In this document: one piece after another, positions 1 to 58,018 of the stretch
Layout of the letters: each line of letters starts with the position of its first letter
Numbering within the stretch: the stretch's first letter is position 1
Origin: Thermococcus sp.
GTDB taxonomy: Archaea; Methanobacteriota_B; Thermococci; Thermococcales; Thermococcaceae
Direction of reading: 5' to 3'
DNA: 58,018 nucleotides
Assembly (NCBI RefSeq): GCF_027011145.1
Contig: NZ_JALVAO010000048.1
Coordinates: 1-58,018 of the forward strand
The notes under the pieces: model-generated
Database searches by the model: none
What the model was told of the DNA's origin: nothing
The model's input: the letters and a program-made list of their open reading frames with translations, nothing else
Made by a program: the position numbers and the translations under genes

Positions 1-532
1 TAAGAGAAACATAAGACCGAGGGAGATTCGCTTCAGGGAAGTCGGTCATCAGATGGAGAAGTTTGGAGTTGAGCCCGAAATCGAGCACATAAAGCTCCTC
101 CGCGAGGATTACGATGCCGCTGGTGGAAAGGAAATCTTCCTGAGCTTTGAAGACGTCAAAAACGATATCCTGATAGGGTTCTTGAGATTGAGGATTCCGA
201 GTGAAAAAGCCCACAGGAAGGAGATAAACTGCTGTCCTTCAGCAATAGTCAGGGAGCTCCACGTCTACGGCCCGCTCGTTCCGATTGGAGGGAAGCCACG
301 CTATGAATGGCAACACAGAGGTTACGGAAGGGAGCTTTTGAGTGAAGCTGAAAGGATTGCCCGTGAGGAGTTCGACGTGAAGAAGATGTTGGTCATAAGT
401 GGCGTCGGAGTCAGAGAGTACTACAGAAAGTTCGGCTACTGGAAGAACGGCCCCTACGTGGCTAAGAGACTCGATAAGGGTTACGCCAGCTATAAAAAGA
501 GCAAAGAGTTCGATGCGCACCTGAATACCTAA
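1..532 (+). CDS. Elp3-like tRNA U34 modification enzyme, C-terminal part (partial)
   Basis: The reading frame is open from the first base of the window (codons begin at base 2) and ends at TAA 530-532, so the 5' part lies outside. The visible residues match the C-terminal acetyltransferase (GNAT) domain of archaeal Elp3: an [14 protein letters not shown]-like run at the junction with the radical SAM part, a G-R/K-G-Y-G-R acetyl-CoA loop (HRGYGRELL), and the ending [17 protein letters not shown]. Elp3 adds a carboxymethyl-type group to uridine 34 of tRNA using acetyl-CoA and radical SAM chemistry. The ATG at 53 is internal, not the start. The gene converges with the next one and overlaps it by 4 bases. 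Confidence 0.9.
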
Positions 533-1278
533 GGTCTGGCCTTTATCTCCTCTTCCATTGCCCTGAGTTGGGCCCTTTTTACGGCTTCTTCGTGAGCTTT
601 GTCACCTTTCTTCCCCTTTACCCTCTTAGACAGTTCCATAAGGGCTTCCTCCGGGCCGTAACAGACCAAAACGTCCCCGGGAAGGATTATTGTGTCGCCT
701 CTGGGTGCCCCTATGTAGACCTCTCCCTCCCTGGTTTTTCTGTATATTCCGAGAACCAGTATGCCCTCCTTGTCCAGCTCTAGTTCCCTCAAACTTTTGT
801 TGGCGAGCCAGCTGTTTTTCTTCACCTTTATCTGGGAAATTGAGTAGCCGTGGGTTATCCCCAAGAGCTGGGCGTAGTCGTAGACCCTGAGCTCTGGAAA
901 GGCTCTCTGGAGGAACCTTCTAATCCATTTTCTCATGAACCTATCGACTGTTTTGGACGTGAAGACGACGTAGAGCACAAGGAGGCTCGCTATTAGGACG
1001 AGCAGATAATCTGTGGCCTCCTCTCTTCCCTTTCCGACGAAGGTTAATACAAGAGTCGCTATGACGGAAGTTATTCCAGCGCTTCCCAGGAATATGAGAA
1101 TTCGGATAATCTTTCTCCTCGCTGGATGTGAAACGACGTATTCGCTTTCACTTGTGGTAAAGCCCGTTCCTGAAAAAGCCGACTGGGCCTGGAAGGAGGC
1201 GACTTCCCTTGAGAGGCCCGTCATTTCAAGGGCTACTGCCCCAATCCTGACTATTATAAGGGAAACTGTGATTGCCAA
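529..1278 (-). CDS. Membrane protein with TrkH-like segment and RCK_C (TrkA-C) domain
   Basis: About 249 residues. The first 100 hold roughly three hydrophobic segments; between the first two lies [16 protein letters not shown], which resembles a pore loop of TrkH/KtrB potassium transporters. Residues about 135-230 form an RCK_C (TrkA-C) domain of the kind that binds a regulatory ligand ([17 protein letters not shown], then [16 protein letters not shown]). The tail is charged. A role in potassium or other cation flux is inferred. The start is uncertain: TTG 1278 is the only usual codon in frame, but a GGGGTGA ribosome site at 1309-1315 sits too far away and fits a CTG at 1302 better. It follows the DUF308 gene on the same strand, probably in one operon. 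Confidence 0.7.
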
Positions 1279-1308
1279 AATTAGGGAAATAAGGGCTATC
1301 AGCCCCGT

Positions 1309-1872
1309 TCACCCCGCGGCTGTTTTGGTAGTTGCCTCGTGTTCGGCCTTTGCACTCAGTGCTATCGCTATGAAGTTTGCACCGCTCATTATCAGGTCAA
1401 CTGAAACGAATAGCCCAATCGCCCAGAGGCTCGACCAGGGCCACTGAATAACTATCAGGAACCCCAGGATTACCGTCAGAACACCCGAGAGTGTCATCAG
1501 AGCCCACTGGCTGATATCCCTGTTCTGGAATGCAACGCCAATCCTTATGGCACCTATTAGCATCAGCGAGAAGCCCAGAACGAGAGTCAAAATTGTCGTT
1601 GCCAGAATCGGGTTCTCGAGCGTTGCTATACCGCCTATTACGTACACCACACCCATGATAATGTGGAGGGTTCTGCTCTTCCAGTCCTTGGCTTTGGCGA
1701 TTCCCTGTATGACCTGCAGTGTTCCGCCGACGAGCATGAAGGCACCGAAGATGGCAACACTCGTTATGCTAACCAGGGGTAGCAACAGTAACCCGGCGAA
1801 GCCCAGCGTCATGAAGATTATCCCGAGTCCCAAGAGCCATACCCAGTTCTTCCCGACCTCTCCGTATTCCAC
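1309..1872 (-). CDS. DUF308 / HdeD-family membrane protein
   Basis: 187 residues, mostly hydrophobic, with about six membrane segments arranged as three repeated pairs, as in the HdeD/DUF308 family (WVWLLGLGIIFMTLGFAGLL, then a GAFMLVGGTLQVIQGI-type repeat, then LGFSLMLIGAIRIGVAF). HdeD was named for acid resistance in E. coli, but the biochemical role is unknown and the archaeal proteins are uncharacterised. I chose the GTG at 1872 because GGGGGTGAG lies just before it; the GTG at 1896 would place that ribosome site inside the gene. The RCK_C protein follows with almost no gap, which suggests co-transcription. Confidence 0.8.
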   Translation of the reverse strand: MEYGEVGKNWVWLLGLGIIFMTLGFAGLLLLPLVSITSVAIFGAFMLVGGTLQVIQGIAKAKDWKSRTLHIIMGVVYVIGGIATLENPILATTILTLVLGFSLMLIGAIRIGVAFQNRDISQWALMTLSGVLTVILGFLIVIQWPWSSLWAIGLFVSVDLIMSGANFIAIALSAKAEHEATTKTAAG

Positions 1873-1896
1873 GTTCTCACCCCCAAATTTTTTCAC

Positions 1897-1943
1897 GAAA
1901 AGTTACTTTAAAGCTTTAAAAAGTTTTCTGTGGAAAAGTTACT
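1897..1943. repeat. 11-bp direct repeat in divergent promoter region
   Basis: GAAAAGTTACT occurs exactly at 1897-1907 and again at 1933-1943, 36 bases apart, in the 115-base gap between the DUF308 gene and the Cys-cluster gene. TATA-like runs lie nearby (CTTTAAAGCTTTAAAAAG at about 1907-1922, and GTTTTATAAAG at 1957-1967 about 20 bases before the start of the rightward gene). The repeats could bind a regulator of the divergent genes; this is inferred. Confidence 0.4.
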
Positions 1944-1987
1944 AAAACATTGGGAAGTTTTATAAAGCCCTCCGCGGGGGAGAGAGC

Positions 1988-2503
1988 ATGCGTTTCAAAC
2001 CTAAACCGTTCACGGAACCCCTGCCCTTCAGGTGTCTCTACTGCCTCGACTGCTGCAGGGGGAGACACGTTTACCTCACGCTCAAGGACATCGAAGGGAT
2101 AGCCAAGGCTGGCCACGACCCGCAGGACTTCGTAACCTTCTCGGTAGAGGGAGATAAGATACGCTTCGTCCTTGCCATTCGGGAGTGGGATTTGGGATGC
2201 GTTTTCCACGACCCCGAGACCGGAAAGTGCAGGATTCACCCGGTGAGGCCCATTATATGCCGGATTTACCCCTTCATGGTCTCTCGTAAGCCACTTGGCG
2301 TTGATGGTGAGAAGCCGTTTGAGTACAAGGGGGAAACCCTCTGGCTCTACTACGACGAGAGCTGTCCCGGGATAAACGCGGAGGAGCCGGAAGTCGTGAT
2401 AAGCCCCGAGGAGATAGCGGAACTCGGCCTGGAGTTCGAGCGGGAGTTCAAAAGAACCGACATGGACGGCTTTGCAAAGCTTCTCGACGAGCTCGAAAAG
2501 TAG
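1988..2503 (+). CDS. YkgJ-type Cys-cluster (CxxCxxxCC) protein
   Basis: 171 residues. The N-terminus has FRCLYCLDCCRGRHVYLT, the Cys-rich cluster of the YkgJ/Fli(B)-like family. It is followed by C-V-F-H-D-x8-C-R-I-H-P-x-R-P-x-x-C-R-x-Y-P, the second Cys set of the same family, which likely binds zinc or an iron-sulfur cluster. The biochemical role of the family is not settled. The ATG at 1988 follows a GGGGGAGAG ribosome site, and a TATA-like TTTTATAAAG lies about 25 bases upstream. The neighbours give no firm functional clue. Confidence 0.85.
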   Translation: MRFKPKPFTEPLPFRCLYCLDCCRGRHVYLTLKDIEGIAKAGHDPQDFVTFSVEGDKIRFVLAIREWDLGCVFHDPETGKCRIHPVRPIICRIYPFMVSRKPLGVDGEKPFEYKGETLWLYYDESCPGINAEEPEVVISPEEIAELGLEFEREFKRTDMDGFAKLLDELEK

Positions 2504-2530
2504 ATATACAACTTCCCCTTAATACTCCTT

Positions 2531-3094
2531 ATGAGGGGCCTCCTGCTGGCATCTGCTTACCTCCTTCAGGGTGTTCTCAACGTGGTCTTTTACGGGATTC
2601 CCTCGGTGATGTTTTCTGCTCTCCTCCCGCAGAGCGTTTTTCAGGAAAGCGCGTGGCTCCTGCCCTTTCTGGTTCTCCTGTACTTCTCCCTCGGTGCACT
2701 CTCCCTTTACTACCTGGGTTTCACAACTCTACCGAACAGGGGGAAATACCTCGGAGTCATTTACTTCTCCGTGGGGCTTATAGGTTCCCTGGCAATCTGC
2801 TTTGAGTCCGCTGTCGAGACGCCTGTTCTGAGAGCTGTCTTCGCTCTCTGGGCTCTTTCCTCGCTCCTCGGCCTGTTTCTTATTCCACGCACCGGAAACC
2901 TGGAGGACGTTCTGCCCCTTTTGACAGCTTTGACGCTACTATTACTGCTGTTCTCCGGTGCTGTGAGCTTTCTGACGGCCCAGTGGATTGTCGAGGACTA
3001 CTACGCACACCTTCACATGAGCGGGGGCATTCCTGAAAACGCGAGCATTATAGTTGCCCGTCCCGAGAACGTTTCCATCAACGGGACGGGCTAA
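2531..3094 (+). CDS. Small membrane protein, function unknown
   Basis: 187 residues with four or five hydrophobic segments and a C-terminal region of about 35 residues carrying three N-x-S/T sites (NAS, NVS, NGT), probably outside the cell. I do not recognise the family. A TATA-like GATATACA at 2503-2510 sits about 25 bases before the ATG with no ribosome site between, so the message is probably leaderless. The gene lies between the Cys-cluster gene and the NIP7 homologue, each of which seems to have its own promoter. Confidence 0.7.
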
Positions 3095-3125
3095 GCTTTT
3101 AAGTTTCCCATTGATGCTTAGGAAC

Positions 3126-3629
3126 ATGGAGCGTGAACTCCGTTACCGGCGCGCCTCCGCATGGGAATACGATTTGATACTCAGGGAGGCCGAAAAGTAC
3201 GGCGAGCTCAGGCATAGCTTTTTTGGCGTTGTCGAGGGCAAGTTCAGGGACGTCTACGCTGTGAACGAGAGGGTATGGGCTGAGATAGAAACCCTCAAGC
3301 TCAAACCCTACGCCTATGGGACGTTCGTCGGGACAATAAAGGTGGACAACCTCGTTGAGAAGTTCTACCCCAACGTTGAGTTCTTCTACTTCGTTGACGT
3401 CCAGAAGAACTACGCGGTTCTGAAGCCGAAGGCCGGCTTCCTCTTCACGACGGGCAAAGACGTCCCGAGGAATGGCGTTAAGGAGTACATCTGGCGGGGA
3501 ACTAAGAAGCTCGTTATTTTCGATGAGAACGGGATAATCCTCGGCATAGGCAGGATAAACCCCGAGAGCAGGAAAAAGTTCATTTTGAACGTCACCGACA
3601 TCGGCGAGTTCCTGAGGAGAAGGCGCTAA
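3126..3629 (+). CDS. NIP7-like ribosome biogenesis protein (PUA domain)
   Basis: 167 residues in the order pre-PUA domain (about 1-90) then PUA RNA-binding domain (about 95-167), the length and layout of archaeal and eukaryotic NIP7, which takes part in large-subunit rRNA maturation. Visible family features are [18 protein letters not shown] at the start and [20 protein letters not shown] in the PUA part, followed by GIGRINP and a basic RRRR end. I chose the ATG at 3126 instead of the in-frame ATG at 3054, because TTTTAAG at about 3099-3105 is a TATA box about 25 bases upstream and the family begins here. The message is then leaderless. Confidence 0.85.
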
Positions 3630-3650
3630 ACTTTTCTAACGTGACGTAAT

Positions 3651-3700
3651 CTTTTTAAGACCTTTTGCGTAGAGCTTAATGGTAACTAAAAGTAACTAAA
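3651..3700 (+). promoter_or_regulatory. Promoter with 10-bp tandem repeat before KaiC-like operon
   Basis: CTTTTTAAGA at 3651-3660 is a good archaeal TATA box, giving a start near 3685. Two copies of GTAACTAAA at 3682-3690 and 3692-3700 lie side by side with a 10-base period, one DNA turn, over the expected transcription start. This is a typical repressor-site geometry. The HTH protein encoded two genes on is a candidate binder (inferred). A GGGGGTGA ribosome site follows at once. Confidence 0.55.
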
Positions 3701-3713
3701 GGGGGTGACGCTC

Positions 3714-4460
3714 ATGATTAGGAGGGTTAAAACGGGCATCCCTGGGATGGACGAAATCCTTCACGGTGGAATCCCTGAGCGAAACGTTGTCCTTCTCAGC
3801 GGTGGTCCCGGGACGGGAAAAACGATATTCAGTCAGCAGTTCATATGGAACGGTCTTCAAATGGGTGAGCCTGGTATTTACGTTGCCCTCGAGGAGCACC
3901 CCGTTCAGGTGAGGCAGAACATGGCCCAGTTCGGCTGGGACGTGAGGAAGTACGAGGAGGAAGGGCTTTTCGCAATGGTTGACGCCTTCACGGCCGGAAT
4001 AGGAAAGAGCAAGGAGTACGAAAAGTACATAGTCCACGACCTAACGGACATCAGGGAGTTCATAGACGTCCTCAGGGGGGCCGTTAAGGACATCGGTGCG
4101 AAGAGGGTCGTTATAGACTCCGTCACAACCCTCTACATCAACAAGCCCGCGATGGCTAGGAGCATTGTCATGCAGCTCAAGCGCGTTTTGGCAGGGTTGG
4201 GAGTTACGAGCATACTTGTGAGCCAGATAAGCGTTGGGGAAAGGGGTTTCGGCGGACCGGGTGTTGAGCACGGCGTTGATGGAATAATTCGCCTTGATCT
4301 GGACGAGATTGACGGCGAGCTCAAGCGCTCGTTGATAGTCTGGAAGATGCGCGGAACGAGCCATTCAATGAGAAGGCACCCATTTGAGATAACTGACAAG
4401 GGAATAGTGGTTTATCCGGATAAAGTCCTCAAAAGGAAGACAATAGTTGAAATTGAATAA
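3714..4460 (+). CDS. KaiC-like RecA-superfamily ATPase (single domain)
   Basis: 248 residues, one KaiC domain. It opens [18 protein letters not shown], with Walker A GGPGTGKT at 30-37, a Walker B strand KRVVIDSV about residue 125, and a C-terminal [15 protein letters not shown] block shared by archaeal KaiC-like proteins. Such proteins are RecA-type ATPases, often in signalling; the target here is unknown. The ATG at 3714 follows GGGGGTGA; the GTG at 3705 lies within that site. The HTH/coiled-coil gene follows after 18 bases. A paralogue lies at 44537-45289. Confidence 0.85.
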
Positions 4461-4478
4461 ACACGAGGGGGTGAGAGA

Positions 4479-5024
4479 ATGGAGGTGCCCCTGAACCCAA
4501 TGGGAAGGGAGGAGATACACAGGCTTGAGAGCATACTGCTCTTTGCGACCCTCTTCAGGCCTGAGGTCATAGAGCTAATCAAGGACCCGGCCGAGAGATT
4601 GACATGGGTCGACAGTTTAGCTGTTGCGGCAGGAGCGATAGCCAGGGAGAAGGCCGGCATGACTGTCAGGGAAATTGCAGAGGAACTCGGCAGGACCGAG
4701 CAGACAATCAGAAAGCACCTCAAGGGCGAGACCAAGGCCGGGCAACTGGTCAGGGAAACTTACGAACTCATAAAGCAGGGCAAGCTCGATGAGCTCGTCA
4801 GAAACGTCGAGGTTCTGGCCAAGGGTGGCCAGCTGGTTGCCCTTGAGGAGTACGAGAAGCTCAAGAAGGAGAAGGAGGAACTTGAGGCCAAGGTTAAGGA
4901 GCTTGAGGAGAGAGTCAGGGCATTGGAGGAGGAGAACAGGGAACTTAAAACAAAGCTTGAGAACGTCAGGAAGATACTATCGGACGCTTTGGAGAGGATA
5001 AGGGAGGTAGAAAAGCTTCTTTAA
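4479..5024 (+). CDS. HTH protein with long C-terminal coiled coil
   Basis: 181 residues. A helix-turn-helix is clear at about 61-84 (TVREIAEELGRTEQTIRKHL). Residues about 122-178 form a heptad-rich Glu/Lys/Leu coiled coil, so the protein is probably a dimer. The N-terminal 55 residues are helical, with no motif I recognise. It looks like a DNA-binding regulator. It follows the KaiC-like gene in the same operon with GAGGGGGTGAG before its ATG, so the ATPase may control it or be controlled by it (inferred). Its 3' end overlaps the convergent speD gene by 4 bases. Confidence 0.75.
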   Translation: MEVPLNPMGREEIHRLESILLFATLFRPEVIELIKDPAERLTWVDSLAVAAGAIAREKAGMTVREIAEELGRTEQTIRKHLKGETKAGQLVRETYELIKQGKLDELVRNVEVLAKGGQLVALEEYEKLKKEKEELEAKVKELEERVRALEEENRELKTKLENVRKILSDALERIREVEKLL

Positions 5025-5449
5025 ATTCCATTCCCATTTTTTCTCAGACTTTCTTCCCAAGTAACTATCATGTGGGTAAACGTTTCATCATCTTCTTCAA
5101 TTCCACGCTTTATCTCACTCACGTGGGCGTACTTTGCTTTGAGTTTGTCGAGGATATAATCAACGGCCTTCTCCGGATTGGCCTTAGTCCCGCAAGTGTA
5201 AACATCTAAAGCAGCGTAACCCTTCTCGGGCCAAGTATGAATTGAAATATGGCTCTCGGCAACGATAACGACTCCGCTGACGCCGGTTGGTGAGAACTTG
5301 AAGAAGTAGCTTGACTTGACCTCCATGTTGCCGACCTTCGCCGCCTCGAGGAATATCTCTCTTATTCTGTCCGCGTTGCCGAGTATCTCTGGATCACAGC
5401 CAGCGGCCTCAACAACATAATGAAAGCCGATGGTCTCTATCTCGCTCAT
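5021..5449 (-). CDS. speD: S-adenosylmethionine decarboxylase proenzyme
   Basis: 142 residues, the size of the short bacterial/archaeal class. The processing site is visible as VAESHISIHTWPE: self-cleavage between Glu65 and Ser66 gives the pyruvoyl group. His71 and Cys86 (YTCG) are the expected catalytic residues. The enzyme supplies decarboxylated AdoMet for spermidine and other polyamines, which stabilise nucleic acids in hyperthermophiles. Some archaea use this fold for arginine decarboxylation, so the substrate is inferred. AGGTGAG before the ATG and a TTTAAAAAG TATA box about 40 bases upstream support the start. Confidence 0.93.
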   Translation of the reverse strand: MSEIETIGFHYVVEAAGCDPEILGNADRIREIFLEAAKVGNMEVKSSYFFKFSPTGVSGVVIVAESHISIHTWPEKGYAALDVYTCGTKANPEKAVDYILDKLKAKYAHVSEIKRGIEEDDETFTHMIVTWEESLRKNGNGI

Positions 5450-5755
5450 GGTTTCTCACCTGAGGGGTGGGTAGTATGCTCCCTTTTTAAAGTTAATCCT
5501 GGAAGCGAACGGGAATGAAAAGGCCGTTTCTGTTCTAAACTGACCGGAACGGAATTTTATGAATTTAAACTGAAAGTTTTTGGTAGTTTTTGGATAATCC
5601 TGTTACCCTCTGCTAAAATTGGCTTTGAGGCGAGTGAAACCGTTTAAACCTTTCTGGTGAGTGGTGCTCAACTTAAACCCAAGAACCACTAATTTTAAAA
5701 CTCACTCCCTCAAATTAACCACAAGTCAGGATTACAAAACGCCAGGGGTGAACAT
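5450..5755. promoter_or_regulatory. Divergent intergenic region speD / secF with inverted repeats
   Basis: 306 bases without a gene. The left end holds the leftward speD promoter. Further right are inverted repeats: TTCTGTTC and GAACGGAA around 5526-5552 (one G-T wobble), then AGTGGT 5660-5665 with ACCACT 5685-5690, and GTGAGT 5657-5662 with ACTCAC 5700-5705. The last two share bases, so only one could pair at a time. AATTTTAAAA at 5691-5700 is the likely TATA box for secF, putting these repeats over its promoter. Function is inferred only. Confidence 0.4.
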
Positions 5756-6664
5756 ATGTCTAGGAGGAAAGCTAAAAAGCCCGGTGAAACAAATGAATTC
5801 CGGGCAAAAAAGCGCGAAAAGTTAAAGTTCTTAGCTGAGATGGAACCAAAGAAGATGATAATTTATCCGCTTGCGGTTTTCATAGTTGCGTTGCTTTTAG
5901 TTGCTGTCCATTTTCCTCCACTCGGCATTGATCTCAGAGGTGGTGTTGTTGTAACGGCCTACGGTGTAAACGCCAACCCAGATACAATTGAAAAATGGCT
6001 GAGCAACGAGCTTGGAGTTCAGGTCACCGTCGAGAGTTTCACGAGCGTTGAGGGAACCAAAGGAATTCGTGTTTACGCTCCCACGGGGGTTGACCCTGTT
6101 CAAATAATCAACCTCCTGAAGCAGAAGTATCCCAACGCCGAATACACCCACAGTGAAGTCCTTCCGACGTTTGGAGAGCTTGCCAAGAAACAGGGTATAA
6201 AGGCAATAACCTTCGCCTTCATAGCGATGGCCGTTGTGGTATTCCTGTTCTTCAGGAATCCAGTTTCGTCACTGGCTATAATATTCTCGGCCCTCTCGGA
6301 CATGACAATAGCCGTTGCAATGATGGGTGTCTTTGGCATTCAGCTTACCACCGCGACGATAGCCGCGCTTCTGATGCTCATCGGTTACACCGTTGACAGC
6401 AACATACTTCTCACTACCAAACTGACGAAGAGGAAGGAGGACACCATTGAGGAGGCCTATCTAAGTGCCGTTTCAACTGGCTTTACAATGAGCACTACAA
6501 CCCTTGGAGCACTCTTCATGCTCTGGCTGATATCAACTTCACCAACTATAGATAACATAGCTATAGTCCTTATCTTCGGTCTCCTCGCCGACTTCATGAA
6601 CACCTGGATCTTCAACGCTGGAGTTCTGAGGTGGTATCTCTCAAAAAGGGGGGTTAATGCATGA
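5756..6664 (+). CDS. secF: Protein translocase subunit SecF
   Basis: 302 residues. There is one membrane segment near residue 40, then LGIDLRGGVVVTAYG, the SecD/F family signature, an external domain of about 80 residues, and five more segments ending in a SecF-type VDSNILLTTKL region. SecD and SecF form a membrane complex that assists late steps of Sec export using the ion gradient. As usual in archaea, secF comes before secD. The ATG follows AGGGGTGA. The secD ATG overlaps this stop codon (ATGA). Confidence 0.95.
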   Translation: MSRRKAKKPGETNEFRAKKREKLKFLAEMEPKKMIIYPLAVFIVALLLVAVHFPPLGIDLRGGVVVTAYGVNANPDTIEKWLSNELGVQVTVESFTSVEGTKGIRVYAPTGVDPVQIINLLKQKYPNAEYTHSEVLPTFGELAKKQGIKAITFAFIAMAVVVFLFFRNPVSSLAIIFSALSDMTIAVAMMGVFGIQLTTATIAALLMLIGYTVDSNILLTTKLTKRKEDTIEEAYLSAVSTGFTMSTTTLGALFMLWLISTSPTIDNIAIVLIFGLLADFMNTWIFNAGVLRWYLSKRGVNA

Positions 6665-8181
6665 ACAGGAAGCTTAAGAAGCTCCTTTTCAATTGGAGGA
6701 TTCTCCTTCTCATACTATTCCTTGTGGGATCAATAGCGACGTTAGCCACACGTCCTCTGACATTTGGAATCGATATAGCTGGTGGAGTTGCCATTATAGC
6801 CCAAACTGAACATCCTGTTGATTCTAAAACCATGGAGCTCGTCGTTGATTCCCTCCAGAAAAGGCTTAACACCTTCGGTTTGAGGGACATACAGGTTCAA
6901 GGACAGGGAAACGATATAGTTGTTGTCAAGGTTGCCAACGTAACGAGTGCAGAAGAAGCAAATGCTCTCAAGAAGGTCATTGAAAGCCAAGGTGTATTCT
7001 ACATGGAGTTTGACGGTGTAATCTTTGGAACGGGTAAGGACATAGTTTACGTCGGACCTCCTCAAATAAAGCCTGATGGGAGCTGGTCTGTTCCTTTTAG
7101 AATATCCAAGGCGGCGGCCGAGAAGTTCGCAAAGTTGGCCAAGGGAAAAGCCGGATGGCCCGTTGACATGTTCCTTGACCCTCCAGCAAACTCTCTCCTC
7201 GTGGTTCCCAAGAGCATATATGACCTCATGAACAGCACAACCTTCAATGCCCAGGCTCCTCAGGCTCCTACTTTACTCCAGAGAATCCACAAGGCTCTCA
7301 ACATAACGACCATAGTTTATACCAACCAGAGTGCGGAGGAGCTCAAAAAGCTGGCCGATGGGAAGCCCATAGTCCTCGTTGATGTTGGCGAAAACTTGGT
7401 TAATTCACTCAAATCAATGAACGTGAGCGTTCGCTACGTTCCCAAGCAGAGTGGCGTTAGCGATACCCAGCTTATCAAGAGCGTCCTCGGTCTCTACGGT
7501 CCCTACTCCCTTGGTGAGGGGCTCGCCAATGGAGAGCCTCAGACAGACGTTCAGATAAGCGGTCAGGCCCCGGATAGACTTACTGCGGAGCAGGAGGCCA
7601 AGACTGTCTACACTGTCCTCAAGAGTGGTTCCCTTCCGGTTAAGCTCAAGGTTATAGGAATGCAGTTCATATCACCAAAACTGGGTCAGGACTTCAAAAA
7701 GCAGGCACTATACGCTGGAATAGCGGCGTTGATAGCAGTTTTGGCAATCGTATACTTCCACTACAGGAGGTGGAAGATAGCCATACCCGTGGCGAGTACG
7801 AGTCTCTTTGAAGTGATTATAATCCTTGGAATAGCAGCTTTGATAAAGTGGAACCTTGACTTGCCGAGTATCGCGGGTATTATAGCGGCAATAGGTACCG
7901 GTGTTGACCAGCAGATAGTTATAACTGATGAGCTTCTTGGGGGAGAAAAAGTTGCAAGGATCACAAGGCGCTCTAGTACTTTAAAAAGAATCGGACGTGC
8001 ATTCTTCATAATATTCGCCTCAGCGTCAACTACAATAGCGGCAATGAGCTTTCTCTTAGTCTACTTCGTGGGAACATTAAAGGGATTTGCAGTGACAACA
8101 ATAATTGGAGTTCTCATCGGAATCTTTGTAACAAGGCCTGCCTACGCTGAAATTGCAAAGTATCTCGTTGGTGAGGAGTGA
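6661..8181 (+). CDS. secD: Protein translocase subunit SecD
   Basis: 506 residues. A first membrane segment is followed by LTFGIDIAGGVAIIAQTE, a large external region of about 300 residues (two P1-like lobes; DRLTAEQEAK, then GSLPVKL just before the membrane), and five C-terminal segments with GTGVDQQIVITDELLGGEK and ASASTTIAAMSFL, as in archaeal SecD. It partners SecF. The start overlaps the secF stop by 4 bases, and the stop overlaps the trkA start by 1 base (TGATG), so the three genes are translationally coupled. Confidence 0.95.
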   Translation: MNRKLKKLLFNWRILLLILFLVGSIATLATRPLTFGIDIAGGVAIIAQTEHPVDSKTMELVVDSLQKRLNTFGLRDIQVQGQGNDIVVVKVANVTSAEEANALKKVIESQGVFYMEFDGVIFGTGKDIVYVGPPQIKPDGSWSVPFRISKAAAEKFAKLAKGKAGWPVDMFLDPPANSLLVVPKSIYDLMNSTTFNAQAPQAPTLLQRIHKALNITTIVYTNQSAEELKKLADGKPIVLVDVGENLVNSLKSMNVSVRYVPKQSGVSDTQLIKSVLGLYGPYSLGEGLANGEPQTDVQISGQAPDRLTAEQEAKTVYTVLKSGSLPVKLKVIGMQFISPKLGQDFKKQALYAGIAALIAVLAIVYFHYRRWKIAIPVASTSLFEVIIILGIAALIKWNLDLPSIAGIIAAIGTGVDQQIVITDELLGGEKVARITRRSSTLKRIGRAFFIIFASASTTIAAMSFLLVYFVGTLKGFAVTTIIGVLIGIFVTRPAYAEIAKYLVGEE

Positions 8182-8864
8182 TGTATGTCATTATAATGGG
8201 GGCAGGGAGAGTCGGATATCTAGTTGCAAAAATGCTCGAGGCCGAAGGGCATGATATTACAATAATTGAAATGGACAGGGAACGTGCCAAAGAACTCTCA
8301 ATGCATGTAAACGGGTTGGTTATTGAAGGAGATGCAACCGATCCAAAAACTCTGGAGGAGGCTAATATAAAGCAAGCAGATGCTTTTGCGGCATTAACCG
8401 GCAAAGATGATGCGAACCTGTTGGCGTGTATATTAGCCAAGAACCTTAATCCTAGTGTCAAGACTTCACTAAGAATAAGCAATCCTAAGAACCGGAGGAT
8501 CTTTGAGGAAGTCAAGGATCTAAAAAAATACTTCGACTTCGTAATTTCACCGGAGGAGATAGCGGCGGAATACATAAGCAGAAACATCGTTACGCCGGGC
8601 TTTGATAGAGTTCTCTTCCCAAAGGAAGGAGCTGAGATCGTGAGATTCAACATAGACAAAAACAGCAAAATTGCAGGAAAACTCGTAAAGGAACTTAAGC
8701 TACCAAAAGATGCTTTAATTATAGCGGTTTACGATGAAAAAGGTAATTTAATAATCCCCTCTGGAGATACGAAGTTGCCCGAAAGAGGCCAAGTGATAGT
8801 TTTTGCCAAGAACTCCGTTCTCAAAGAAGTGAAGGAACTTTTGGAAGGAAAATCCGAGTCCTAA
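8181..8864 (+). CDS. trkA: TrkA-type NAD-binding K+ uptake regulator
   Basis: 227 residues with the two RCK halves. A Rossmann TrkA-N domain begins YVIIMGAGRVGYLVAKMLEA, with the nucleotide-binding GxGxxG and the acidic strand end IIEMD, then GDATDPKTL. A TrkA-C domain follows from about 145 to the end. Such proteins gate Trk/Ktr potassium channels through NAD(H) or ATP binding. No TrkH channel gene is adjacent here; instead it sits at the end of the secF-secD operon. I chose the ATG at 8181, overlapping the secD TGA, with GGTGAGG upstream. Confidence 0.88.
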   Translation: MYVIIMGAGRVGYLVAKMLEAEGHDITIIEMDRERAKELSMHVNGLVIEGDATDPKTLEEANIKQADAFAALTGKDDANLLACILAKNLNPSVKTSLRISNPKNRRIFEEVKDLKKYFDFVISPEEIAAEYISRNIVTPGFDRVLFPKEGAEIVRFNIDKNSKIAGKLVKELKLPKDALIIAVYDEKGNLIIPSGDTKLPERGQVIVFAKNSVLKEVKELLEGKSES

Positions 8865-8875
8865 GATTAGACTAC

Positions 8876-8930
8876 TACCTTTAATCTTTTTCCCATCTTG
8901 TTCTTTGAAGACCATAAACTATTTAAACTG
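8876..8930 (+). promoter_or_regulatory. trkA terminator and ATP synthase operon promoter
   Basis: A T-rich run CCTTTTAATCTTTTTCCC at about 8878-8894 follows trkA and fits an archaeal terminator. TATTTAAAC at 8920-8928 is a strong TATA box, giving a start near 8953 and a leader of about 40 bases before the first ATP synthase gene. Confidence 0.6.
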
Positions 8931-8992
8931 ATTAGGGAAGCCAAAGTTGGCGAAAAGTTCAGCTGTTTTCATGGTCATCGGAGGGACGGCTC

Positions 8993-9304
8993 ATGGAGGA
9001 CGTCATTAAACGGATTGTTGATGCAGAAAAGGAAGCAGAGAGACGTATTGAAAAAGCCAAGGAAGAAGCTAAGTCCATAGTCCTAAAGGCTAGGGAAGAA
9101 GCCAAGGCTATTGAAGATGAGATAATTTCTAAGGCCCAGGTTGAAGCTGAATCCCTTATCCAAAAAGCCCGTGAGGAAGGTGAAGCTGAGGCCAAGAGAA
9201 TCATCGAAGAAGGTGAAAAGGAAATACAAGCTCTTAGATTAAAAGCTGAAGCTAACTTTGAAAATGCAATAGTTCAGGCAATAGAGCTCGTGAGAGGGGG
9301 CTGA
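8993..9304 (+). CDS. atpH: A-type ATP synthase subunit H
   Basis: 103 residues, almost wholly charged coiled coil (runs of Ala/Glu/Lys/Ile) with a short hydrophobic C-terminus. This matches the small AhaH subunit, which forms part of the peripheral stalk with subunit E. It is the first gene of the H-I-K-E-C-F-A-B-D operon. The ATG at 8993 follows GGAGGGACGG. The next gene starts one base after the stop. The call rests on size, composition and gene order. Confidence 0.88.
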   Translation: MEDVIKRIVDAEKEAERRIEKAKEEAKSIVLKAREEAKAIEDEIISKAQVEAESLIQKAREEGEAEAKRIIEEGEKEIQALRLKAEANFENAIVQAIELVRGG

Positions 9305-9305
9305 A

Positions 9306-11315
9306 ATGTTCAGGCCCGAAGAAATGGTAAAAATTGACGTAATAACCCTTAATCGCTATAAGGATGCGCTATTGACTTATCTCCATGAAGCAGGTCTCGT
9401 TGAAATTCGCGAGCTTGACGTTAAAATAGCTCAAAGGGATACTCCCAATGAGTATCACCGAAAAGCCGCCTCATACAGTATAACAATCTCCCGTCTTGCA
9501 GACTTTCTTAGGGCCTATAGAAAAACAAGGGGAGGGGGAATAAAGGAATTTTTCTTCCCCAAAGAAAAGCCGAAAAAAACGTATCGATATGAGGGCATTG
9601 AGAAACTCATCAAAGATACAGAGGAATTTTTAGCTAAAGCTGAGCCTGAGATAAAGGCCGTTGAGGGCAGGATAAGCTCTCTCCAATCGGAAATAGAGAG
9701 GATAAAGGAGTCAATATCTATCCTTAAGCTACTTTCAGTCTTTAAACTTCCTGTGAAGTACCTCCGACATAGCGGGATAGTTGAAGTTTCTGTTGGTTCT
9801 GTTGAGAAAGTTAAGTTCTCTGCTCTTGTTGAAGATCTCAAAATGGCTACAGAAGGCAGGATAGCTCTCGCAAGCAGGGACGCTGGAGACAAAGTCTTGT
9901 TGGTAATAGCAACCTTGTCTAGAGATCACGATAAAGTTAATTCAGTGCTTGCGAAGCACTCATTTGAAAAGATTGAAGTCCCTGACGGAGATGGTACACC
10001 AGAAGAGCTTGTGACTGATTACCAGAGAAAGCTTGACGCAAAGCTCAGAGAGCTTGAAAATGCTAAAAAAGAAGCTGAAAAACTTGCAGAAAAGTATTAC
10101 GAAGACGTGGTATTCTATCAGGAACTAATGGAAAACGAACGTGATAAGGCTTCGGTTCTTCCAATGCTTGCCAGAACTAACATGACGTTTGCATTAACCG
10201 GCTGGCTTCCGCGCGTTGACGTTCCTAAGATTCTTGAGGGAATAAAGAAAGTTACCAAAGGTAAGGCCTACATAAACATTAGAGAGCCTACAAAGGATGA
10301 AATTGAGGAGATTCCGATAAAGCTCAAGAATCCAAGATGGGCAAGACCCTTCGAGATGCTCACAGAGATGTACGGCGTTCCTAGATATGATGAGATTGAC
10401 CCGACGCCGATAATAGCCTTCACGTACTCGTTCTTCTTTGGCTTCATGCTCACGGATTTCATGTACGGCCTCATAGTGGGAATAGTTGCCGCACTGCTCG
10501 TCAAGGGCCACAAGAAGTTCAATGATGGAACATACAAGTTCGCCTACACGTTGCTCGTCAGTTCGTTCTTCACGATGCTCATGGGAATCCTCTTCGGCAG
10601 TTACTTCGGCAACGCCGGTGACATAGTTCTCCAGTACATCACGGGTAATCCAAACGCCCACTTCCCCCGCATAGCTGACACGTTGAAGGATCCAATGTTT
10701 GTCCTTATGCTTGCTCTCGCCATAGGCCTCGCCCATCTCTTCACGGGCTACACCATAGGCTTCATTGTAAAGTGGAAGAACGGGGACAGGAAGGGTGCAG
10801 TGTTTGAACAGCTTCCCTGGATGCTCATCATCATAAGCATAGTGCTATTTGCCACAAAGAACGCATCCCTTATGCTCCCAGCCAAGGCCCTCTTTGGAGT
10901 GGGTATAGTGCTCTTTGCCATCGGGGAAATCATGGCCAACGGCGGACTGGCGGCGCTGATGATAATCTCGGACTTCTTCGGCTTCGTTGGAACCTGGCTC
11001 AGCTACGCCCGTCTGATGGCGCTGGCTCTGGCAACGAGTGGAATAGCGATGGTCGTTAACGTCCTTGCCGCAATGGTCTGGGGAATCAAGATAAGCATTG
11101 TTCCTCTGGGGATAGCAATTGGAATCATAATCTTCATAGGCGGTCAGCTGTTTTCGACCGCCATAAACGCCCTTGGAGCATTCGTTCACTCACTCCGTCT
11201 CCAGTATGTTGAGTTCTTTGGAACGTTTTACTCGGGCGATGGAAAGCCCTTTACGCCCTTCAAGTCCAAGAGGGAGGTTTCAAAACTTGAGTTGAAAGCT
11301 GATGGAGGTGCATGA
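9306..11315 (+). CDS. atpI: A-type ATP synthase subunit I (a subunit)
   Basis: 669 residues. The N-terminal half, about 1-350, is cytoplasmic with long coiled-coil stretches. The C-terminal half has about seven or eight membrane segments, with FGFMLTDFMYGLIVG and YARLMALALATSGIAMVVN. The Arg of SYARLMALAL is the expected essential arginine of the ion half-channels facing the c ring. This subunit is the stator and ion channel of the enzyme. The usual family length is 600-700 residues. Translation is likely coupled to the upstream atpH. Confidence 0.95.
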   Translation: MFRPEEMVKIDVITLNRYKDALLTYLHEAGLVEIRELDVKIAQRDTPNEYHRKAASYSITISRLADFLRAYRKTRGGGIKEFFFPKEKPKKTYRYEGIEKLIKDTEEFLAKAEPEIKAVEGRISSLQSEIERIKESISILKLLSVFKLPVKYLRHSGIVEVSVGSVEKVKFSALVEDLKMATEGRIALASRDAGDKVLLVIATLSRDHDKVNSVLAKHSFEKIEVPDGDGTPEELVTDYQRKLDAKLRELENAKKEAEKLAEKYYEDVVFYQELMENERDKASVLPMLARTNMTFALTGWLPRVDVPKILEGIKKVTKGKAYINIREPTKDEIEEIPIKLKNPRWARPFEMLTEMYGVPRYDEIDPTPIIAFTYSFFFGFMLTDFMYGLIVGIVAALLVKGHKKFNDGTYKFAYTLLVSSFFTMLMGILFGSYFGNAGDIVLQYITGNPNAHFPRIADTLKDPMFVLMLALAIGLAHLFTGYTIGFIVKWKNGDRKGAVFEQLPWMLIIISIVLFATKNASLMLPAKALFGVGIVLFAIGEIMANGGLAALMIISDFFGFVGTWLSYARLMALALATSGIAMVVNVLAAMVWGIKISIVPLGIAIGIIIFIGGQLFSTAINALGAFVHSLRLQYVEFFGTFYSGDGKPFTPFKSKREVSKLELKADGGA

Positions 11316-11804
<489 letters not shown>

Positions 11805-11839
11805 ACCCTCTCCTTTTTACGGTCTAAGGAGGATTGAAA

Positions 11840-12451
11840 ATGGAAGGGGCTGAACTGATAATCCAGGAAATAAACAGGGAGGCAGAACAGAAAATACAAT
11901 ATATCCTTAGTGAAGCCCAAAAGGAAGCTGAAAAACTCAAAGAAGAAGCGAGAAAGAGAGCTGAATCAAGGGCTGAATGGATTCTAAGAAAAGCAAAAAC
12001 TCAGGCAGAAATAGAAAAGCAGAGAATAATAGCCAATGCAAAACTCGAGGTTAGAAAGAAAAAGCTTGCCGTCCAGGAAGAGCTAATAAAACAGGTTATA
12101 GAATCGCTCAAAGAGAGACTCGCCACTCTTCCCGATGAAGAGTATTTCCCAATGATTGTTGAGCTAACTGCCAAGGCCGTTGAAGAGCTTGGTATTGATA
12201 AGATCGTTGTCAGGTCAAACGAGAGGACCCTCAAGCTCGTCGTTGAAAGACTCTCAGAGTTCAGAGAGAAGCTCAAAGATGCCCTCGGAAAGGACGTTGA
12301 AGTTACAATCGGCGAGCCAATCCAAACAATCGGTGGTGTCCTTGTTGAGAGCCCTGACGGAACCGTGAGAGTTGACAACACCTTTGAGGCCAGGATAGAA
12401 CGTTTCGAGAGCGATCTCAGAGCAACTATAGCTAAAGCCCTCTTTGGGTGA
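11840..12451 (+). CDS. atpE: A-type ATP synthase subunit E
   Basis: 203 residues. The N-terminal half is a charged coiled coil, and the C-terminal half a mixed domain with IGEPIQTIGGVLVESPDG and DNTFEARIER, the signature end of NtpE/AhaE subunits. It forms the peripheral stalk with subunit H. I chose the ATG at 11840, which follows AAGGAGGATT; the TTG at 11834 overlaps that ribosome site. A short gap of 35 bases with a T-rich stretch precedes it. Confidence 0.95.
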   Translation: MEGAELIIQEINREAEQKIQYILSEAQKEAEKLKEEARKRAESRAEWILRKAKTQAEIEKQRIIANAKLEVRKKKLAVQEELIKQVIESLKERLATLPDEEYFPMIVELTAKAVEELGIDKIVVRSNERTLKLVVERLSEFREKLKDALGKDVEVTIGEPIQTIGGVLVESPDGTVRVDNTFEARIERFESDLRATIAKALFG

Positions 12452-12456
12452 TTGAT

Positions 12457-13551
12457 ATGGAAGCAGTAACTGGAATCCTTGACACAACACTTGCTGTAAT
12501 ATTTACTTGGATTACATATAAGACCGGAAGGTATATCTACAAGTATACCCCTTACTCCTACCCCAATGCAAGGATCAAAGCCATGGAAGCCAAGCTCCTC
12601 AGCGAGCAGAAGTTCAACGAACTGGCCGAGAGCAGGACGCTTCAAAACTTCGTCGTTAACCTCGAGGACACCGACTATAAGGACTATCTTGCTGACGTTT
12701 CGAGTTACACCGTTGAGGAAGTTGAGAAGGCCCTCGAAAGGGCCCTCGCTGGAACATACGAGCTGATGTTCAAGATTCTTCCCAAGCGCTCTAGAGAATT
12801 CTTCAAACTCCTTCTTGAAGAGTGGGATGTCAGGAACATATCCAATGTCGTCAAGGCTAAGCTCTCCAACGAGCCTGCCAGTGACTATGTTGTTGAACTG
12901 GGAACCATGATTTCTAAGGTCAAAGCAATGGTTGAGGCTAAAACTATGGAGGAAATCTTGGTAATACTAGAGGGAACTCCCTACGAAGAGATTTACCAGA
13001 AGCTCTTGCTTGGTGAGCTCGATGTTACTCGATTTGAAACCGAGCTCTATAGAATATACTACAGGAAACTCCTAGACTATGCCCTTTCTAAGAGAGATGA
13101 AGAGAGGATTATCCTCGAGGAATTTGTGAGGCTCCAAATAGATAAAACTAACATTGTTACTGCTCTTCGCGCAAAGAAAGCAGGTCTCTCGGCTGAGGAG
13201 ATAAAGCCAATGCTTATTCCGGGAGGAACAATTAAACTCGATCCAATACTTCACGTCGATTCCCTTGATATGGCACTTGCTGAGCTTGATTCCACGAAAT
13301 ATGGCAAAGTAATCAGGGATGTCAGAGAGGACATTGAAAACGATCTTAGTGTTCTCGAGAGAGCCTTGAACGAGTACATACTTGATAAAATTTCAGAACT
13401 CGAACGCTTTTATCCCTTGAGTATTGCAACACCTCTAAGCTACATTCTGAAGAAGGAAAGAGAGGTTAGAAAACTCAGAGCTATAGCAAAACTAATAGAG
13501 AATGGAGTTGAGCCAGAGCGCATAAAGGAGCTTGTAGGTGAGGTAGCATGA
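12457..13551 (+). CDS. atpC: A-type ATP synthase subunit C
   Basis: 364 residues, mostly helical, of the V-ATPase subunit C/d family (AC39), with [20 protein letters not shown] near the start and the [19 protein letters not shown] ending. It couples the rotor stalk to the c ring. I chose the ATG at 12457; the ORF could begin at GTG 12448, which overlaps the upstream stop. Its stop overlaps the atpF ATG (GCATGA, 4 bases). Confidence 0.94.
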
Positions 13552-13856
13552 AGATAGCAGTCCTTGGTGACAGGGATACAGCTCTGGGTTTCCGGCTTGC
13601 CGGAGTTCATGAAGTTTATTCCTTCGAAGACACACCCGTTGAAATGGAACGGTTGAAGAACAAGCTAAACGAGCTAATAGAGAGAGGAGACATTGGGATT
13701 ATCCTCATAACGGAGAGGTTTGCCCAGAGAATTGAGTTACCCGATGTTACGATTCCAATCATCCTTCAGGTGCCGGATAAGTCCGGCTCTAAATTCGGTG
13801 AAGAAGCCCTCCGCCAAATAGTTAGGAGGGCAATAGGTGTTGAGCTCAAGAGGTGA
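13548..13856 (+). CDS. atpF: A-type ATP synthase subunit F
   Basis: 102 residues beginning [19 protein letters not shown], the typical start of archaeal and V-type subunit F, with a Rossmann-like fold. It is part of the central stalk with subunit D. The start overlaps atpC by 4 bases, and the next gene begins 6 bases after its stop. Confidence 0.95.
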
Positions 13857-13862
13857 AGGAAA

Positions 13863-15620
13863 ATGGGAAGGATAATTCGTGTTACGGGACCCCTTGTCGT
13901 AGCGGACGGCATGGAAGGAAGCAAGATGTATGAAGTTGTTCGCGTCGGTGAGATGGGTCTCATCGGAGAAATAATTCGCCTTGAAGGTGATAAGGCAGTT
14001 ATACAGGTTTATGAAGAAACTGCTGGAGTTAGGCCAGGTGAGCCCGTTGAGGGAACGGGAGCTTCCCTTACAGTAGAACTTGGTCCTGGATTACTAACTT
14101 CGATATATGATGGAATTCAGAGGCCTCTTGAAAAGCTCCGCGAGCTGAGTGGTGACTTCATAGCCAGAGGTCTTACGGCTCCGGCTCTGCCAAGGGATAA
14201 GAAGTGGCATTTTACCCCAAAGGTTAAGGTCGGCGACAAAGTCACGGGTGGAGACGTCCTCGGTACAGTCCCGGAGACGAGCATCATAGAGCACAAGATA
14301 CTCGTTCCCCCGTGGGTCGAGGGAGAGATAGTTGAGATAGCTGAGGAAGGCGACTACACCGTTGAGGAAGTCATAGCGAAAGTTAAGAAACCCGACGGGA
14401 GTATCGAGGAGCTTAAGATGTACCACAAGTGGCCAGTTCGTGTCAAGAGACCATATAAGACCAAGATACCTCCTGAAGTTCCGCTTATCACAGGACAGAG
14501 GACTATTGATACCTTCTTCTCCATAGCCAAGGGTGGAACTGCCGCCATTCCGGGTCCCTTCGGTTCAGGAAAGACCGTCACCCAGCACCAGTTGGCTAAG
14601 TGGAGTGACGCCCAGGTGGTTGTTTACATCGGTTGCGGTGAGCGCGGTAACGAGATGACCGATGTCCTTGAGGAGTTTCCCAAACTGAAGGACCCGAAAA
14701 CAGGAAAGCCCCTCATGGAGAGAACGGTTCTCATAGCCAACACCTCCAACATGCCGGTCGCTGCGCGTGAGGCGTCCATCTATACGGGAATCACGATAGC
14801 CGAGTACTTCAGGGACCAGGGCTACGATGTCGCTTTGATGGCCGATTCAACGAGTAGATGGGCGGAAGCGCTCCGTGAAATTTCGGGAAGGCTTGAGGAA
14901 ATGCCCGGTGAGGAGGGTTATCCGGCCTACCTCGCGAGCAAGATAGCGGAGTTCTACGAGAGGGCCGGTCGCGTTGTTACTCTCGGAAGCGAGCCGAGGA
15001 TTGGTAGCGTCTCCGTCATTGGAGCAGTTTCACCGCCCGGTGGTGACCTCAGCGAGCCGGTCGTTCAGAACACTCTGAGAGTCGTCAAGGTCTTCTGGGC
15101 CCTCGATGCCGACTTAGCCAGGAGGAGGCACTTCCCGGCAATCAACTGGCTGAGGAGCTACTCGCTCTACATAGACGCAATCCAGGACTGGTGGCACAAG
15201 AACGTTGACCCGGAGTGGAGGAAGATGCGCGATACAGCGATGGCCCTACTCCAGAAGGAGGCCGAACTTCAGGAGATAGTCAGAATCGTCGGTCCTGACG
15301 CTTTGCCGGATAGAGAGAAAGCAATACTCATCGTCACGAGGATGCTCCGTGAGGACTACCTCCAGCAGGATGCCTTCGACGAGGTTGACACCTACTGTCC
15401 GCCCAAGAAGCAGGTTACAATGATGCGCGTAATCCTCAACTTCTACGAGAAGACTATGGAGGCGGTTGACAAGGGCGTCCCTGTTGACGAGATTGCTAAG
15501 CTTCCCGTCAGGGAGAAGATTGGCCGTATGAAGTTCGAGCCAGATGTTGAGAAGATTAGAGCTCTCATAGATGAAACCAACGCCCAGTTTGAGGAGCTCT
15601 TCAAGAAGTACGGAGCGTGA
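13863..15620 (+). CDS. atpA: A-type ATP synthase catalytic subunit A
   Basis: 585 residues, full family length. A beta-barrel (residues 1-70) is followed by the long non-homologous region, the P-loop [11 protein letters not shown] at about 232-242, a [13 protein letters not shown] catalytic Glu region, and [14 protein letters not shown] with the downstream [17 protein letters not shown]. This is the ATP-hydrolysing/synthesising subunit, three per complex with B. No intein interrupts it, although AtpA of some Thermococcales carries one. GAGGTGAAGGAAA precedes the ATG. Confidence 0.97.
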
Positions 15621-15625
15621 TGCTC

Positions 15626-17017
15626 ATGCCGGGAATGGAGTACTCCACAGTTAGCAAGATTTACGGACCGCTCATGATTGTCGAGGGCGTCAAGGGAGTG
15701 GCCTACGGTGAGGTCGTTGAGATAGAGACCGAGAGCGGGGAGAAGAGGAAGGGACAGGTTCTCGAGGCCAGGGAGAACCTCGCAATAGTCCAGGTCTTCG
15801 AGGGAACCCGCGATTTGGACGTTAAAACCACCCGCGTCCGCTTTACCGGAGAGACCCTCAAGGTTCCCGTTTCAATGGACATGCTGGGCAGGATATTCAA
15901 CGGTATCGGCAAGCCCATCGACGGCGGACCGGAAATCATCCCCGAGGACAGGAGAGACGTTCACGGTGCGCCACTCAATCCGGTGGCAAGAGCCTACCCG
16001 AGGGACTTCATCCAGACAGGTATTTCGGCAATAGACGGTATGAACACCCTCGTCAGGGGCCAGAAGCTTCCGATATTCAGCGGTTCAGGTTTACCACACA
16101 ACATGCTTGCCGCACAGATAGCGAGACAGGCTAAGGTCCTCGGTGAGGAGGAGCAGTTCGCCGTAGTTTTCGCGGCGATGGGTATCACATATGAAGAGGC
16201 CAACTTCTTCAAGAAGAGCTTTGAAGAGACCGGAGCAATAGAGAGGGCCGTGCTCTTCCTTAACCTAGCGGACGACCCTGCCATTGAGCGTATCATTACC
16301 CCCCGTATGGCCCTCACCGTGGCTGAGTACCTTGCCTTCGACTACGACATGCAGGTTCTGGTTATACTCACCGACATGACCAACTACGCCGAAGCTTTGC
16401 GTGAGATTTCAGCCGCTAGAGAAGAGGTTCCTGGAAGGCGCGGTTATCCGGGTTACATGTACACCGACTTGGCTACAATCTACGAAAGAGCGGGTCGCGT
16501 AAGGGGCAAGAAGGGAAGTATAACCCAGATGCCAATCCTGACGATGCCTGACGATGATATAACCCACCCGATTCCGGATTTGACCGGTTACATCACCGAG
16601 GGTCAGATAGTTCTCAGCAGGGAACTCCACAGGAAGGGTATCTACCCGCCGATTGACGTTCTCCCAAGCCTGAGCCGTCTGATGAAGGACGGTATCGGTA
16701 AGGGTAGGACCAGGGAAGACCACCCACAGCTCGCCCAGCAGTTGTATGCAGCCTACGCTGAAGGCAGATCTCTAAGGGATCTTGTAGCGGTTGTGGGTGA
16801 AGAAGCCCTGAGTGAGACCGATAAGAAGTACCTTAAGTTCGCGGACAGATTCGAGAGGGAATTCGTTGCCCAGCGCTACGATGAGGACAGGAGCATCTTT
16901 GAGACTCTCGACCTTGGATGGGAGCTTCTAGCGGAACTTCCGGAGAGCGAGCTCAAGCGTGTCAGGAAGGAGTACATCCTCAAATACCACCCGAAGTACA
17001 GGAAGAGGGGCAAGTGA
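15626..17017 (+). CDS. atpB: A-type ATP synthase subunit B
   Basis: 463 residues: beta-barrel, then a central domain with [20 protein letters not shown], a nucleotide-site loop lacking the canonical Walker A lysine, as expected for the non-catalytic B subunit, and [20 protein letters not shown]. It alternates with A in the A3B3 head. In-frame starts are ATG 15620 (overlapping the atpA TGA), 15626 and 15635; I chose 15626, which gives the usual [16 protein letters not shown] start. The choice between the first two is uncertain. Confidence 0.95.
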
Positions 17018-17045
17018 GCCCCTATAAAATTTTTAGGTGGTCGAG

Positions 17046-17690
17046 ATGGCAGAACTGCTCAACGTGAAGCCAACGCGAATGGAGCTCCTCAACCTCAAGA
17101 GGAGAATTCAGCTGGCCAAGAAGGGTCACAAGCTCCTCAAGGACAAGCAAGATGCACTTATTATGGAATTTTTCACGATTTACGATGAAGCTCTTACCCT
17201 TAGAAAAGAGCTAAATCTCAAGATGGAGGAGGCATTCGAAGCCCTCCAGATGGCGGAGATTGACGTTGGAACACTTCGCCTTAAGGAGATAAGCCTCTCG
17301 GTGAAGCCGAACAGGGAAGTGGAGATTAAGAAGAGAAACATCATGGGCGTTCCGGTTCCCCTTATCGAGGCTGAGTCTTTCAAGAGAAACGTTGGGGAGA
17401 GGGGTTACGCCTTTGTTTCGAGCTCCGCCAAGGTCGACCTCGTCGCAGAGAAGTTCGAGGAGGTCCTTGATTTGGCCGTTCGCCTCGCTGAGGTGGAGGA
17501 GACCCTAAAGAGGCTCGCGAAGGAGATAGAAGTAACCAAGAGGCGCGTCAACGCGCTGGAATACATTATCATACCAAGGATGGAAGCCACCGTCAAGTTC
17601 ATCAAGCAACGCTTAGATGAGATGGAGCGCGAGAACTTCTTCAGGCTGAAGAGGGTTAAGGCCTTAATCGAGGCTAGAAGCGGGTCCTGA
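17046..17690 (+). CDS. atpD: A-type ATP synthase subunit D
   Basis: 214 residues. It begins [33 protein letters not shown], the family hallmark, followed by long helices and the conserved [13 protein letters not shown] segment before the C-terminal helix. It is the central rotor shaft. I chose ATG 17046 after the ribosome site GGTGGTC; GTG 17037 is an alternative. It is the last gene of the operon and is followed by a T-rich stop signal. Confidence 0.95.
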
Positions 17691-17713
17691 GCCCTTTACG
17701 TTCCCCTTTTTCT
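17691..17713 (+). terminator. T-rich terminator after ATP synthase operon
   Basis: GCCCTTTACG is followed by CCCCTTTTTC just after the atpD stop, a pyrimidine/T-rich run typical of archaeal termination. It also separates the operon from the next promoter. Confidence 0.45.
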
Positions 17714-17720
17714 AAGGAGC

Positions 17721-17760
17721 GTTTGTGTAGGTGTTTGTGTAGGCAAATCGCTTAAATATG
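17721..17760 (+). promoter_or_regulatory. Promoter with tandem 12-bp repeat before ODP gene
   Basis: GTTTGTGTAGG occurs exactly at 17721-17731 and 17733-17743, period 12. CTTAAATATG at 17751-17760 is the TATA box. The repeats lie just upstream of TATA and the BRE, the place where archaeal activators bind. The start would be near 17785, and the ribosome site GGGGGTGA lies at about 17780. An activator is inferred, and its identity is unknown. Confidence 0.55.
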
Positions 17761-17790
17761 CTCTTCTCGTAATTAAGTTGGGGGTGAGCT

Positions 17791-18558
17791 ATGGGAGAGT
17801 ACTTTATCGAGCCCGGTTTGGACCCCAGAAAGGACCACGTTCTTTACAGGGATGATGAACACCTCGTGGTTTACCTTGGCACCCAGGAGGGTGGAGAGGA
17901 CGTTGACGTTAACAGCTACCTCATAGTCAGCAGGGGCAAGGGAATTCTCATAGATCCCGGAGGATACAAGATTTTCTCCAAGGTGCTGGCAAACGCCTCC
18001 AAGTACATTGACCCGAGGGACATAGAGTACATCTACATCTGCCACCAGGACCCGGATGTTGCCGGTAGTTTGCCCCTTTGGAGAGAAGTTAGCAACGCAA
18101 AAATCATAGTTCACTGGCTCTGGACGAGGTTTCTGCCCCACTTTGGTTTTGAAGACATCAGAGCAGTTGCTCACGAGTTGTCGGACGAAGGCGAGACGAT
18201 GGTCTTTGGTGCAACGACCCTTGAGTTCATACCCGCCCACTTCCTTCACAGTCCCGGACACTTTACGATATACGACCACAGGAGCAAGTTTCTCTTTACA
18301 GGGGACATAGGCATAGCCCTCCTTGAAGAGCCTTACATCGTTGTTGAGAACATGGAGAGGCACATACAGGCCATGAGACCGGTTCACGAGAGGCTAATGC
18401 CGACGAGCAGGGCCATAAAGGTCTGGCTTGACAAAGTGAAGTTCCTCGACGTTGAAGCCATACTGCCCCAGCACGGGGCGATTATCCCTAAAAAGTTTAT
18501 ACCCCGCTTCTATGACTTCCTCGAAAACCTGAAGTGCGGCGTTGACCTGCTCCGATGA
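17791..18558 (+). CDS. MBL-fold oxygen-binding diiron protein (ODP-like)
   Basis: 255 residues, a stand-alone flavodiiron-type metallo-beta-lactamase domain with no flavodoxin. Metal ligands are His85, Asp87 and Asp89 (CHQDPDVAG, so an HxDxD motif in place of HxExDH), His157 in HSPGH, Asp172 in FTGDIG and His228 in PQHG. Proteins of this kind (ODPs) bind O2 at a diiron site and act as sensors paired with chemoreceptors. The next gene encodes a soluble MCP signalling protein 9 bases on, which supports that role. It could instead be an oxygen reductase without its flavin partner. Start ATG after GGGGGTGA. Confidence 0.82.
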   Translation: MGEYFIEPGLDPRKDHVLYRDDEHLVVYLGTQEGGEDVDVNSYLIVSRGKGILIDPGGYKIFSKVLANASKYIDPRDIEYIYICHQDPDVAGSLPLWREVSNAKIIVHWLWTRFLPHFGFEDIRAVAHELSDEGETMVFGATTLEFIPAHFLHSPGHFTIYDHRSKFLFTGDIGIALLEEPYIVVENMERHIQAMRPVHERLMPTSRAIKVWLDKVKFLDVEAILPQHGAIIPKKFIPRFYDFLENLKCGVDLLR

Positions 18559-18567
18559 GGTGATAGC

Positions 18568-19320
18568 ATGAACGTCAGGAGCATCGAGAAGGCATCAAAT
18601 GCATTGGCTCAGTCAGTCCGTATAAAAACTTCAAGTAAGGAGTCCAGCAAGATTATAGACGAATTAGCCGAGCAAATTAGTGGACAGTTCCTTGAGAACA
18701 ACATAATGATTATTGAAAACATAGAAAAGCTTTCTCAAGTCATGAGAGAACTTGAAAGGTTTCAGGAGGAGTTCCTACCCTTCTTTAAGCGTTTTGAGGT
18801 CTTCGCTCAAGAATTTAACACACTCGTTGAAAACCTTGAGTATGTTTCAAGGATAAGCGACTCGATAGCCAGCGTGGCGAAGCAGACCAACCTGGTTGCC
18901 CTTAATGCATCTATAGAAGCGGCCCGCGCTGGCGAAGCCGGAAGGGGTTTTGCAGTCGTTGCCGATGAGATTAGGAAGATGGCTGTCCAGACCATGAATC
19001 TCGCCAAGGAAATCAAAGACTTCAACACGAGGGTGATGGGCCAGCTTGAGACCCTTAGAGACGCTCTGGCAGTTATGGACAGAATCAAGGAGGGAACTGA
19101 GATACTCGGGAGAGACATAGAGGCCATGGTCGAGATTAGCTCGGTTTTAGATGAGATTTCGCGCGAGCAGGAGGAGATTGTAAACGATATAAAGAGGCTC
19201 AAGGGGATAGCCCTGGCATTGAGGAAGTTTGCGGACATGCAGGATAAATACAATAAGGAGCTCGCCTCACTCCTTAGAATGATGGTCAGCGAATACGCGA
19301 AGGAGCAAAGGGAAAAGTAG
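18568..19320 (+). CDS. Soluble methyl-accepting chemotaxis-type signalling protein
   Basis: 250 residues, no membrane segment, no HAMP. The highly conserved MCP hairpin tip is intact (residues about 106-128: QTNLVALNASIEAARAGEAG, followed by RGFAVVADEIRKMA), flanked by short coiled-coil arms. The tip normally contacts CheA and CheW. The N-terminus of about 90 residues is helical and may dock to the ODP encoded just upstream, giving a cytosolic O2 or redox receptor (inferred). The ATG at 18568 follows GAGGTGAT. No che gene is visible in this window. Confidence 0.88.
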   Translation: MNVRSIEKASNALAQSVRIKTSSKESSKIIDELAEQISGQFLENNIMIIENIEKLSQVMRELERFQEEFLPFFKRFEVFAQEFNTLVENLEYVSRISDSIASVAKQTNLVALNASIEAARAGEAGRGFAVVADEIRKMAVQTMNLAKEIKDFNTRVMGQLETLRDALAVMDRIKEGTEILGRDIEAMVEISSVLDEISREQEEIVNDIKRLKGIALALRKFADMQDKYNKELASLLRMMVSEYAKEQREK

Positions 19321-19333
19321 TGGGGTGCTTGTT

Positions 19334-20548
19334 ATGACGGAGAGGCTTTACTACTCTGATCCATACCTTAAAGAAACGACCGCTACGGTTGTTGAGGTTA
19401 AAAACCTCGGGAACGGCCTCGTTGAGGTTCTCCTAGATAGGACGATATTCTATCCTGAAGGCGGTGGCCAGCCCTCCGACAGGGGACTTATCGAGGGTGA
19501 AGGGTTCACGATTGAGGTCACCAAGGTTAAAGAGCGCGATGAAATCTGGCATGAGGGGGTAATCGAGGGGAGGGTTCCAGAAAAGGGCGAGGAAGTTAGG
19601 CTTAAGCTCGACTGGGACTGGAGATACGAGAACATGAAGAACCATACGGGACAGCACATCCTCTCGGCGGTTCTCAAGAAGCTTTACGACCTCGACACGA
19701 CAGGTTTCCAGATTTTTGAGCACTACAACAAGATTGAGGTTAACGGCGACCTCGACTGGGAGGCCATTACAAGGGCTGAAATCGAGGCCAATAGAATAGT
19801 CTCCGAGGGACTTCCCGTAACCGTTGAGGAGTTCAAGTACCTTCCCGACGACATCGTTAAGACGCTGAGAAAGCACGTGAGCAAGGTAACCGACAGGGTC
19901 AGGATAGTGAGCATCGGCAACGTTGACAGAACCCCCTGCGGGGGAACCCACGTTAAGAACACCTCCGAGATAGGTCTCATCAAGGTTCTCCGCTTCTACA
20001 AGAAGTCCAAGAACCTCTGGAGGATAGAGTTCGTCGCCGGTAACAGGGCCCTGAGGACGCTCAACGAGCTCCTCGAAGACTACTGGAATTCCCTTGAGGA
20101 GATGCCCAACAAGAACAGGCCCCTCATTGACAGGGTCAGGGAGCTGAAGGGGGAGATTGACTCCCTCGAGGAGAAGATTGACGAGCTGAGGCACGAGCTC
20201 TGGCGCTGGAAGGGGCTGGCCCTCATAGACAAGGCAGAGGAGATAGGTGACTACAACGTGGTTGCCCTCGTCGAGAAGTGGCCCATGAAGGACGCCCAGG
20301 CCTTTGCTGTGAACTTTGTTAAGGAAAACCCCGGCTCAATCCTCCTCCTTGCAAGCGAGGAGTACGCCCTCTTCGCCAGAAACGAGGAAGTTGAGGTTTC
20401 GATGAAAGAACTCCTTCAGAAGGTCATTGAGGAGCTCGGCGGGAAGGGTGGTGGAACCGACAACTTAGCCAGGGGCAGGATTGAGGCGGAACCTGAAGAC
20501 GTTCTCGACGTTGCAAAGGAAAAGCTGAGGGAAATCATTTCTGGATAA
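19334..20548 (+). CDS. alaX: AlaX-type alanyl-tRNA editing protein (long form)
   Basis: 404 residues. The N-terminal half is the AlaRS editing domain: FYPEGGGQPSDRG, zinc ligands HTGQH at about residue 105 and CGGTH at about residue 200. The C-terminal part has a coiled coil and a DHHA1-like domain ending GGGTDNLARG. AlaX-L proteins deacylate tRNA-Ala mischarged with Ser or Gly. I chose the ATG at 19334 after GGGGTGC; the GTG at 19325 sits in the ribosome site. It overlaps the convergent PP-loop gene by 14 bases. Confidence 0.93.
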   Translation: MTERLYYSDPYLKETTATVVEVKNLGNGLVEVLLDRTIFYPEGGGQPSDRGLIEGEGFTIEVTKVKERDEIWHEGVIEGRVPEKGEEVRLKLDWDWRYENMKNHTGQHILSAVLKKLYDLDTTGFQIFEHYNKIEVNGDLDWEAITRAEIEANRIVSEGLPVTVEEFKYLPDDIVKTLRKHVSKVTDRVRIVSIGNVDRTPCGGTHVKNTSEIGLIKVLRFYKKSKNLWRIEFVAGNRALRTLNELLEDYWNSLEEMPNKNRPLIDRVRELKGEIDSLEEKIDELRHELWRWKGLALIDKAEEIGDYNVVALVEKWPMKDAQAFAVNFVKENPGSILLLASEEYALFARNEEVEVSMKELLQKVIEELGGKGGGTDNLARGRIEAEPEDVLDVAKEKLREIISG

Positions 20549-21377
20549 GTTCTATCTGGCTCTCCTCTATTCCAAGTTTTTCAAGGACGATTTTCCACTG
20601 CCCCTCCGGCACCTCTGGCCTTTGAAGTTCCTTTTCCGCTTTTTCTCTACTCATGAGGCCGTAGCGAACCAGAGCCGCTATCCGCCTGTGCTCAAAGCTG
20701 TGGCCGTGCTTCTCCCAGTAGAGTTGCAGAGCAGGTCCAAGAACGAGGCAGTTCGTAGTGTATCCCGGCAGTTCCGGGAACTCAAAGGGAAGCTTTTTCA
20801 GGATTTCAAAACGCTCTTCCTCGGTCATCATGGAGAGAAGCCTTATCTGGACTATTCCACCGCTCATAAGCCTGTATGGATGGTGGCCGAAGGGTAACTC
20901 GTGGCCAGTTATAATGTACTGGTAATTGTTTTTCAGGGCGTACTTTCTTAGCTTTTCCATTGTTCTCTTTGAACATGCCCTGCACGGGCTCTGGGCCTTC
21001 AGCAGGGCGTTTCTGAATATATCTGAGTAGTCGTATCGTAGAACTTTAAAGGGAACGCCAAGGTGTTCGGCTATCCTTCTCGCGTTCTCTATGGCCTTTT
21101 CCGACATGAGCCCGTGGTCTATCATAACAGCCTCAAGTTCCGGAACCCTGTAGACCTCTTTCGCCAGGTAGAGGGCAACAACGCTGTCCTTCCCGCCGGA
21201 ATAGGCAACGATTGCCCTATCGACTTTTTTCATGAGTTCTTCAAGCTCTCTCCTGACCTTCTCCCCTTCTATTGGGTGCTTCAGGTAGACCTGACATTCG
21301 CGGCATATTGGTCTTCCGTTCACCAGGTCTATCCTTGAGGTTCTCTCATCGTTGACGCAGAGCGAACACTTGAGCAT
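20535..21377 (-). CDS. PP-loop ATPase with two Cys motifs, TtuA/Ncs6-like
   Basis: 280 residues. The N-terminal CxxC pairs (Cys4/7, Cys25/28) form a zinc ribbon. The PP-loop SGGKDS is at 60-65, which adenylates a substrate. Cys132 and Cys135 (SPCRACSKR) with Cys210 (YTTNCLVLGP) repeat the CxxC plus distant Cys pattern that binds a [4Fe-4S] cluster in TtuA-type tRNA thiolases. A thiolation or related sulfur-transfer role is inferred. The start ATG gives the zinc ribbon at its usual place. No ribosome site is clear; a TATA-like run TTATATCATTT lies near 21400. Confidence 0.78.
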   Translation of the reverse strand: MLKCSLCVNDERTSRIDLVNGRPICRECQVYLKHPIEGEKVRRELEELMKKVDRAIVAYSGGKDSVVALYLAKEVYRVPELEAVMIDHGLMSEKAIENARRIAEHLGVPFKVLRYDYSDIFRNALLKAQSPCRACSKRTMEKLRKYALKNNYQYIITGHELPFGHHPYRLMSGGIVQIRLLSMMTEEERFEILKKLPFEFPELPGYTTNCLVLGPALQLYWEKHGHSFEHRRIAALVRYGLMSREKAEKELQRPEVPEGQWKIVLEKLGIEESQIELIQK

Positions 21378-21404
21378 GGAAAAGGAAACGGAGAGACCTT
21401 TATA

Positions 21405-22070
21405 TCATTTTTCAAAGCGCGAAGCTAAAGACCTTCCGCCGGATTTTATGAGCTCCTTTGTTTCTTCGGTCTTTTCAACTCCTTTCTTCCCTGCGAAGAG
21501 CAGGACGAGCAGAATCTGATCCTTTAGAAGGATTCCCTGGTTGTTCCTCGCTATTAGCCATCCGAAGACAAAGCCGAAGACCAATCCGGCAAGCCAGAGT
21601 TCTATTAGGAAAGTCCCGGCCGAGCTCCGCTGTGTTGAGACCGTTGAGAGGGCTTTATACGAGAGAGCAAGAGCCAGGACGAAGATGCCCTCGAGGAGCA
21701 GTCCAAGCTTCGTTGCCCTTGCCAGCGTTCCCAGAAGTCTTCCCCTTATCTCGCCAAGGATTTTCCCATCGTGGTGGCTGTACACAAGGAGCCGTGAAAC
21801 GTTGGCCCCGCTTCTGAAGGCCAGAAACGCGAAGAGCATGGCCAGATAGTCCCACCTGACCTTCCAGAGTCCATAGAGGCCCACTAAGACCCATATCGGA
21901 GTGAAGAGTCTTTCCAAGTTTTTCTTTTCGTTCTCTGGAAGTTCAACGCGAAGGGCTTTTTTGGCTAATTTCCCAGCTATCTTCCCCATAATCCTCAGGA
22001 GGGATAACCAGAGGTTTATCCCAAGGAAAACCAGCAGTAGGAGAAAAGATATAATGTCCTGTGTTGTCAT
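21405..22070 (-). CDS. Membrane protein, function unknown
   Basis: 221 residues with about five hydrophobic segments (FLLLLVFLGINLWL, then FTPIWVLVGLYGLW, then a GLLLEGIFVLALALSYKA region). The C-terminus is Lys/Glu-rich and probably cytoplasmic. I do not recognise the family. AGGTGGTACC lies before the ATG. It is followed on the same strand by the PP-loop gene and preceded by the orphan permease genes, so it may be the distal gene of that unit. Confidence 0.65.
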   Translation of the reverse strand: MTTQDIISFLLLLVFLGINLWLSLLRIMGKIAGKLAKKALRVELPENEKKNLERLFTPIWVLVGLYGLWKVRWDYLAMLFAFLAFRSGANVSRLLVYSHHDGKILGEIRGRLLGTLARATKLGLLLEGIFVLALALSYKALSTVSTQRSSAGTFLIELWLAGLVFGFVFGWLIARNNQGILLKDQILLVLLFAGKKGVEKTEETKELIKSGGRSLASRFEK

Positions 22071-22082
22071 GGTACCACCTTA

Positions 22083-23399
22083 TTAATTTTGTGTTTTGAG
22101 GGTTTTAGGTCTTTCGAGAAACTTTCGTTCAACGGTCCTTCCGAGGTCAATGAATGCGTAGGCTATCGCACCGAGGGATATTCCAAGCGGGACTATCTGC
22201 CACCAGTAGGGGACGTACTTCGCTATCCCCGCCATGAGGGGCGTGCTCATCAGCGTCCCCCAGTTGAACCCGGGAACGACGTTGAAGAACCCGAGGAGGG
22301 TTATGAAGGCGATTACCCCGGGGACGGACATTGAGAACAGATAAACGGTGTATGGAATTAGAACCGGGAGCACATGGAGCCTGAGGATTTGGAGGGGACT
22401 TGCTCCCAGGGCTTTGCTTGACTCTATGTAGCCCCTTCTTAGTTCTTCCTCGACTATGGAGCGGATCTTCCTTGATGACGTCCCGATGAAAACTATGGCC
22501 ACCACAAGGGCCATTGCGTAGGGGTTCATCTGGATTTTGATAGTGGTCATTCTCACGACTTCAAGCCTTCCCAAGAGCACAACGAGTATGACCGCAAGTG
22601 GCAATGAAGGGGTTGAAGCAAGGATTTTTGAGATGACATTTATAAGGGAGCCTGCTCTGGTAGAAATAACACTCAGAGAACCGAGGGCGAGGGAGAGGAG
22701 CGCCAGTATTCCAGCCCCGAGGAGGGATATAATTATCGTTTGTCTTGCCCCGTATGCAAAACCCGTCCAGACGTCCCTCCCGTAGACGTCGGTTCCCAGT
22801 CTGCCGTAACTGAGTCCCAGGATTCTAACCCTCGGCTCGTCTCCCGGCTGGAGTCCTCCGTAACTGCCTGTTATCACTATCCTGTATGTTCCCTTGAGGG
22901 GGACGAAATTGAAAACGCAGTCCGTACCGGGTTTTGAGAATATGGCCTTCAGAGGGTTGTGGAAGAGAAGCTGAGACCACGTTGGTTTTGGAACACATTT
23001 CTCATCGGCTATCTCCTCAATGGATGATGTCAGGGTTCCAACCTTGAGGGAACCCGGGATTATACCGTTCCAGAGGAGATACTTTCTTCCTAAGGGGTCA
23101 ATAATGGAGATTTTGAGGCTTCTGGTTAAGTTTGGAATTATCAGAATGTCCTGAGGAGCTTTGTTGTAGTGGAAGTCGTAGTAATAAACGAAACTGCCGT
23201 TTTCGTAGACCCCATGTAGCCATTCCGTTTTTGGGAGCCCTATGAACTCACCGTACCATTCGGGGGGAACGCCGGCGGGATTGTACTTCCAGTAGGTTTC
23301 GTTGTTCCAGTTCTCAACGTTCTCCTTAACGACCGTGTGGGGGCCGATGACGGCGAAGGCAATGAAAAACGCTATTATGAGAACAGATAGTCTACGCAT
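22083..23399 (-). CDS. DppC-type ABC permease with large ectodomain (orphan)
   Basis: 438 residues. One N-terminal membrane segment is followed by an external region of about 170 residues with Cys residues, then the typical DppC/OppC entry motif GLSYGRLGTDVYGRDVWTGF and five segments. The cytoplasmic loop keeps an EAA-type motif (GYIESSKALGASPLQILRLH). It overlaps the downstream end of the DppB partner by 8 bases. No binding protein or ATPase is adjacent; it may share the ATPases of the importer at 32926-34904. Usual DppC proteins are about 300 residues. Confidence 0.85.
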   Translation of the reverse strand: MRRLSVLIIAFFIAFAVIGPHTVVKENVENWNNETYWKYNPAGVPPEWYGEFIGLPKTEWLHGVYENGSFVYYYDFHYNKAPQDILIIPNLTRSLKISIIDPLGRKYLLWNGIIPGSLKVGTLTSSIEEIADEKCVPKPTWSQLLFHNPLKAIFSKPGTDCVFNFVPLKGTYRIVITGSYGGLQPGDEPRVRILGLSYGRLGTDVYGRDVWTGFAYGARQTIIISLLGAGILALLSLALGSLSVISTRAGSLINVISKILASTPSLPLAVILVVLLGRLEVVRMTTIKIQMNPYAMALVVAIVFIGTSSRKIRSIVEEELRRGYIESSKALGASPLQILRLHVLPVLIPYTVYLFSMSVPGVIAFITLLGFFNVVPGFNWGTLMSTPLMAGIAKYVPYWWQIVPLGISLGAIAYAFIDLGRTVERKFLERPKTLKTQN

Positions 23400-24390
23400 C
23401 CCTCCTCACCCTAGGGTCGAGTCTCAGGTAGAGGGCCTCGAAAATCGAGGTGTTCAGGAAGTACATGACCGACATAACAAGGCTCGCAAAAAACAACAGG
23501 TCTCCCCTTCCCTTGTAGAGGAGAATCCACGCGCCAATTAGGAAGGCTCGACCAATACCAGGAACGTTGAAGAGAACCTCCACTGCCATGTCGTTTATCA
23601 GGAGGTTTAGGAAGCTGTAGCTTGTGAATGTCAGAAAGCTTGGAAGGACGACACGGAGGAGTTTTCTCTCTATCTTCCTGTCTGGAAGGCCCTTTATGAT
23701 ATCAATTATAACATAGTCCTCGCTCTTCTCCCTGACGACAAGGTTCCTGACGGTCATAGCATAGACTGGAATGTTTACCAGGGTCAGGGTAAGAATCGGC
23801 AGGGAGAGGCCCTTCAGGTATGTGAAAATCGTCACTCTCCCCTCGACGCTTGCCCGATGAACGTAGTCCAGATAACTCAGGGGGAGGACGCTGAGCTTCC
23901 ACCACAGAACCCAGAGCAAAACAACAGCCCAGAACCAGCCGGGGATTGCCGAGAAACTGGGCCCCAGAACACTTAGAATCCTGTCCGGGAGTCCCCCTCT
24001 GTAGCCTGCCCTCAACCCCCACAGAGCGCCAAAAATGAGTATCAGAAGGAGAGAGAGCGTCATTATGGTCAGAGTCAAAAGTATTGATTTCCCCGGCGTT
24101 GTTCCCACCCATGATGTGTAGATGCCGTGGGGAGTTGGGACGTAGTATGTGAATGTAGATTCGTTTTTTGTTATTGTTATTATGTTCATTGTTTTGTTGT
24201 TAAAGACCTTAACGGAAAACCTGAGATACTCTCTTGTCTTGTTAAGTAACTTACCCGGCTGAACTGCACTTTCGACGCTTTTCCCTGTTAATCTTGCCTC
24301 GGCCGATGAAATAAGGGTAGATAGTAGGACAACTACGATTATAAATATTATGAACTCTCTGAATATGGAGCTGACTATATTCTTTGCCAT
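23392..24390 (-). CDS. DppB-type ABC permease (orphan pair)
   Basis: 332 residues with six membrane segments and a longer N-terminal external loop. The family landmarks are ILLTLTIMTLSLLLI, GPSFSAIPGWFWAVVLLWVL, an EAA-like loop ending in a KGLPDRK motif, and the DppB end LDPRVRRDA. It is the first gene of a two-gene permease unit. An AT-rich TATA-like ATTTATTATT (fwd 24414-24423) lies about 25 bases upstream, with no ribosome site, so the message may be leaderless. Confidence 0.85.
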   Translation of the reverse strand: MAKNIVSSIFREFIIFIIVVVLLSTLISSAEARLTGKSVESAVQPGKLLNKTREYLRFSVKVFNNKTMNIITITKNESTFTYYVPTPHGIYTSWVGTTPGKSILLTLTIMTLSLLLILIFGALWGLRAGYRGGLPDRILSVLGPSFSAIPGWFWAVVLLWVLWWKLSVLPLSYLDYVHRASVEGRVTIFTYLKGLSLPILTLTLVNIPVYAMTVRNLVVREKSEDYVIIDIIKGLPDRKIERKLLRVVLPSFLTFTSYSFLNLLINDMAVEVLFNVPGIGRAFLIGAWILLYKGRGDLLFFASLVMSVMYFLNTSIFEALYLRLDPRVRRDA

Positions 24391-24430
24391 CTAGAATTTT
24401 TACATCCGAAAATAATAAATATGTTGTGGT

Positions 24431-25336
24431 TCATTCTTCTTTTCTTTCCCTCTTCACAACGGGGGCAACTTCCCTTGCAATTCTCTTAACGCTGAAGAGC
24501 GTAAGGGCGTCCATCTTCTTGAGCTGGGCGAGCAAACAACCGCTTATCCTGACGTCTATGTATTTCCTGGCCTCCATTGCCGTTTTGAGGAGCTCCCTCA
24601 TGCTCTCCGCCCTCTCGAAATCGAGGCCCGCCCTCTTAAGTCGCTCCACGTTGAGCTCGTGAATTGTCAGTGGCTGGAGGTGCATCTCGTCTATTCCAAG
24701 GGAAGAGGCTAGCTCCGCTATCTTTGGGATATCCTCTTCGTTTATCCCGGGCATGAATATTGTCCTCACGACGGAGCGGACGCTTTTGTCTTTCCCCACT
24801 ATCCTCAGGGCATTTACTACGGCATCGAAGGTGTCCGCGTTGGTAATCTCTAGGTGCTTCTCCCTAGTTGAGGCGTCGAGGCTTATCATGACGATGTCGA
24901 AGTCGAGCTTTTGCCAGAGCTCCTCTGTAAGGAGTGAGCCGTTGGTCTGAAGGTCGAGCCTCGCCTCGGGAAACCTCTCTCGGAGCATTCTGTTGACTTC
25001 AACTATCCTTTTGCTGAGCAAAGGTTCGCCGTACTGCGAGATGGTTATCGCCTTTGGGTTCTCCCAGCCGTAGTAGCCGGGCTTCGGGGCCTTTCCGAGC
25101 TTCACCGCGACGTTCGAATAGCAGAAGATGCAGTCGTGGTTGCACGCTGGAGTGAGTTCGTAGCTCGGGTGGTGAACGGGGTTAGGATTGCTCAAATCGA
25201 GGCCCTGACAGTATTTGCAGTGGCTCGGGTAGAGCATGTCGTCAACGAATCTCTTTAGTAGCTTTGCCTCCCTGTTCTCGAGAATCTGGGGCTCGATTCC
25301 CATTTTTCTGGCGAACTCTTCCCAGCTGTACTTCAT
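24431..25336 (-). CDS. Radical SAM protein, function unknown
   Basis: 301 residues. The cluster-binding motif CNHDCIFC is clear at about 67-74, and HCKYCQG, a CxxC, lies about 25 residues earlier, so a second metal site is possible. SAM-binding features follow (ITISQYGEPLLS, QTNGSLL, VMISLDAS, PGINEEDI). Substrate unknown. A TATA CTTTTTAAG (fwd about 25367-25375) lies upstream, with GGTGAGAGA before the ATG. It stands alone between the permease pair and the pyrimidine genes. Confidence 0.85.
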   Translation of the reverse strand: MKYSWEEFARKMGIEPQILENREAKLLKRFVDDMLYPSHCKYCQGLDLSNPNPVHHPSYELTPACNHDCIFCYSNVAVKLGKAPKPGYYGWENPKAITISQYGEPLLSKRIVEVNRMLRERFPEARLDLQTNGSLLTEELWQKLDFDIVMISLDASTREKHLEITNADTFDAVVNALRIVGKDKSVRSVVRTIFMPGINEEDIPKIAELASSLGIDEMHLQPLTIHELNVERLKRAGLDFERAESMRELLKTAMEARKYIDVRISGCLLAQLKKMDALTLFSVKRIAREVAPVVKRERKEE

Positions 25337-25383
25337 TCTCTCACCGGTCGGAGCGGAAAAAAGGGGCTTAAAAAGGTGATTGG

Positions 25384-26085
25384 TCAGAGAAGTCCCCTCA
25401 GCTGGAAGCCGTCAAAGACGGGTCCGTCGCGACACACGAGGTACTTCCCAAGGTTGCAGGAGCCACAGACCCCTATGCCACACTTCATGTAGCGCTCCGC
25501 CGAAATCTGAACGTTTTTGTAATCCATAACCCTCAAAACGGCTTTTAGCATCGCTTCCGGGCCGCAGGCGTAGGCCCCTTCGAACTCACTCCTTCTCTCC
25601 GCCAGGACATCGGTCGGGAGGCCCTTCCTCCCGGCGGAGCCGTCGTCCGTCGTTATTACAACCTCGTCCACGTAGTTTTCGACGTCAAGAAGTGCCAGCT
25701 CCTCTCTGGAGCGGGCACCGTAGATGAGTGTAACTCCCTCGAAGTCTTTTCCCCATGCCCTTGCCAGAGCATAGAGCGGTGGAATCCCTATTCCCCCTGC
25801 TACAAGCGCTACTCTGCCCCACTTCCTCTCGAAGCCCCTGCCGTAGGGGCCCCGAATCCAGAGCCTTTCGCCTTCCTCAAGCTCAAAGAGCCTTGAGGTG
25901 AAGGGTCCAACGCGTTTAACGACCAAAAGGCCCTTCCAGGCCAGGCTAAAGGGCTTTTCCCCGACTCCCGGAAGCCAGACCATCACAAACTGACCCGGCG
26001 TGAATTCGAACCCCTTCGAGAGCCTGAAGGCCCTTACGTCTTTGGCGACCTCCCATGTTTCCCTGAGCTCAACCACGCTGTACAT
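25384..26085 (-). CDS. pyrK: Dihydroorotate dehydrogenase electron-transfer subunit
   Basis: 233 residues in the ferredoxin-reductase fold. FAD site KPFSLAW, NAD site VALVAGGIGIPPLYALAR, then CGPEAML and the [2Fe-2S] motif CGIGVCGSCNLGKYLVC near the C-terminus. PyrK passes electrons from dihydroorotate dehydrogenase (PyrD) to NAD+ in pyrimidine synthesis. It overlaps pyrC by 17 bases; PyrD is not in the window. Confidence 0.93.
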   Translation of the reverse strand: MYSVVELRETWEVAKDVRAFRLSKGFEFTPGQFVMVWLPGVGEKPFSLAWKGLLVVKRVGPFTSRLFELEEGERLWIRGPYGRGFERKWGRVALVAGGIGIPPLYALARAWGKDFEGVTLIYGARSREELALLDVENYVDEVVITTDDGSAGRKGLPTDVLAERRSEFEGAYACGPEAMLKAVLRVMDYKNVQISAERYMKCGIGVCGSCNLGKYLVCRDGPVFDGFQLRGLL

Positions 26086-27292
26086 TTAAACGAACCCCCT
26101 CAGGCTTTCCTACGATTTCATCTCCCTCCATAACGACCCTTCCACGGAGAATTGTCATTACAACTTTCCCTTTAAGCTTCTGCCCCTCCCAGGGGCTCCA
26201 CCTTGATTTCGTGTAGAACTCCTCGGGTTTGACAGTCCATTCCCTTCCGATGTCAACGACTGTAAAAGTCGCCTCGTTGCCCACCTTAAAGTCCCTTCCC
26301 CTTATTCCGAAGACCCTCACCGGGTTGTCGTGCATCTTCTCAACGATGTCAAAGACCGTTATGATTCCCCTGTTCACCGCGTCTAGGAGCAGGGCAACCT
26401 CCGTCTCGAGGCCGGGAATCCCGGCGGAGCCTTTTTCCTTGTCCTCGACTGTATGGGGCGCATGGTCGCTCGCGATTATCGGGATTTTTGAGAAGTTCTC
26501 CCACAGGGCTCTAACGTGTTCTTCGCTTCTCAGGGGTGGGTAAACCTTGAGTAGCGGGTTTTTCTCGTAGTCCTTCTTCGTCAGAAGCAGGTGGTGGGGC
26601 GTTACCTCGAAGCTCACCCAGGGAAGGTTCTCGCGCAGTATGGCATTTATCCCACCGCTCGTTGAGACGTGGCAGATGTTGAGGGGCTTTCTCAGCTTTC
26701 TGGCCACTTTAAGGGCCCGTTCTATGGCCCTCTCCTCGACCTCCGGTGGTCTTTCAGGTTTCTCCCTTATCAGCTCCGCCTCTTCCGCATGAACGCTCAA
26801 AACACCCGGGGAGCAGGAGTAATCGGCCTCGAAGTTTTCTGAATAAACCCCGCCCGTTGAAGCTCCCATGAAGGCCTTGTAGAAGTCTGCCTTTACCCTT
26901 CTGGCCTCCTCGCAGTTGTCCCCCATGAGAAAGCTCAGGGCGTAGTCGGTGTAGGCTTTTCGCCGGAAGAGTTCGAGGCGTTTTTCGAACGTTTTGGAGT
27001 CCAAAACCGGAGGTTTTGTGTTGGGCATATCAAATACTGCCGTTATCCCGCCATGAAGAGCCGCTTTGGTTCCGCTCTCAACGGTTTCCTTTTTCCTTTC
27101 CTCAAAGTCTCTCAGGTGGACGTGAGTGTCTATCAGTCCGGGGAGGATTAAAAATCCTGGCAGTTTCAGTTTCTGCTCTCCCTGAAGGGCTCCAACCGCT
27201 ATCTTCGATATCCTTCCGCCGTCGATTCCTATGCTTCCTTCAACAATCCTTCCGTCGAGTACAAACCTTCCACTCAGAACGAGCTCGTGCAT
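26069..27292 (-). CDS. pyrC: Dihydroorotase
   Basis: 407 residues of the amidohydrolase family. Metal and catalytic motifs are DTHVHLRDF (HxH), AFMGAST after the expected Lys (FYKAF), ICHVSTSGG, TPHHLLLT and the catalytic Asp in ASDHAPH. It closes carbamoyl-aspartate to dihydroorotate, the third step of pyrimidine synthesis. I chose the ATG at 27292, since TTG 27316 has no ribosome site and a TATA box TTTTAAAATTT (fwd about 27324-27334) would give a start near 27300. PyrK follows, overlapping. Confidence 0.93.
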   Translation of the reverse strand: MHELVLSGRFVLDGRIVEGSIGIDGGRISKIAVGALQGEQKLKLPGFLILPGLIDTHVHLRDFEERKKETVESGTKAALHGGITAVFDMPNTKPPVLDSKTFEKRLELFRRKAYTDYALSFLMGDNCEEARRVKADFYKAFMGASTGGVYSENFEADYSCSPGVLSVHAEEAELIREKPERPPEVEERAIERALKVARKLRKPLNICHVSTSGGINAILRENLPWVSFEVTPHHLLLTKKDYEKNPLLKVYPPLRSEEHVRALWENFSKIPIIASDHAPHTVEDKEKGSAGIPGLETEVALLLDAVNRGIITVFDIVEKMHDNPVRVFGIRGRDFKVGNEATFTVVDIGREWTVKPEEFYTKSRWSPWEGQKLKGKVVMTILRGRVVMEGDEIVGKPEGVRLNVQRG

Positions 27293-27316
27293 CGAAGCCC
27301 GCGCGGGATTTTCCAA

Positions 27317-27630
27317 TGGCCTGTTTTAAAATTTTTGGTCATGAAACCGAAAGGAAACACTTTTTTCGGATTTCTAGAAATCTAAAATATCCATTTTCTT
27401 GTTGTTGCCTAAAATCCTGGTTTGGCTTTACGTTTGGAGAATAACCAACATCGCATGCGCAAATATCTAGCCTGATTAACCGTGGATTCCAAATCTGGTC
27501 ATTGTCCTTTATGTTCCTATCTCTTTTCTTTTACATTAACGTAACCCTTAAATAGGCCTCGAATGTATAGCTTCATGCCATTATACCCGGTATGTGGCAA
27601 CGTTGCCAAAACTTGAAGGAGGCAGTGGTT
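27317..27630. promoter_or_regulatory. Intergenic region pyrC / ABC importer with two perfect palindromes
   Basis: 314 bases without a gene. It holds the leftward pyrC TATA box, the 14-bp perfect palindrome GATTTCTAGAAATC at 27369-27382, the rightward TATA box CTTAAATAG at 27547-27555, and the 14-bp perfect palindrome TGGCAACGTTGCCA at 27595-27608, which falls after the expected transcription start and before the ribosome site GAAGGAGG (27615-27622). The palindromes look like repressor or activator sites for the importer; the proteins that bind are unknown. Confidence 0.5.
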
Positions 27631-30162
27631 ATGAATAGGAAAGCCCTGAGCCTGTTTGTTATGGGCTTGATGCTGTTTAGTGTCTTCTTGGTTGCAAAGC
27701 CTGCCAGTGCCCAGCAGAGTGTTCCGGGAGACACCCTTAAGATAGTTCAGCTCGCTGCCCAGGGCAGTCTCTTCATGGGTGTCTTCAACCCATCACCGAG
27801 CGGAATGACTGACGTTTATACAGTACGTGTCTGGTACTTCCTTCACGACCCATCAGTTGTCATGGGACCTGATGCACAGTACCACAACTATCGCTGTGAG
27901 CTTGTTAGCATACAGTACAACGTAAAGGTTCCCGATGATGCAGTCATCTGGAACGGAACCCAGAAGCAGTGGGTTAGCCCCTACGCAGGTAAAACCGCCA
28001 AGAGCGCTGTCACATGGAAGTGTGGCCTTGGAACCTGGGTTGATGGGCAGAAGATAACTCTCGCTGACTACCTCTTCGACTACGCGATGGCCTGGGAGTG
28101 GGCCTACCAGGACGGTAAGGACGACAAGTTCTACAGCGAGGACTACGCCAACAACCTCCAGGGAACCCTCCAGCTCGTCATGGGTCTTAAGGTTGACAAG
28201 GTCACCGACGACTACATTGAGTACACCCTCTATCAGAACTACGTTGTTCCTTACGACAAGTGGAGCACCGCTATTGGAAACTTCATGGAGAAGCCAAGCT
28301 TCCCGTGGGAGCTCTACAACGTCATGAGCAACATGGTTGCCTACGGCGTCAACGGTAAGGAGTTCTCCTGGAGCACCCAGCCCCAGAACGGCTACCAGCT
28401 CGACATGATAAGCCCCGAGCAGGCCCCATACTTCAAGGCAGAGGCTCAGAAGATCCTTTCAAGCGGAAACCTCATTCCAGTCTGGCTTAGCACCCTCAAG
28501 CCGGTTCTCCAGAAGTGGGGCATTAGTGAGGAGCAGGCTGGTATCACTGAGGATATGGCCAAGCAGGGTTACAACGACATAATCAAGTGGGCTGACGAAT
28601 ACAAGAACGTTCTCATCAGCGACGGACCGTATTACGTTGAGAAGTACGACCCGAAGGCCATGACGGTTGTTCTTAAGCTCGCCGACAACAAGAGGATTGG
28701 ATTTGCTGGTGAGGTCAACGGTAAGCCTATCCCATGGAACCCGAACTGGAAAGAGATTGACATCTACGGTACCCTCAACAAGGACACTGCAATTCTTGCC
28801 GTTGCTAAGGGTGAGTACGACTTCTACTGGTATGCAACCCCGTACAGTGACATAGCCAAGGTCATGCAGCAGTATGGTAAGGACCTCAACCCGATTAAGA
28901 CCATCAGCGTCTGGTGGAGCCTTGACCTTAACCTCGTCGGCGACCCGCAGACTGGTCTCGTTAACTCCTCCGGAACTGAAAAGTTCAACCCGTTTGCCCT
29001 CAGGGGAGTCAGGTACGCTATGAACTGGCTTGTCAACAGGCAGTACATCGTCAGCCAGATCCTCCAGGGTAGTGGTGCTCCAATGTTCGGTCCAGAGGTC
29101 AGCGGACAGGTCGACGCTTACATGAGGATAATGACCGTTGCCAAGGCACTTGGATTCACCCCGCAGGGCGATGAGAACTATGCCCTTAAGCTCATTGACC
29201 AGGCTATGAACAACGCCGCTCAGGCTCTTGCCAAGAAGGGCTACAAGCTCGAGAAGAAGGACGGCATTTGGTACTTCAATGGCGAACCTGTTACCGTTAA
29301 AGTTATTGCCCGTGTTGAGGACCAGAGGCTTGACGAGGGTAAGTACATCGCCCAGATACTGCAGAAGGCAGGCTTCAAGGTTGAACTCCTCCAGTGGCAG
29401 AGGACTCAGGCTAGCAAGGTAGTCTACGGTCAGGATCCGAGGACCCTCCAGTGGCACGTTTACACTGAGGGTTGGGTCAGCAGTGGAATTCAGTCCGTTA
29501 CAAGCATTGCTTGGGACTTCTGGTTCTTTGACTACTACGTTGACCCGAACTGGGCTACAAACTACCACAACCCAATGACCGTCCAGGATCTTGTGAACAC
29601 CATTGCTGGTGGAGATCTCAACAAGTTCATAAGCACTCTCCAGCTCAAGTACTACAACACTCCCGACAAGCTCAAGCCACTTCTCAAGTGGACCGGCTAT
29701 GACTTGGCTATGGTCCTTGCCTACAACAGCTGGAAGGGTCCGAACAACGAGACCATAAGCATAGACACTCTCGACCAGTTCTGGGACCTCTACAAGCTCG
29801 CATATGGTACACACATGCTTAACTCACCGCGCGTTTACACAGTGGAAACCTGGAACTTCTTCCTGACCAACAAGAAGATAACCGTTACCATGCCCGACCC
29901 AATCAGCGGTCTCGGAAGCTTCCTCGCAGCTAGGTCAGTTGTTCCGACCAAAGCCGTTAGCGCTACAACCACCACTACAAGCACAACCAAGCCAAGCTCA
30001 ACCACAACCACGACTAGCAAGCCCACAACCACAACCAGCAAGCCCACAACTTCAAGCGCTCCGACTTCAACGACCTCTACCAGCGGAAAGAGCGGAATCT
30101 GTGGTCCAGCATTCATAGTTGGTCTAGCAGTACTCCCACTCCTCCTCAGAAAGAGGAGGTGA
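27631..30162 (+). CDS. ABC importer substrate-binding protein with CGP-CTERM tail
   Basis: 843 residues, a DppA/OppA-family (peptide or oligosaccharide) binding protein. The signal peptide is MNRKALSLFVMGLMLFSVFL followed by VAKPASA, cleaved near residue 27. The long two-lobed binding domain continues to about 770. A Thr/Ser/Pro linker of about 45 residues follows, then CGPAFIVGLAVLPLLLRKRR at the very end, a CGP-CTERM type sorting/anchor signal known in Thermococcaceae. It sits on the cell surface and feeds the permease encoded downstream. ATG 27631 follows GAAGGAGG; the ATG at 27592 would lack a signal peptide. Confidence 0.9.
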   Translation: MNRKALSLFVMGLMLFSVFLVAKPASAQQSVPGDTLKIVQLAAQGSLFMGVFNPSPSGMTDVYTVRVWYFLHDPSVVMGPDAQYHNYRCELVSIQYNVKVPDDAVIWNGTQKQWVSPYAGKTAKSAVTWKCGLGTWVDGQKITLADYLFDYAMAWEWAYQDGKDDKFYSEDYANNLQGTLQLVMGLKVDKVTDDYIEYTLYQNYVVPYDKWSTAIGNFMEKPSFPWELYNVMSNMVAYGVNGKEFSWSTQPQNGYQLDMISPEQAPYFKAEAQKILSSGNLIPVWLSTLKPVLQKWGISEEQAGITEDMAKQGYNDIIKWADEYKNVLISDGPYYVEKYDPKAMTVVLKLADNKRIGFAGEVNGKPIPWNPNWKEIDIYGTLNKDTAILAVAKGEYDFYWYATPYSDIAKVMQQYGKDLNPIKTISVWWSLDLNLVGDPQTGLVNSSGTEKFNPFALRGVRYAMNWLVNRQYIVSQILQGSGAPMFGPEVSGQVDAYMRIMTVAKALGFTPQGDENYALKLIDQAMNNAAQALAKKGYKLEKKDGIWYFNGEPVTVKVIARVEDQRLDEGKYIAQILQKAGFKVELLQWQRTQASKVVYGQDPRTLQWHVYTEGWVSSGIQSVTSIAWDFWFFDYYVDPNWATNYHNPMTVQDLVNTIAGGDLNKFISTLQLKYYNTPDKLKPLLKWTGYDLAMVLAYNSWKGPNNETISIDTLDQFWDLYKLAYGTHMLNSPRVYTVETWNFFLTNKKITVTMPDPISGLGSFLAARSVVPTKAVSATTTTTSTTKPSSTTTTTSKPTTTTSKPTTSSAPTSTTSTSGKSGICGPAFIVGLAVLPLLLRKRR

Positions 30163-30316
30163 TCTTTTCTTCCCTTTTATTGTTCCCTTGATGAACATGA
30201 CTGTTCTTGTACAAAACGTGTACATTTGTGTTCTTTTTGGGGAAAACTATTTAAACTTTAACTAGCAGGTAAAACTTGAGCTTCCAGAGAACCATGGCGC
30301 TCGTGGAGGGGTTAAA
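30163..30316 (+). promoter_or_regulatory. Spacer with terminator, two dyads and permease promoter
   Basis: 154 bases. Just after the binding-protein stop is a T-rich run (CTTTTCTTCCCTTTTATTG), a likely partial terminator. Two dyads follow: GAACATGACTGTTC at 30193-30206 and TGTACA-N5-TGTACA at 30208-30224. TATTTAAAC at about 30248-30256 is a TATA box for the permease genes, and GGAGGGG lies before the next ATG. So the binding protein and permeases can be transcribed at different levels. The dyads could bind a regulator (inferred). Confidence 0.5.
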
Positions 30317-31357
30317 ATGGCAATGGGTTTCGGCAAGTATGTGTTGTATCGTTTGATAAACGCTGTTGTAATCTTATTTTTAGCAGTTCTTTTGATGTCG
30401 GCACTTTTCACGAAACTTGCGACGATTCAGTTGACAACTCAAGTTGATTCAGAAGTTCAGCAGTGGGTTAGAACTTACACTCAGACCCACCATCAGGCAC
30501 CTAGCAAGGAACTAATAGAGCAGTATAGAGCGCAGAGAATGCATTACTATGGGCTCGACAAGCCATATTGGGAAAGGGCATGGATGTATACCATAGATAC
30601 GTTTTTCTTTAAGTGGGGGAATTCCATCCCTGCGGTATTTGGAACCCACAACGTTAAGGATCAAATAAAAACGGCCCTGGCTAGGACAATACTCCTGTTC
30701 ACAACTTCTCAGATAATCATCATATTCTTGGGCTTGGCATTGGGTGTTAAAAGTGCCCAGAAGCCGGGAAGTCTGCTCGACAGAACGATATCTATATTGG
30801 CAATGGTAACTACGAGCCTCCCAATGTGGTGGCTTGGAATGCTCATGATTCTCCTCTTCGTCGTATACCTGGGCTGGTTGCCAATAACTCTGTATTCTCA
30901 AACGGCCGTTTCAGGCTGGTCAAATATACTGAAGAAGATGAGCCTTCCAGTGCTCACAATAGTTCTCGTGTCCTTTGGTGGCTGGTCGTGGATTATCAGG
31001 AACATTATGATCGGTACAATGCAAGAAGATTTCATAATGGTTGCAAGGGCTAAGGGTGTTCCTGAGAGAAAAGTTATCTACGGACATGCACTCAAAGCAG
31101 CGGCTCCACCGATAGTAACTATGATAATCTTTGCAATGATTGGTTCTCTCGGCGGTGCTATCATTACAGAAATAGTTTTCAACTGGCCCGGAATGGGCCG
31201 TTTATACTGGGAGGCACTCCAGCTCAATGCCGTTAGGACCATGATGGCACTCAACTACATGTTTGCATTCATGACGGTCTTCTCAATGGTGCTTGCGGAC
31301 ATACTCTACGGCTATCTCGACCCACGTGTAAGGGTCGGTGCCTCTGCGAGGTCGTGA
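30317..31357 (+). CDS. DppB-type ABC permease
   Basis: 346 residues with six membrane segments. Family features are VTTSLPMWWLGMLMILLFV, the EAA-type loop DFIMVARAKGVPERKVIY, TEIVFNWPGMGRLYWEAL, and YGYLDPRVRVG at the end. It is half of the permease of the importer and lies between the binding protein and the DppC gene. GGAGGGG before the ATG supports the start. Its operon partner follows after 10 bases. Confidence 0.92.
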   Translation: MAMGFGKYVLYRLINAVVILFLAVLLMSALFTKLATIQLTTQVDSEVQQWVRTYTQTHHQAPSKELIEQYRAQRMHYYGLDKPYWERAWMYTIDTFFFKWGNSIPAVFGTHNVKDQIKTALARTILLFTTSQIIIIFLGLALGVKSAQKPGSLLDRTISILAMVTTSLPMWWLGMLMILLFVVYLGWLPITLYSQTAVSGWSNILKKMSLPVLTIVLVSFGGWSWIIRNIMIGTMQEDFIMVARAKGVPERKVIYGHALKAAAPPIVTMIIFAMIGSLGGAIITEIVFNWPGMGRLYWEALQLNAVRTMMALNYMFAFMTVFSMVLADILYGYLDPRVRVGASARS

Positions 31358-31367
31358 GGTGGTGAAT

Positions 31368-32915
31368 ATGAGATGGGTTGACTTTAAGGACAGCGTCAAA
31401 AGATTCTGGAGCGAATACAAACATCAGAAGTCTGGAATGTTTGGGTTAGCCATGCTCATCGTCCTAATACTGCTTGCCATTTTGGCTCCCGTACTGACAA
31501 GTCCTAACATTCCAAAAGAATGGCAAACAGGACAAGCTTGGATTACCAATCCAAAAAACGCTCCACCTGCTTGGGAAAACTACTTCACAAATGTTTCTAA
31601 GGCTCCAGAAAAAATTTTCACCATCAACGATATGCAAGTCAAAACTGAGAAAAACGGTACATACAACGTTTACACTCTCACGTTCACTTACAACATGAAA
31701 TATAACGTTCCGCCCAAAGATATAGTTATAACCGGTCTGAAGTCGAATGCCTCGCGTCCTCAGGATACTCCATCAATTTCGATCATAGTTCAGAGACCCC
31801 CAGAGAAAGGCGTTAAATACGATACAATACTTCTCCTTATGGATACCAAACTCCCCAGTGGAGGTGCAATACAGCTCTCGTACACACCCCAGACCAAGTC
31901 TCTGCTGTTCTATTGGCTCTACCAGAACGGCGTTTACAAGCTTCCCATGCAGATACCTGAGAACTTGCCGATAGACATGAAACTTATGTATCTTAACCAG
32001 CAACTACAGATGAACAACACTCTCTACAGCTATTATCAGAGCGCTGACCCCATGAAAATACTCTTCGGTCAAATAACCGATGCCAACGGTAATGTGCTTC
32101 CCCTTGAGACCATAATTTACAACGCTAAGGGACTTGAGGGCCCCTACAAGTTCCACATTACCATTAAAGCTCCCTCATACGTTAAGGTGAACTTCGACAA
32201 TTTTGAAATTGCAATGGTCGGTAGAACCTACGGTCTGCTTGGAACAGACCAGTATGGTAGGCCAATAGCGGTGGGTCTCCTCTGGGGAATAAGGGTAGCA
32301 ATTGCAATTGGTATCTCAGTTGCGCTCAGCACAGTTCTCATAGGAATTCTCTATGGAGTTACAAGCGCATATCTGGGTGGATGGACCGACGAGTTCCTCC
32401 AGAGGTTTAACGAGTTCATGATGACACTCCCAGTACTTCCAATGCTAATCCTGCTCTCTCTGTACTTCGGTGGCAGAATTTCGCTGAAACAGCTTGTTTT
32501 CATCTTAGTGCTCTTCGGATGGATGGGAACAGCTAAGGTTGCAAGGAGTATGGCACTTCAGATAAAGGAACAGACTTACATCGAGGCCGCAAGGGCTCTG
32601 GGTGCTGGAACTGGTAGAATAGTCTTTAAGCACATAGTTCCCCAGTTGCTTCCCTATGCTTTTGCTAACATAGCCCTTAGTGTTCCAGGAGCAATACTCG
32701 GTGAGGCGGGACTGAGCTTCCTTGGTCTCACAAATCCCAATTTGATATCCTGGGGAAGAATGCTCAATGATGCCCAGCAGAACGGTGCGACAATAAACGG
32801 GTACTGGTGGCAGGTGATTCCTCCGGGACTTGCAATAGCAGTAGTGGGACTGATATTCGTCTTGATTGGTGTCTCGCTCGATACCGTGCTCAATCCGAGA
32901 CTCAAGCGTGCGTGA
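31368..32915 (+). CDS. DppC-type ABC permease with large ectodomain
   Basis: 515 residues, well above the usual 300. One membrane segment is followed by an external region of about 240 residues (roughly 50-290) rich in beta-like strands, then GLLGTDQYGRPIAVGL, the usual DppC entry, and five segments with an EAA-type loop (TYIEAARALGAGTGRIVFKH). I chose the ATG at 31368, after GAGGTGGTG; the ATG at 31338 lies within the upstream gene's frame overlap. The orphan DppC at 22083 has the same layout. Confidence 0.9.
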   Translation: MRWVDFKDSVKRFWSEYKHQKSGMFGLAMLIVLILLAILAPVLTSPNIPKEWQTGQAWITNPKNAPPAWENYFTNVSKAPEKIFTINDMQVKTEKNGTYNVYTLTFTYNMKYNVPPKDIVITGLKSNASRPQDTPSISIIVQRPPEKGVKYDTILLLMDTKLPSGGAIQLSYTPQTKSLLFYWLYQNGVYKLPMQIPENLPIDMKLMYLNQQLQMNNTLYSYYQSADPMKILFGQITDANGNVLPLETIIYNAKGLEGPYKFHITIKAPSYVKVNFDNFEIAMVGRTYGLLGTDQYGRPIAVGLLWGIRVAIAIGISVALSTVLIGILYGVTSAYLGGWTDEFLQRFNEFMMTLPVLPMLILLSLYFGGRISLKQLVFILVLFGWMGTAKVARSMALQIKEQTYIEAARALGAGTGRIVFKHIVPQLLPYAFANIALSVPGAILGEAGLSFLGLTNPNLISWGRMLNDAQQNGATINGYWWQVIPPGLAIAVVGLIFVLIGVSLDTVLNPRLKRA

Positions 32916-32925
32916 GGTGGTTTAA

Positions 32926-33885
32926 ATGACCAAAAACGTCCTCGAAGTTAGAAATCTCAAAATGTATTACTTCACCAGCAAGGGAGTCGTGAAAGCCGTC
33001 GACAACATCAGTTTCGACCTGAAGAAGGGAGAGGTGCTGGGACTGGCCGGAGAAAGTGGATGTGGCAAGTCCTCCCTCGGTTTTACCCTTTTAGGAATGC
33101 CGACTCCTCCGGGTAAGATAGTGGACGGTAGTATAAAAATTGACGGCAGAGAGATAGTCGGCCTGCCTGAGGAGGTTCTTAGGAAGGAAATTCGTTGGGA
33201 AAAAATCTCAATGATATTCCAGGGAGCTATGAACGCTCTAAATCCGGTCTTTACCGTGGGCTATCAGTTAACGGAACCCCTTATCTACCATAAAGGCATG
33301 ACGCAGGAGGAGGCCCTTGACAGAGCTCAAAAATATCTCGAACTTGTTGGCCTCGATCCTGAAATTGTTTACCGCTATCCCCACGAACTAAGTGGAGGTA
33401 TGAAACAGCGTGTAATTATCGCAATGGCTCTCCTTATGGAACCTAGCGTTGTCATAGCAGACGAGCCAACAACGGCTTTAGACGTCGTTGTCCAGGCGCA
33501 GATCATAAACCTCATGAAACGTCTCAAAAAAGAACTAGGTCTTTCCATGATATTTATTACCCACGATCTAAGCATCTTAGCTGAGATCAGCGATCGGGTT
33601 GCTATTATGTATGCCGGAAAAATCGTAGAGATTGGCGAGAGTGAGAAAATCTACTACGAGCCAGCACATCCATACACTCAGAAATTACTTGCGGCAATTC
33701 CAAGACTCCACGAGGACGTTGAAAAGCTTGAGTTCATTCCCGGACAGCCACCAAACCTTATTAATCCTCCGAAGGGCTGTCGCTTCCACCCGAGGTGTCC
33801 CTATGCTATGGACGTTTGTAAGGAGCAGGAACCCGAGCTGAAAGAGATTGATAAGGATCACTATGCCGCATGCTGGTTGCTGTGA
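32926..33885 (+). CDS. ABC importer ATPase, DppD-like
   Basis: 319 residues. Walker A GESGCGKSS at about 40-48, Q-loop FQGAMNALNP, signature LSGGMKQR, Walker B VVIADEPTTALD and the switch ITHDLS are all present. The C-terminal oligopeptide extension has four Cys (CRFHPRCPYAMDVC and a last AACW), the set that binds a [4Fe-4S] cluster in some OppD-type proteins. It drives the permease with DppF. GAGGTGG precedes the ATG. Confidence 0.93.
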   Translation: MTKNVLEVRNLKMYYFTSKGVVKAVDNISFDLKKGEVLGLAGESGCGKSSLGFTLLGMPTPPGKIVDGSIKIDGREIVGLPEEVLRKEIRWEKISMIFQGAMNALNPVFTVGYQLTEPLIYHKGMTQEEALDRAQKYLELVGLDPEIVYRYPHELSGGMKQRVIIAMALLMEPSVVIADEPTTALDVVVQAQIINLMKRLKKELGLSMIFITHDLSILAEISDRVAIMYAGKIVEIGESEKIYYEPAHPYTQKLLAAIPRLHEDVEKLEFIPGQPPNLINPPKGCRFHPRCPYAMDVCKEQEPELKEIDKDHYAACWLL

Positions 33886-33896
33886 GGTGTTGGAAG

Positions 33897-34904
33897 ATGG
33901 CCGAGCCGATACTCAAAGTTGAGAACTTGAAGAAGTACTTCCCGCTCAAGAGGGGACTCTTAGCGAGCCTCCGCGGTGAACCTCCGCGCTTTGTACATGC
34001 GGTTGACGGGGTTAGCTTTGAGATTTACAAGCAAGAAGTCTTTGCGCTCGTTGGTGAAAGTGGCTGTGGTAAATCTACTACCGGAAGGCTTATTGTTAAG
34101 CTTCTTGAGCCCACTGATGGCAAAATCTACCTCGAAGGACAAGATGTTACAGAGATCAGAACTAAGGAGGAACTGCTTGCATACAGAAGAAAGGTTCAAA
34201 TGATATTCCAAGATCCATTTGCATCTCTGAACCCACGTTTCAGGATTTTTGATGTTCTTGAAGAGCCCCTTCTTATTCATGGAATCGGTGAAACCAGAGC
34301 TGAACGTGAGGAACTTATATACAAGGCCTTGGAAATGGTCAAAATAACACCCCCCGAAGACTATGTCAGTAGATTTCCACACATGCTCTCAGGTGGCCAG
34401 AGACAACGCGTTGCCATAGCTAGGGCCCTCATCTTGAATCCTACTTTTATAGTTGCTGATGAGCCTGTCTCGATGCTTGATGTTTCAATTCGTGCAGAAA
34501 TCCTTGAGTTGATGAAAGATCTAAAGGACAAAATGGGCGTCACGTACCTTTACATCACCCACGACCTCTCAACGGCGAGGTACTTTGCAGACTGGATTGC
34601 CGTCATGTATCTGGGAAGGATTGTTGAGATGGGGCCGGCAAAGAGAGTCATTGACAACCCACTTCATCCATATACGAGGGCACTACTTGCTGCAGTTCCC
34701 GAGCCGAAACCAGAGAGAAGGAACGTTATTAAAGAACTCCCAATCAAAGGTGAAGTTCCCAGTGCAGTAAACATTCCGCCCGGCTGTAGGTTCCATCCGA
34801 GATGTATCTACGCCAAGAAGGGTCTCTGTGACGTTGAACAGCCAAAGCTCATAGAATACGAGCATAACCACTTTGCTGAGTGTCATTTGGTCGGTAAATT
34901 CTGA
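33897..34904 (+). CDS. ABC importer ATPase, DppF-like
   Basis: 335 residues: Walker A GESGCGKST, signature LSGGQRQR, Walker B FIVADEPVSMLD, switch ITHDLS, and a C-terminal extension with four Cys (CRFHPRC, then KKGLC and AECH). It pairs with DppD as the two ATPases of the importer. I chose the ATG at 33897 (MAEPILKVENLKK) over the ATG at 33870, which lies inside dppD; GAGGTGTTGG is the ribosome site. Confidence 0.92.
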   Translation: MAEPILKVENLKKYFPLKRGLLASLRGEPPRFVHAVDGVSFEIYKQEVFALVGESGCGKSTTGRLIVKLLEPTDGKIYLEGQDVTEIRTKEELLAYRRKVQMIFQDPFASLNPRFRIFDVLEEPLLIHGIGETRAEREELIYKALEMVKITPPEDYVSRFPHMLSGGQRQRVAIARALILNPTFIVADEPVSMLDVSIRAEILELMKDLKDKMGVTYLYITHDLSTARYFADWIAVMYLGRIVEMGPAKRVIDNPLHPYTRALLAAVPEPKPERRNVIKELPIKGEVPSAVNIPPGCRFHPRCIYAKKGLCDVEQPKLIEYEHNHFAECHLVGKF

Positions 34905-34931
34905 TTCCTTTCTTTTTTATGGTGGTGCCAT

Positions 34932-35402
34932 ATGAGTGAGATTTTTAAATTGCTTTTCAGATCAAGGCTCTTTGTTGTCGGTCTTTTGATGTTGCTTCTT
35001 GCGATGATTCTATCGGCTGTGGCAGTTTTTCAAACTGGACATCCACACTACTCTTCAAGCGGTGTACTCGGCCCTGGAAATTACACTCTAGGCAACTATA
35101 CATTCGAGACCAAATATTTTTATCTAAACAGAACCCTTGAGCTGAGCTCTCGAAACGCAACTGTTAAGCTCTCTTGGGGCAATTTCACAAGAGTTTACAA
35201 TTTGAGTGGAAATTTCACATTCTCTCCGAATAATCAGCCCAAGGTAATGGTTATTAATGGGACGGTCACTTATACATATCGAGTAAAGGGTGTAAGTTAC
35301 CCTTACTCTGACTTGGCAATACCCGCGGCAATCCTTGCCTTTGCAGGAACAGTTTTCCTCTGGGTTGGCTATGTCAATGCCTTCAGGGGGAGGAGAAAAT
35401 GA
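34932..35402 (+). CDS. Small membrane protein with external Asn-rich domain
   Basis: 156 residues with a membrane segment at each end and an external domain of about 85 residues between, carrying about eight N-x-S/T sites. I do not recognise it. It follows dppF after a T-rich gap of 27 bases and overlaps nadE by 4 bases, so it may be transcribed with either. Some Thermococcales importer operons may carry such a protein, which could be an accessory; this is inferred from position alone. Confidence 0.6.
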
Positions 35403-36163
35403 GAACGCTGGACTTTAACATCGTAGTTAATACAATTACGGACTTTATACGGGAAAAGGTGGACGAGGCTAAGGCCAGTGGTGTTGTAATCGGGGTAAGT
35501 GGTGGAATCGACAGCGCCACAACATCTTATCTTGCCGTCAGAGCTCTCGGAAAGGAGCGTGTTCTCGGCCTGATAATGCCATACTACCAGAATAGGGACG
35601 TTGAGGACGCCAAGCTTGTTTGCTCTTCCCTCGGAATCGAGTGCAGGGAGATTAGCATAAAGCCCATCGTGGATTCCTTTGTAATCCAGCTCGGATTTCA
35701 GCCGGATAAGCGTTCCCTCGGTAACATAATGGCCAGAATGAGGATGGTTCTGCTCTACGCCCATGCCAACGCCAAAAACTACCTCGTCCTCGGAACTAGT
35801 AATAGGAGCGAGTTCCTGACCGGCTACTTTACCAAATGGGGTGACGGTGCAAGTGATTACGCACCGCTTATAAACCTCTACAAAACCGAGGTCTGGGAGG
35901 TAGCGAAGCTTCTTGGCGTTCCTGAGAGAATAATTGAAAAGAAGCCAACAGCAGGCCTCTGGGAGGGCCAGACCGACGAGGACGAGCTGGGGATAAGCTA
36001 CCGCCTCCTCGACGAAATCCTGTGGAGGCTCGTTGATTTGAAAATGCCAAAGGAGAAAATAGCAGAGGAACTCGGAGTTTCAATCGAGAGGGTAGAGTAC
36101 GTTGAAACCCTCGTAAAGAAGAGCGAGCACAAGAGACGACTTCCGACGGGTCCAAGTTTCTGA
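35399..36163 (+). CDS. nadE: NH3-dependent NAD+ synthetase
   Basis: 254 residues, a stand-alone synthetase without a glutaminase domain. The ATP-pyrophosphatase loop is [11 protein letters not shown] at about 31-41. Family motifs are [22 protein letters not shown] and [21 protein letters not shown], and [18 protein letters not shown]. It makes NAD+ from deamido-NAD+, ATP and ammonia. Its ATG overlaps the upstream stop. GGAGGAG precedes it. Confidence 0.96.
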
Positions 36164-36172
36164 GGTGGACTC

Positions 36173-37024
36173 ATGAGAAAGGGCTATCTCCTCGTTTTTC
36201 TCTCTGCCTCAATGTGGGGAACCCTCGGAATCTTTGCAACGTACATATACCGATATGGCGTTGATTCCTTCACGATGGTCTTCTGGCGTGTCCTTTTTGC
36301 CCTCATGATTCTGGGTGCTTATGTCTCAATATTCCTCCGCGAGAGTCCGTTTACGCGCGAGAATCTGATGTTCTATGCAGTTTACGGCCTCGTTGGGGTT
36401 TTTGCCTTCTACACCCTCTATTTCTACACAGTAAAGATTTCCTCGGTTGGCTTTGCGGTGCTCCTCGTTTACACTGCCCCCGCTTTTTCGGTAATCCTCG
36501 GCAGGTTAATCTTCAGGGAGCCGATAACCACCGAGAAGGCAATAGCCCTGGCTATGGTTCTCATTGGTGTTCTCCTCGTGGCCGGCAACGTGGACTTCAA
36601 CGTGAACAAAATCGCCATCCTGACGGGAATAGCGACGGGCTTCACCTACGCCCTATACGGCGTTCTGGCCAAGTTTGGCGTCAGGAACGAGAGACCGGAG
36701 AGGGTGCTCTTCATGACCCTGCTCTTTGGTCTGCTCTTTTTGGCCCCATTTTCAAAGTTCTCGATACCTTTTGGTGCGGTTCCCTACGTTCTGGGCCTCG
36801 CTTTCTTTCCAACGTTTCTCGGTTATACCCTCTACAACCATGCCCTCAGGGAGGTGGAAGTCAGCAGGGCGAGCATAGTGGCAACGGTTGAGCCTGTGGT
36901 TGCCATAGTTCTGGCATATGTCCTTTTCGGGGAGGCGCTAACACCACTCCAGCTCCTCGGCGGGGCCCTCATAATAGGGGCCTCAATACTGGTTCATGTA
37001 AGGGAAGAAAAGGGTCAAACGTAG
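36173..37024 (+). CDS. EamA/DMT-family transporter
   Basis: 283 residues with ten membrane segments made of two EamA repeats. It opens YLLVFLSASMWGTLGIFATY and the second half contains AILTGIATGFTYALYGVLAK and VEPVVAIVLAYVLFGE. The substrate is unknown; many members export amino acids or metabolites. It follows nadE after 9 bases with GAGGTGG before the ATG, and its 3' end overlaps glnA convergently by 10 bases. A second member lies at 41241-42095. Confidence 0.88.
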   Translation: MRKGYLLVFLSASMWGTLGIFATYIYRYGVDSFTMVFWRVLFALMILGAYVSIFLRESPFTRENLMFYAVYGLVGVFAFYTLYFYTVKISSVGFAVLLVYTAPAFSVILGRLIFREPITTEKAIALAMVLIGVLLVAGNVDFNVNKIAILTGIATGFTYALYGVLAKFGVRNERPERVLFMTLLFGLLFLAPFSKFSIPFGAVPYVLGLAFFPTFLGYTLYNHALREVEVSRASIVATVEPVVAIVLAYVLFGEALTPLQLLGGALIIGASILVHVREEKGQT

Positions 37025-38337
37025 AAATACCTCTCGAGCTCCCACTCCGTGACCTTCTTCGTTTCAAGGGGGAGCTCCTTTGACTCCAGATAGGCAACGT
37101 ATTCGTTCCACTCCTTCTCCTTGTATTTGATGAAGTTCTCGTAGGCCCCGCCAAGTGCTTCCCTGACGACCTTATCCCTCTTGAGCTCTTCCAGAGCTTC
37201 CCCGAGGCTTCCCGGAAGGGTCTCGATGCCGGCTTTACTCCTCTCCTCCTCGCTCATCTCATAGACGTTGGTCTCAACGTATGCTTCTGGCTCGAGCTTC
37301 CTTTTGATTCCGTCGAGTCCGGCTAAGAGTATGGCCGAAAATGCAAGATACGGGTTTGCACTTGGGTCCGGACAGCGGTACTCTATTCTCGCACCCTTGC
37401 CCCAGAACGCCGGAACGCGGATGAGCGCACTCCTGTTCCTGTAGCCCCAGCTCACGTAAACCGGGGCCTCGTAACCTGGAACGAGGCGCTTGTAGCTGTT
37501 CACCGTCGGGTTGGTGAGTGCCGTTAGGGCTTTCGCGTGCTTGAGGATTCCGGCTATGAAGTGCAAAGCAGTCTCGCTCAGCCCGTCCTCACCGATGAAG
37601 GCGTTCTCTCCGTCCTTCCAGAGGCTTATGTGAAGGTGCATTCCGTTGCCCGGGAATCCATAGAGGGGCTTTGGCATGAACGTCGCGTAGAACCCCCTCA
37701 TCTCGGCTATGGCCTTGACGATGTATTTGAAGCTCACGATGTTGTCGGCCGTTTTTAGGGCCTCGTCATAGCGGAAGTCAATCTCGTGCTGGGCCTTGCC
37801 GACCTCGTGGTGAAGCACCTCTGGAACGAGGCCAAATGAGGGCATGTAGAGGGCTATCTCCCTTCTCAGCTCCCTCGCCTTGTCGAGGGTTACCAGGTCG
37901 AAGTAACCGCCGCTGTCAGGTATGTGGAGCTCCCAGGTTCCGTTCTTTTTGAAGAGGTAGAACTCCGGCTCGGGCCCGATGTAGGCCTTGAAGCCCTCCT
38001 TCTCGAGCTTTTCAATAGTTCTCTTCAGAACTCCCCTCGGGTCGGCCTTGTAGGGTTTTTCGTCCTTGTAGATGTAACCATAAACCCTTGCTATCCCCTC
38101 CCACGGAACTTCAGAGTAGGTGCTCGGGTCGGCCTTGAAGATGAGGTCGCTGTCCTCTATGCCCTGGAAACCCGGAATTGAGGAGCCATCGAAGGATATT
38201 CCGTCCTCCACGGCCTCTTCGTACCGTCCTATGGGAACCTCCATTCCCTTGGGAACACCGTTTATGTCCACGAATATGAGCTGAAGGAACCTCGGGCCTT
38301 TCGTCTCAATTCCGACAGGCTTTGCACTTTCGTTCAT
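37015..38337 (-). CDS. glnA: Glutamine synthetase type I
   Basis: 440 residues, the length of the short GSI-alpha type without the adenylylation segment. Visible motifs: SFDGSSIPGFQGIEDSDL, the ammonia/metal site EPEFYLF, NGMHLHISLW, the ATP motif KRLVPGYEAPVYVSWGYRNRS and RIEYRCPDPSANPYLAFSAIL. It makes glutamine from glutamate, ammonia and ATP. No Tyr-adenylylation motif is evident. The leader is AT-rich; GGTGAGG precedes the ATG. Confidence 0.96.
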   Translation of the reverse strand: MNESAKPVGIETKGPRFLQLIFVDINGVPKGMEVPIGRYEEAVEDGISFDGSSIPGFQGIEDSDLIFKADPSTYSEVPWEGIARVYGYIYKDEKPYKADPRGVLKRTIEKLEKEGFKAYIGPEPEFYLFKKNGTWELHIPDSGGYFDLVTLDKARELRREIALYMPSFGLVPEVLHHEVGKAQHEIDFRYDEALKTADNIVSFKYIVKAIAEMRGFYATFMPKPLYGFPGNGMHLHISLWKDGENAFIGEDGLSETALHFIAGILKHAKALTALTNPTVNSYKRLVPGYEAPVYVSWGYRNRSALIRVPAFWGKGARIEYRCPDPSANPYLAFSAILLAGLDGIKRKLEPEAYVETNVYEMSEEERSKAGIETLPGSLGEALEELKRDKVVREALGGAYENFIKYKEKEWNEYVAYLESKELPLETKKVTEWELERYFYV

Positions 38338-38560
38338 TTTTTCCTCACCTTTTTGTTTGTTTGTTCAATTATTTCCGCTAAGTGCTGAACAGATACTCCT
38401 AATTAACTCTTTCCCTTGAATTTTTGAAAACATGACGAAAACGGGCGTGAGGGCTTTATCGTTTTGCCATAAACAGGTCTATTCTTCAGTCCATTTTATG
38501 GAATATTGACAAAAAAATGTAAAACAATGTTTATGTTCCGTGACTCGAATTGACACCCGT
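38338..38560. promoter_or_regulatory. Divergent intergenic region glnA / UPF0216
   Basis: 223 bases without a gene. The glnA leader has a GTTT repeat (fwd 38354-38362) and a weak dyad GTTCA 38363-38367 with TGAAC 38386-38390. A TATA-like AGTTAATTAGG (fwd 38399-38409) may serve glnA. On the right, AATGTTTATGTT (38525-38536) could be the TATA box for UPF0216. I see no strong nitrogen-regulator site. Confidence 0.35.
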
Positions 38561-38965
38561 ATGAACATGGAAAACGCCCTCATAAGGGAAATCTACCGCA
38601 TAAACAACCACCTCCCGGCAAGGCGACCAACTCTGGCACAGCTCCTGGAGCAGGAGGAACCCTCCGTTCGGCTCAGGGATGGCAGTAGTCACTCCTTCAG
38701 GAGGGCCGAGTTGGAGAAAATCAGGGCACTCGTAGACCCCGGCGACGAAGAAAAGCTCCTAATACCCATAGTCCTTGAAATAGTGAGCGACTTCAGGGGT
38801 TATTTCCGCGTTAGGGGAAGGGTCGCGGTCAAGGTAATTGACAGGTTGCTCGACTCTTACGACCCCCTCGACGAGCCCGAGGAGAGGCTTTATCCCCGAT
38901 ACCTCCTCCCGAGGGTCAGGCGGGAGTTACCAACGACGACAACCTATGCATTCATATCGGAGTGA
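38561..38965 (+). CDS. UPF0216 family protein
   Basis: 134 residues. The family pattern is plain: MENALIREIYRINNHLPARR, the LRDGSSHSFRRAELEKI block and LIPIVLEIVSDFRGYFRVRG. Function unknown, though the family is widespread in euryarchaea. In-frame starts are GTG 38540, ATG 38561 and ATG 38567; the last gives the usual family start. The 38561 choice is uncertain. No ribosome site is clear, so the message may be leaderless. It is followed after 5 bases by a membrane protein gene. Confidence 0.8.
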   Translation: MNMENALIREIYRINNHLPARRPTLAQLLEQEEPSVRLRDGSSHSFRRAELEKIRALVDPGDEEKLLIPIVLEIVSDFRGYFRVRGRVAVKVIDRLLDSYDPLDEPEERLYPRYLLPRVRRELPTTTTYAFISE

Positions 38966-38970
38966 TTGAA

Positions 38971-39249
38971 ATGGACGATAAGAGAGTCTTCCTCAACTAC
39001 CTCGCCTTTACGGTGCCTCACGTAACGGTTTTCGCCGGTGCGATTTTTGGGATACTTGTCCTACTTGGGATTAACAAGCTCCTTGCCCTTGGAGCCTTTG
39101 CCCTCCTCTACGGGATAATGCTGTTTGCGATAGGGCTTGTTGCCAGGGAGCACTTCTCGGGACTGGGGCTCTATCGTCTTTACATCCTGTTCTCGGTTTC
39201 CATAGCCATCTCGGGAGGGGTTCTGCTGTACCTCGCCATCAGAGGGTAA
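38971..39249 (+). CDS. Small membrane protein, function unknown
   Basis: 92 residues with three hydrophobic segments and short charged ends. I do not recognise it. It starts at ATG 38971, after GAGTGATT; GTG 38962 overlaps the previous stop. It is probably co-transcribed with the UPF0216 gene. Confidence 0.6.
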   Translation: MDDKRVFLNYLAFTVPHVTVFAGAIFGILVLLGINKLLALGAFALLYGIMLFAIGLVAREHFSGLGLYRLYILFSVSIAISGGVLLYLAIRG

Positions 39250-39289
39250 ATTTAAATTCGAAAAGCCCCTATTATTCTGGGTGGTGATT

Positions 39290-40894
39290 GTGAAGAGGGT
39301 TTTGCTTATTGTCCTCATGCTAACCTCGATGTTCCTCCCCTTTGCAAGTGCCCAGTTTGGGACAATCTCGGTTACAGGCTCTATAACGGTTGTGCGCGGT
39401 GACTACAGTGAGGGGACTCTAACACTCACCAACAATGCGGGGGTTGTTTATTCCGTTGTCAGTTTTCAGACGTTCTGGGTTGAGGATTCCCAAGGAAACC
39501 GCGTTGATGGGTTCAATTTCACCATGTTTCCAAAGGTTTTCCCCAACTGGGGAAGGGGCCAGTCCAAGGTCGTTGAATACAATCTAACCGTTGCGAAAAA
39601 CGTTCTACCGGGCAACTATACCCTCTACCTCCGCTTTATAGCGACTTACTCCGGAGAGGTCTACATACTGAAGGCCAAAGTTCCCGTTGAAGTCCTTGCA
39701 TCTCCCCTGACGTTTACGAGTGCCTACTACTACGTTCCCGGGAGGGGCGACGTCCCGAACGTTTTTCTCGGGGAGAACGTTACGGTCTATTCCCACGTTG
39801 TCAACATCGGACACTTCAACGTCACCGTCGAGGTATTTTCGGCGCTTAAGAATGATGGAAAAGAGTATTCCGTTGTTTCCAAAAACGTCACCGTTCCCCC
39901 TGGGGATACCCTGATAAAGCTTTCCCTTCCGGTCAAGTGGAGCTACCCAGAAGGTAACTACACGCTCGTTTACCGCCTCTCTTATGGTGACCAGAGTTAC
40001 GTCTACACAAAAAAACTGACGGTATCGTTGGGTGTTAGACTCGTCGGCGTCTCCGTCGAGAAAGAGAGTGCTTTGCTTAACGACACCCTCATGGCATACG
40101 TCACTGTAATTTCTGAGAGAAGGGTTAGTGCAACTCTCTCCTGGGTTTCCCTCTTGAATGGAAGTGAAATCTTCTCGACTAGAACGAGGACTTTAGAACT
40201 TTCACCCGGAACCGATGTTGTTTCCATTCCGCTTCCCACTTCCAAACCCGGTAAAGTTTCGACGGTTATAGGCCTATCCGTCCACGGTTGCTCCGCGGGA
40301 AACGAAACGGTTAGTTATACAGTTTATGCCCCGCCCTCCATAGTCTCGTTGGGCTCGAAGTTAATCAACTCAACCCTTGAGCTCAGGGTATTGCTCCTCA
40401 ATCCAACTCCCCAGACAGTTAGCGGGACGCTTGAATACAAGGTTCTGGCCAACGGGACTTCCCTCTATTCTGACGTCCTCGACGTTACGATTCCTCCGGG
40501 CAAAAAGGAGCTTTCCTTTACGTTCACTGTTCCAACGGGAACAAATGTTACATACTCCTTCAAGCTTAAGGCCCTCGGCAGGACGAGCGTTAAGGAAGGC
40601 AGTCTCTGGGTTCCTGCACCTAAGCCCAAGCCTTCACCTACGGAGACCGAGACAACAACTACCACTTCTCCGAATACGACAACCACAACCGAAAACGCAA
40701 GCGGTGGAGGTTTCCCTTGGTGGCCCGTTGTTGGACTGTTCCTCATAGCCCTTGCAATTCTTCTCTACTACCAGAACCGGCCAAAGGAACGGAGACCCAG
40801 AAAGGGCCCGAAGCGTCACTCGCCCCTCGGCAGGTTCAAGAGGCCGAAGCCCCCGAAGTTCCAGGAGAGGGACTCATTACCCAAGAAAAGGTAA
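39290..40894 (+). CDS. Cell-surface protein with beta-sandwich domains and C-terminal anchor
   Basis: 534 residues. A signal peptide (KRVLLIVLMLTSMFLPFASA) is followed by about 420 residues of beta-strand-rich repeats (NITVEV/SGTLEY type, CARDB-like), a Thr-rich linker (SPTETETTTTTSPNTTTTTE), one membrane segment and a very basic C-terminus. The protein is probably membrane-anchored and external. No enzymatic motif is seen. I chose the GTG at 39290, after GGTGGTGATT; it begins MKRVLLIV if read as Met. A TATA box TTTAAATTC at 39250-39258 is upstream. Confidence 0.7.
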   Translation: MKRVLLIVLMLTSMFLPFASAQFGTISVTGSITVVRGDYSEGTLTLTNNAGVVYSVVSFQTFWVEDSQGNRVDGFNFTMFPKVFPNWGRGQSKVVEYNLTVAKNVLPGNYTLYLRFIATYSGEVYILKAKVPVEVLASPLTFTSAYYYVPGRGDVPNVFLGENVTVYSHVVNIGHFNVTVEVFSALKNDGKEYSVVSKNVTVPPGDTLIKLSLPVKWSYPEGNYTLVYRLSYGDQSYVYTKKLTVSLGVRLVGVSVEKESALLNDTLMAYVTVISERRVSATLSWVSLLNGSEIFSTRTRTLELSPGTDVVSIPLPTSKPGKVSTVIGLSVHGCSAGNETVSYTVYAPPSIVSLGSKLINSTLELRVLLLNPTPQTVSGTLEYKVLANGTSLYSDVLDVTIPPGKKELSFTFTVPTGTNVTYSFKLKALGRTSVKEGSLWVPAPKPKPSPTETETTTTTSPNTTTTTENASGGGFPWWPVVGLFLIALAILLYYQNRPKERRPRKGPKRHSPLGRFKRPKPPKFQERDSLPKKR

Positions 40895-40901
40895 ACCAAA
40901 C

Positions 40902-40911
40902 CTTTTTATTC
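40902..40911 (+). promoter_or_regulatory. TATA box of RNase P RNA gene
   Basis: CTTTTTATTC lies about 25 bases before the first base of the P1 stem at 40933, just after the stop of the preceding gene, so the RNA has its own promoter. Confidence 0.55.
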
Positions 40912-40932
40912 TCCATTCTCTACTCTTTTCTC

Positions 40933-41256
40933 GGCGAGGGGGTCGGGGGCCCTCGGGGTGCTCCCGAGGAAGTTCCGCCCACCGCACCGGGGCCGCGGTG
41001 CCGCAAGGCACCTCCCGAGAGGGAGGGCAACGGCGCAGAAACGACACGGCCCCCGGGGAATGTGGATGACGCGTGCGAAGGGCCCGGCGACGGGCACCGA
41101 GCTAACCCGCAGACAATCCCGGGGGATGCGGTGAAACGGCCGTCCCGCGGGGTGCAAGGCCGAGGAAGGGGCAATGAGTTCCCGGTGCGAGCCCCGTGGT
41201 AGGCCGCTCAGTCGAATGCCCCCTTGATACAGAAGGCGGGCTACGACCCCCTCGCC
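40933..41256 (+). ncRNA. rnpB: RNase P RNA (type A archaeal)
   Basis: About 324 bases, very GC-rich, not protein-coding on the plus strand. The first 12 bases GGCGAGGGGGTC pair exactly with GACCCCCTCGCC at 41245-41256 to make stem P1. Conserved core features are present in order: GAGGAAGTTCCGCCC near 40968, CAGAAACGACAC near 41036, AGGCCGAGGAAGGGG near 41157, and the final GAATGCCCCC with ACAGAAGGCGGGCTACGA near 41229. It is the catalytic RNA that cuts the 5' leaders of tRNA. The Pop5 protein partner is encoded at 56692-57054. Its last 16 bases lie within the convergent permease gene. Confidence 0.97.
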
Positions 41257-42095
41257 TTAACCAAATTCATGGCCGAAGCAAAGAGTATCATCGCGCCTCC
41301 AACTATTGTTCTCAACCCGGGCACCTCCCCAAAGACCAGAAACGCGTATAAAATAGCGCTCAGCGGGTCCAAATAACTCAGCAGGGATGCATCTTTCACC
41401 TCAACCACTTTGAGCCCGTCCATGTAGAGGTAGAGGGCAAGGACGGTGTGGACTAATACGAGAACTCCAATTGCCCACCATACGGGATTCCCGGCTTTTT
41501 CCACGGCCATGAAAGGCAACAGGACCAGGGTGGCTATCGAGAGCTGAAGGAACGTCAGGCTTTCCCCGTCAACATTGCGAAGGAACCTTCCAATGTTCGG
41601 AATCAGGGCGTAGAATATTGCTCCCAGAAAAGCAAACACCACCCCAACGAAGTCCCCATCTGAGAGGCTGGCCCTCTGGGAAGACGCTATGAGGAGGAGA
41701 CCCATGAAGGCTGTTCCCAGGCTTACCACGTTTCTCTTGTCGAGCCTCTCCCCGAGAAAGCGCCACGAGATGAGCGTCGCCAAAACTGGTGCTGTGTAGT
41801 AAACCAAAACCGCGTTCGCTATCGTTGTGTGGTTGAAGGCCGTAAAGAGGAAGACCCAGTTCAGAGCTAAAGCCGTCCCGAGGGCCAGTAGGGGCAGAAC
41901 GTTTGGTCTGAAGGCTCTGAGGGTTTTTCCAAGTTTTCCTCTAACCGCTAATAGGAGAAGCAGTGCGAGCGCCCCGAGTGAAACTCTAAAGAACGCAACT
42001 CCTAACCCCGAAAGCCCAGAGAACCTGCCGAATATCCCAACGCTTCCCCATATTAGCATTGCAACCGCTATCTCAACCTTTCCCCTAAGTTTCAT
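41241..42095 (-). CDS. EamA/DMT-family transporter
   Basis: 284 residues with ten membrane segments in two repeats (EIAVAMLIWGSVGIFGRFSG, and YLDPLSAILYAFLVFGE). Substrate unknown. The ATG at 42095 overlaps the priS stop (ATGA) and GGGAG lies just before; GTG 42110 is an alternative. It is the last gene of the priL-priS-eamA unit. Its last five residues, KARGS, are read from the opposite strand of the RNase P RNA P1 stem. Confidence 0.87.
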   Translation of the reverse strand: MKLRGKVEIAVAMLIWGSVGIFGRFSGLSGLGVAFFRVSLGALALLLLLAVRGKLGKTLRAFRPNVLPLLALGTALALNWVFLFTAFNHTTIANAVLVYYTAPVLATLISWRFLGERLDKRNVVSLGTAFMGLLLIASSQRASLSDGDFVGVVFAFLGAIFYALIPNIGRFLRNVDGESLTFLQLSIATLVLLPFMAVEKAGNPVWWAIGVLVLVHTVLALYLYMDGLKVVEVKDASLLSYLDPLSAILYAFLVFGEVPGLRTIVGGAMILFASAMNLVKARGS

Positions 42096-43126
42096 TGCGA
42101 GCTCTCCCACTCCTCGTAGGCTTCCCTTACTTCCTCTTTCCTGAACTCTGGAACTGCGTCGTTGAAGGGGTTGAATTTCTCAAGCTTCTCCTCATCGGGG
42201 CCGATGTATGTGGCGATGAGCCCTACCTTCGAGTGCAGGCTCGAGGGCAGGCGGAGTATTCTTTTAACGTCCACGGTAACGCGCCCGTCGAAATAGGCCT
42301 TTGAAAACGTACCCGATATCGAGAAGAGCCTTATGAGGGTTTTGTATCCTACGCCACTTGGGAACGCCGCTAGAAGACCCCTCTCCACGAAGCTCTTTAC
42401 GATTCTCTCCCTGCTCTCTTCGTTCAGTATCTTCCTTGCAATGCCCCTCTTTATTCCAGCGCTTACCAAGTGGTTCTCGTTGGCGCGCTTTATGAAGTAG
42501 CCGAAGCGAAGCCTGAAGACCCTGAAGTAGCCGGAGGAGAGCATGATCCTCCTGCTCATGACGTCCTCGTAGGTTACATCCTCCGAGGCACTGATGTAAG
42601 CCAGAATCCTCTCGCGGGCCTTTGCGTCCAGTTTCAGTGCCCACTCGTCGAGAACCCTGATGTGGTAGCCCCTGCCCGAGTAGACAACGTGGACGTTTTC
42701 AAATCCAAAGTCCTCCTTCAGGACTATCAGCGTGTCCCTTGCGAGTTCCTTGGCATCTTCAAGGCAGAGTGGACAGACCTGACCGCTCGGGTGCCTGTCC
42801 TGGCATCTTCTCAAAGGCAGGTCCTTCGCGTCTATGTCGAAGACGAGCTCCGCCCCGAGCCAGCCCTCCATCTCGGCGGGCTCTCTGTAGAGCGCGACGG
42901 AAGTGTATATCGCGTAGGGCGAAGTGGCTTTAACGTAGTCCTCCAGGTCCCTTACGTCGGTGAATATATTCTTCCTGTCGCTCGGCCCCTCGCCGGTATG
43001 GTCGAAGCCGAACTCACGCCTCTCAAGGCTCTCCAGTATGAAGTCAGGTATCCTATCCGCTTTCCATTCGGTTCGATAGTAGAGCTCCCTCTCCTCCCTG
43101 CTGGCCTCTCTCAGGAGTTCAGCCAC
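42092..43126 (-). CDS. priS: DNA primase small (catalytic) subunit
   Basis: 344 residues. Catalytic aspartates Asp97 and Asp99 are in ELVFDIDAKDL, the zinc knuckle is Cys108, His112, Cys118, Cys121, and SGRGYHIRVLDEWAL is the conserved nucleotide-site motif. It makes RNA/DNA primers for replication with PriL. I chose the GTG at 43126, with GGGGGGAGAT before it; it gives the usual MAELLREASREER start and an 8-base overlap with priL. GTG 43153 is too far upstream. Confidence 0.95.
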   Translation of the reverse strand: MAELLREASREERELYYRTEWKADRIPDFILESLERREFGFDHTGEGPSDRKNIFTDVRDLEDYVKATSPYAIYTSVALYREPAEMEGWLGAELVFDIDAKDLPLRRCQDRHPSGQVCPLCLEDAKELARDTLIVLKEDFGFENVHVVYSGRGYHIRVLDEWALKLDAKARERILAYISASEDVTYEDVMSRRIMLSSGYFRVFRLRFGYFIKRANENHLVSAGIKRGIARKILNEESRERIVKSFVERGLLAAFPSGVGYKTLIRLFSISGTFSKAYFDGRVTVDVKRILRLPSSLHSKVGLIATYIGPDEEKLEKFNPFNDAVPEFRKEEVREAYEEWESSQ

Positions 43127-44327
43127 CGTTATCTCCCCCCTGGTTTTCTCCACTTCTCTCTTCCCTCGCGAGCCTTCTCAGATAGTACGTCAGCGGGTTC
43201 TTAATTCCGCGACAGTGCTTGTCCGGCTTGCAAAGCTGGGGTGCGTTGGCCCTTATCTTGTCGCAGTTCGGCGGGAAGTACCATGTCGAATTCCCACTGT
43301 CCTCGAGGGTTGGTTTATCGGTCAGGCCGAAGCCAAGGTGGTACCAGATGTTCTTTATCTCGTGGGGCTGGTCCTCGAAGAGCGGTGGCCTACAGCGGTT
43401 TCCTGCCTCTATGATGACCGGGAGTATTTCCTCCTCAATAACCTTCAAATCGCTCACGCAGTCCTTAATCCTGACGTCTCTCCTGGGTGGATTTGGGCAG
43501 AGGCGCGCGTAGCTCAGGAAACTCGTTAGAAGAACAGTTATGGCGTAGTTTCTCATTCCGGCGGGGACGCCTTTCAACGCCTCCTTGACGCAGGGCGGGA
43601 AGAGGTCAAAGCGGAGCGGTTTGGCACCGACTTTGCCGAGTTTTTCAAGCCTCTCCTTGAAGTACTCCCCGGCTATTTTCTCGAGCTCCCCCGCGAGTTT
43701 CTCGTAGAACTCCGGCAACTCGTCCCTGACGTCGGATAGTAGGCTTACGGCCCTGTCAAAGCGCCTTTCGAAGGCCATCTCCCAGAGTTTTAGAGCGTCT
43801 TCCCAGCGGAGGTAAGCATAGCCATCCCTTATGTAGACCTCCTTTAAGGAGCCCTCCCATAGGCCAATGAACTCGCTCAGGGGCATTCTGTATTTGAGCC
43901 TGAGTTTCTCCCTCTCTTCCTCGGGAAGGCTCCTGTCCATGGCCCTCTCCAGTATCTTCCTGTCCCTTTCGGGGATTCCACTTGCCGGTTCGACCTTCAG
44001 AAGGCTTTCCTCAAGGGAACCCTTCTTCCTTATCCTCGCGCGGTAGAGTTTTGAAGTGGCCTCCCTCACGAACTCAACTTCGAGGCCGTAGGGGGAAAAC
44101 GCTAGGGCACCGAGGAGGGCGTAGAACCGGAACAAATCCATGAGCTCATCGAGGGGATCAACTTTGAGGAGTTCTTCGGGGGGTTCTTTTGAGTTAAGCC
44201 TCCACTTGACTAGGAATAGGGGTTCTTCTGGACTAATACTGTTAGGAATTTTTTCTAACAATGTTAAAATATCCCCAAATTCCTTTTTTATAAGCTCTTG
44301 AGCCTCTTTTCCGAAGGGGTCAAACAT
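43119..44327 (-). CDS. priL: DNA primase large subunit
   Basis: 402 residues. The C-terminal domain keeps four Cys expected to bind the [4Fe-4S] cluster: PPCVKEAL, GNRCRPPLF, PPNCDKI and KHCRGIKNPLTYY. The N-terminal part is helical. It regulates primer start and length with PriS. A TATA box TTTTATTG (fwd 44357-44364) lies about 30 bases before the ATG, with no clear ribosome site, so the mRNA is near-leaderless. priS follows with an 8-base overlap. Confidence 0.94.
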   Translation of the reverse strand: MFDPFGKEAQELIKKEFGDILTLLEKIPNSISPEEPLFLVKWRLNSKEPPEELLKVDPLDELMDLFRFYALLGALAFSPYGLEVEFVREATSKLYRARIRKKGSLEESLLKVEPASGIPERDRKILERAMDRSLPEEEREKLRLKYRMPLSEFIGLWEGSLKEVYIRDGYAYLRWEDALKLWEMAFERRFDRAVSLLSDVRDELPEFYEKLAGELEKIAGEYFKERLEKLGKVGAKPLRFDLFPPCVKEALKGVPAGMRNYAITVLLTSFLSYARLCPNPPRRDVRIKDCVSDLKVIEEEILPVIIEAGNRCRPPLFEDQPHEIKNIWYHLGFGLTDKPTLEDSGNSTWYFPPNCDKIRANAPQLCKPDKHCRGIKNPLTYYLRRLAREERSGENQGGDNGG

Positions 44328-44536
44328 GATTTCACCGTTTTCACTTTGATTTTTTCAATAAAACGTTTCCGCTATCTAGTCATTATCGGGAATTTGATAA
44401 CAGTATCGTTGTAAATCTTCCATTAAAAAAAACTTTAGTTCCTTTATCTTCCAAAAGTTTTATATCTACAAAACCACAAATTAGCTATAGGTGGCTTAAG
44501 TAGAGGTAGATACCAACAACCATCATGGTGATTCAT
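44328..44536. promoter_or_regulatory. Divergent intergenic region priL / KaiC-like gene
   Basis: 209 bases without a gene. The left part is the priL promoter. The right part holds TTTTATATC at about 44459-44467, a TATA box for the KaiC-like gene, with its ribosome site GGTGATT at 44527-44533. Between is a weak dyad TTATC 44383-44387 with GATAA 44396-44400. Nothing else stands out. Confidence 0.35.
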
Positions 44537-45289
44537 ATGAACAGAGAAGTTTGGCAAGTCCGCAGAGTCAAAACCGGAATCCCCGGTTTTGACGACCTCG
44601 TGGAAGGAGGATTTCCCGAGGGAACCACGGTTCTTGTAACCGGTCCTACCGGAAGCGGTAAGACGACATTCGCAGTTCAATTTGTTTATAAGGGGGTTGA
44701 ACTTTATAATGAACCTGGAGTCATAGTAACACTCGAGGAGAGGGCTCAGGATTTGAGAAGGGAAATGAGGACTTTTGGTTGGGACATAGAGCGGTATGAG
44801 AAGGAGGGAAAGATAGCCATAGTTGACGGTGTAAGTGCCGTTGTTGGTCTTCCCTCCGAGGAGCAGTACGTTCTCGAGGGTAATCTCAACGCTGAGGACT
44901 TTCTTAGATACGTTTACCGCGTCGTTAAGGCAATCAACGCCAAAAGGCTCGTCATAGACTCTATTCCTTCCATAGCCTTCCGCCTCAAGAAGGAGGAGGA
45001 AATCAGGGAGATGCTCCTTCAGCTCAACACTATCCTCCTTGAGATGGGCGTCACCTCAATCCTTACAACAGAAGCCCCTGACCCGAGCAGGGGCAAAATC
45101 AGCAGGTATGGTGTTGAGGAGTACATCTCCAGAGGTGTTATCCTACTGGATTTCATAGAGAGGGAAGTCGAACTCAAGCGCTATCTGCTGATCAGGAAGA
45201 TGCGCGAAACGAGGCATTCAATGAAGAAGTACCCCTTCGAGATAACCGAAGAGGGCATAGTCGTCTACCCGAGCGGGGAAATCTATTAG
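44537..45289 (+). CDS. KaiC-like RecA-superfamily ATPase (single domain)
   Basis: 250 residues, one KaiC domain: VKTGIPGFDDLVEGGFPEG, Walker A GPTGSGKT at about 34-41, Walker B KRLVIDSIPS, and the C-terminal MRETRHSMKKYPFEI block. It resembles the gene at 3714 in length and layout, but no HTH gene is next to it. Its role is unknown. The ATG at 44537 follows GGTGATT; ATG 44525 is an alternative. Confidence 0.82.
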   Translation: MNREVWQVRRVKTGIPGFDDLVEGGFPEGTTVLVTGPTGSGKTTFAVQFVYKGVELYNEPGVIVTLEERAQDLRREMRTFGWDIERYEKEGKIAIVDGVSAVVGLPSEEQYVLEGNLNAEDFLRYVYRVVKAINAKRLVIDSIPSIAFRLKKEEEIREMLLQLNTILLEMGVTSILTTEAPDPSRGKISRYGVEEYISRGVILLDFIEREVELKRYLLIRKMRETRHSMKKYPFEITEEGIVVYPSGEIY

Positions 45290-45331
45290 CAATCGAAATT
45301 TTTTTAAGTTCTTTTCTCTTTACTTTAAATA

Positions 45332-46495
45332 ATGGTGTTAAGAAAAACATTAACAATAGTTTTACTGTCATCTCTCATCTTCGTTTCAATCGCCCTTAGT
45401 CGTTACTCTCCTGAGACCGATTCCTTCACCGGTCTTTGCGTTTATTCCTCGGATTCGTTTTCCGTCCTGTACAACGGTTCCGTTAGCCTTGCCCTCAGGG
45501 AGCATTTGGAGCTCGGCAACGTCTATCGGGTGGAGGGCAGGCTGAGGAAGACCAGCCGGGGCCCGTGGATTGACGCTTCCTCGATAGTTCTGGCAAATGT
45601 GACCTTCCCCCTCGAACGGGTTGAGGGTGCCTACTGGGTAACCTACTACCCCCAGCTCCTGACTCCAGCCCGAGTTCGCCTCGCCTACCCACTTAACGTT
45701 TCCAAAGGGGAGCTGGTGAGGGTTTATGGGCTCAGCTATGGGGGTAGGTTCTACCCATTGAGAGTGGAGGAACTTGGCCATTCCAAGGAACCAAGAAACG
45801 GCATGCCATACCCCCTCGAAGGCGTTGTTCTCTACGGGGGAAATCCCGCAACGCTCTGGAACGGGAGCAAGGCTTTTCGCGTTTACCTGCCCCACGGTCT
45901 CTCCTTAAAGCCCGGTCAGAGGGTTAGGGTTCTCGGCATCGTTAGGCTTTACTCAACGATTACCCTCTACGTTGATTCAAGCGAGGAAATCCGGGTTCTC
46001 GGTTACTCTAAGGTGAAACCTCTTAACTTGGCCGGAATCGGGGAGATAGCGACCGGAGAATGCCTCGTTATTGGGAGAACCTCCCGCTATCTCAGGCTGG
46101 ACTGCACATCGCTGAAGCTTTACGGGTTCTCTGCCAGGGTAGGGGACACCGTAAAGTTCACCGCCCTCAGGAGGAAGTCAAGTTTGCTCTGTCTTAACTG
46201 CACCGTTTTAAGGCCCCGGGAGGAACTGCCCAACGCAATCTGCTCCTTTGAAGAGGGCAATTTCGCTAGAATCTCGGGAAGAGTGGCGTGGGTTAAGGTC
46301 TATAAGAACGGCTTTGGGATTGCCAACATTACGAACGGGAGCTGTTCCATTCTCCTAAAGCTCCCTTCAAGGCTTGAAGTGTCCCTTGTGGAAAACGAAA
46401 CCATTACAGCTTACGGGTCTTTCACAACCTACAGGGGAAGACCAGCCTTTGAAGTTAGTTCAGGTGACGACATATGCTCAGGGAGACACTGCTAG
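45332..46495 (+). CDS. Exported protein with repeated OB-fold-like segments
   Basis: 387 residues beginning with a hydrophobic signal (TLTIVLLSSLIFVSIALS). The rest contains several OB-fold-like strand sets (NVYRVEGRLRKT, LVRVYGLSYGG, RVRVLGIVRLYSTITLYVD, ARISGRVAWVKVYKNGFGI) and eleven Cys after the signal, so it probably binds a ligand or nucleic acid outside the cell; this is inferred. A TATA box TTTTTTAAGTTC at 45299-45309 and no leader imply a leaderless start. It overlaps the TctA-like gene by 22 bases. Confidence 0.6.
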   Translation: MVLRKTLTIVLLSSLIFVSIALSRYSPETDSFTGLCVYSSDSFSVLYNGSVSLALREHLELGNVYRVEGRLRKTSRGPWIDASSIVLANVTFPLERVEGAYWVTYYPQLLTPARVRLAYPLNVSKGELVRVYGLSYGGRFYPLRVEELGHSKEPRNGMPYPLEGVVLYGGNPATLWNGSKAFRVYLPHGLSLKPGQRVRVLGIVRLYSTITLYVDSSEEIRVLGYSKVKPLNLAGIGEIATGECLVIGRTSRYLRLDCTSLKLYGFSARVGDTVKFTALRRKSSLLCLNCTVLRPREELPNAICSFEEGNFARISGRVAWVKVYKNGFGIANITNGSCSILLKLPSRLEVSLVENETITAYGSFTTYRGRPAFEVSSGDDICSGRHC

Positions 46496-47598
46496 GCCTT
46501 TTACTCGGAACCTTAACCGGAATAACCCCCGGAATCCACGTGAACACGCTGGCCTCCATGCTGAGGGACTTTGGCTTGAGTTCCGTTGTGCTCTTTGCTA
46601 TGGGACTAACCCACACTTTCCTCGACGCTTTGCCCTCGACGTTTCTCGGAGTTCCCGATGAGGGAACCGCGCTGGGGATTCTGCCATCCCACAGGCTCGT
46701 TATAGCTGGAAGGGGTATGGAAGTAGTTAGGATAGCAATCCTTTCGAGCTTTCTGGCGGTGCTTTTCTTCCTTCCGCTGATTCCCCTGTATCTTCTCCTG
46801 GCACCTTACTACAGGCCGGAGATTGGAAAAATGGCCGTTGTTTTTCTTATTTCCTTCCTCGTGTTTACCGAACGTAGGGCAAATCGACTTGGTGCCCTCT
46901 TTATAATCCTTCTCTCGGGAGGTCTCGGCCTGCTAATCCTCTCGCTGAATCTAAAAGAACCCTTCTATGCTCTCTTCACGGGCCTATTTGGAGTCCCCGT
47001 AATTGTTTCTTCACTTTTCTCCGGGGTCTCTGGCGTTGAGCCGGGAGATGCCGAACTCAGGATAAGGCCCTCAAGGCTCGTCCTGTTCTCCTTCATCGGG
47101 ACGCTCTTCGGCATGCTGGCCTCTCTCCTTCCGGCCTTTACGGCCTCCCAGGCGGCCCTCCTAGGCTCTTTCCTTTCAAAGGAGGAGCGTTCTTTTTTGG
47201 CAGTGGTTTACTCCGTGAACACCTCCAACTTCCTCTTCGCCTTCCTCAACTTCCTCGAAACTGGAAGAACGAGAAACGGAATCGTTGCCATGATGGAGCC
47301 CCTTGGCCTCAAAGCACTCCCCGGTTTTCTGCTCGTGGCCCTCTTCGTTGGTCTTTCAGTTCTCGTTTACGGCGAGTTTCTCGCGGGCCTCTTTGCCGGT
47401 GCAATCTCACGTGCGAACTACAGGATTGTCAACGGGGCCGTCTTGGCCTTCCTCCTTTTCCTTGCCTTGAGCTTCGACGGCCTTCCTGGGATTCTCGCGC
47501 TCGTGGCTTCGTCAATAGTCGGCTATCTTGCCCTTCTCCTCGGGGTAAAAAGAACGAACTGCATGGGAGCCTTGATGGTTCCCCTTCTACTCCGCTAG
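46474..47598 (+). CDS. TctA-like (tricarboxylate-type) membrane transporter
   Basis: 374 residues with about ten hydrophobic segments. The start LLGLLLGTLTGITPGIHVN resembles the glycine/proline motif of TctA, the large membrane subunit of tripartite tricarboxylate transporters; HTFLDALPSTFLGVPDEG is a second such motif. Usual TctA proteins are about 500 residues, and neither TctB nor TctC is nearby, so this is a shorter archaeal relative with unknown substrate. AGGTGACG precedes the ATG, and the overlap with the OB-fold gene suggests a shared job. Confidence 0.65.
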   Translation: MLRETLLGLLLGTLTGITPGIHVNTLASMLRDFGLSSVVLFAMGLTHTFLDALPSTFLGVPDEGTALGILPSHRLVIAGRGMEVVRIAILSSFLAVLFFLPLIPLYLLLAPYYRPEIGKMAVVFLISFLVFTERRANRLGALFIILLSGGLGLLILSLNLKEPFYALFTGLFGVPVIVSSLFSGVSGVEPGDAELRIRPSRLVLFSFIGTLFGMLASLLPAFTASQAALLGSFLSKEERSFLAVVYSVNTSNFLFAFLNFLETGRTRNGIVAMMEPLGLKALPGFLLVALFVGLSVLVYGEFLAGLFAGAISRANYRIVNGAVLAFLLFLALSFDGLPGILALVASSIVGYLALLLGVKRTNCMGALMVPLLLR

Positions 47599-47904
47599 TC
47601 AGGATTTTTCCTTTGCAATCTTCTGGAACTCGGAATAGTCTGTGACAATCTTCTTTCCGTCGAGGGTCTCAAAGTAGATCTTCTTGACCTTGACCTTTTT
47701 AACGTCGGTGTACTTCATCTCGGGCGGGTCATAGGAACCGGGCTCAACGACCTCATCCTCAACGACGTAAGTTTTAAGCTCCGGCTGGCCGACGTAGCGC
47801 CAGACCTCGTAGAAGACCTTCGGCTCGAGGTGGATTTCGTCGTCGAGCTCTATCCAGTCGGCGCCAATCTCTTCCAAGAACTCCTTTATAACCTCGAAGT
47901 GCAT
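47599..47904 (-). CDS. Conserved small protein, function unknown
   Basis: 101 residues, acidic start (FLEEIGADWIELDDEIHLEP), with YVVEDEVVEPGSYDPPE and a Lys-rich strand VKKVKVKKIYFETLDG. No motif I recognise. I chose the ATG at 47904, after GGTGGTTTCT. It converges with the TctA-like gene and diverges from the methyltransferase gene. Confidence 0.65.
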   Translation of the reverse strand: MHFEVIKEFLEEIGADWIELDDEIHLEPKVFYEVWRYVGQPELKTYVVEDEVVEPGSYDPPEMKYTDVKKVKVKKIYFETLDGKKIVTDYSEFQKIAKEKS

Positions 47905-47994
47905 AGAAACCACCGGTCTAATATAGGTCTCCGGGGGTTAAATACCTATCGCCGGTTTTTTAAACCCCTTTGCGTAGCGACTCCGGTGGTGAGA

Positions 47995-49185
47995 ATGGCG
48001 AGGGTTATAGTTGACGCTCAGGCCGCGAGGGCCATCGGAAAGGGCGCGATGATAGTCTTCAAGAAGGGTGTGGTGAGAACCGAGGGCGACTTTGAGCCCG
48101 GTGACATCGTTGAGGTCTACACGCGCGGTGGCAAGTTCCTCGGGAGGGGTTTCGTTAATCCGAACTCAAACATAATGGTCCGCCTGCTCATCAAGGACAG
48201 GGAAACGCCCATAACGAAGGAACTATTCCGCGAGAGGATTAGGAAGGCCAACGAGTACAGGAAGAAGGTGCTCGGCTACGATAAAGCTTACAGAATGGTT
48301 TACGGCGAGGCCGACTACCTTCCGGGCCTCATAGTTGACCGCTTCAACGAGATTGCATCGCTCCAGATTTCGAGCATTGGAATGGAGCGCTTCAAGCTCG
48401 ATTTGGCCGAGGCAATAATGGAAGCTGAACCAGAAATCGAGACCGTTTTCGAGAAGAACACCGGGCGCTCAAGGCGGAGGGAGGGTTTGCCCGAGATAGA
48501 GCGCGTCCTCCTCGGAAAGGAGAAGTACAGGACGATAATAGAGGAGGGCAGGGCCAAGTTCATCGTCGACATGCGTGGCCAGAAAACCGGCTTTTTCCTC
48601 GACCAGAGGGAGAACAGAATAGCCCTTGAGAAGTACGTCAGGCCCGGAATGAGGGTCCTCGACGTCTTTACCTACACCGGTGGCTTTGCAATCCACGCCG
48701 CCGTTGCCGGGGCCGAGGAGGTTATTGCCGTTGACAAGTCCCCCAGGGCCATAGAAACCGCCAAGGAGAACGCCAAGCTCAACGGCGTCGAGGACAGGAT
48801 GAAGTTCATAGTAGGTTCGGCCTTTCCAGTCATGGAGGAACTCCTCAGAAAGGGCGAGAAGTTCGATATCGTAATCCTTGACCCGCCTGCCTTCGTCCAG
48901 CACGAGAAGGACCTCCAGCGGGGACTCAGGGCTTACTTCAACGTCAACTACGCAGGTTTAAAGCTCGTTAAGGAGGGTGGAATCCTGGTTACGTGCTCCT
49001 GCTCCCAGCACGTTGACCTGCAGGCCTTCAAGGACATGGTAATCGCCGCGGGGGCCAAGGCCGGGAAGTTCCTCAAGATGCTCGAACCATATAGAACTCA
49101 GGCTCCCGACCATCCGATTCTCATGGCCTCGAAGGACACCGAATACCTTAAGTGCCTCTTCCTATACGTAGAGGATATGAGGTGA
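47995..49185 (+). CDS. RlmI-like PUA-domain SAM methyltransferase
   Basis: 396 residues. A PUA domain (residues 1-75; GVVRTEGDFEPGDIVEVY) is followed by a linker domain (YRMVYGEADYLPGLIVDRF) and a Rossmann methyltransferase: VLDVFTYTGGFAIHAAVAGA, VIAVDKSPRAIE, ILDPPAFVQHEKD and TCSCSQHV. The TCSC Cys fits an RNA 5-methylcytosine mechanism as in RlmI. Likely an rRNA m5C methyltransferase; the target base is unknown. I chose the ATG at 47995, after GGTGGTGAG, with TTTTTTAAACC at about 47956-47966 as TATA box. Confidence 0.88.
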   Translation: MARVIVDAQAARAIGKGAMIVFKKGVVRTEGDFEPGDIVEVYTRGGKFLGRGFVNPNSNIMVRLLIKDRETPITKELFRERIRKANEYRKKVLGYDKAYRMVYGEADYLPGLIVDRFNEIASLQISSIGMERFKLDLAEAIMEAEPEIETVFEKNTGRSRRREGLPEIERVLLGKEKYRTIIEEGRAKFIVDMRGQKTGFFLDQRENRIALEKYVRPGMRVLDVFTYTGGFAIHAAVAGAEEVIAVDKSPRAIETAKENAKLNGVEDRMKFIVGSAFPVMEELLRKGEKFDIVILDPPAFVQHEKDLQRGLRAYFNVNYAGLKLVKEGGILVTCSCSQHVDLQAFKDMVIAAGAKAGKFLKMLEPYRTQAPDHPILMASKDTEYLKCLFLYVEDMR

Positions 49186-49251
49186 CTTCACGCCATTCCA
49201 AAACCTTAACCTTTATTTACTCCTCGGATACACTTTTATACGGAGAGGTTT

Positions 49252-49416
49252 ATGAGTTTAGGGGAGACTCTTCCTCCTTGGGCTTTAAGCAGAATAAGGG
49301 ATGAAGAGCAAAAGCTTGAGCATAATCGAGGGAGTAGAAGCAAAGACGAAGACCTTTCCAAAATCTTGCTTAGGGGTTTTAAGAGACTGATCAAGAAGCT
49401 GAGAAATTGGAGTTGA
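49252..49416 (+). CDS. Small ORF, 54 residues, basic, unknown function
   Basis: MSLGETLPPWALSRIRDEEQ opens a 54-residue ORF with a Lys/Arg-rich end (RGFKRLIKKLRNW). GGAGAGG at 49242-49248 gives a proper ribosome site and TTTATTTAC at about 49212-49220 a plausible TATA box. A C/D box RNA candidate starts 9 bases after its stop. The ORF may be a real small protein, or only a transcribed leader of the RNA; no homologue was recognised. Confidence 0.45.
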   Translation: MSLGETLPPWALSRIRDEEQKLEHNRGSRSKDEDLSKILLRGFKRLIKKLRNWS

Positions 49417-49424
49417 TAATTCTG

Positions 49425-49483
49425 GGACGATGACGAGAAAGCACCTCCTCTGAGCGGTGAGGAGACGCCCACGGTCCGAGTCC
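49425..49483 (+). ncRNA. Candidate C/D box guide sRNA
   Basis: About 59 bases with the full order of parts: a terminal stem GGAC 49425-49428 with GTCC 49480-49483, a C box ATGACGA 49430-49436 (consensus RUGAUGA, one change), a 13-base guide, D' box CTGA 49450-49453, a 3-base spacer, C' box GTGAGGA 49457-49463 (one change), a 12-base guide, and D box CCGA 49476-49479 (one change from CUGA). Spacer lengths match archaeal box C/D sRNAs. It would guide two 2'-O-methylations. It ends exactly at the stop codon of the opposite-strand methyltransferase gene. Three off-consensus boxes lower the certainty. Confidence 0.6.
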
Positions 49484-50226
49484 TATAATTTTAAAATCAG
49501 GCTGTGCCTCCACCTCGTCCCGGCCCTGAACCTGACGTCCCTGATTTCGTACCCTAGTTCCTTTCCCCTTTCCTCAATTGCCCTGAGTAGCGGTTCCTTG
49601 TCCGGCAGAAAGAGGGCGACTTTTCCGCCGGGCTTCAAATAATTCAGCGCTTCTTTGATAAGCCTTATGGAAAACTCCTCACCGTACTTTCCACCCCCGA
49701 GACCTTCCCTCTCCGTCAGAACACCTCTGGTGGGTCTCTTGTAGTAGGGCGGGGCGGAGAAAACGACGTCAAAGGACTCCCCCTCTGGAATAACACCCCT
49801 TATTATCCCCCCGTTGCTCCTGATTAGCCTCACCCGGGCGTTGTTCCTCTCGATGTTCCTCCTCGCGTATTCAAAAAACTCTTCATCGAGCTCCGTTGCT
49901 GTAACATTACAGCGGAAAATCTTCTCGGCAATCAGTGCCATTAGGGCGGTATGCCCGGTTCCTACCTCCAGAACCCTCTCACCGCCCCTCAGGAACGTCT
50001 TTAAGAAGAGGTAGCGCGATACTGGTGTCGTGACGAGTCCCCGCGGGTGGTACTCAATTTCGAGGCCGAAGAGCGCCTTTGCCACCGCCCTGTTGTAGAG
50101 GATTCTCGCCCTCCTGTTCGAGAAGTCGAGCCTTCCGCGCTCGTCGAGGTATTCTCTAAGTTCGGGGAACAGCTTGACCGCTTCCTCTATCGGCAGTCCG
50201 AGTTTGCCGTCCTTCCAGAGAACCAT
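49483..50226 (-). CDS. RlmF/METTL16-like SAM methyltransferase
   Basis: 247 residues. A helical N-terminus (GLPIEEAVKLFPEL) is followed by a Rossmann methyltransferase with VLEVGTGHTALMALIAEKI, ATELDEEFFEYARRNIE and a catalytic loop SAPPYYKRP in place of the usual N/D-PP-F/Y. The layout matches archaeal relatives of RlmF, which methylates an adenine N6 in 23S rRNA. The substitution at the loop makes the exact activity uncertain. Start ATG 50226; no clear ribosome site, and the message may be leaderless. Confidence 0.75.
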   Translation of the reverse strand: MVLWKDGKLGLPIEEAVKLFPELREYLDERGRLDFSNRRARILYNRAVAKALFGLEIEYHPRGLVTTPVSRYLFLKTFLRGGERVLEVGTGHTALMALIAEKIFRCNVTATELDEEFFEYARRNIERNNARVRLIRSNGGIIRGVIPEGESFDVVFSAPPYYKRPTRGVLTEREGLGGGKYGEEFSIRLIKEALNYLKPGGKVALFLPDKEPLLRAIEERGKELGYEIRDVRFRAGTRWRHSLILKL

Positions 50227-50262
50227 GGTGAAAGGTGGGAAACGGAAAGAAAAGGTTTTCGC

Positions 50263-51525
50263 TCAGCGTAGCATGAGGTAGGCCATGACCTTCGCGTCTT
50301 CCACCATGTTGTCTATCTTCGCGTACTCGTTGGGCTGGTGTGCCGTCTCGTCTAGTGTTGCCCACACCACCGCGGGGATTCCCTTTTTCCTGAAGAACGC
50401 CGCAAAGGTTCCTCCACCTATTCCTCCAACTATCACCTCCTTCCCGCGGAGCTCCTTTATGGCCTCCTTCAGGAGTCTCACGATTTCGCTGTCCGGGTCA
50501 GTTGGGGGCGCCGGGTCGGCCCTCTGGAGTATCTCAACCTCGACCTCCGGGAGAACCTTCCCGTTAAGCTCCTTCCTGTATCTCTCCTTCACTTCACCGG
50601 CGAGCTTTTCAACGTCGCTCAGAATCTCGTCGAGGCCATAATCCGGCAGAACCCTGCAGTCAAAAACCACCTCGTGTTCTCCCGGGATTATGTTGGGGCT
50701 ATCTGCGGGGTTTCCACCCATGGTCGGCTCAAAGGTGCTCTCGGGTGGGTCAAACAGTTCATTTTTCTTGTTGTACTTTTCATGGAGAAGCCTGTCAAGG
50801 TTGTAGGCCAAATCGAGGGCGACGCGGTGGGCGTTTAGTCCCTTCTCGGGCATACTCGCGTGGACCTGCTGGCCCTTGACTTTGAGCCTGAACCAGAGTA
50901 TTCCCTTCTCGGCAACCTCTATGAAGGTTCCCTCCTCGTTTCCTCCGTCGGGAACGAGAACGAGGTCGTTTTCCCTGAAAAGCTCAGGGTGGTTTTTCAT
51001 CAGCCAGTCTATACCGTACTTGCTTCCGGTTTCCTCGTCGCTGACGAAAGCCAAAATTACAGTCCGCTTCGGCCTTATCCCGAGGTTCATGAGTGCTTTG
51101 ACTGCGTAGAGGGAAGCCACCAAACTCTGACCGTTGTCCTCGCTTCCTCTACCATAGACCTTTCCGTCCTTAACGACCGGCTTAAAGGGCTCCGTAACTG
51201 TCCACTTGCTCAAATCCCCGGGCGGAACAACGTCGAGGTGCGTTAGAATCCACAGCCTCTCGCTTTCCTCGCCCTTTTCGCCGTAGTAGTAGGCCAGGAT
51301 GTTAGGCCTAACGCCGTTCTTGGCCCTCTCGTCTGGGGCGTTGTAGACCTCAACCTTGTCAAAGGGCCAGTCCTTTATTATCTCAAGTAACTTCTGGGCC
51401 TTGTCGTATTCCCCATCATAGCCGTAGTCAGGGCTTATCGCCGGGATTTTTATGAGTTCGACGAGGGTCTTCACCATCTCGTCCCTCAGGTTCTCGACCT
51501 CTTTCGCAACCCTTTCGAATTCCAT
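50263..51525 (-). CDS. M20-family metallopeptidase (DapE/ArgE-like)
   Basis: 420 residues. Metal ligands and catalytic residues follow the M20 pattern: THLDVVPPG, the DNGQ motif bridging Asp, the catalytic Glu pair SDEETGS, the VPDGG Asp and the C-terminal TAHQPNEY His. A dimerisation lid domain lies in the middle (about 180-300; QQVHASMPEKG). The substrate may be a peptide or acylated amino acid and cannot be set. The ATG at 51525 follows GGTGGTTACG. It diverges from the MBL gene. Confidence 0.85.
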   Translation of the reverse strand: MEFERVAKEVENLRDEMVKTLVELIKIPAISPDYGYDGEYDKAQKLLEIIKDWPFDKVEVYNAPDERAKNGVRPNILAYYYGEKGEESERLWILTHLDVVPPGDLSKWTVTEPFKPVVKDGKVYGRGSEDNGQSLVASLYAVKALMNLGIRPKRTVILAFVSDEETGSKYGIDWLMKNHPELFRENDLVLVPDGGNEEGTFIEVAEKGILWFRLKVKGQQVHASMPEKGLNAHRVALDLAYNLDRLLHEKYNKKNELFDPPESTFEPTMGGNPADSPNIIPGEHEVVFDCRVLPDYGLDEILSDVEKLAGEVKERYRKELNGKVLPEVEVEILQRADPAPPTDPDSEIVRLLKEAIKELRGKEVIVGGIGGGTFAAFFRKKGIPAVVWATLDETAHQPNEYAKIDNMVEDAKVMAYLMLR

Positions 51526-51631
51526 CGTAACCACCGGGTTTACTTCTCCGGGGAGCTTAAACCGGTTTCGGAGCGCTTATATACCCCACCGCCTAAAGCC
51601 TACCGTCCGCAAAGGAAATGGAGGTGAGGCG

Positions 51632-52447
51632 GTGATAGAGATAACCTTCCTCGGGAGCGGTGGAGGGAGGTTCATAACAATAACCCAGTTCCGCTCCACG
51701 GGGGGATTCCATATAAAGGCGAGCAGGAACGTCTACGTTGACCCCGGGCCCGGAGCCCTGGTGAGGAGCTGGCGCTACAAACTCGATCCAAGAAAGCTCG
51801 ACGCAATCTTTGTGTCGCACAGGCACGTCGACCACTGCAACGACCTTGAGGTAATGGTTGAGGCCATGACTGGTGGCGCGCTGAAGAAGAGGGGGACGCT
51901 TATAGCATCGAAGAGCGTCGTTTATGGCGATGAAACTCACACTCCCGCGATAAGCAAGTACCACATAGACGTCCTTGAGAGCGTCCACACGCCGGAACCG
52001 GGCAACAAGATAGCGATAGGCGAAGAGGAGTTCCTTATAACCCCGAGCCAGCACTCTGACCCGACGACGATTGGCTTCCGCATGAAAACGGCCTACGGCG
52101 ACATCTCCTACATTCCAGACACGGCCTACTTCGATGGGCTCGTTGAGTGGCACGACGGGGCGAGGCTTCTCATCGCGGCCATAACTAGGCCGAGGGACAT
52201 GGGGATTCCATACCACCTCAGCACGGACGATGCCGTTGAAATGCTCAAGAGTATGGAGAAAAAGCCCGAAGTTCTGATAATGAGCCACATAGGAATGAAG
52301 ATGCACTTCGCCAACCCCTACAAGGAGGCCAAGTACATAGAAACAGTAACTGGCGTGAAGACCTACGTGGCCAAGGAAGGGTTTAAGGTCATGGTGAATA
52401 GAAAGGAAATAGCCGTCAGAACCCTCAGGCCCGCGCGCTTTGTCTGA
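51632..52447 (+). CDS. Metallo-beta-lactamase-fold hydrolase
   Basis: 271 residues. The fold is shown by ITFLGSGGGRF at the start, the HRHVDHCND metal motif near residue 65, PSQHSDPTTIGF and SYIPDTAYF, and the late SHIGMK. This is a stand-alone MBL hydrolase of unknown substrate. I chose GTG 51632 after GGAGGTGAG; no ATG fits. TTATATACC at about 51575-51583 is the TATA box. Its 3' end overlaps the convergent mutase gene by 23 bases. Confidence 0.75.
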   Translation: MIEITFLGSGGGRFITITQFRSTGGFHIKASRNVYVDPGPGALVRSWRYKLDPRKLDAIFVSHRHVDHCNDLEVMVEAMTGGALKKRGTLIASKSVVYGDETHTPAISKYHIDVLESVHTPEPGNKIAIGEEEFLITPSQHSDPTTIGFRMKTAYGDISYIPDTAYFDGLVEWHDGARLLIAAITRPRDMGIPYHLSTDDAVEMLKSMEKKPEVLIMSHIGMKMHFANPYKEAKYIETVTGVKTYVAKEGFKVMVNRKEIAVRTLRPARFV

Positions 52448-53786
52448 GCTTTTCCACCTCTTTTACCACGGTCTTATAGGCAAGTTCAAAGAGCTCATCC
52501 CTTCTTTTCTTGCTCGGCCCCTCGACGACCACGCGAACCTTCGGTTCAGTCCCGCTGGGCCTCACGAGAACCCATGAACCGTCCCTCAGGTTGAAGCGGA
52601 AGCCCGAGATTGTGAGCACTTCCCTGATTTTTCCTCCGAGGCTTTCCTCAAGCTTTTTCATTGCATTCTCAACGACTTTGGCCTTGAACTCGTCGGGGCA
52701 CGGAACGTTCTCCTTCCGGAGGTAATACACCGGAATCTCGGAGACGAGCTTTGAGAGCGGGCCGTTCTCGTCAATCATCTTAATAAGGAGTGCCATTGTC
52801 ACGAAGCTGTCAATCCAGTTGCCGAACTTTGGATGGACGAGCTTCCACGGTTCGCCGGCAAAGATGGCCTTGTAGCGCTTTATCCCGTCGTGGGGCTGGC
52901 CGAGGGGGACCCTGACGACCTTCCCCCCTGCCTTTTCGACGACCTCGTCAATCCTCGAGCCGGTGTTTATCGACGTGACAACAACCCCCCCACCGTTTTC
53001 CTCAACGTAGTGCTTGGCGAAGAGCGCTATTACCGTGTCCTCGTCTACGTAGTTGCCCTTCTCGTCAAAGATTGCTATCCTGTCAGCATCTCCGTCCTGG
53101 GCTATTGCCAAATCCACCCCGAGTTCCCTTACCAGTTTCCCGAGGTAGGCTATGTTCTCGTATCTCGGTTCGGGCTTCCTCCCCGGAAAGTGGCCGTCAA
53201 CATGGGCGTTTATGCTTATAACCTTCGCCCCCATCTCCCGGAGCAAATAGGGAGCCAGAACGCTTCCCGAACCGTTCGCTCCATCGTAGAGCACCTTAAG
53301 GTTAGTCTCGTGGTTTACGAAGTCGAGGACCGCTTGAATGTAGTCCTCTATCACGTCGAGGGGTTTGACAGTCTTAATCTCGTTCCACTCCGCCTTCCTG
53401 AACTTCCCGGAGAAGATTATTTCCTCAAGTTCTTGCTCCTGCTCCACATAGAACTCGGTTCCATCGCCATTGAAGACCTTTATCCCGTTGTCCGTCGGCG
53501 GGTTGTGGCTTGCGGTTATCATGACACCTGCATCGCCGTGTTCCCTTGTCGCCCAGGCCAGAGCCGGCGTGGGGATTAAATCCGCATCGAGAACCTCCAT
53601 TCCGCTCGCGAGAAGGCCTGAAATGAGGGCGTTTTTGAGCATTACGCTGGAAGTTCTCCCGTCGCGAGCAACGACGGCCTTTCCGCCCCTGTAGGTCCCG
53701 ATGGCCATGCCGACCTTCATTGCCAACTCGGGGGTTACCTTCTCCCAGAGCCTGCCCCTAATCCCAGCCGTGCCGAAGAGTTTCAT
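52425..53786 (-). CDS. Phosphohexomutase (PMM/PGM/GlmM superfamily)
   Basis: 453 residues. Opens LFGTAGIRGRLWEKVTPEL; active-site Ser in MITASHNPPTDNGIK; the metal-binding loop DGDADRIAIFD; the sugar-binding part GEPWKLVHPKFGNWID in place of a typical GEESGH loop; and the phosphate-binding RPSGTEPKVRV. It interconverts sugar phosphates, but the exact substrate (mannose, glucose, glucosamine or pentose phosphate) cannot be read. Start ATG 53786 after GGTGATGGT. A glycogen synthase is nearby. Confidence 0.85.
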   Translation of the reverse strand: MKLFGTAGIRGRLWEKVTPELAMKVGMAIGTYRGGKAVVARDGRTSSVMLKNALISGLLASGMEVLDADLIPTPALAWATREHGDAGVMITASHNPPTDNGIKVFNGDGTEFYVEQEQELEEIIFSGKFRKAEWNEIKTVKPLDVIEDYIQAVLDFVNHETNLKVLYDGANGSGSVLAPYLLREMGAKVISINAHVDGHFPGRKPEPRYENIAYLGKLVRELGVDLAIAQDGDADRIAIFDEKGNYVDEDTVIALFAKHYVEENGGGVVVTSINTGSRIDEVVEKAGGKVVRVPLGQPHDGIKRYKAIFAGEPWKLVHPKFGNWIDSFVTMALLIKMIDENGPLSKLVSEIPVYYLRKENVPCPDEFKAKVVENAMKKLEESLGGKIREVLTISGFRFNLRDGSWVLVRPSGTEPKVRVVVEGPSKKRRDELFELAYKTVVKEVEKLRQSARA

Positions 53787-53799
53787 ACCATCACCGGCT

Positions 53800-54228
53800 C
53801 TATTTTGTTCGTGGCTTATAAACGTATATCGCGAGGTTGCCATGGTTGATGAGCCTGAACCCCCTTGGAACGGTGTCCCCGCTCAGGGGCAGAATGACCA
53901 CCGGAATGCCCGTTCTGTGGCTTAGCTCGGCGATTGGCCTCATTATCTCGGGCGTTGGTCTAACAGAGTACAGAACCACGGCATCTCTGTAGAGCTCCAG
54001 CCTCGGGCTGAACAAATCGTCCCTTACTGCGTTTATCCCGAGCCTTCTCGCGTTTTCAACGGCCTTCTCGTTCCAGTCCACAGCTAGAACGTCGTAGCCG
54101 AGTTCCATGAGCTTTAGTGCCACCTTCGTCTGAAATCCTATTCCGAGTTCCACCGCTTTCCCCTTTGGAAAGTTTTTTGAGATGAACTTCGCCATTCCCT
54201 CCAGCATGTTCAGAGTTCTGGCTTTCAC
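53800..54228 (-). CDS. UPF0146 family protein
   Basis: 142 residues. AVELGIGFQTKVALKLMELG, then VLAVDWNEKAVENARRLG, gives the family pattern, which looks like a reduced methyltransferase fold. Function unknown. The start is GTG 54228, because a reverse TATA box (fwd TTTATAC 54249-54255) lies 24 bases away, making it a leaderless message. It diverges from the TrmB-like regulator gene and overlaps no other gene. Confidence 0.8.
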   Translation of the reverse strand: MKARTLNMLEGMAKFISKNFPKGKAVELGIGFQTKVALKLMELGYDVLAVDWNEKAVENARRLGINAVRDDLFSPRLELYRDAVVLYSVRPTPEIMRPIAELSHRTGIPVVILPLSGDTVPRGFRLINHGNLAIYVYKPRTK

Positions 54229-54250
54229 TTAAAAAGTTAGGCAAAAGCTT

Positions 54251-54273
54251 TATACACTCTCGGTGAGTATATA
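54251..54273. promoter_or_regulatory. Imperfect 9-bp dyad over divergent TATA boxes
   Basis: TATACACTC at 54251-54259 and GAGTATATA at 54265-54273 form an inverted repeat with one mismatch around a 5-base centre. The TATA box of the leftward UPF0146 gene (fwd 54249-54255) and that of the rightward regulator (fwd GAGTATATACC 54265-54275) both lie in or at its edge. A protein binding here would block both. The TrmB-like regulator downstream is a candidate (autoregulation, inferred). The glycolytic TATCAC-N5-GTGATA motif is not an exact match. Confidence 0.5.
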
Positions 54274-54317
54274 CCACTTAGAATGAACAAACTAACGCTG
54301 GTGAATAGGTGACGGAA

Positions 54318-55343
54318 ATGAGGGAGGAGGAAATCGTTGAGAAGCTTCAAAAGCTCGGTCTGACCAAGTACGAGAGCTTGGCATACATAACCCTTCTCAA
54401 GCTCGGACCGAGCAAGGCCACTGATATAACCAAGGAGAGCGGTATTCCACACACTCGCGTTTACGATGTCCTCAGCTCGCTCCACAGGAAGGGTTTTGTT
54501 GATGTAATGCACGGAACTCCAAGGCTCTACCGCCCGGTCAACCCAGAGGTCGTCCTTGAGAGAATAAAGGAGGAGTTCATAGAGGACATTGAGAAGCTTA
54601 AAGGGGCCTTTGTTGAGCTCTATAAGAAGACTCACGGTCAAGACCTGCCGGAAATCTGGACGATTCTCGGATTTGACAACACCCTTGAGAGGGTTCAGCA
54701 CATAATAAGGACTGCCCGCCACGAGGTTCTAATCAACACCCCCTACGAGTTTCTGGAGCTCCTCAGGAGGGACATAAAAGCCCGGAAGGACATAGTGTTC
54801 GTAATTGTAACAAACGTTCCGGATGAAATCCCGGAGTGGCTTAAAGCAGATAACATTCTACTCGCGAGAACCGGCGGTGCCCCCTGGCTTATGGCCAGCT
54901 GGATAATAGGAGATGCGGACTACGCAATATTCTTCGGTGCCATTCCAAAGGACAAGCGCAGGGAGAAGTTTTACTCCTTCTGGGCCAAGAGTCCTAGAGC
55001 AGTCTTCCAGTACATGCACTGGTTCTACACGATTTACTTCGACAACAGCGAGATCGTTAAGCCCCTGAACTACGAGGCCCTTCCAAAGCCCCTGACACTC
55101 GTCAACATAAGGACGCTGATTACAATCCTCAAACAGGTCGGTCTTCCGAGGGAGGCCGAAATCACCGGAAAGCTCGTAGATACCCGGGAACCCATCGAGC
55201 TTCGGGGAAAGATTGTTGACTACGAGTACACCCCGCTGGTTGCGAACGTCACAATCGAGGCCGGTGGCAACCGCTGGAAGGTCGGTGGGATAAGCAGTTA
55301 CGTCGAGGACGTTGAGGGTGAGAAGTTCATACTCCTCGAGTGA
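54318..55343 (+). CDS. TrmB-family transcriptional regulator
   Basis: 341 residues. The N-terminal winged helix (residues about 10-80; GLTKYESLAYITLLKLGPSK and SGIPHTRVYDVLSSLHRKGF) is followed by an effector domain as in TrmB (GFDNTLERVQHIIRTARHEV, then WGLMASW-like ALMASWIIGDAD and the C-terminal sugar-binding part). TrmB-type regulators respond to sugars such as maltose. The glycogen synthase gene overlaps its stop by 1 base, so the pair is one unit. ATG 54318 follows AGGTGACG. Confidence 0.87.
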   Translation: MREEEIVEKLQKLGLTKYESLAYITLLKLGPSKATDITKESGIPHTRVYDVLSSLHRKGFVDVMHGTPRLYRPVNPEVVLERIKEEFIEDIEKLKGAFVELYKKTHGQDLPEIWTILGFDNTLERVQHIIRTARHEVLINTPYEFLELLRRDIKARKDIVFVIVTNVPDEIPEWLKADNILLARTGGAPWLMASWIIGDADYAIFFGAIPKDKRREKFYSFWAKSPRAVFQYMHWFYTIYFDNSEIVKPLNYEALPKPLTLVNIRTLITILKQVGLPREAEITGKLVDTREPIELRGKIVDYEYTPLVANVTIEAGGNRWKVGGISSYVEDVEGEKFILLE

Positions 55344-56695
55344 TGCCTATGCGCGTTCTCATGCTCTCCTTTGAATACCTTCCAGTCAAGGTGGGTGGCC
55401 TGGCGGAGGCAGTTACGAGCATAGGGGAAGGCCTTGTGGAACTCGGCAACGAGGTCGTTGTCTTCACTCCCGACCACGGGAGGAACCTGGGCGAGCACCT
55501 ATTTTCCTTTGGGGTTGCATTTGAGGGCAGGGAAGTCTCAATAACGGTGAGAAAAAGGGAGCAGAACGGTGTCACGGTTTACACTCTCTCCGGGGACGTT
55601 CTTGATACCGATGTTTACCCCGACTGGGAGACCCTGCTCAGGAAGGCGGTCCTCTTCGGTAAGGCCTCCGTCGGTTTGCTTAACAGCATCGTTGAGGCCT
55701 TTAAGCCCGATGTAATCCACGCCCACGACTGGCACACCGTTTTTGCCCTTGGATTGCTCAAAAAGTACTTCCAAGTTAGGACCGTCTTTACAGTTCACAG
55801 GCTTAACAAGGCCAAGATTCCTGCCTACTACTTCCACGAGGCCAACTTGGGCGAGCTCGCACCTTATCCGGACATAGACCCGGAGCACACCGCCTGTTAC
55901 ATAGCCGATGCGGTCACAACGGTGAGCAGGAGCTACCTCTGGGAGGAATGGGAGTTCTTTGGAAACTTCGACGGCAAAGTAACGCACGTTTTCAACGGCA
56001 TCGACTGCTCTTTCTGGAACGAGGAACTCCTTGAAAACGCAAACCTCCCGAGGGAGGAGCGGAGGAAGAGAATCCTGGAGAGCTTCGGCCTCTCCGATGG
56101 AAAAGCCTTCATGTTCATCGGCCGTTTTGACCGCTCCCAGAAGGGTGTTGATACGCTCCTAAGGGCGATAGAGATACTCTCAAGTGACCCGGCCTTTGGG
56201 AACATGCGCTTCCTCATAGTCGGCAAAGGTGACCCAGGCCTTGAGGAGTGGGCGAGGGCCGTTGAAAACCGCTTTCCAGAAAACGTCAGGGTAATCACCG
56301 ACGTGCTTCCAAGGGAAACCGTCCGCGAGCTCTACGGTTCGGTGGACTTCGTGGTTATTCCCTCCTACTTTGAGCCCTTTGGCCTCGTCCAGCTTGAGGC
56401 GATGTGCCTCGGGGCGGTTCCAATAGCCAGTTCCGTTGGTGGGCTTAAGGACACGATAATAGACCTGAATGCTGACCCGGAGAACGCCACCGGAATACTC
56501 GTCCCGCCGAGAGACGCTTTCGCACTCGCGAGGGCCATGATTTCGGCGAAGGAACTCGATGAAAGAACCCTTGAAAGGCTCAGGGAAAACGCAAGGAGGA
56601 GGGCCAGAAAGGACTTCACGTGGGAGAACGCCTGCCGGAGGTATCTCCTCGTCTACGAAAACGCCGTGGACAAGGCGGTTCCCTTCCTCCGCTAA
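55343..56695 (+). CDS. glgA: Glycogen synthase (GT5)
   Basis: 450 residues. The N-terminal ADP/UDP-glucose-binding K-x-G-G-L motif is [30 protein letters not shown] gives the central His-Asp, and the C-terminal motif [14 protein letters not shown] holds the catalytic Glu. It extends alpha-1,4-glucan chains from nucleotide sugar. ATG 55343 overlaps the regulator TGA by 1 base (TGATG); ATG 55349 is an alternative. Its 3' end overlaps the convergent Pop5 gene by 4 bases. Confidence 0.93.
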
Positions 56696-57054
56696 CGCCA
56701 GCCGTATTCGGCCAGAAACTTCTTTTTAAGCCTTTTTATCGTTCCTGAAACGCCGAGGGTTCTGAAGATAGCCTTTGAGCCGTTTATTTCCGTCACGAGG
56801 GTGAGGGCGAAGCGGAGTTCTTCGACGTGCTTCCTGTCAACTCTGACGATGCCCGTCTGACTCTTCTCGTCGAACTTGATGAACCACGGCTTCGCTTTAG
56901 CGGAGCCGAGAACGCCGAGAGTCGAGAGGCTGGCCTCCCATACGGCCTTCTTCACTTCCTCCTTTCTGAAGGGCCTCTCTCCTACTAGCTGGAAGGCTAT
57001 GTAGCGGTGCTTCTCGCGAAGCGTTGGGGGTAAGTACTTCGGCTTCTCCCTCAT
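56692..57054 (-). CDS. rnp2: RNase P protein component 2 (Pop5 homologue)
   Basis: 120 residues. The family pattern is clear: [19 protein letters not shown] at the start, then [20 protein letters not shown] and [20 protein letters not shown], with [11 protein letters not shown] at the end. It binds the catalytic domain of RNase P RNA. I chose ATG 57054 (MREKPK, as in the family); ATG 57060 is equally possible because a TATA box CTTAAAAAC (fwd about 57083-57091) would give a leaderless start there. The RNA it binds is encoded at 40933-41256. Confidence 0.92.
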
Positions 57055-57081
57055 AGGCATCGGACAACTTTGCCCGCCAAC

Positions 57082-57091
57082 GTTTTTAAGG
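57082..57091. promoter_or_regulatory. Shared TATA region for rnp2 and radical SAM gene
   Basis: GTTTTTAAGG reads as a TATA box to the right (start near 57112) and CCTTAAAAAC to the left (start near 57058). One AT stretch may serve both divergent genes. Confidence 0.45.
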
Positions 57092-57126
57092 CCTATCCCG
57101 GGGTTAGGATTAGCGGGGTGAGAACT

Positions 57127-58018
57127 TTGGTCTGGGAGACGCCGTACTTCTCATACGCCGTTCGCGAGTTGCCGAGGGGCTGTCAGCTCTGCGTTAGAGG
57201 AGAGAAGCTCGTCCTCTTTACTACAGGTGCATGCCCGAGGGACTGCTTTTACTGCCCCCTGAGCCCCTGGAGGAGGGAGGATGTTGTTTACGCCAACGAG
57301 AGGCCCGTGAAAAGCGTTGATGACATCATCGAGGAGGCAGTCATTCAGGAGGCCAAAGGGGCCGGGGTGACCGGCGGTGACCCGATGGCGAGGCTTAACA
57401 GGACCGTTGAATACATCAAGGCCCTAAAGGAGGCCTTTGGAGAGGACTTCCACGTCCACCTCTACACCACCGGGGCTCTGGCGACTAAAAAGAACCTTGA
57501 AAAGCTCTACGATGCCGGTTTAGATGAGATACGCTTTCACCCCGACCTCTTTAATCCGGGCCCAAAGCTCTTCGAGATTGAGATAGAGAACATAAAGAAC
57601 GCCTTCGACTTCGACTGGGACGTTGGTGGTGAGATTCCCTCCGTTCCGGGCCAGTTCGAGAGGATGAAGTGGTACGCCGAGTTTCTTGATAAGCTCGGGG
57701 CGAAGTTTCTAAACGTGAACGAGCTTGAGTTCAGCGAGACAAACCTAAGGAACCTTCTCGACAGGGGTTACAGGCCCATAAGCGACGAGAGCTCGGCCAT
57801 AAAGGGCTCCCTTGAGCTGGGCCTTAAGCTCCTTGAGTGGGGTGAGGAAAACACCTCGCTGAGTTACCACCTCTGCACCGCGAAGCTCAAAGATGCCGTC
57901 CAGCTCAGGAACAGGCTTAAGAGGATGGCCAAAAACGTGGCGAGGCCCTACATGGAAGTAACTGAAGACGGAACGCTCCGCTTTGGCATCGCGGAATACG
58001 AGGATTTGGATGAGCTCT
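57127..58018 (+). CDS. Radical SAM protein (partial, runs off the window)
   Basis: The frame starts at TTG 57127, after GGGGTGAG, and continues to the last base. It opens [20 protein letters not shown] with a Cys pair CQLC, then [13 protein letters not shown], the radical SAM [4Fe-4S] motif, then [13 protein letters not shown] and [14 protein letters not shown], the SAM-binding glycine motif, and VHLYTTGA. It resembles a euryarchaeal group related to pyruvate formate-lyase activating enzymes. The substrate is unknown, and the C-terminus is outside. Confidence 0.82.

Follow-up and report, generated by a model that had tools for sequence, protein, structure and literature searches.

According to reviews, the ribose methylations that box C/D guide RNAs direct in archaeal tRNAs lie at positions 34, 39 and 56, and Um44 is a mark of eukaryotes only, made there by Trm44, the eukaryotic tRNA-Ser Um44 methyltransferase (PMC9957541, PMC5372725). 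A review of conserved guides has also noted the accelerated evolution of guide sequences. In Thermococcus kodakarensis, a 71-nt RNA at 1593064-1593134, represented by 7,565 reads, is tabulated only as ncRNA03, with no C/D alias (PMC9014305, Table 1); its circular reads numbered 403 in the wild type vs. 1 in an RNA-ligase knockout (PMC9014305). The RNA described here lies in a stretch of 58,018 nucleotides from Thermococcus sp. (the window). It belongs to a family that has been catalogued before, RF01128, and is as an RNA ordinary; what is added beyond the catalogued RNA is a proposed pair of targets. Our overall reading, an sR43 C/D sRNA guiding methylation of both 16S G1050 and tRNA-Ser U44, appears quite probable.

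The RNA occupies 49424-49484 on the forward strand, and we regard its assignment to the archaeal box C/D guide RNAs as practically certain. Read from 5' to 3' it runs GGGAC-G-ATGACGA-GAAAGCACCTCCT-CTGA-GCG-GTGAGGA-GACGCCCACGGT-CCGA-GTCCT, comprising the 5' strand of a terminal stem (49424-49428), a single-base linker G (49429), a C box that fits RUGANGA and is conserved in position (49430-49436), a 13-nt D' guide (49437-49449), the D' box (49450-49453), a D'-C' spacer of 3 nt (49454-49456), the C' box (49457-49463), a 12-nt D guide (49464-49475), a D box that is a variant of CUGA (49476-49479), and the 3' strand of the stem (49480-49484). This is the architecture of archaeal box C/D sRNAs, with C, D', C' and D in order (the D box in its variant form CCGA), guides of about 10-13 nt, and a terminal stem adjoining the C and D boxes as in a k-turn. 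An earlier note, in which raw sequence alone was read, had located a genuine 59-nt guide RNA here with correct box borders, and every box, guide and spacer stands where it was claimed to be; the 4-bp terminal stem of that note is also present, the actual stem (49424-49428 with 49480-49484) having five pairs, one G.U among them. A scan of both strands for the full layout, in which four or more terminal pairs were required, found this single site in the whole window and no site in any of 100 first-order-Markov-shuffled windows.

A covariance-model match to RF01128, the Rfam family sR43, described there as "Small nucleolar RNA sR42" (CD-box), extends over 49425-49481 with 69.5 bits (E 1.9e-14; gathering threshold, 45 bits) and spans the model completely (1-56 of 56, not cut off); the next-best Rfam model for 49424-49484 was snoPyro_CD, the general Pyrococcus C/D model, at a lax threshold. 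The window RNA resembles the family in its whole length, its boxes and both guides, and differs slightly in the C box ATGACGA, the spacer and C' box GCG-GTGAGGA, and the D box CCGA. Within the host's taxonomic family, Thermococcaceae, 89 of 94 genomes, representing all six genera, carry RF01128 (73 of the 74 genomes of good quality), and an earlier search of relatives had recovered it in 34 of 37 same-genus genomes, the window's own counted; none of 24 more distant genomes outside that taxonomic family carried it. From these matches 88 orthologs were parsed, with D boxes of the form CTGA, CCGA, CGGA or CAGA, CCGA being common. Their terminal stems include the compensatory pairs GGGAC/GTCCC, GCCGC/GCGGC, ACCGC/GCGGT, TGGCA/TGCCA and TAGCG/CGCTA, in a parse that picked the D box by stem length and so somewhat inflates the count of paired stems. 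Because the stem changes on both sides together, these exchanges indicate selection on the structure of the RNA. The Rfam match, the conservation and the covarying stem bear out the class that had been proposed for this RNA, whose boxes, the note had allowed, might have proved unconserved in relatives.

Transcription is documented for an ortholog. Genome G011 contains an exact match to the T. kodakarensis TK1545-locus primer of PMC9014305, and its sR43 copy, at 1593071-1593134, falls within the coordinates of ncRNA03, so that the RF01128 match lies inside the 71-nt RNA. Because the two coincide, the T. kodakarensis sR43 ortholog is transcribed and is circularised in a ligase-dependent manner; the reads and circular reads that bear on a small stable transcript are those of this ortholog only. 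The two RNAs differ in the D'-C' spacer, which in T. kodakarensis, and in many Thermococcus relatives, measures 11 nt and in the former can pair with the D guide, whereas that of the window RNA measures 3 nt. An internal hairpin between spacer and D guide, for which 34 of the 88 orthologs have a 4-5 bp match at the box edges, was considered as a feature of the family and rejected because the window RNA lacks it.

Pairing of the D' guide was sought in the 16S and 23S rRNAs of relatives, because no rRNA genes of either kind were found in the window's own assembly. The guide forms nine Watson-Crick pairs with AGGAGGUGC in the 16S rRNA of three relatives; in one of them, G008, this string is 16S 988-996, aligned with positions 1046-1054 of E. 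coli (helix 34), and its fifth base is G1050. Where a variant D' guide has T at position 10, the pairing continues to the next A of the 16S rRNA; 93 of 1000 shuffled guides (~9%) do as well as the window's own. The segment GCACCTCC of the guide is invariant in 88 of 88 parsed orthologs, in part by construction, as the parse required it and the matches were chosen by the Rfam model. To judge from this pairing, the D' guide would direct 2'-O-methylation of a helix-34 base of 16S rRNA, G1050 in E. coli numbering.

The D guide, through its positions 2-13, forms 12 contiguous pairs (11 Watson-Crick and one G.U) with tRNA-Ser GGA, CGA and UGA of the window's own genome, covering nt 41-52 of the tRNA, a span that starts in the anticodon stem and runs on into the variable arm. 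Seven genomes of genus g12 show 11-12 Watson-Crick pairs in the corresponding duplex. The N+5 base is U44, except in four genomes (G074, G075, G079 and G080; loci L204, L205, L208 and L232) in which the D box is set off from the D guide by an extra base (ACGGGC-CCGA), so that the N+5 base would shift by one. Judged against shuffled guides, the match in G008 was equalled 176 times in 1000; with the RNA set of that genome, the score of 10 obtained in the window's genome was reached by 43 of 1000 (~4%), and the score of 12 of the best Pyrococcus-type guides of g12 (12 Watson-Crick pairs) by 1 of 1000 (~0.1%). The two strings predicted earlier from the N+5 rule, AGGAGGUGC with G as its fifth base and ACCGUGGGCG with U, have both led to sensible targets, helix 34 of 16S rRNA and the 3' anticodon stem and variable arm of tRNA-Ser, with 9 bp in the 16S rRNA of relatives and 12 bp in three serine tRNAs of the same genome, each match taken alone being modest by comparison with shuffles. 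The D guide would, on this pairing, direct 2'-O-methylation of U44 in tRNA-Ser GGA, CGA and UGA.

Both the guide and a serine tRNA were available for 61 genomes; 45 of these retain the core of the D guide, CGCCCACGG, and every one of the six genera includes at least one genome that does so. Among the 45 genomes whose core is intact, 44 preserve the target in tRNA-Ser(GGA), vs. 6 of the 15 whose core is altered (Fisher p 3e-6, kinship ignored). A tree-based test of the pair, run on the phylogeny of the neighbouring gene with about six changes per trait, gave the expected direction and was far from significant. The genomes in which the D guide has changed and the target is nevertheless kept are G004, G007, G010, G027, G089 and G102; in G003 the core is intact and the target has changed. 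Because the link between guide and target rests on some six changes per trait, with a pair test that is not significant, we grade the predicted Um44 of tRNA-Ser as likely only, clearly above an even chance. Part of Thermococcus has lost the D guide, an instance of accelerated guide evolution. Some genomes of this genus (loci L025-L031, L099-L101) have the D guide replaced and the D' guide kept. The new segment and the D'-C' spacer are able to pair (ACCCG/CGGGT), which gives the D side the look of a guideless hairpin. The replacement guides AAACGGGT and AAAAAGGGT, with a best match of 8 bp at 23S 2944, were left as orphans.

Taken as a pair, the targets 16S G1050 and tRNA-Ser U44 are fairly probable on the strength of complementarity. 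Their main competitor accepts the sR43 C/D sRNA and assigns it other targets, with a 23S rRNA site (2716-2724 in G008) for the D' guide and/or the 16S string ACCGUGGG (565-572) for the D guide, or with a guide that is an orphan. The D' guide does form nine Watson-Crick pairs with 23S 2716-2724 in both of the genomes G008 and G004, there are eight for the D guide at 16S 565, and shuffle tests fail to single out the preferred targets; however, the 23S site becomes a G.U form, and a poorer match, in G005 and G015, guides with T at position 10 pair worse with 23S rRNA than with helix 34, and the match at 16S 565 is shorter than that with tRNA-Ser. This leaves other targets unlikely, if the least so of the alternatives. 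A different emphasis would make the guides mainly RNA chaperones that keep helix 34 or tRNA-Ser precursors open, with methylation secondary; such roles for C/D sRNAs are discussed in PMC7994747, but the canonical boxes and spacers suit a methylation guide, and we hold a predominant chaperone role to be improbable. RNase P RNA, also considered as a guide target, gave no match worth keeping.

The D' guide contains CACCTCCT, a string that also forms the 3' end of 16S rRNA; the earlier note had correctly pointed out this resemblance to an anti-Shine-Dalgarno sequence and had called the choice odd, an oddity that disappears with the presence of AGGAGGUGC in 16S helix 34. Predicted pairing with helix 34 would explain CACCTCCT with no need for Shine-Dalgarno pairing. 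That the guide instead masks Shine-Dalgarno sequences of mRNAs, as an anti-Shine-Dalgarno mimic, is exceedingly improbable: the part that is kept is GCACCTCC, the last base being A in many genomes, and a fixed rRNA target fits this better. Nothing in this analysis points to ribosome-binding sites of mRNAs as targets, and we know of no mechanism by which such a guide masks them. A pattern search of six genomes for GGAGGTGCTTT and ACCGTGGGCG gave few matches, and six places in G008 that were inspected from it held no obvious non-coding RNA target. That the likeness arose by chance, or that this is a dead copy yielding no RNA, is hardly more credible, though the D box CCGA in place of CTGA might lend it colour; against this stand the Rfam E-value of 1.9e-14, the conservation, the covarying stem, the transcribed ortholog and the frequency of CCGA among orthologs.

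The C/D and C'/D' motifs of the sR43 guide RNA would be expected, from established knowledge of C/D sRNPs, to bind L7Ae, Nop5 and fibrillarin. The predicted product, Um44 of serine tRNA, is shared with Trm44 (PF07757), which differs in being a protein enzyme that uses no guide RNA. A search of seven Thermococcaceae genomes for PF07757 gave no match, in a search whose control likewise matched nowhere. Archaeal C/D guides for Cm34 and Um39 of tRNA-Trp and for Cm56 of tRNAs likewise guide ribose methylation of tRNA, at other positions. No prediction of Um44 in archaea was found in the literature searched, outside which lie the primary tables of Pyrococcus sRNAs (Gaspin 2000) and the maps of P. 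furiosus tRNAs (Wolff 2020); the serine-tRNA target of sR43 seems to be the sole part absent from the literature so covered. If the targets are true, the RNA named only ncRNA03 in PMC9014305 gains a function, and Um44 becomes, like Cm56, a tRNA modification for which some organisms use a protein and others a C/D RNA guide. A broader proposal may be ventured, to which we give an even chance: a single dual-guide sRNA of Thermococcaceae would mark both 16S helix 34, beside C1054, and U44 of tRNA-Ser, an archaeal RNA guide thereby producing the Um44 for which eukaryotes rely on the stand-alone protein Trm44, and the tRNA half would have been lost from some lineages of Thermococcus, often alongside a change in tRNA-Ser(GGA).

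A gene for an RlmI-like methyltransferase immediately precedes the sRNA in most relatives, and the other flank of the sRNA often carries another methyltransferase gene, in convergent orientation. The window has both: upstream, on the forward strand, a PUA-domain 23S rRNA (cytosine-C5) methyltransferase-like (RlmI-like) protein is encoded at 47998-49185, and downstream, on the reverse strand, a SAM methyltransferase-like protein at 49483-50226, the stop codon of which abuts the sRNA. The distance from the end of the RlmI-like gene to the sRNA, 238 bases, exceeds that in most relatives. The sRNA is probably excised from a longer transcript reading through from the upstream methyltransferase gene or from the gap. 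The note had placed the RNA in a gap with no gene, which holds for annotated genes; the gap is not quite empty, as its enlarged part upstream of the sRNA contains a forward-strand ORF of 54 aa (49252-49416), which had no family match and no homolog at related loci. GGAGAGG stands ahead of the ATG of this ORF, and a TATA-like CTTTTATA lies further upstream. Elsewhere in the window, at 40934-41255 on the forward strand, is an archaeal RNase P RNA gene, with a full-length Rfam match of 194.7 bits.
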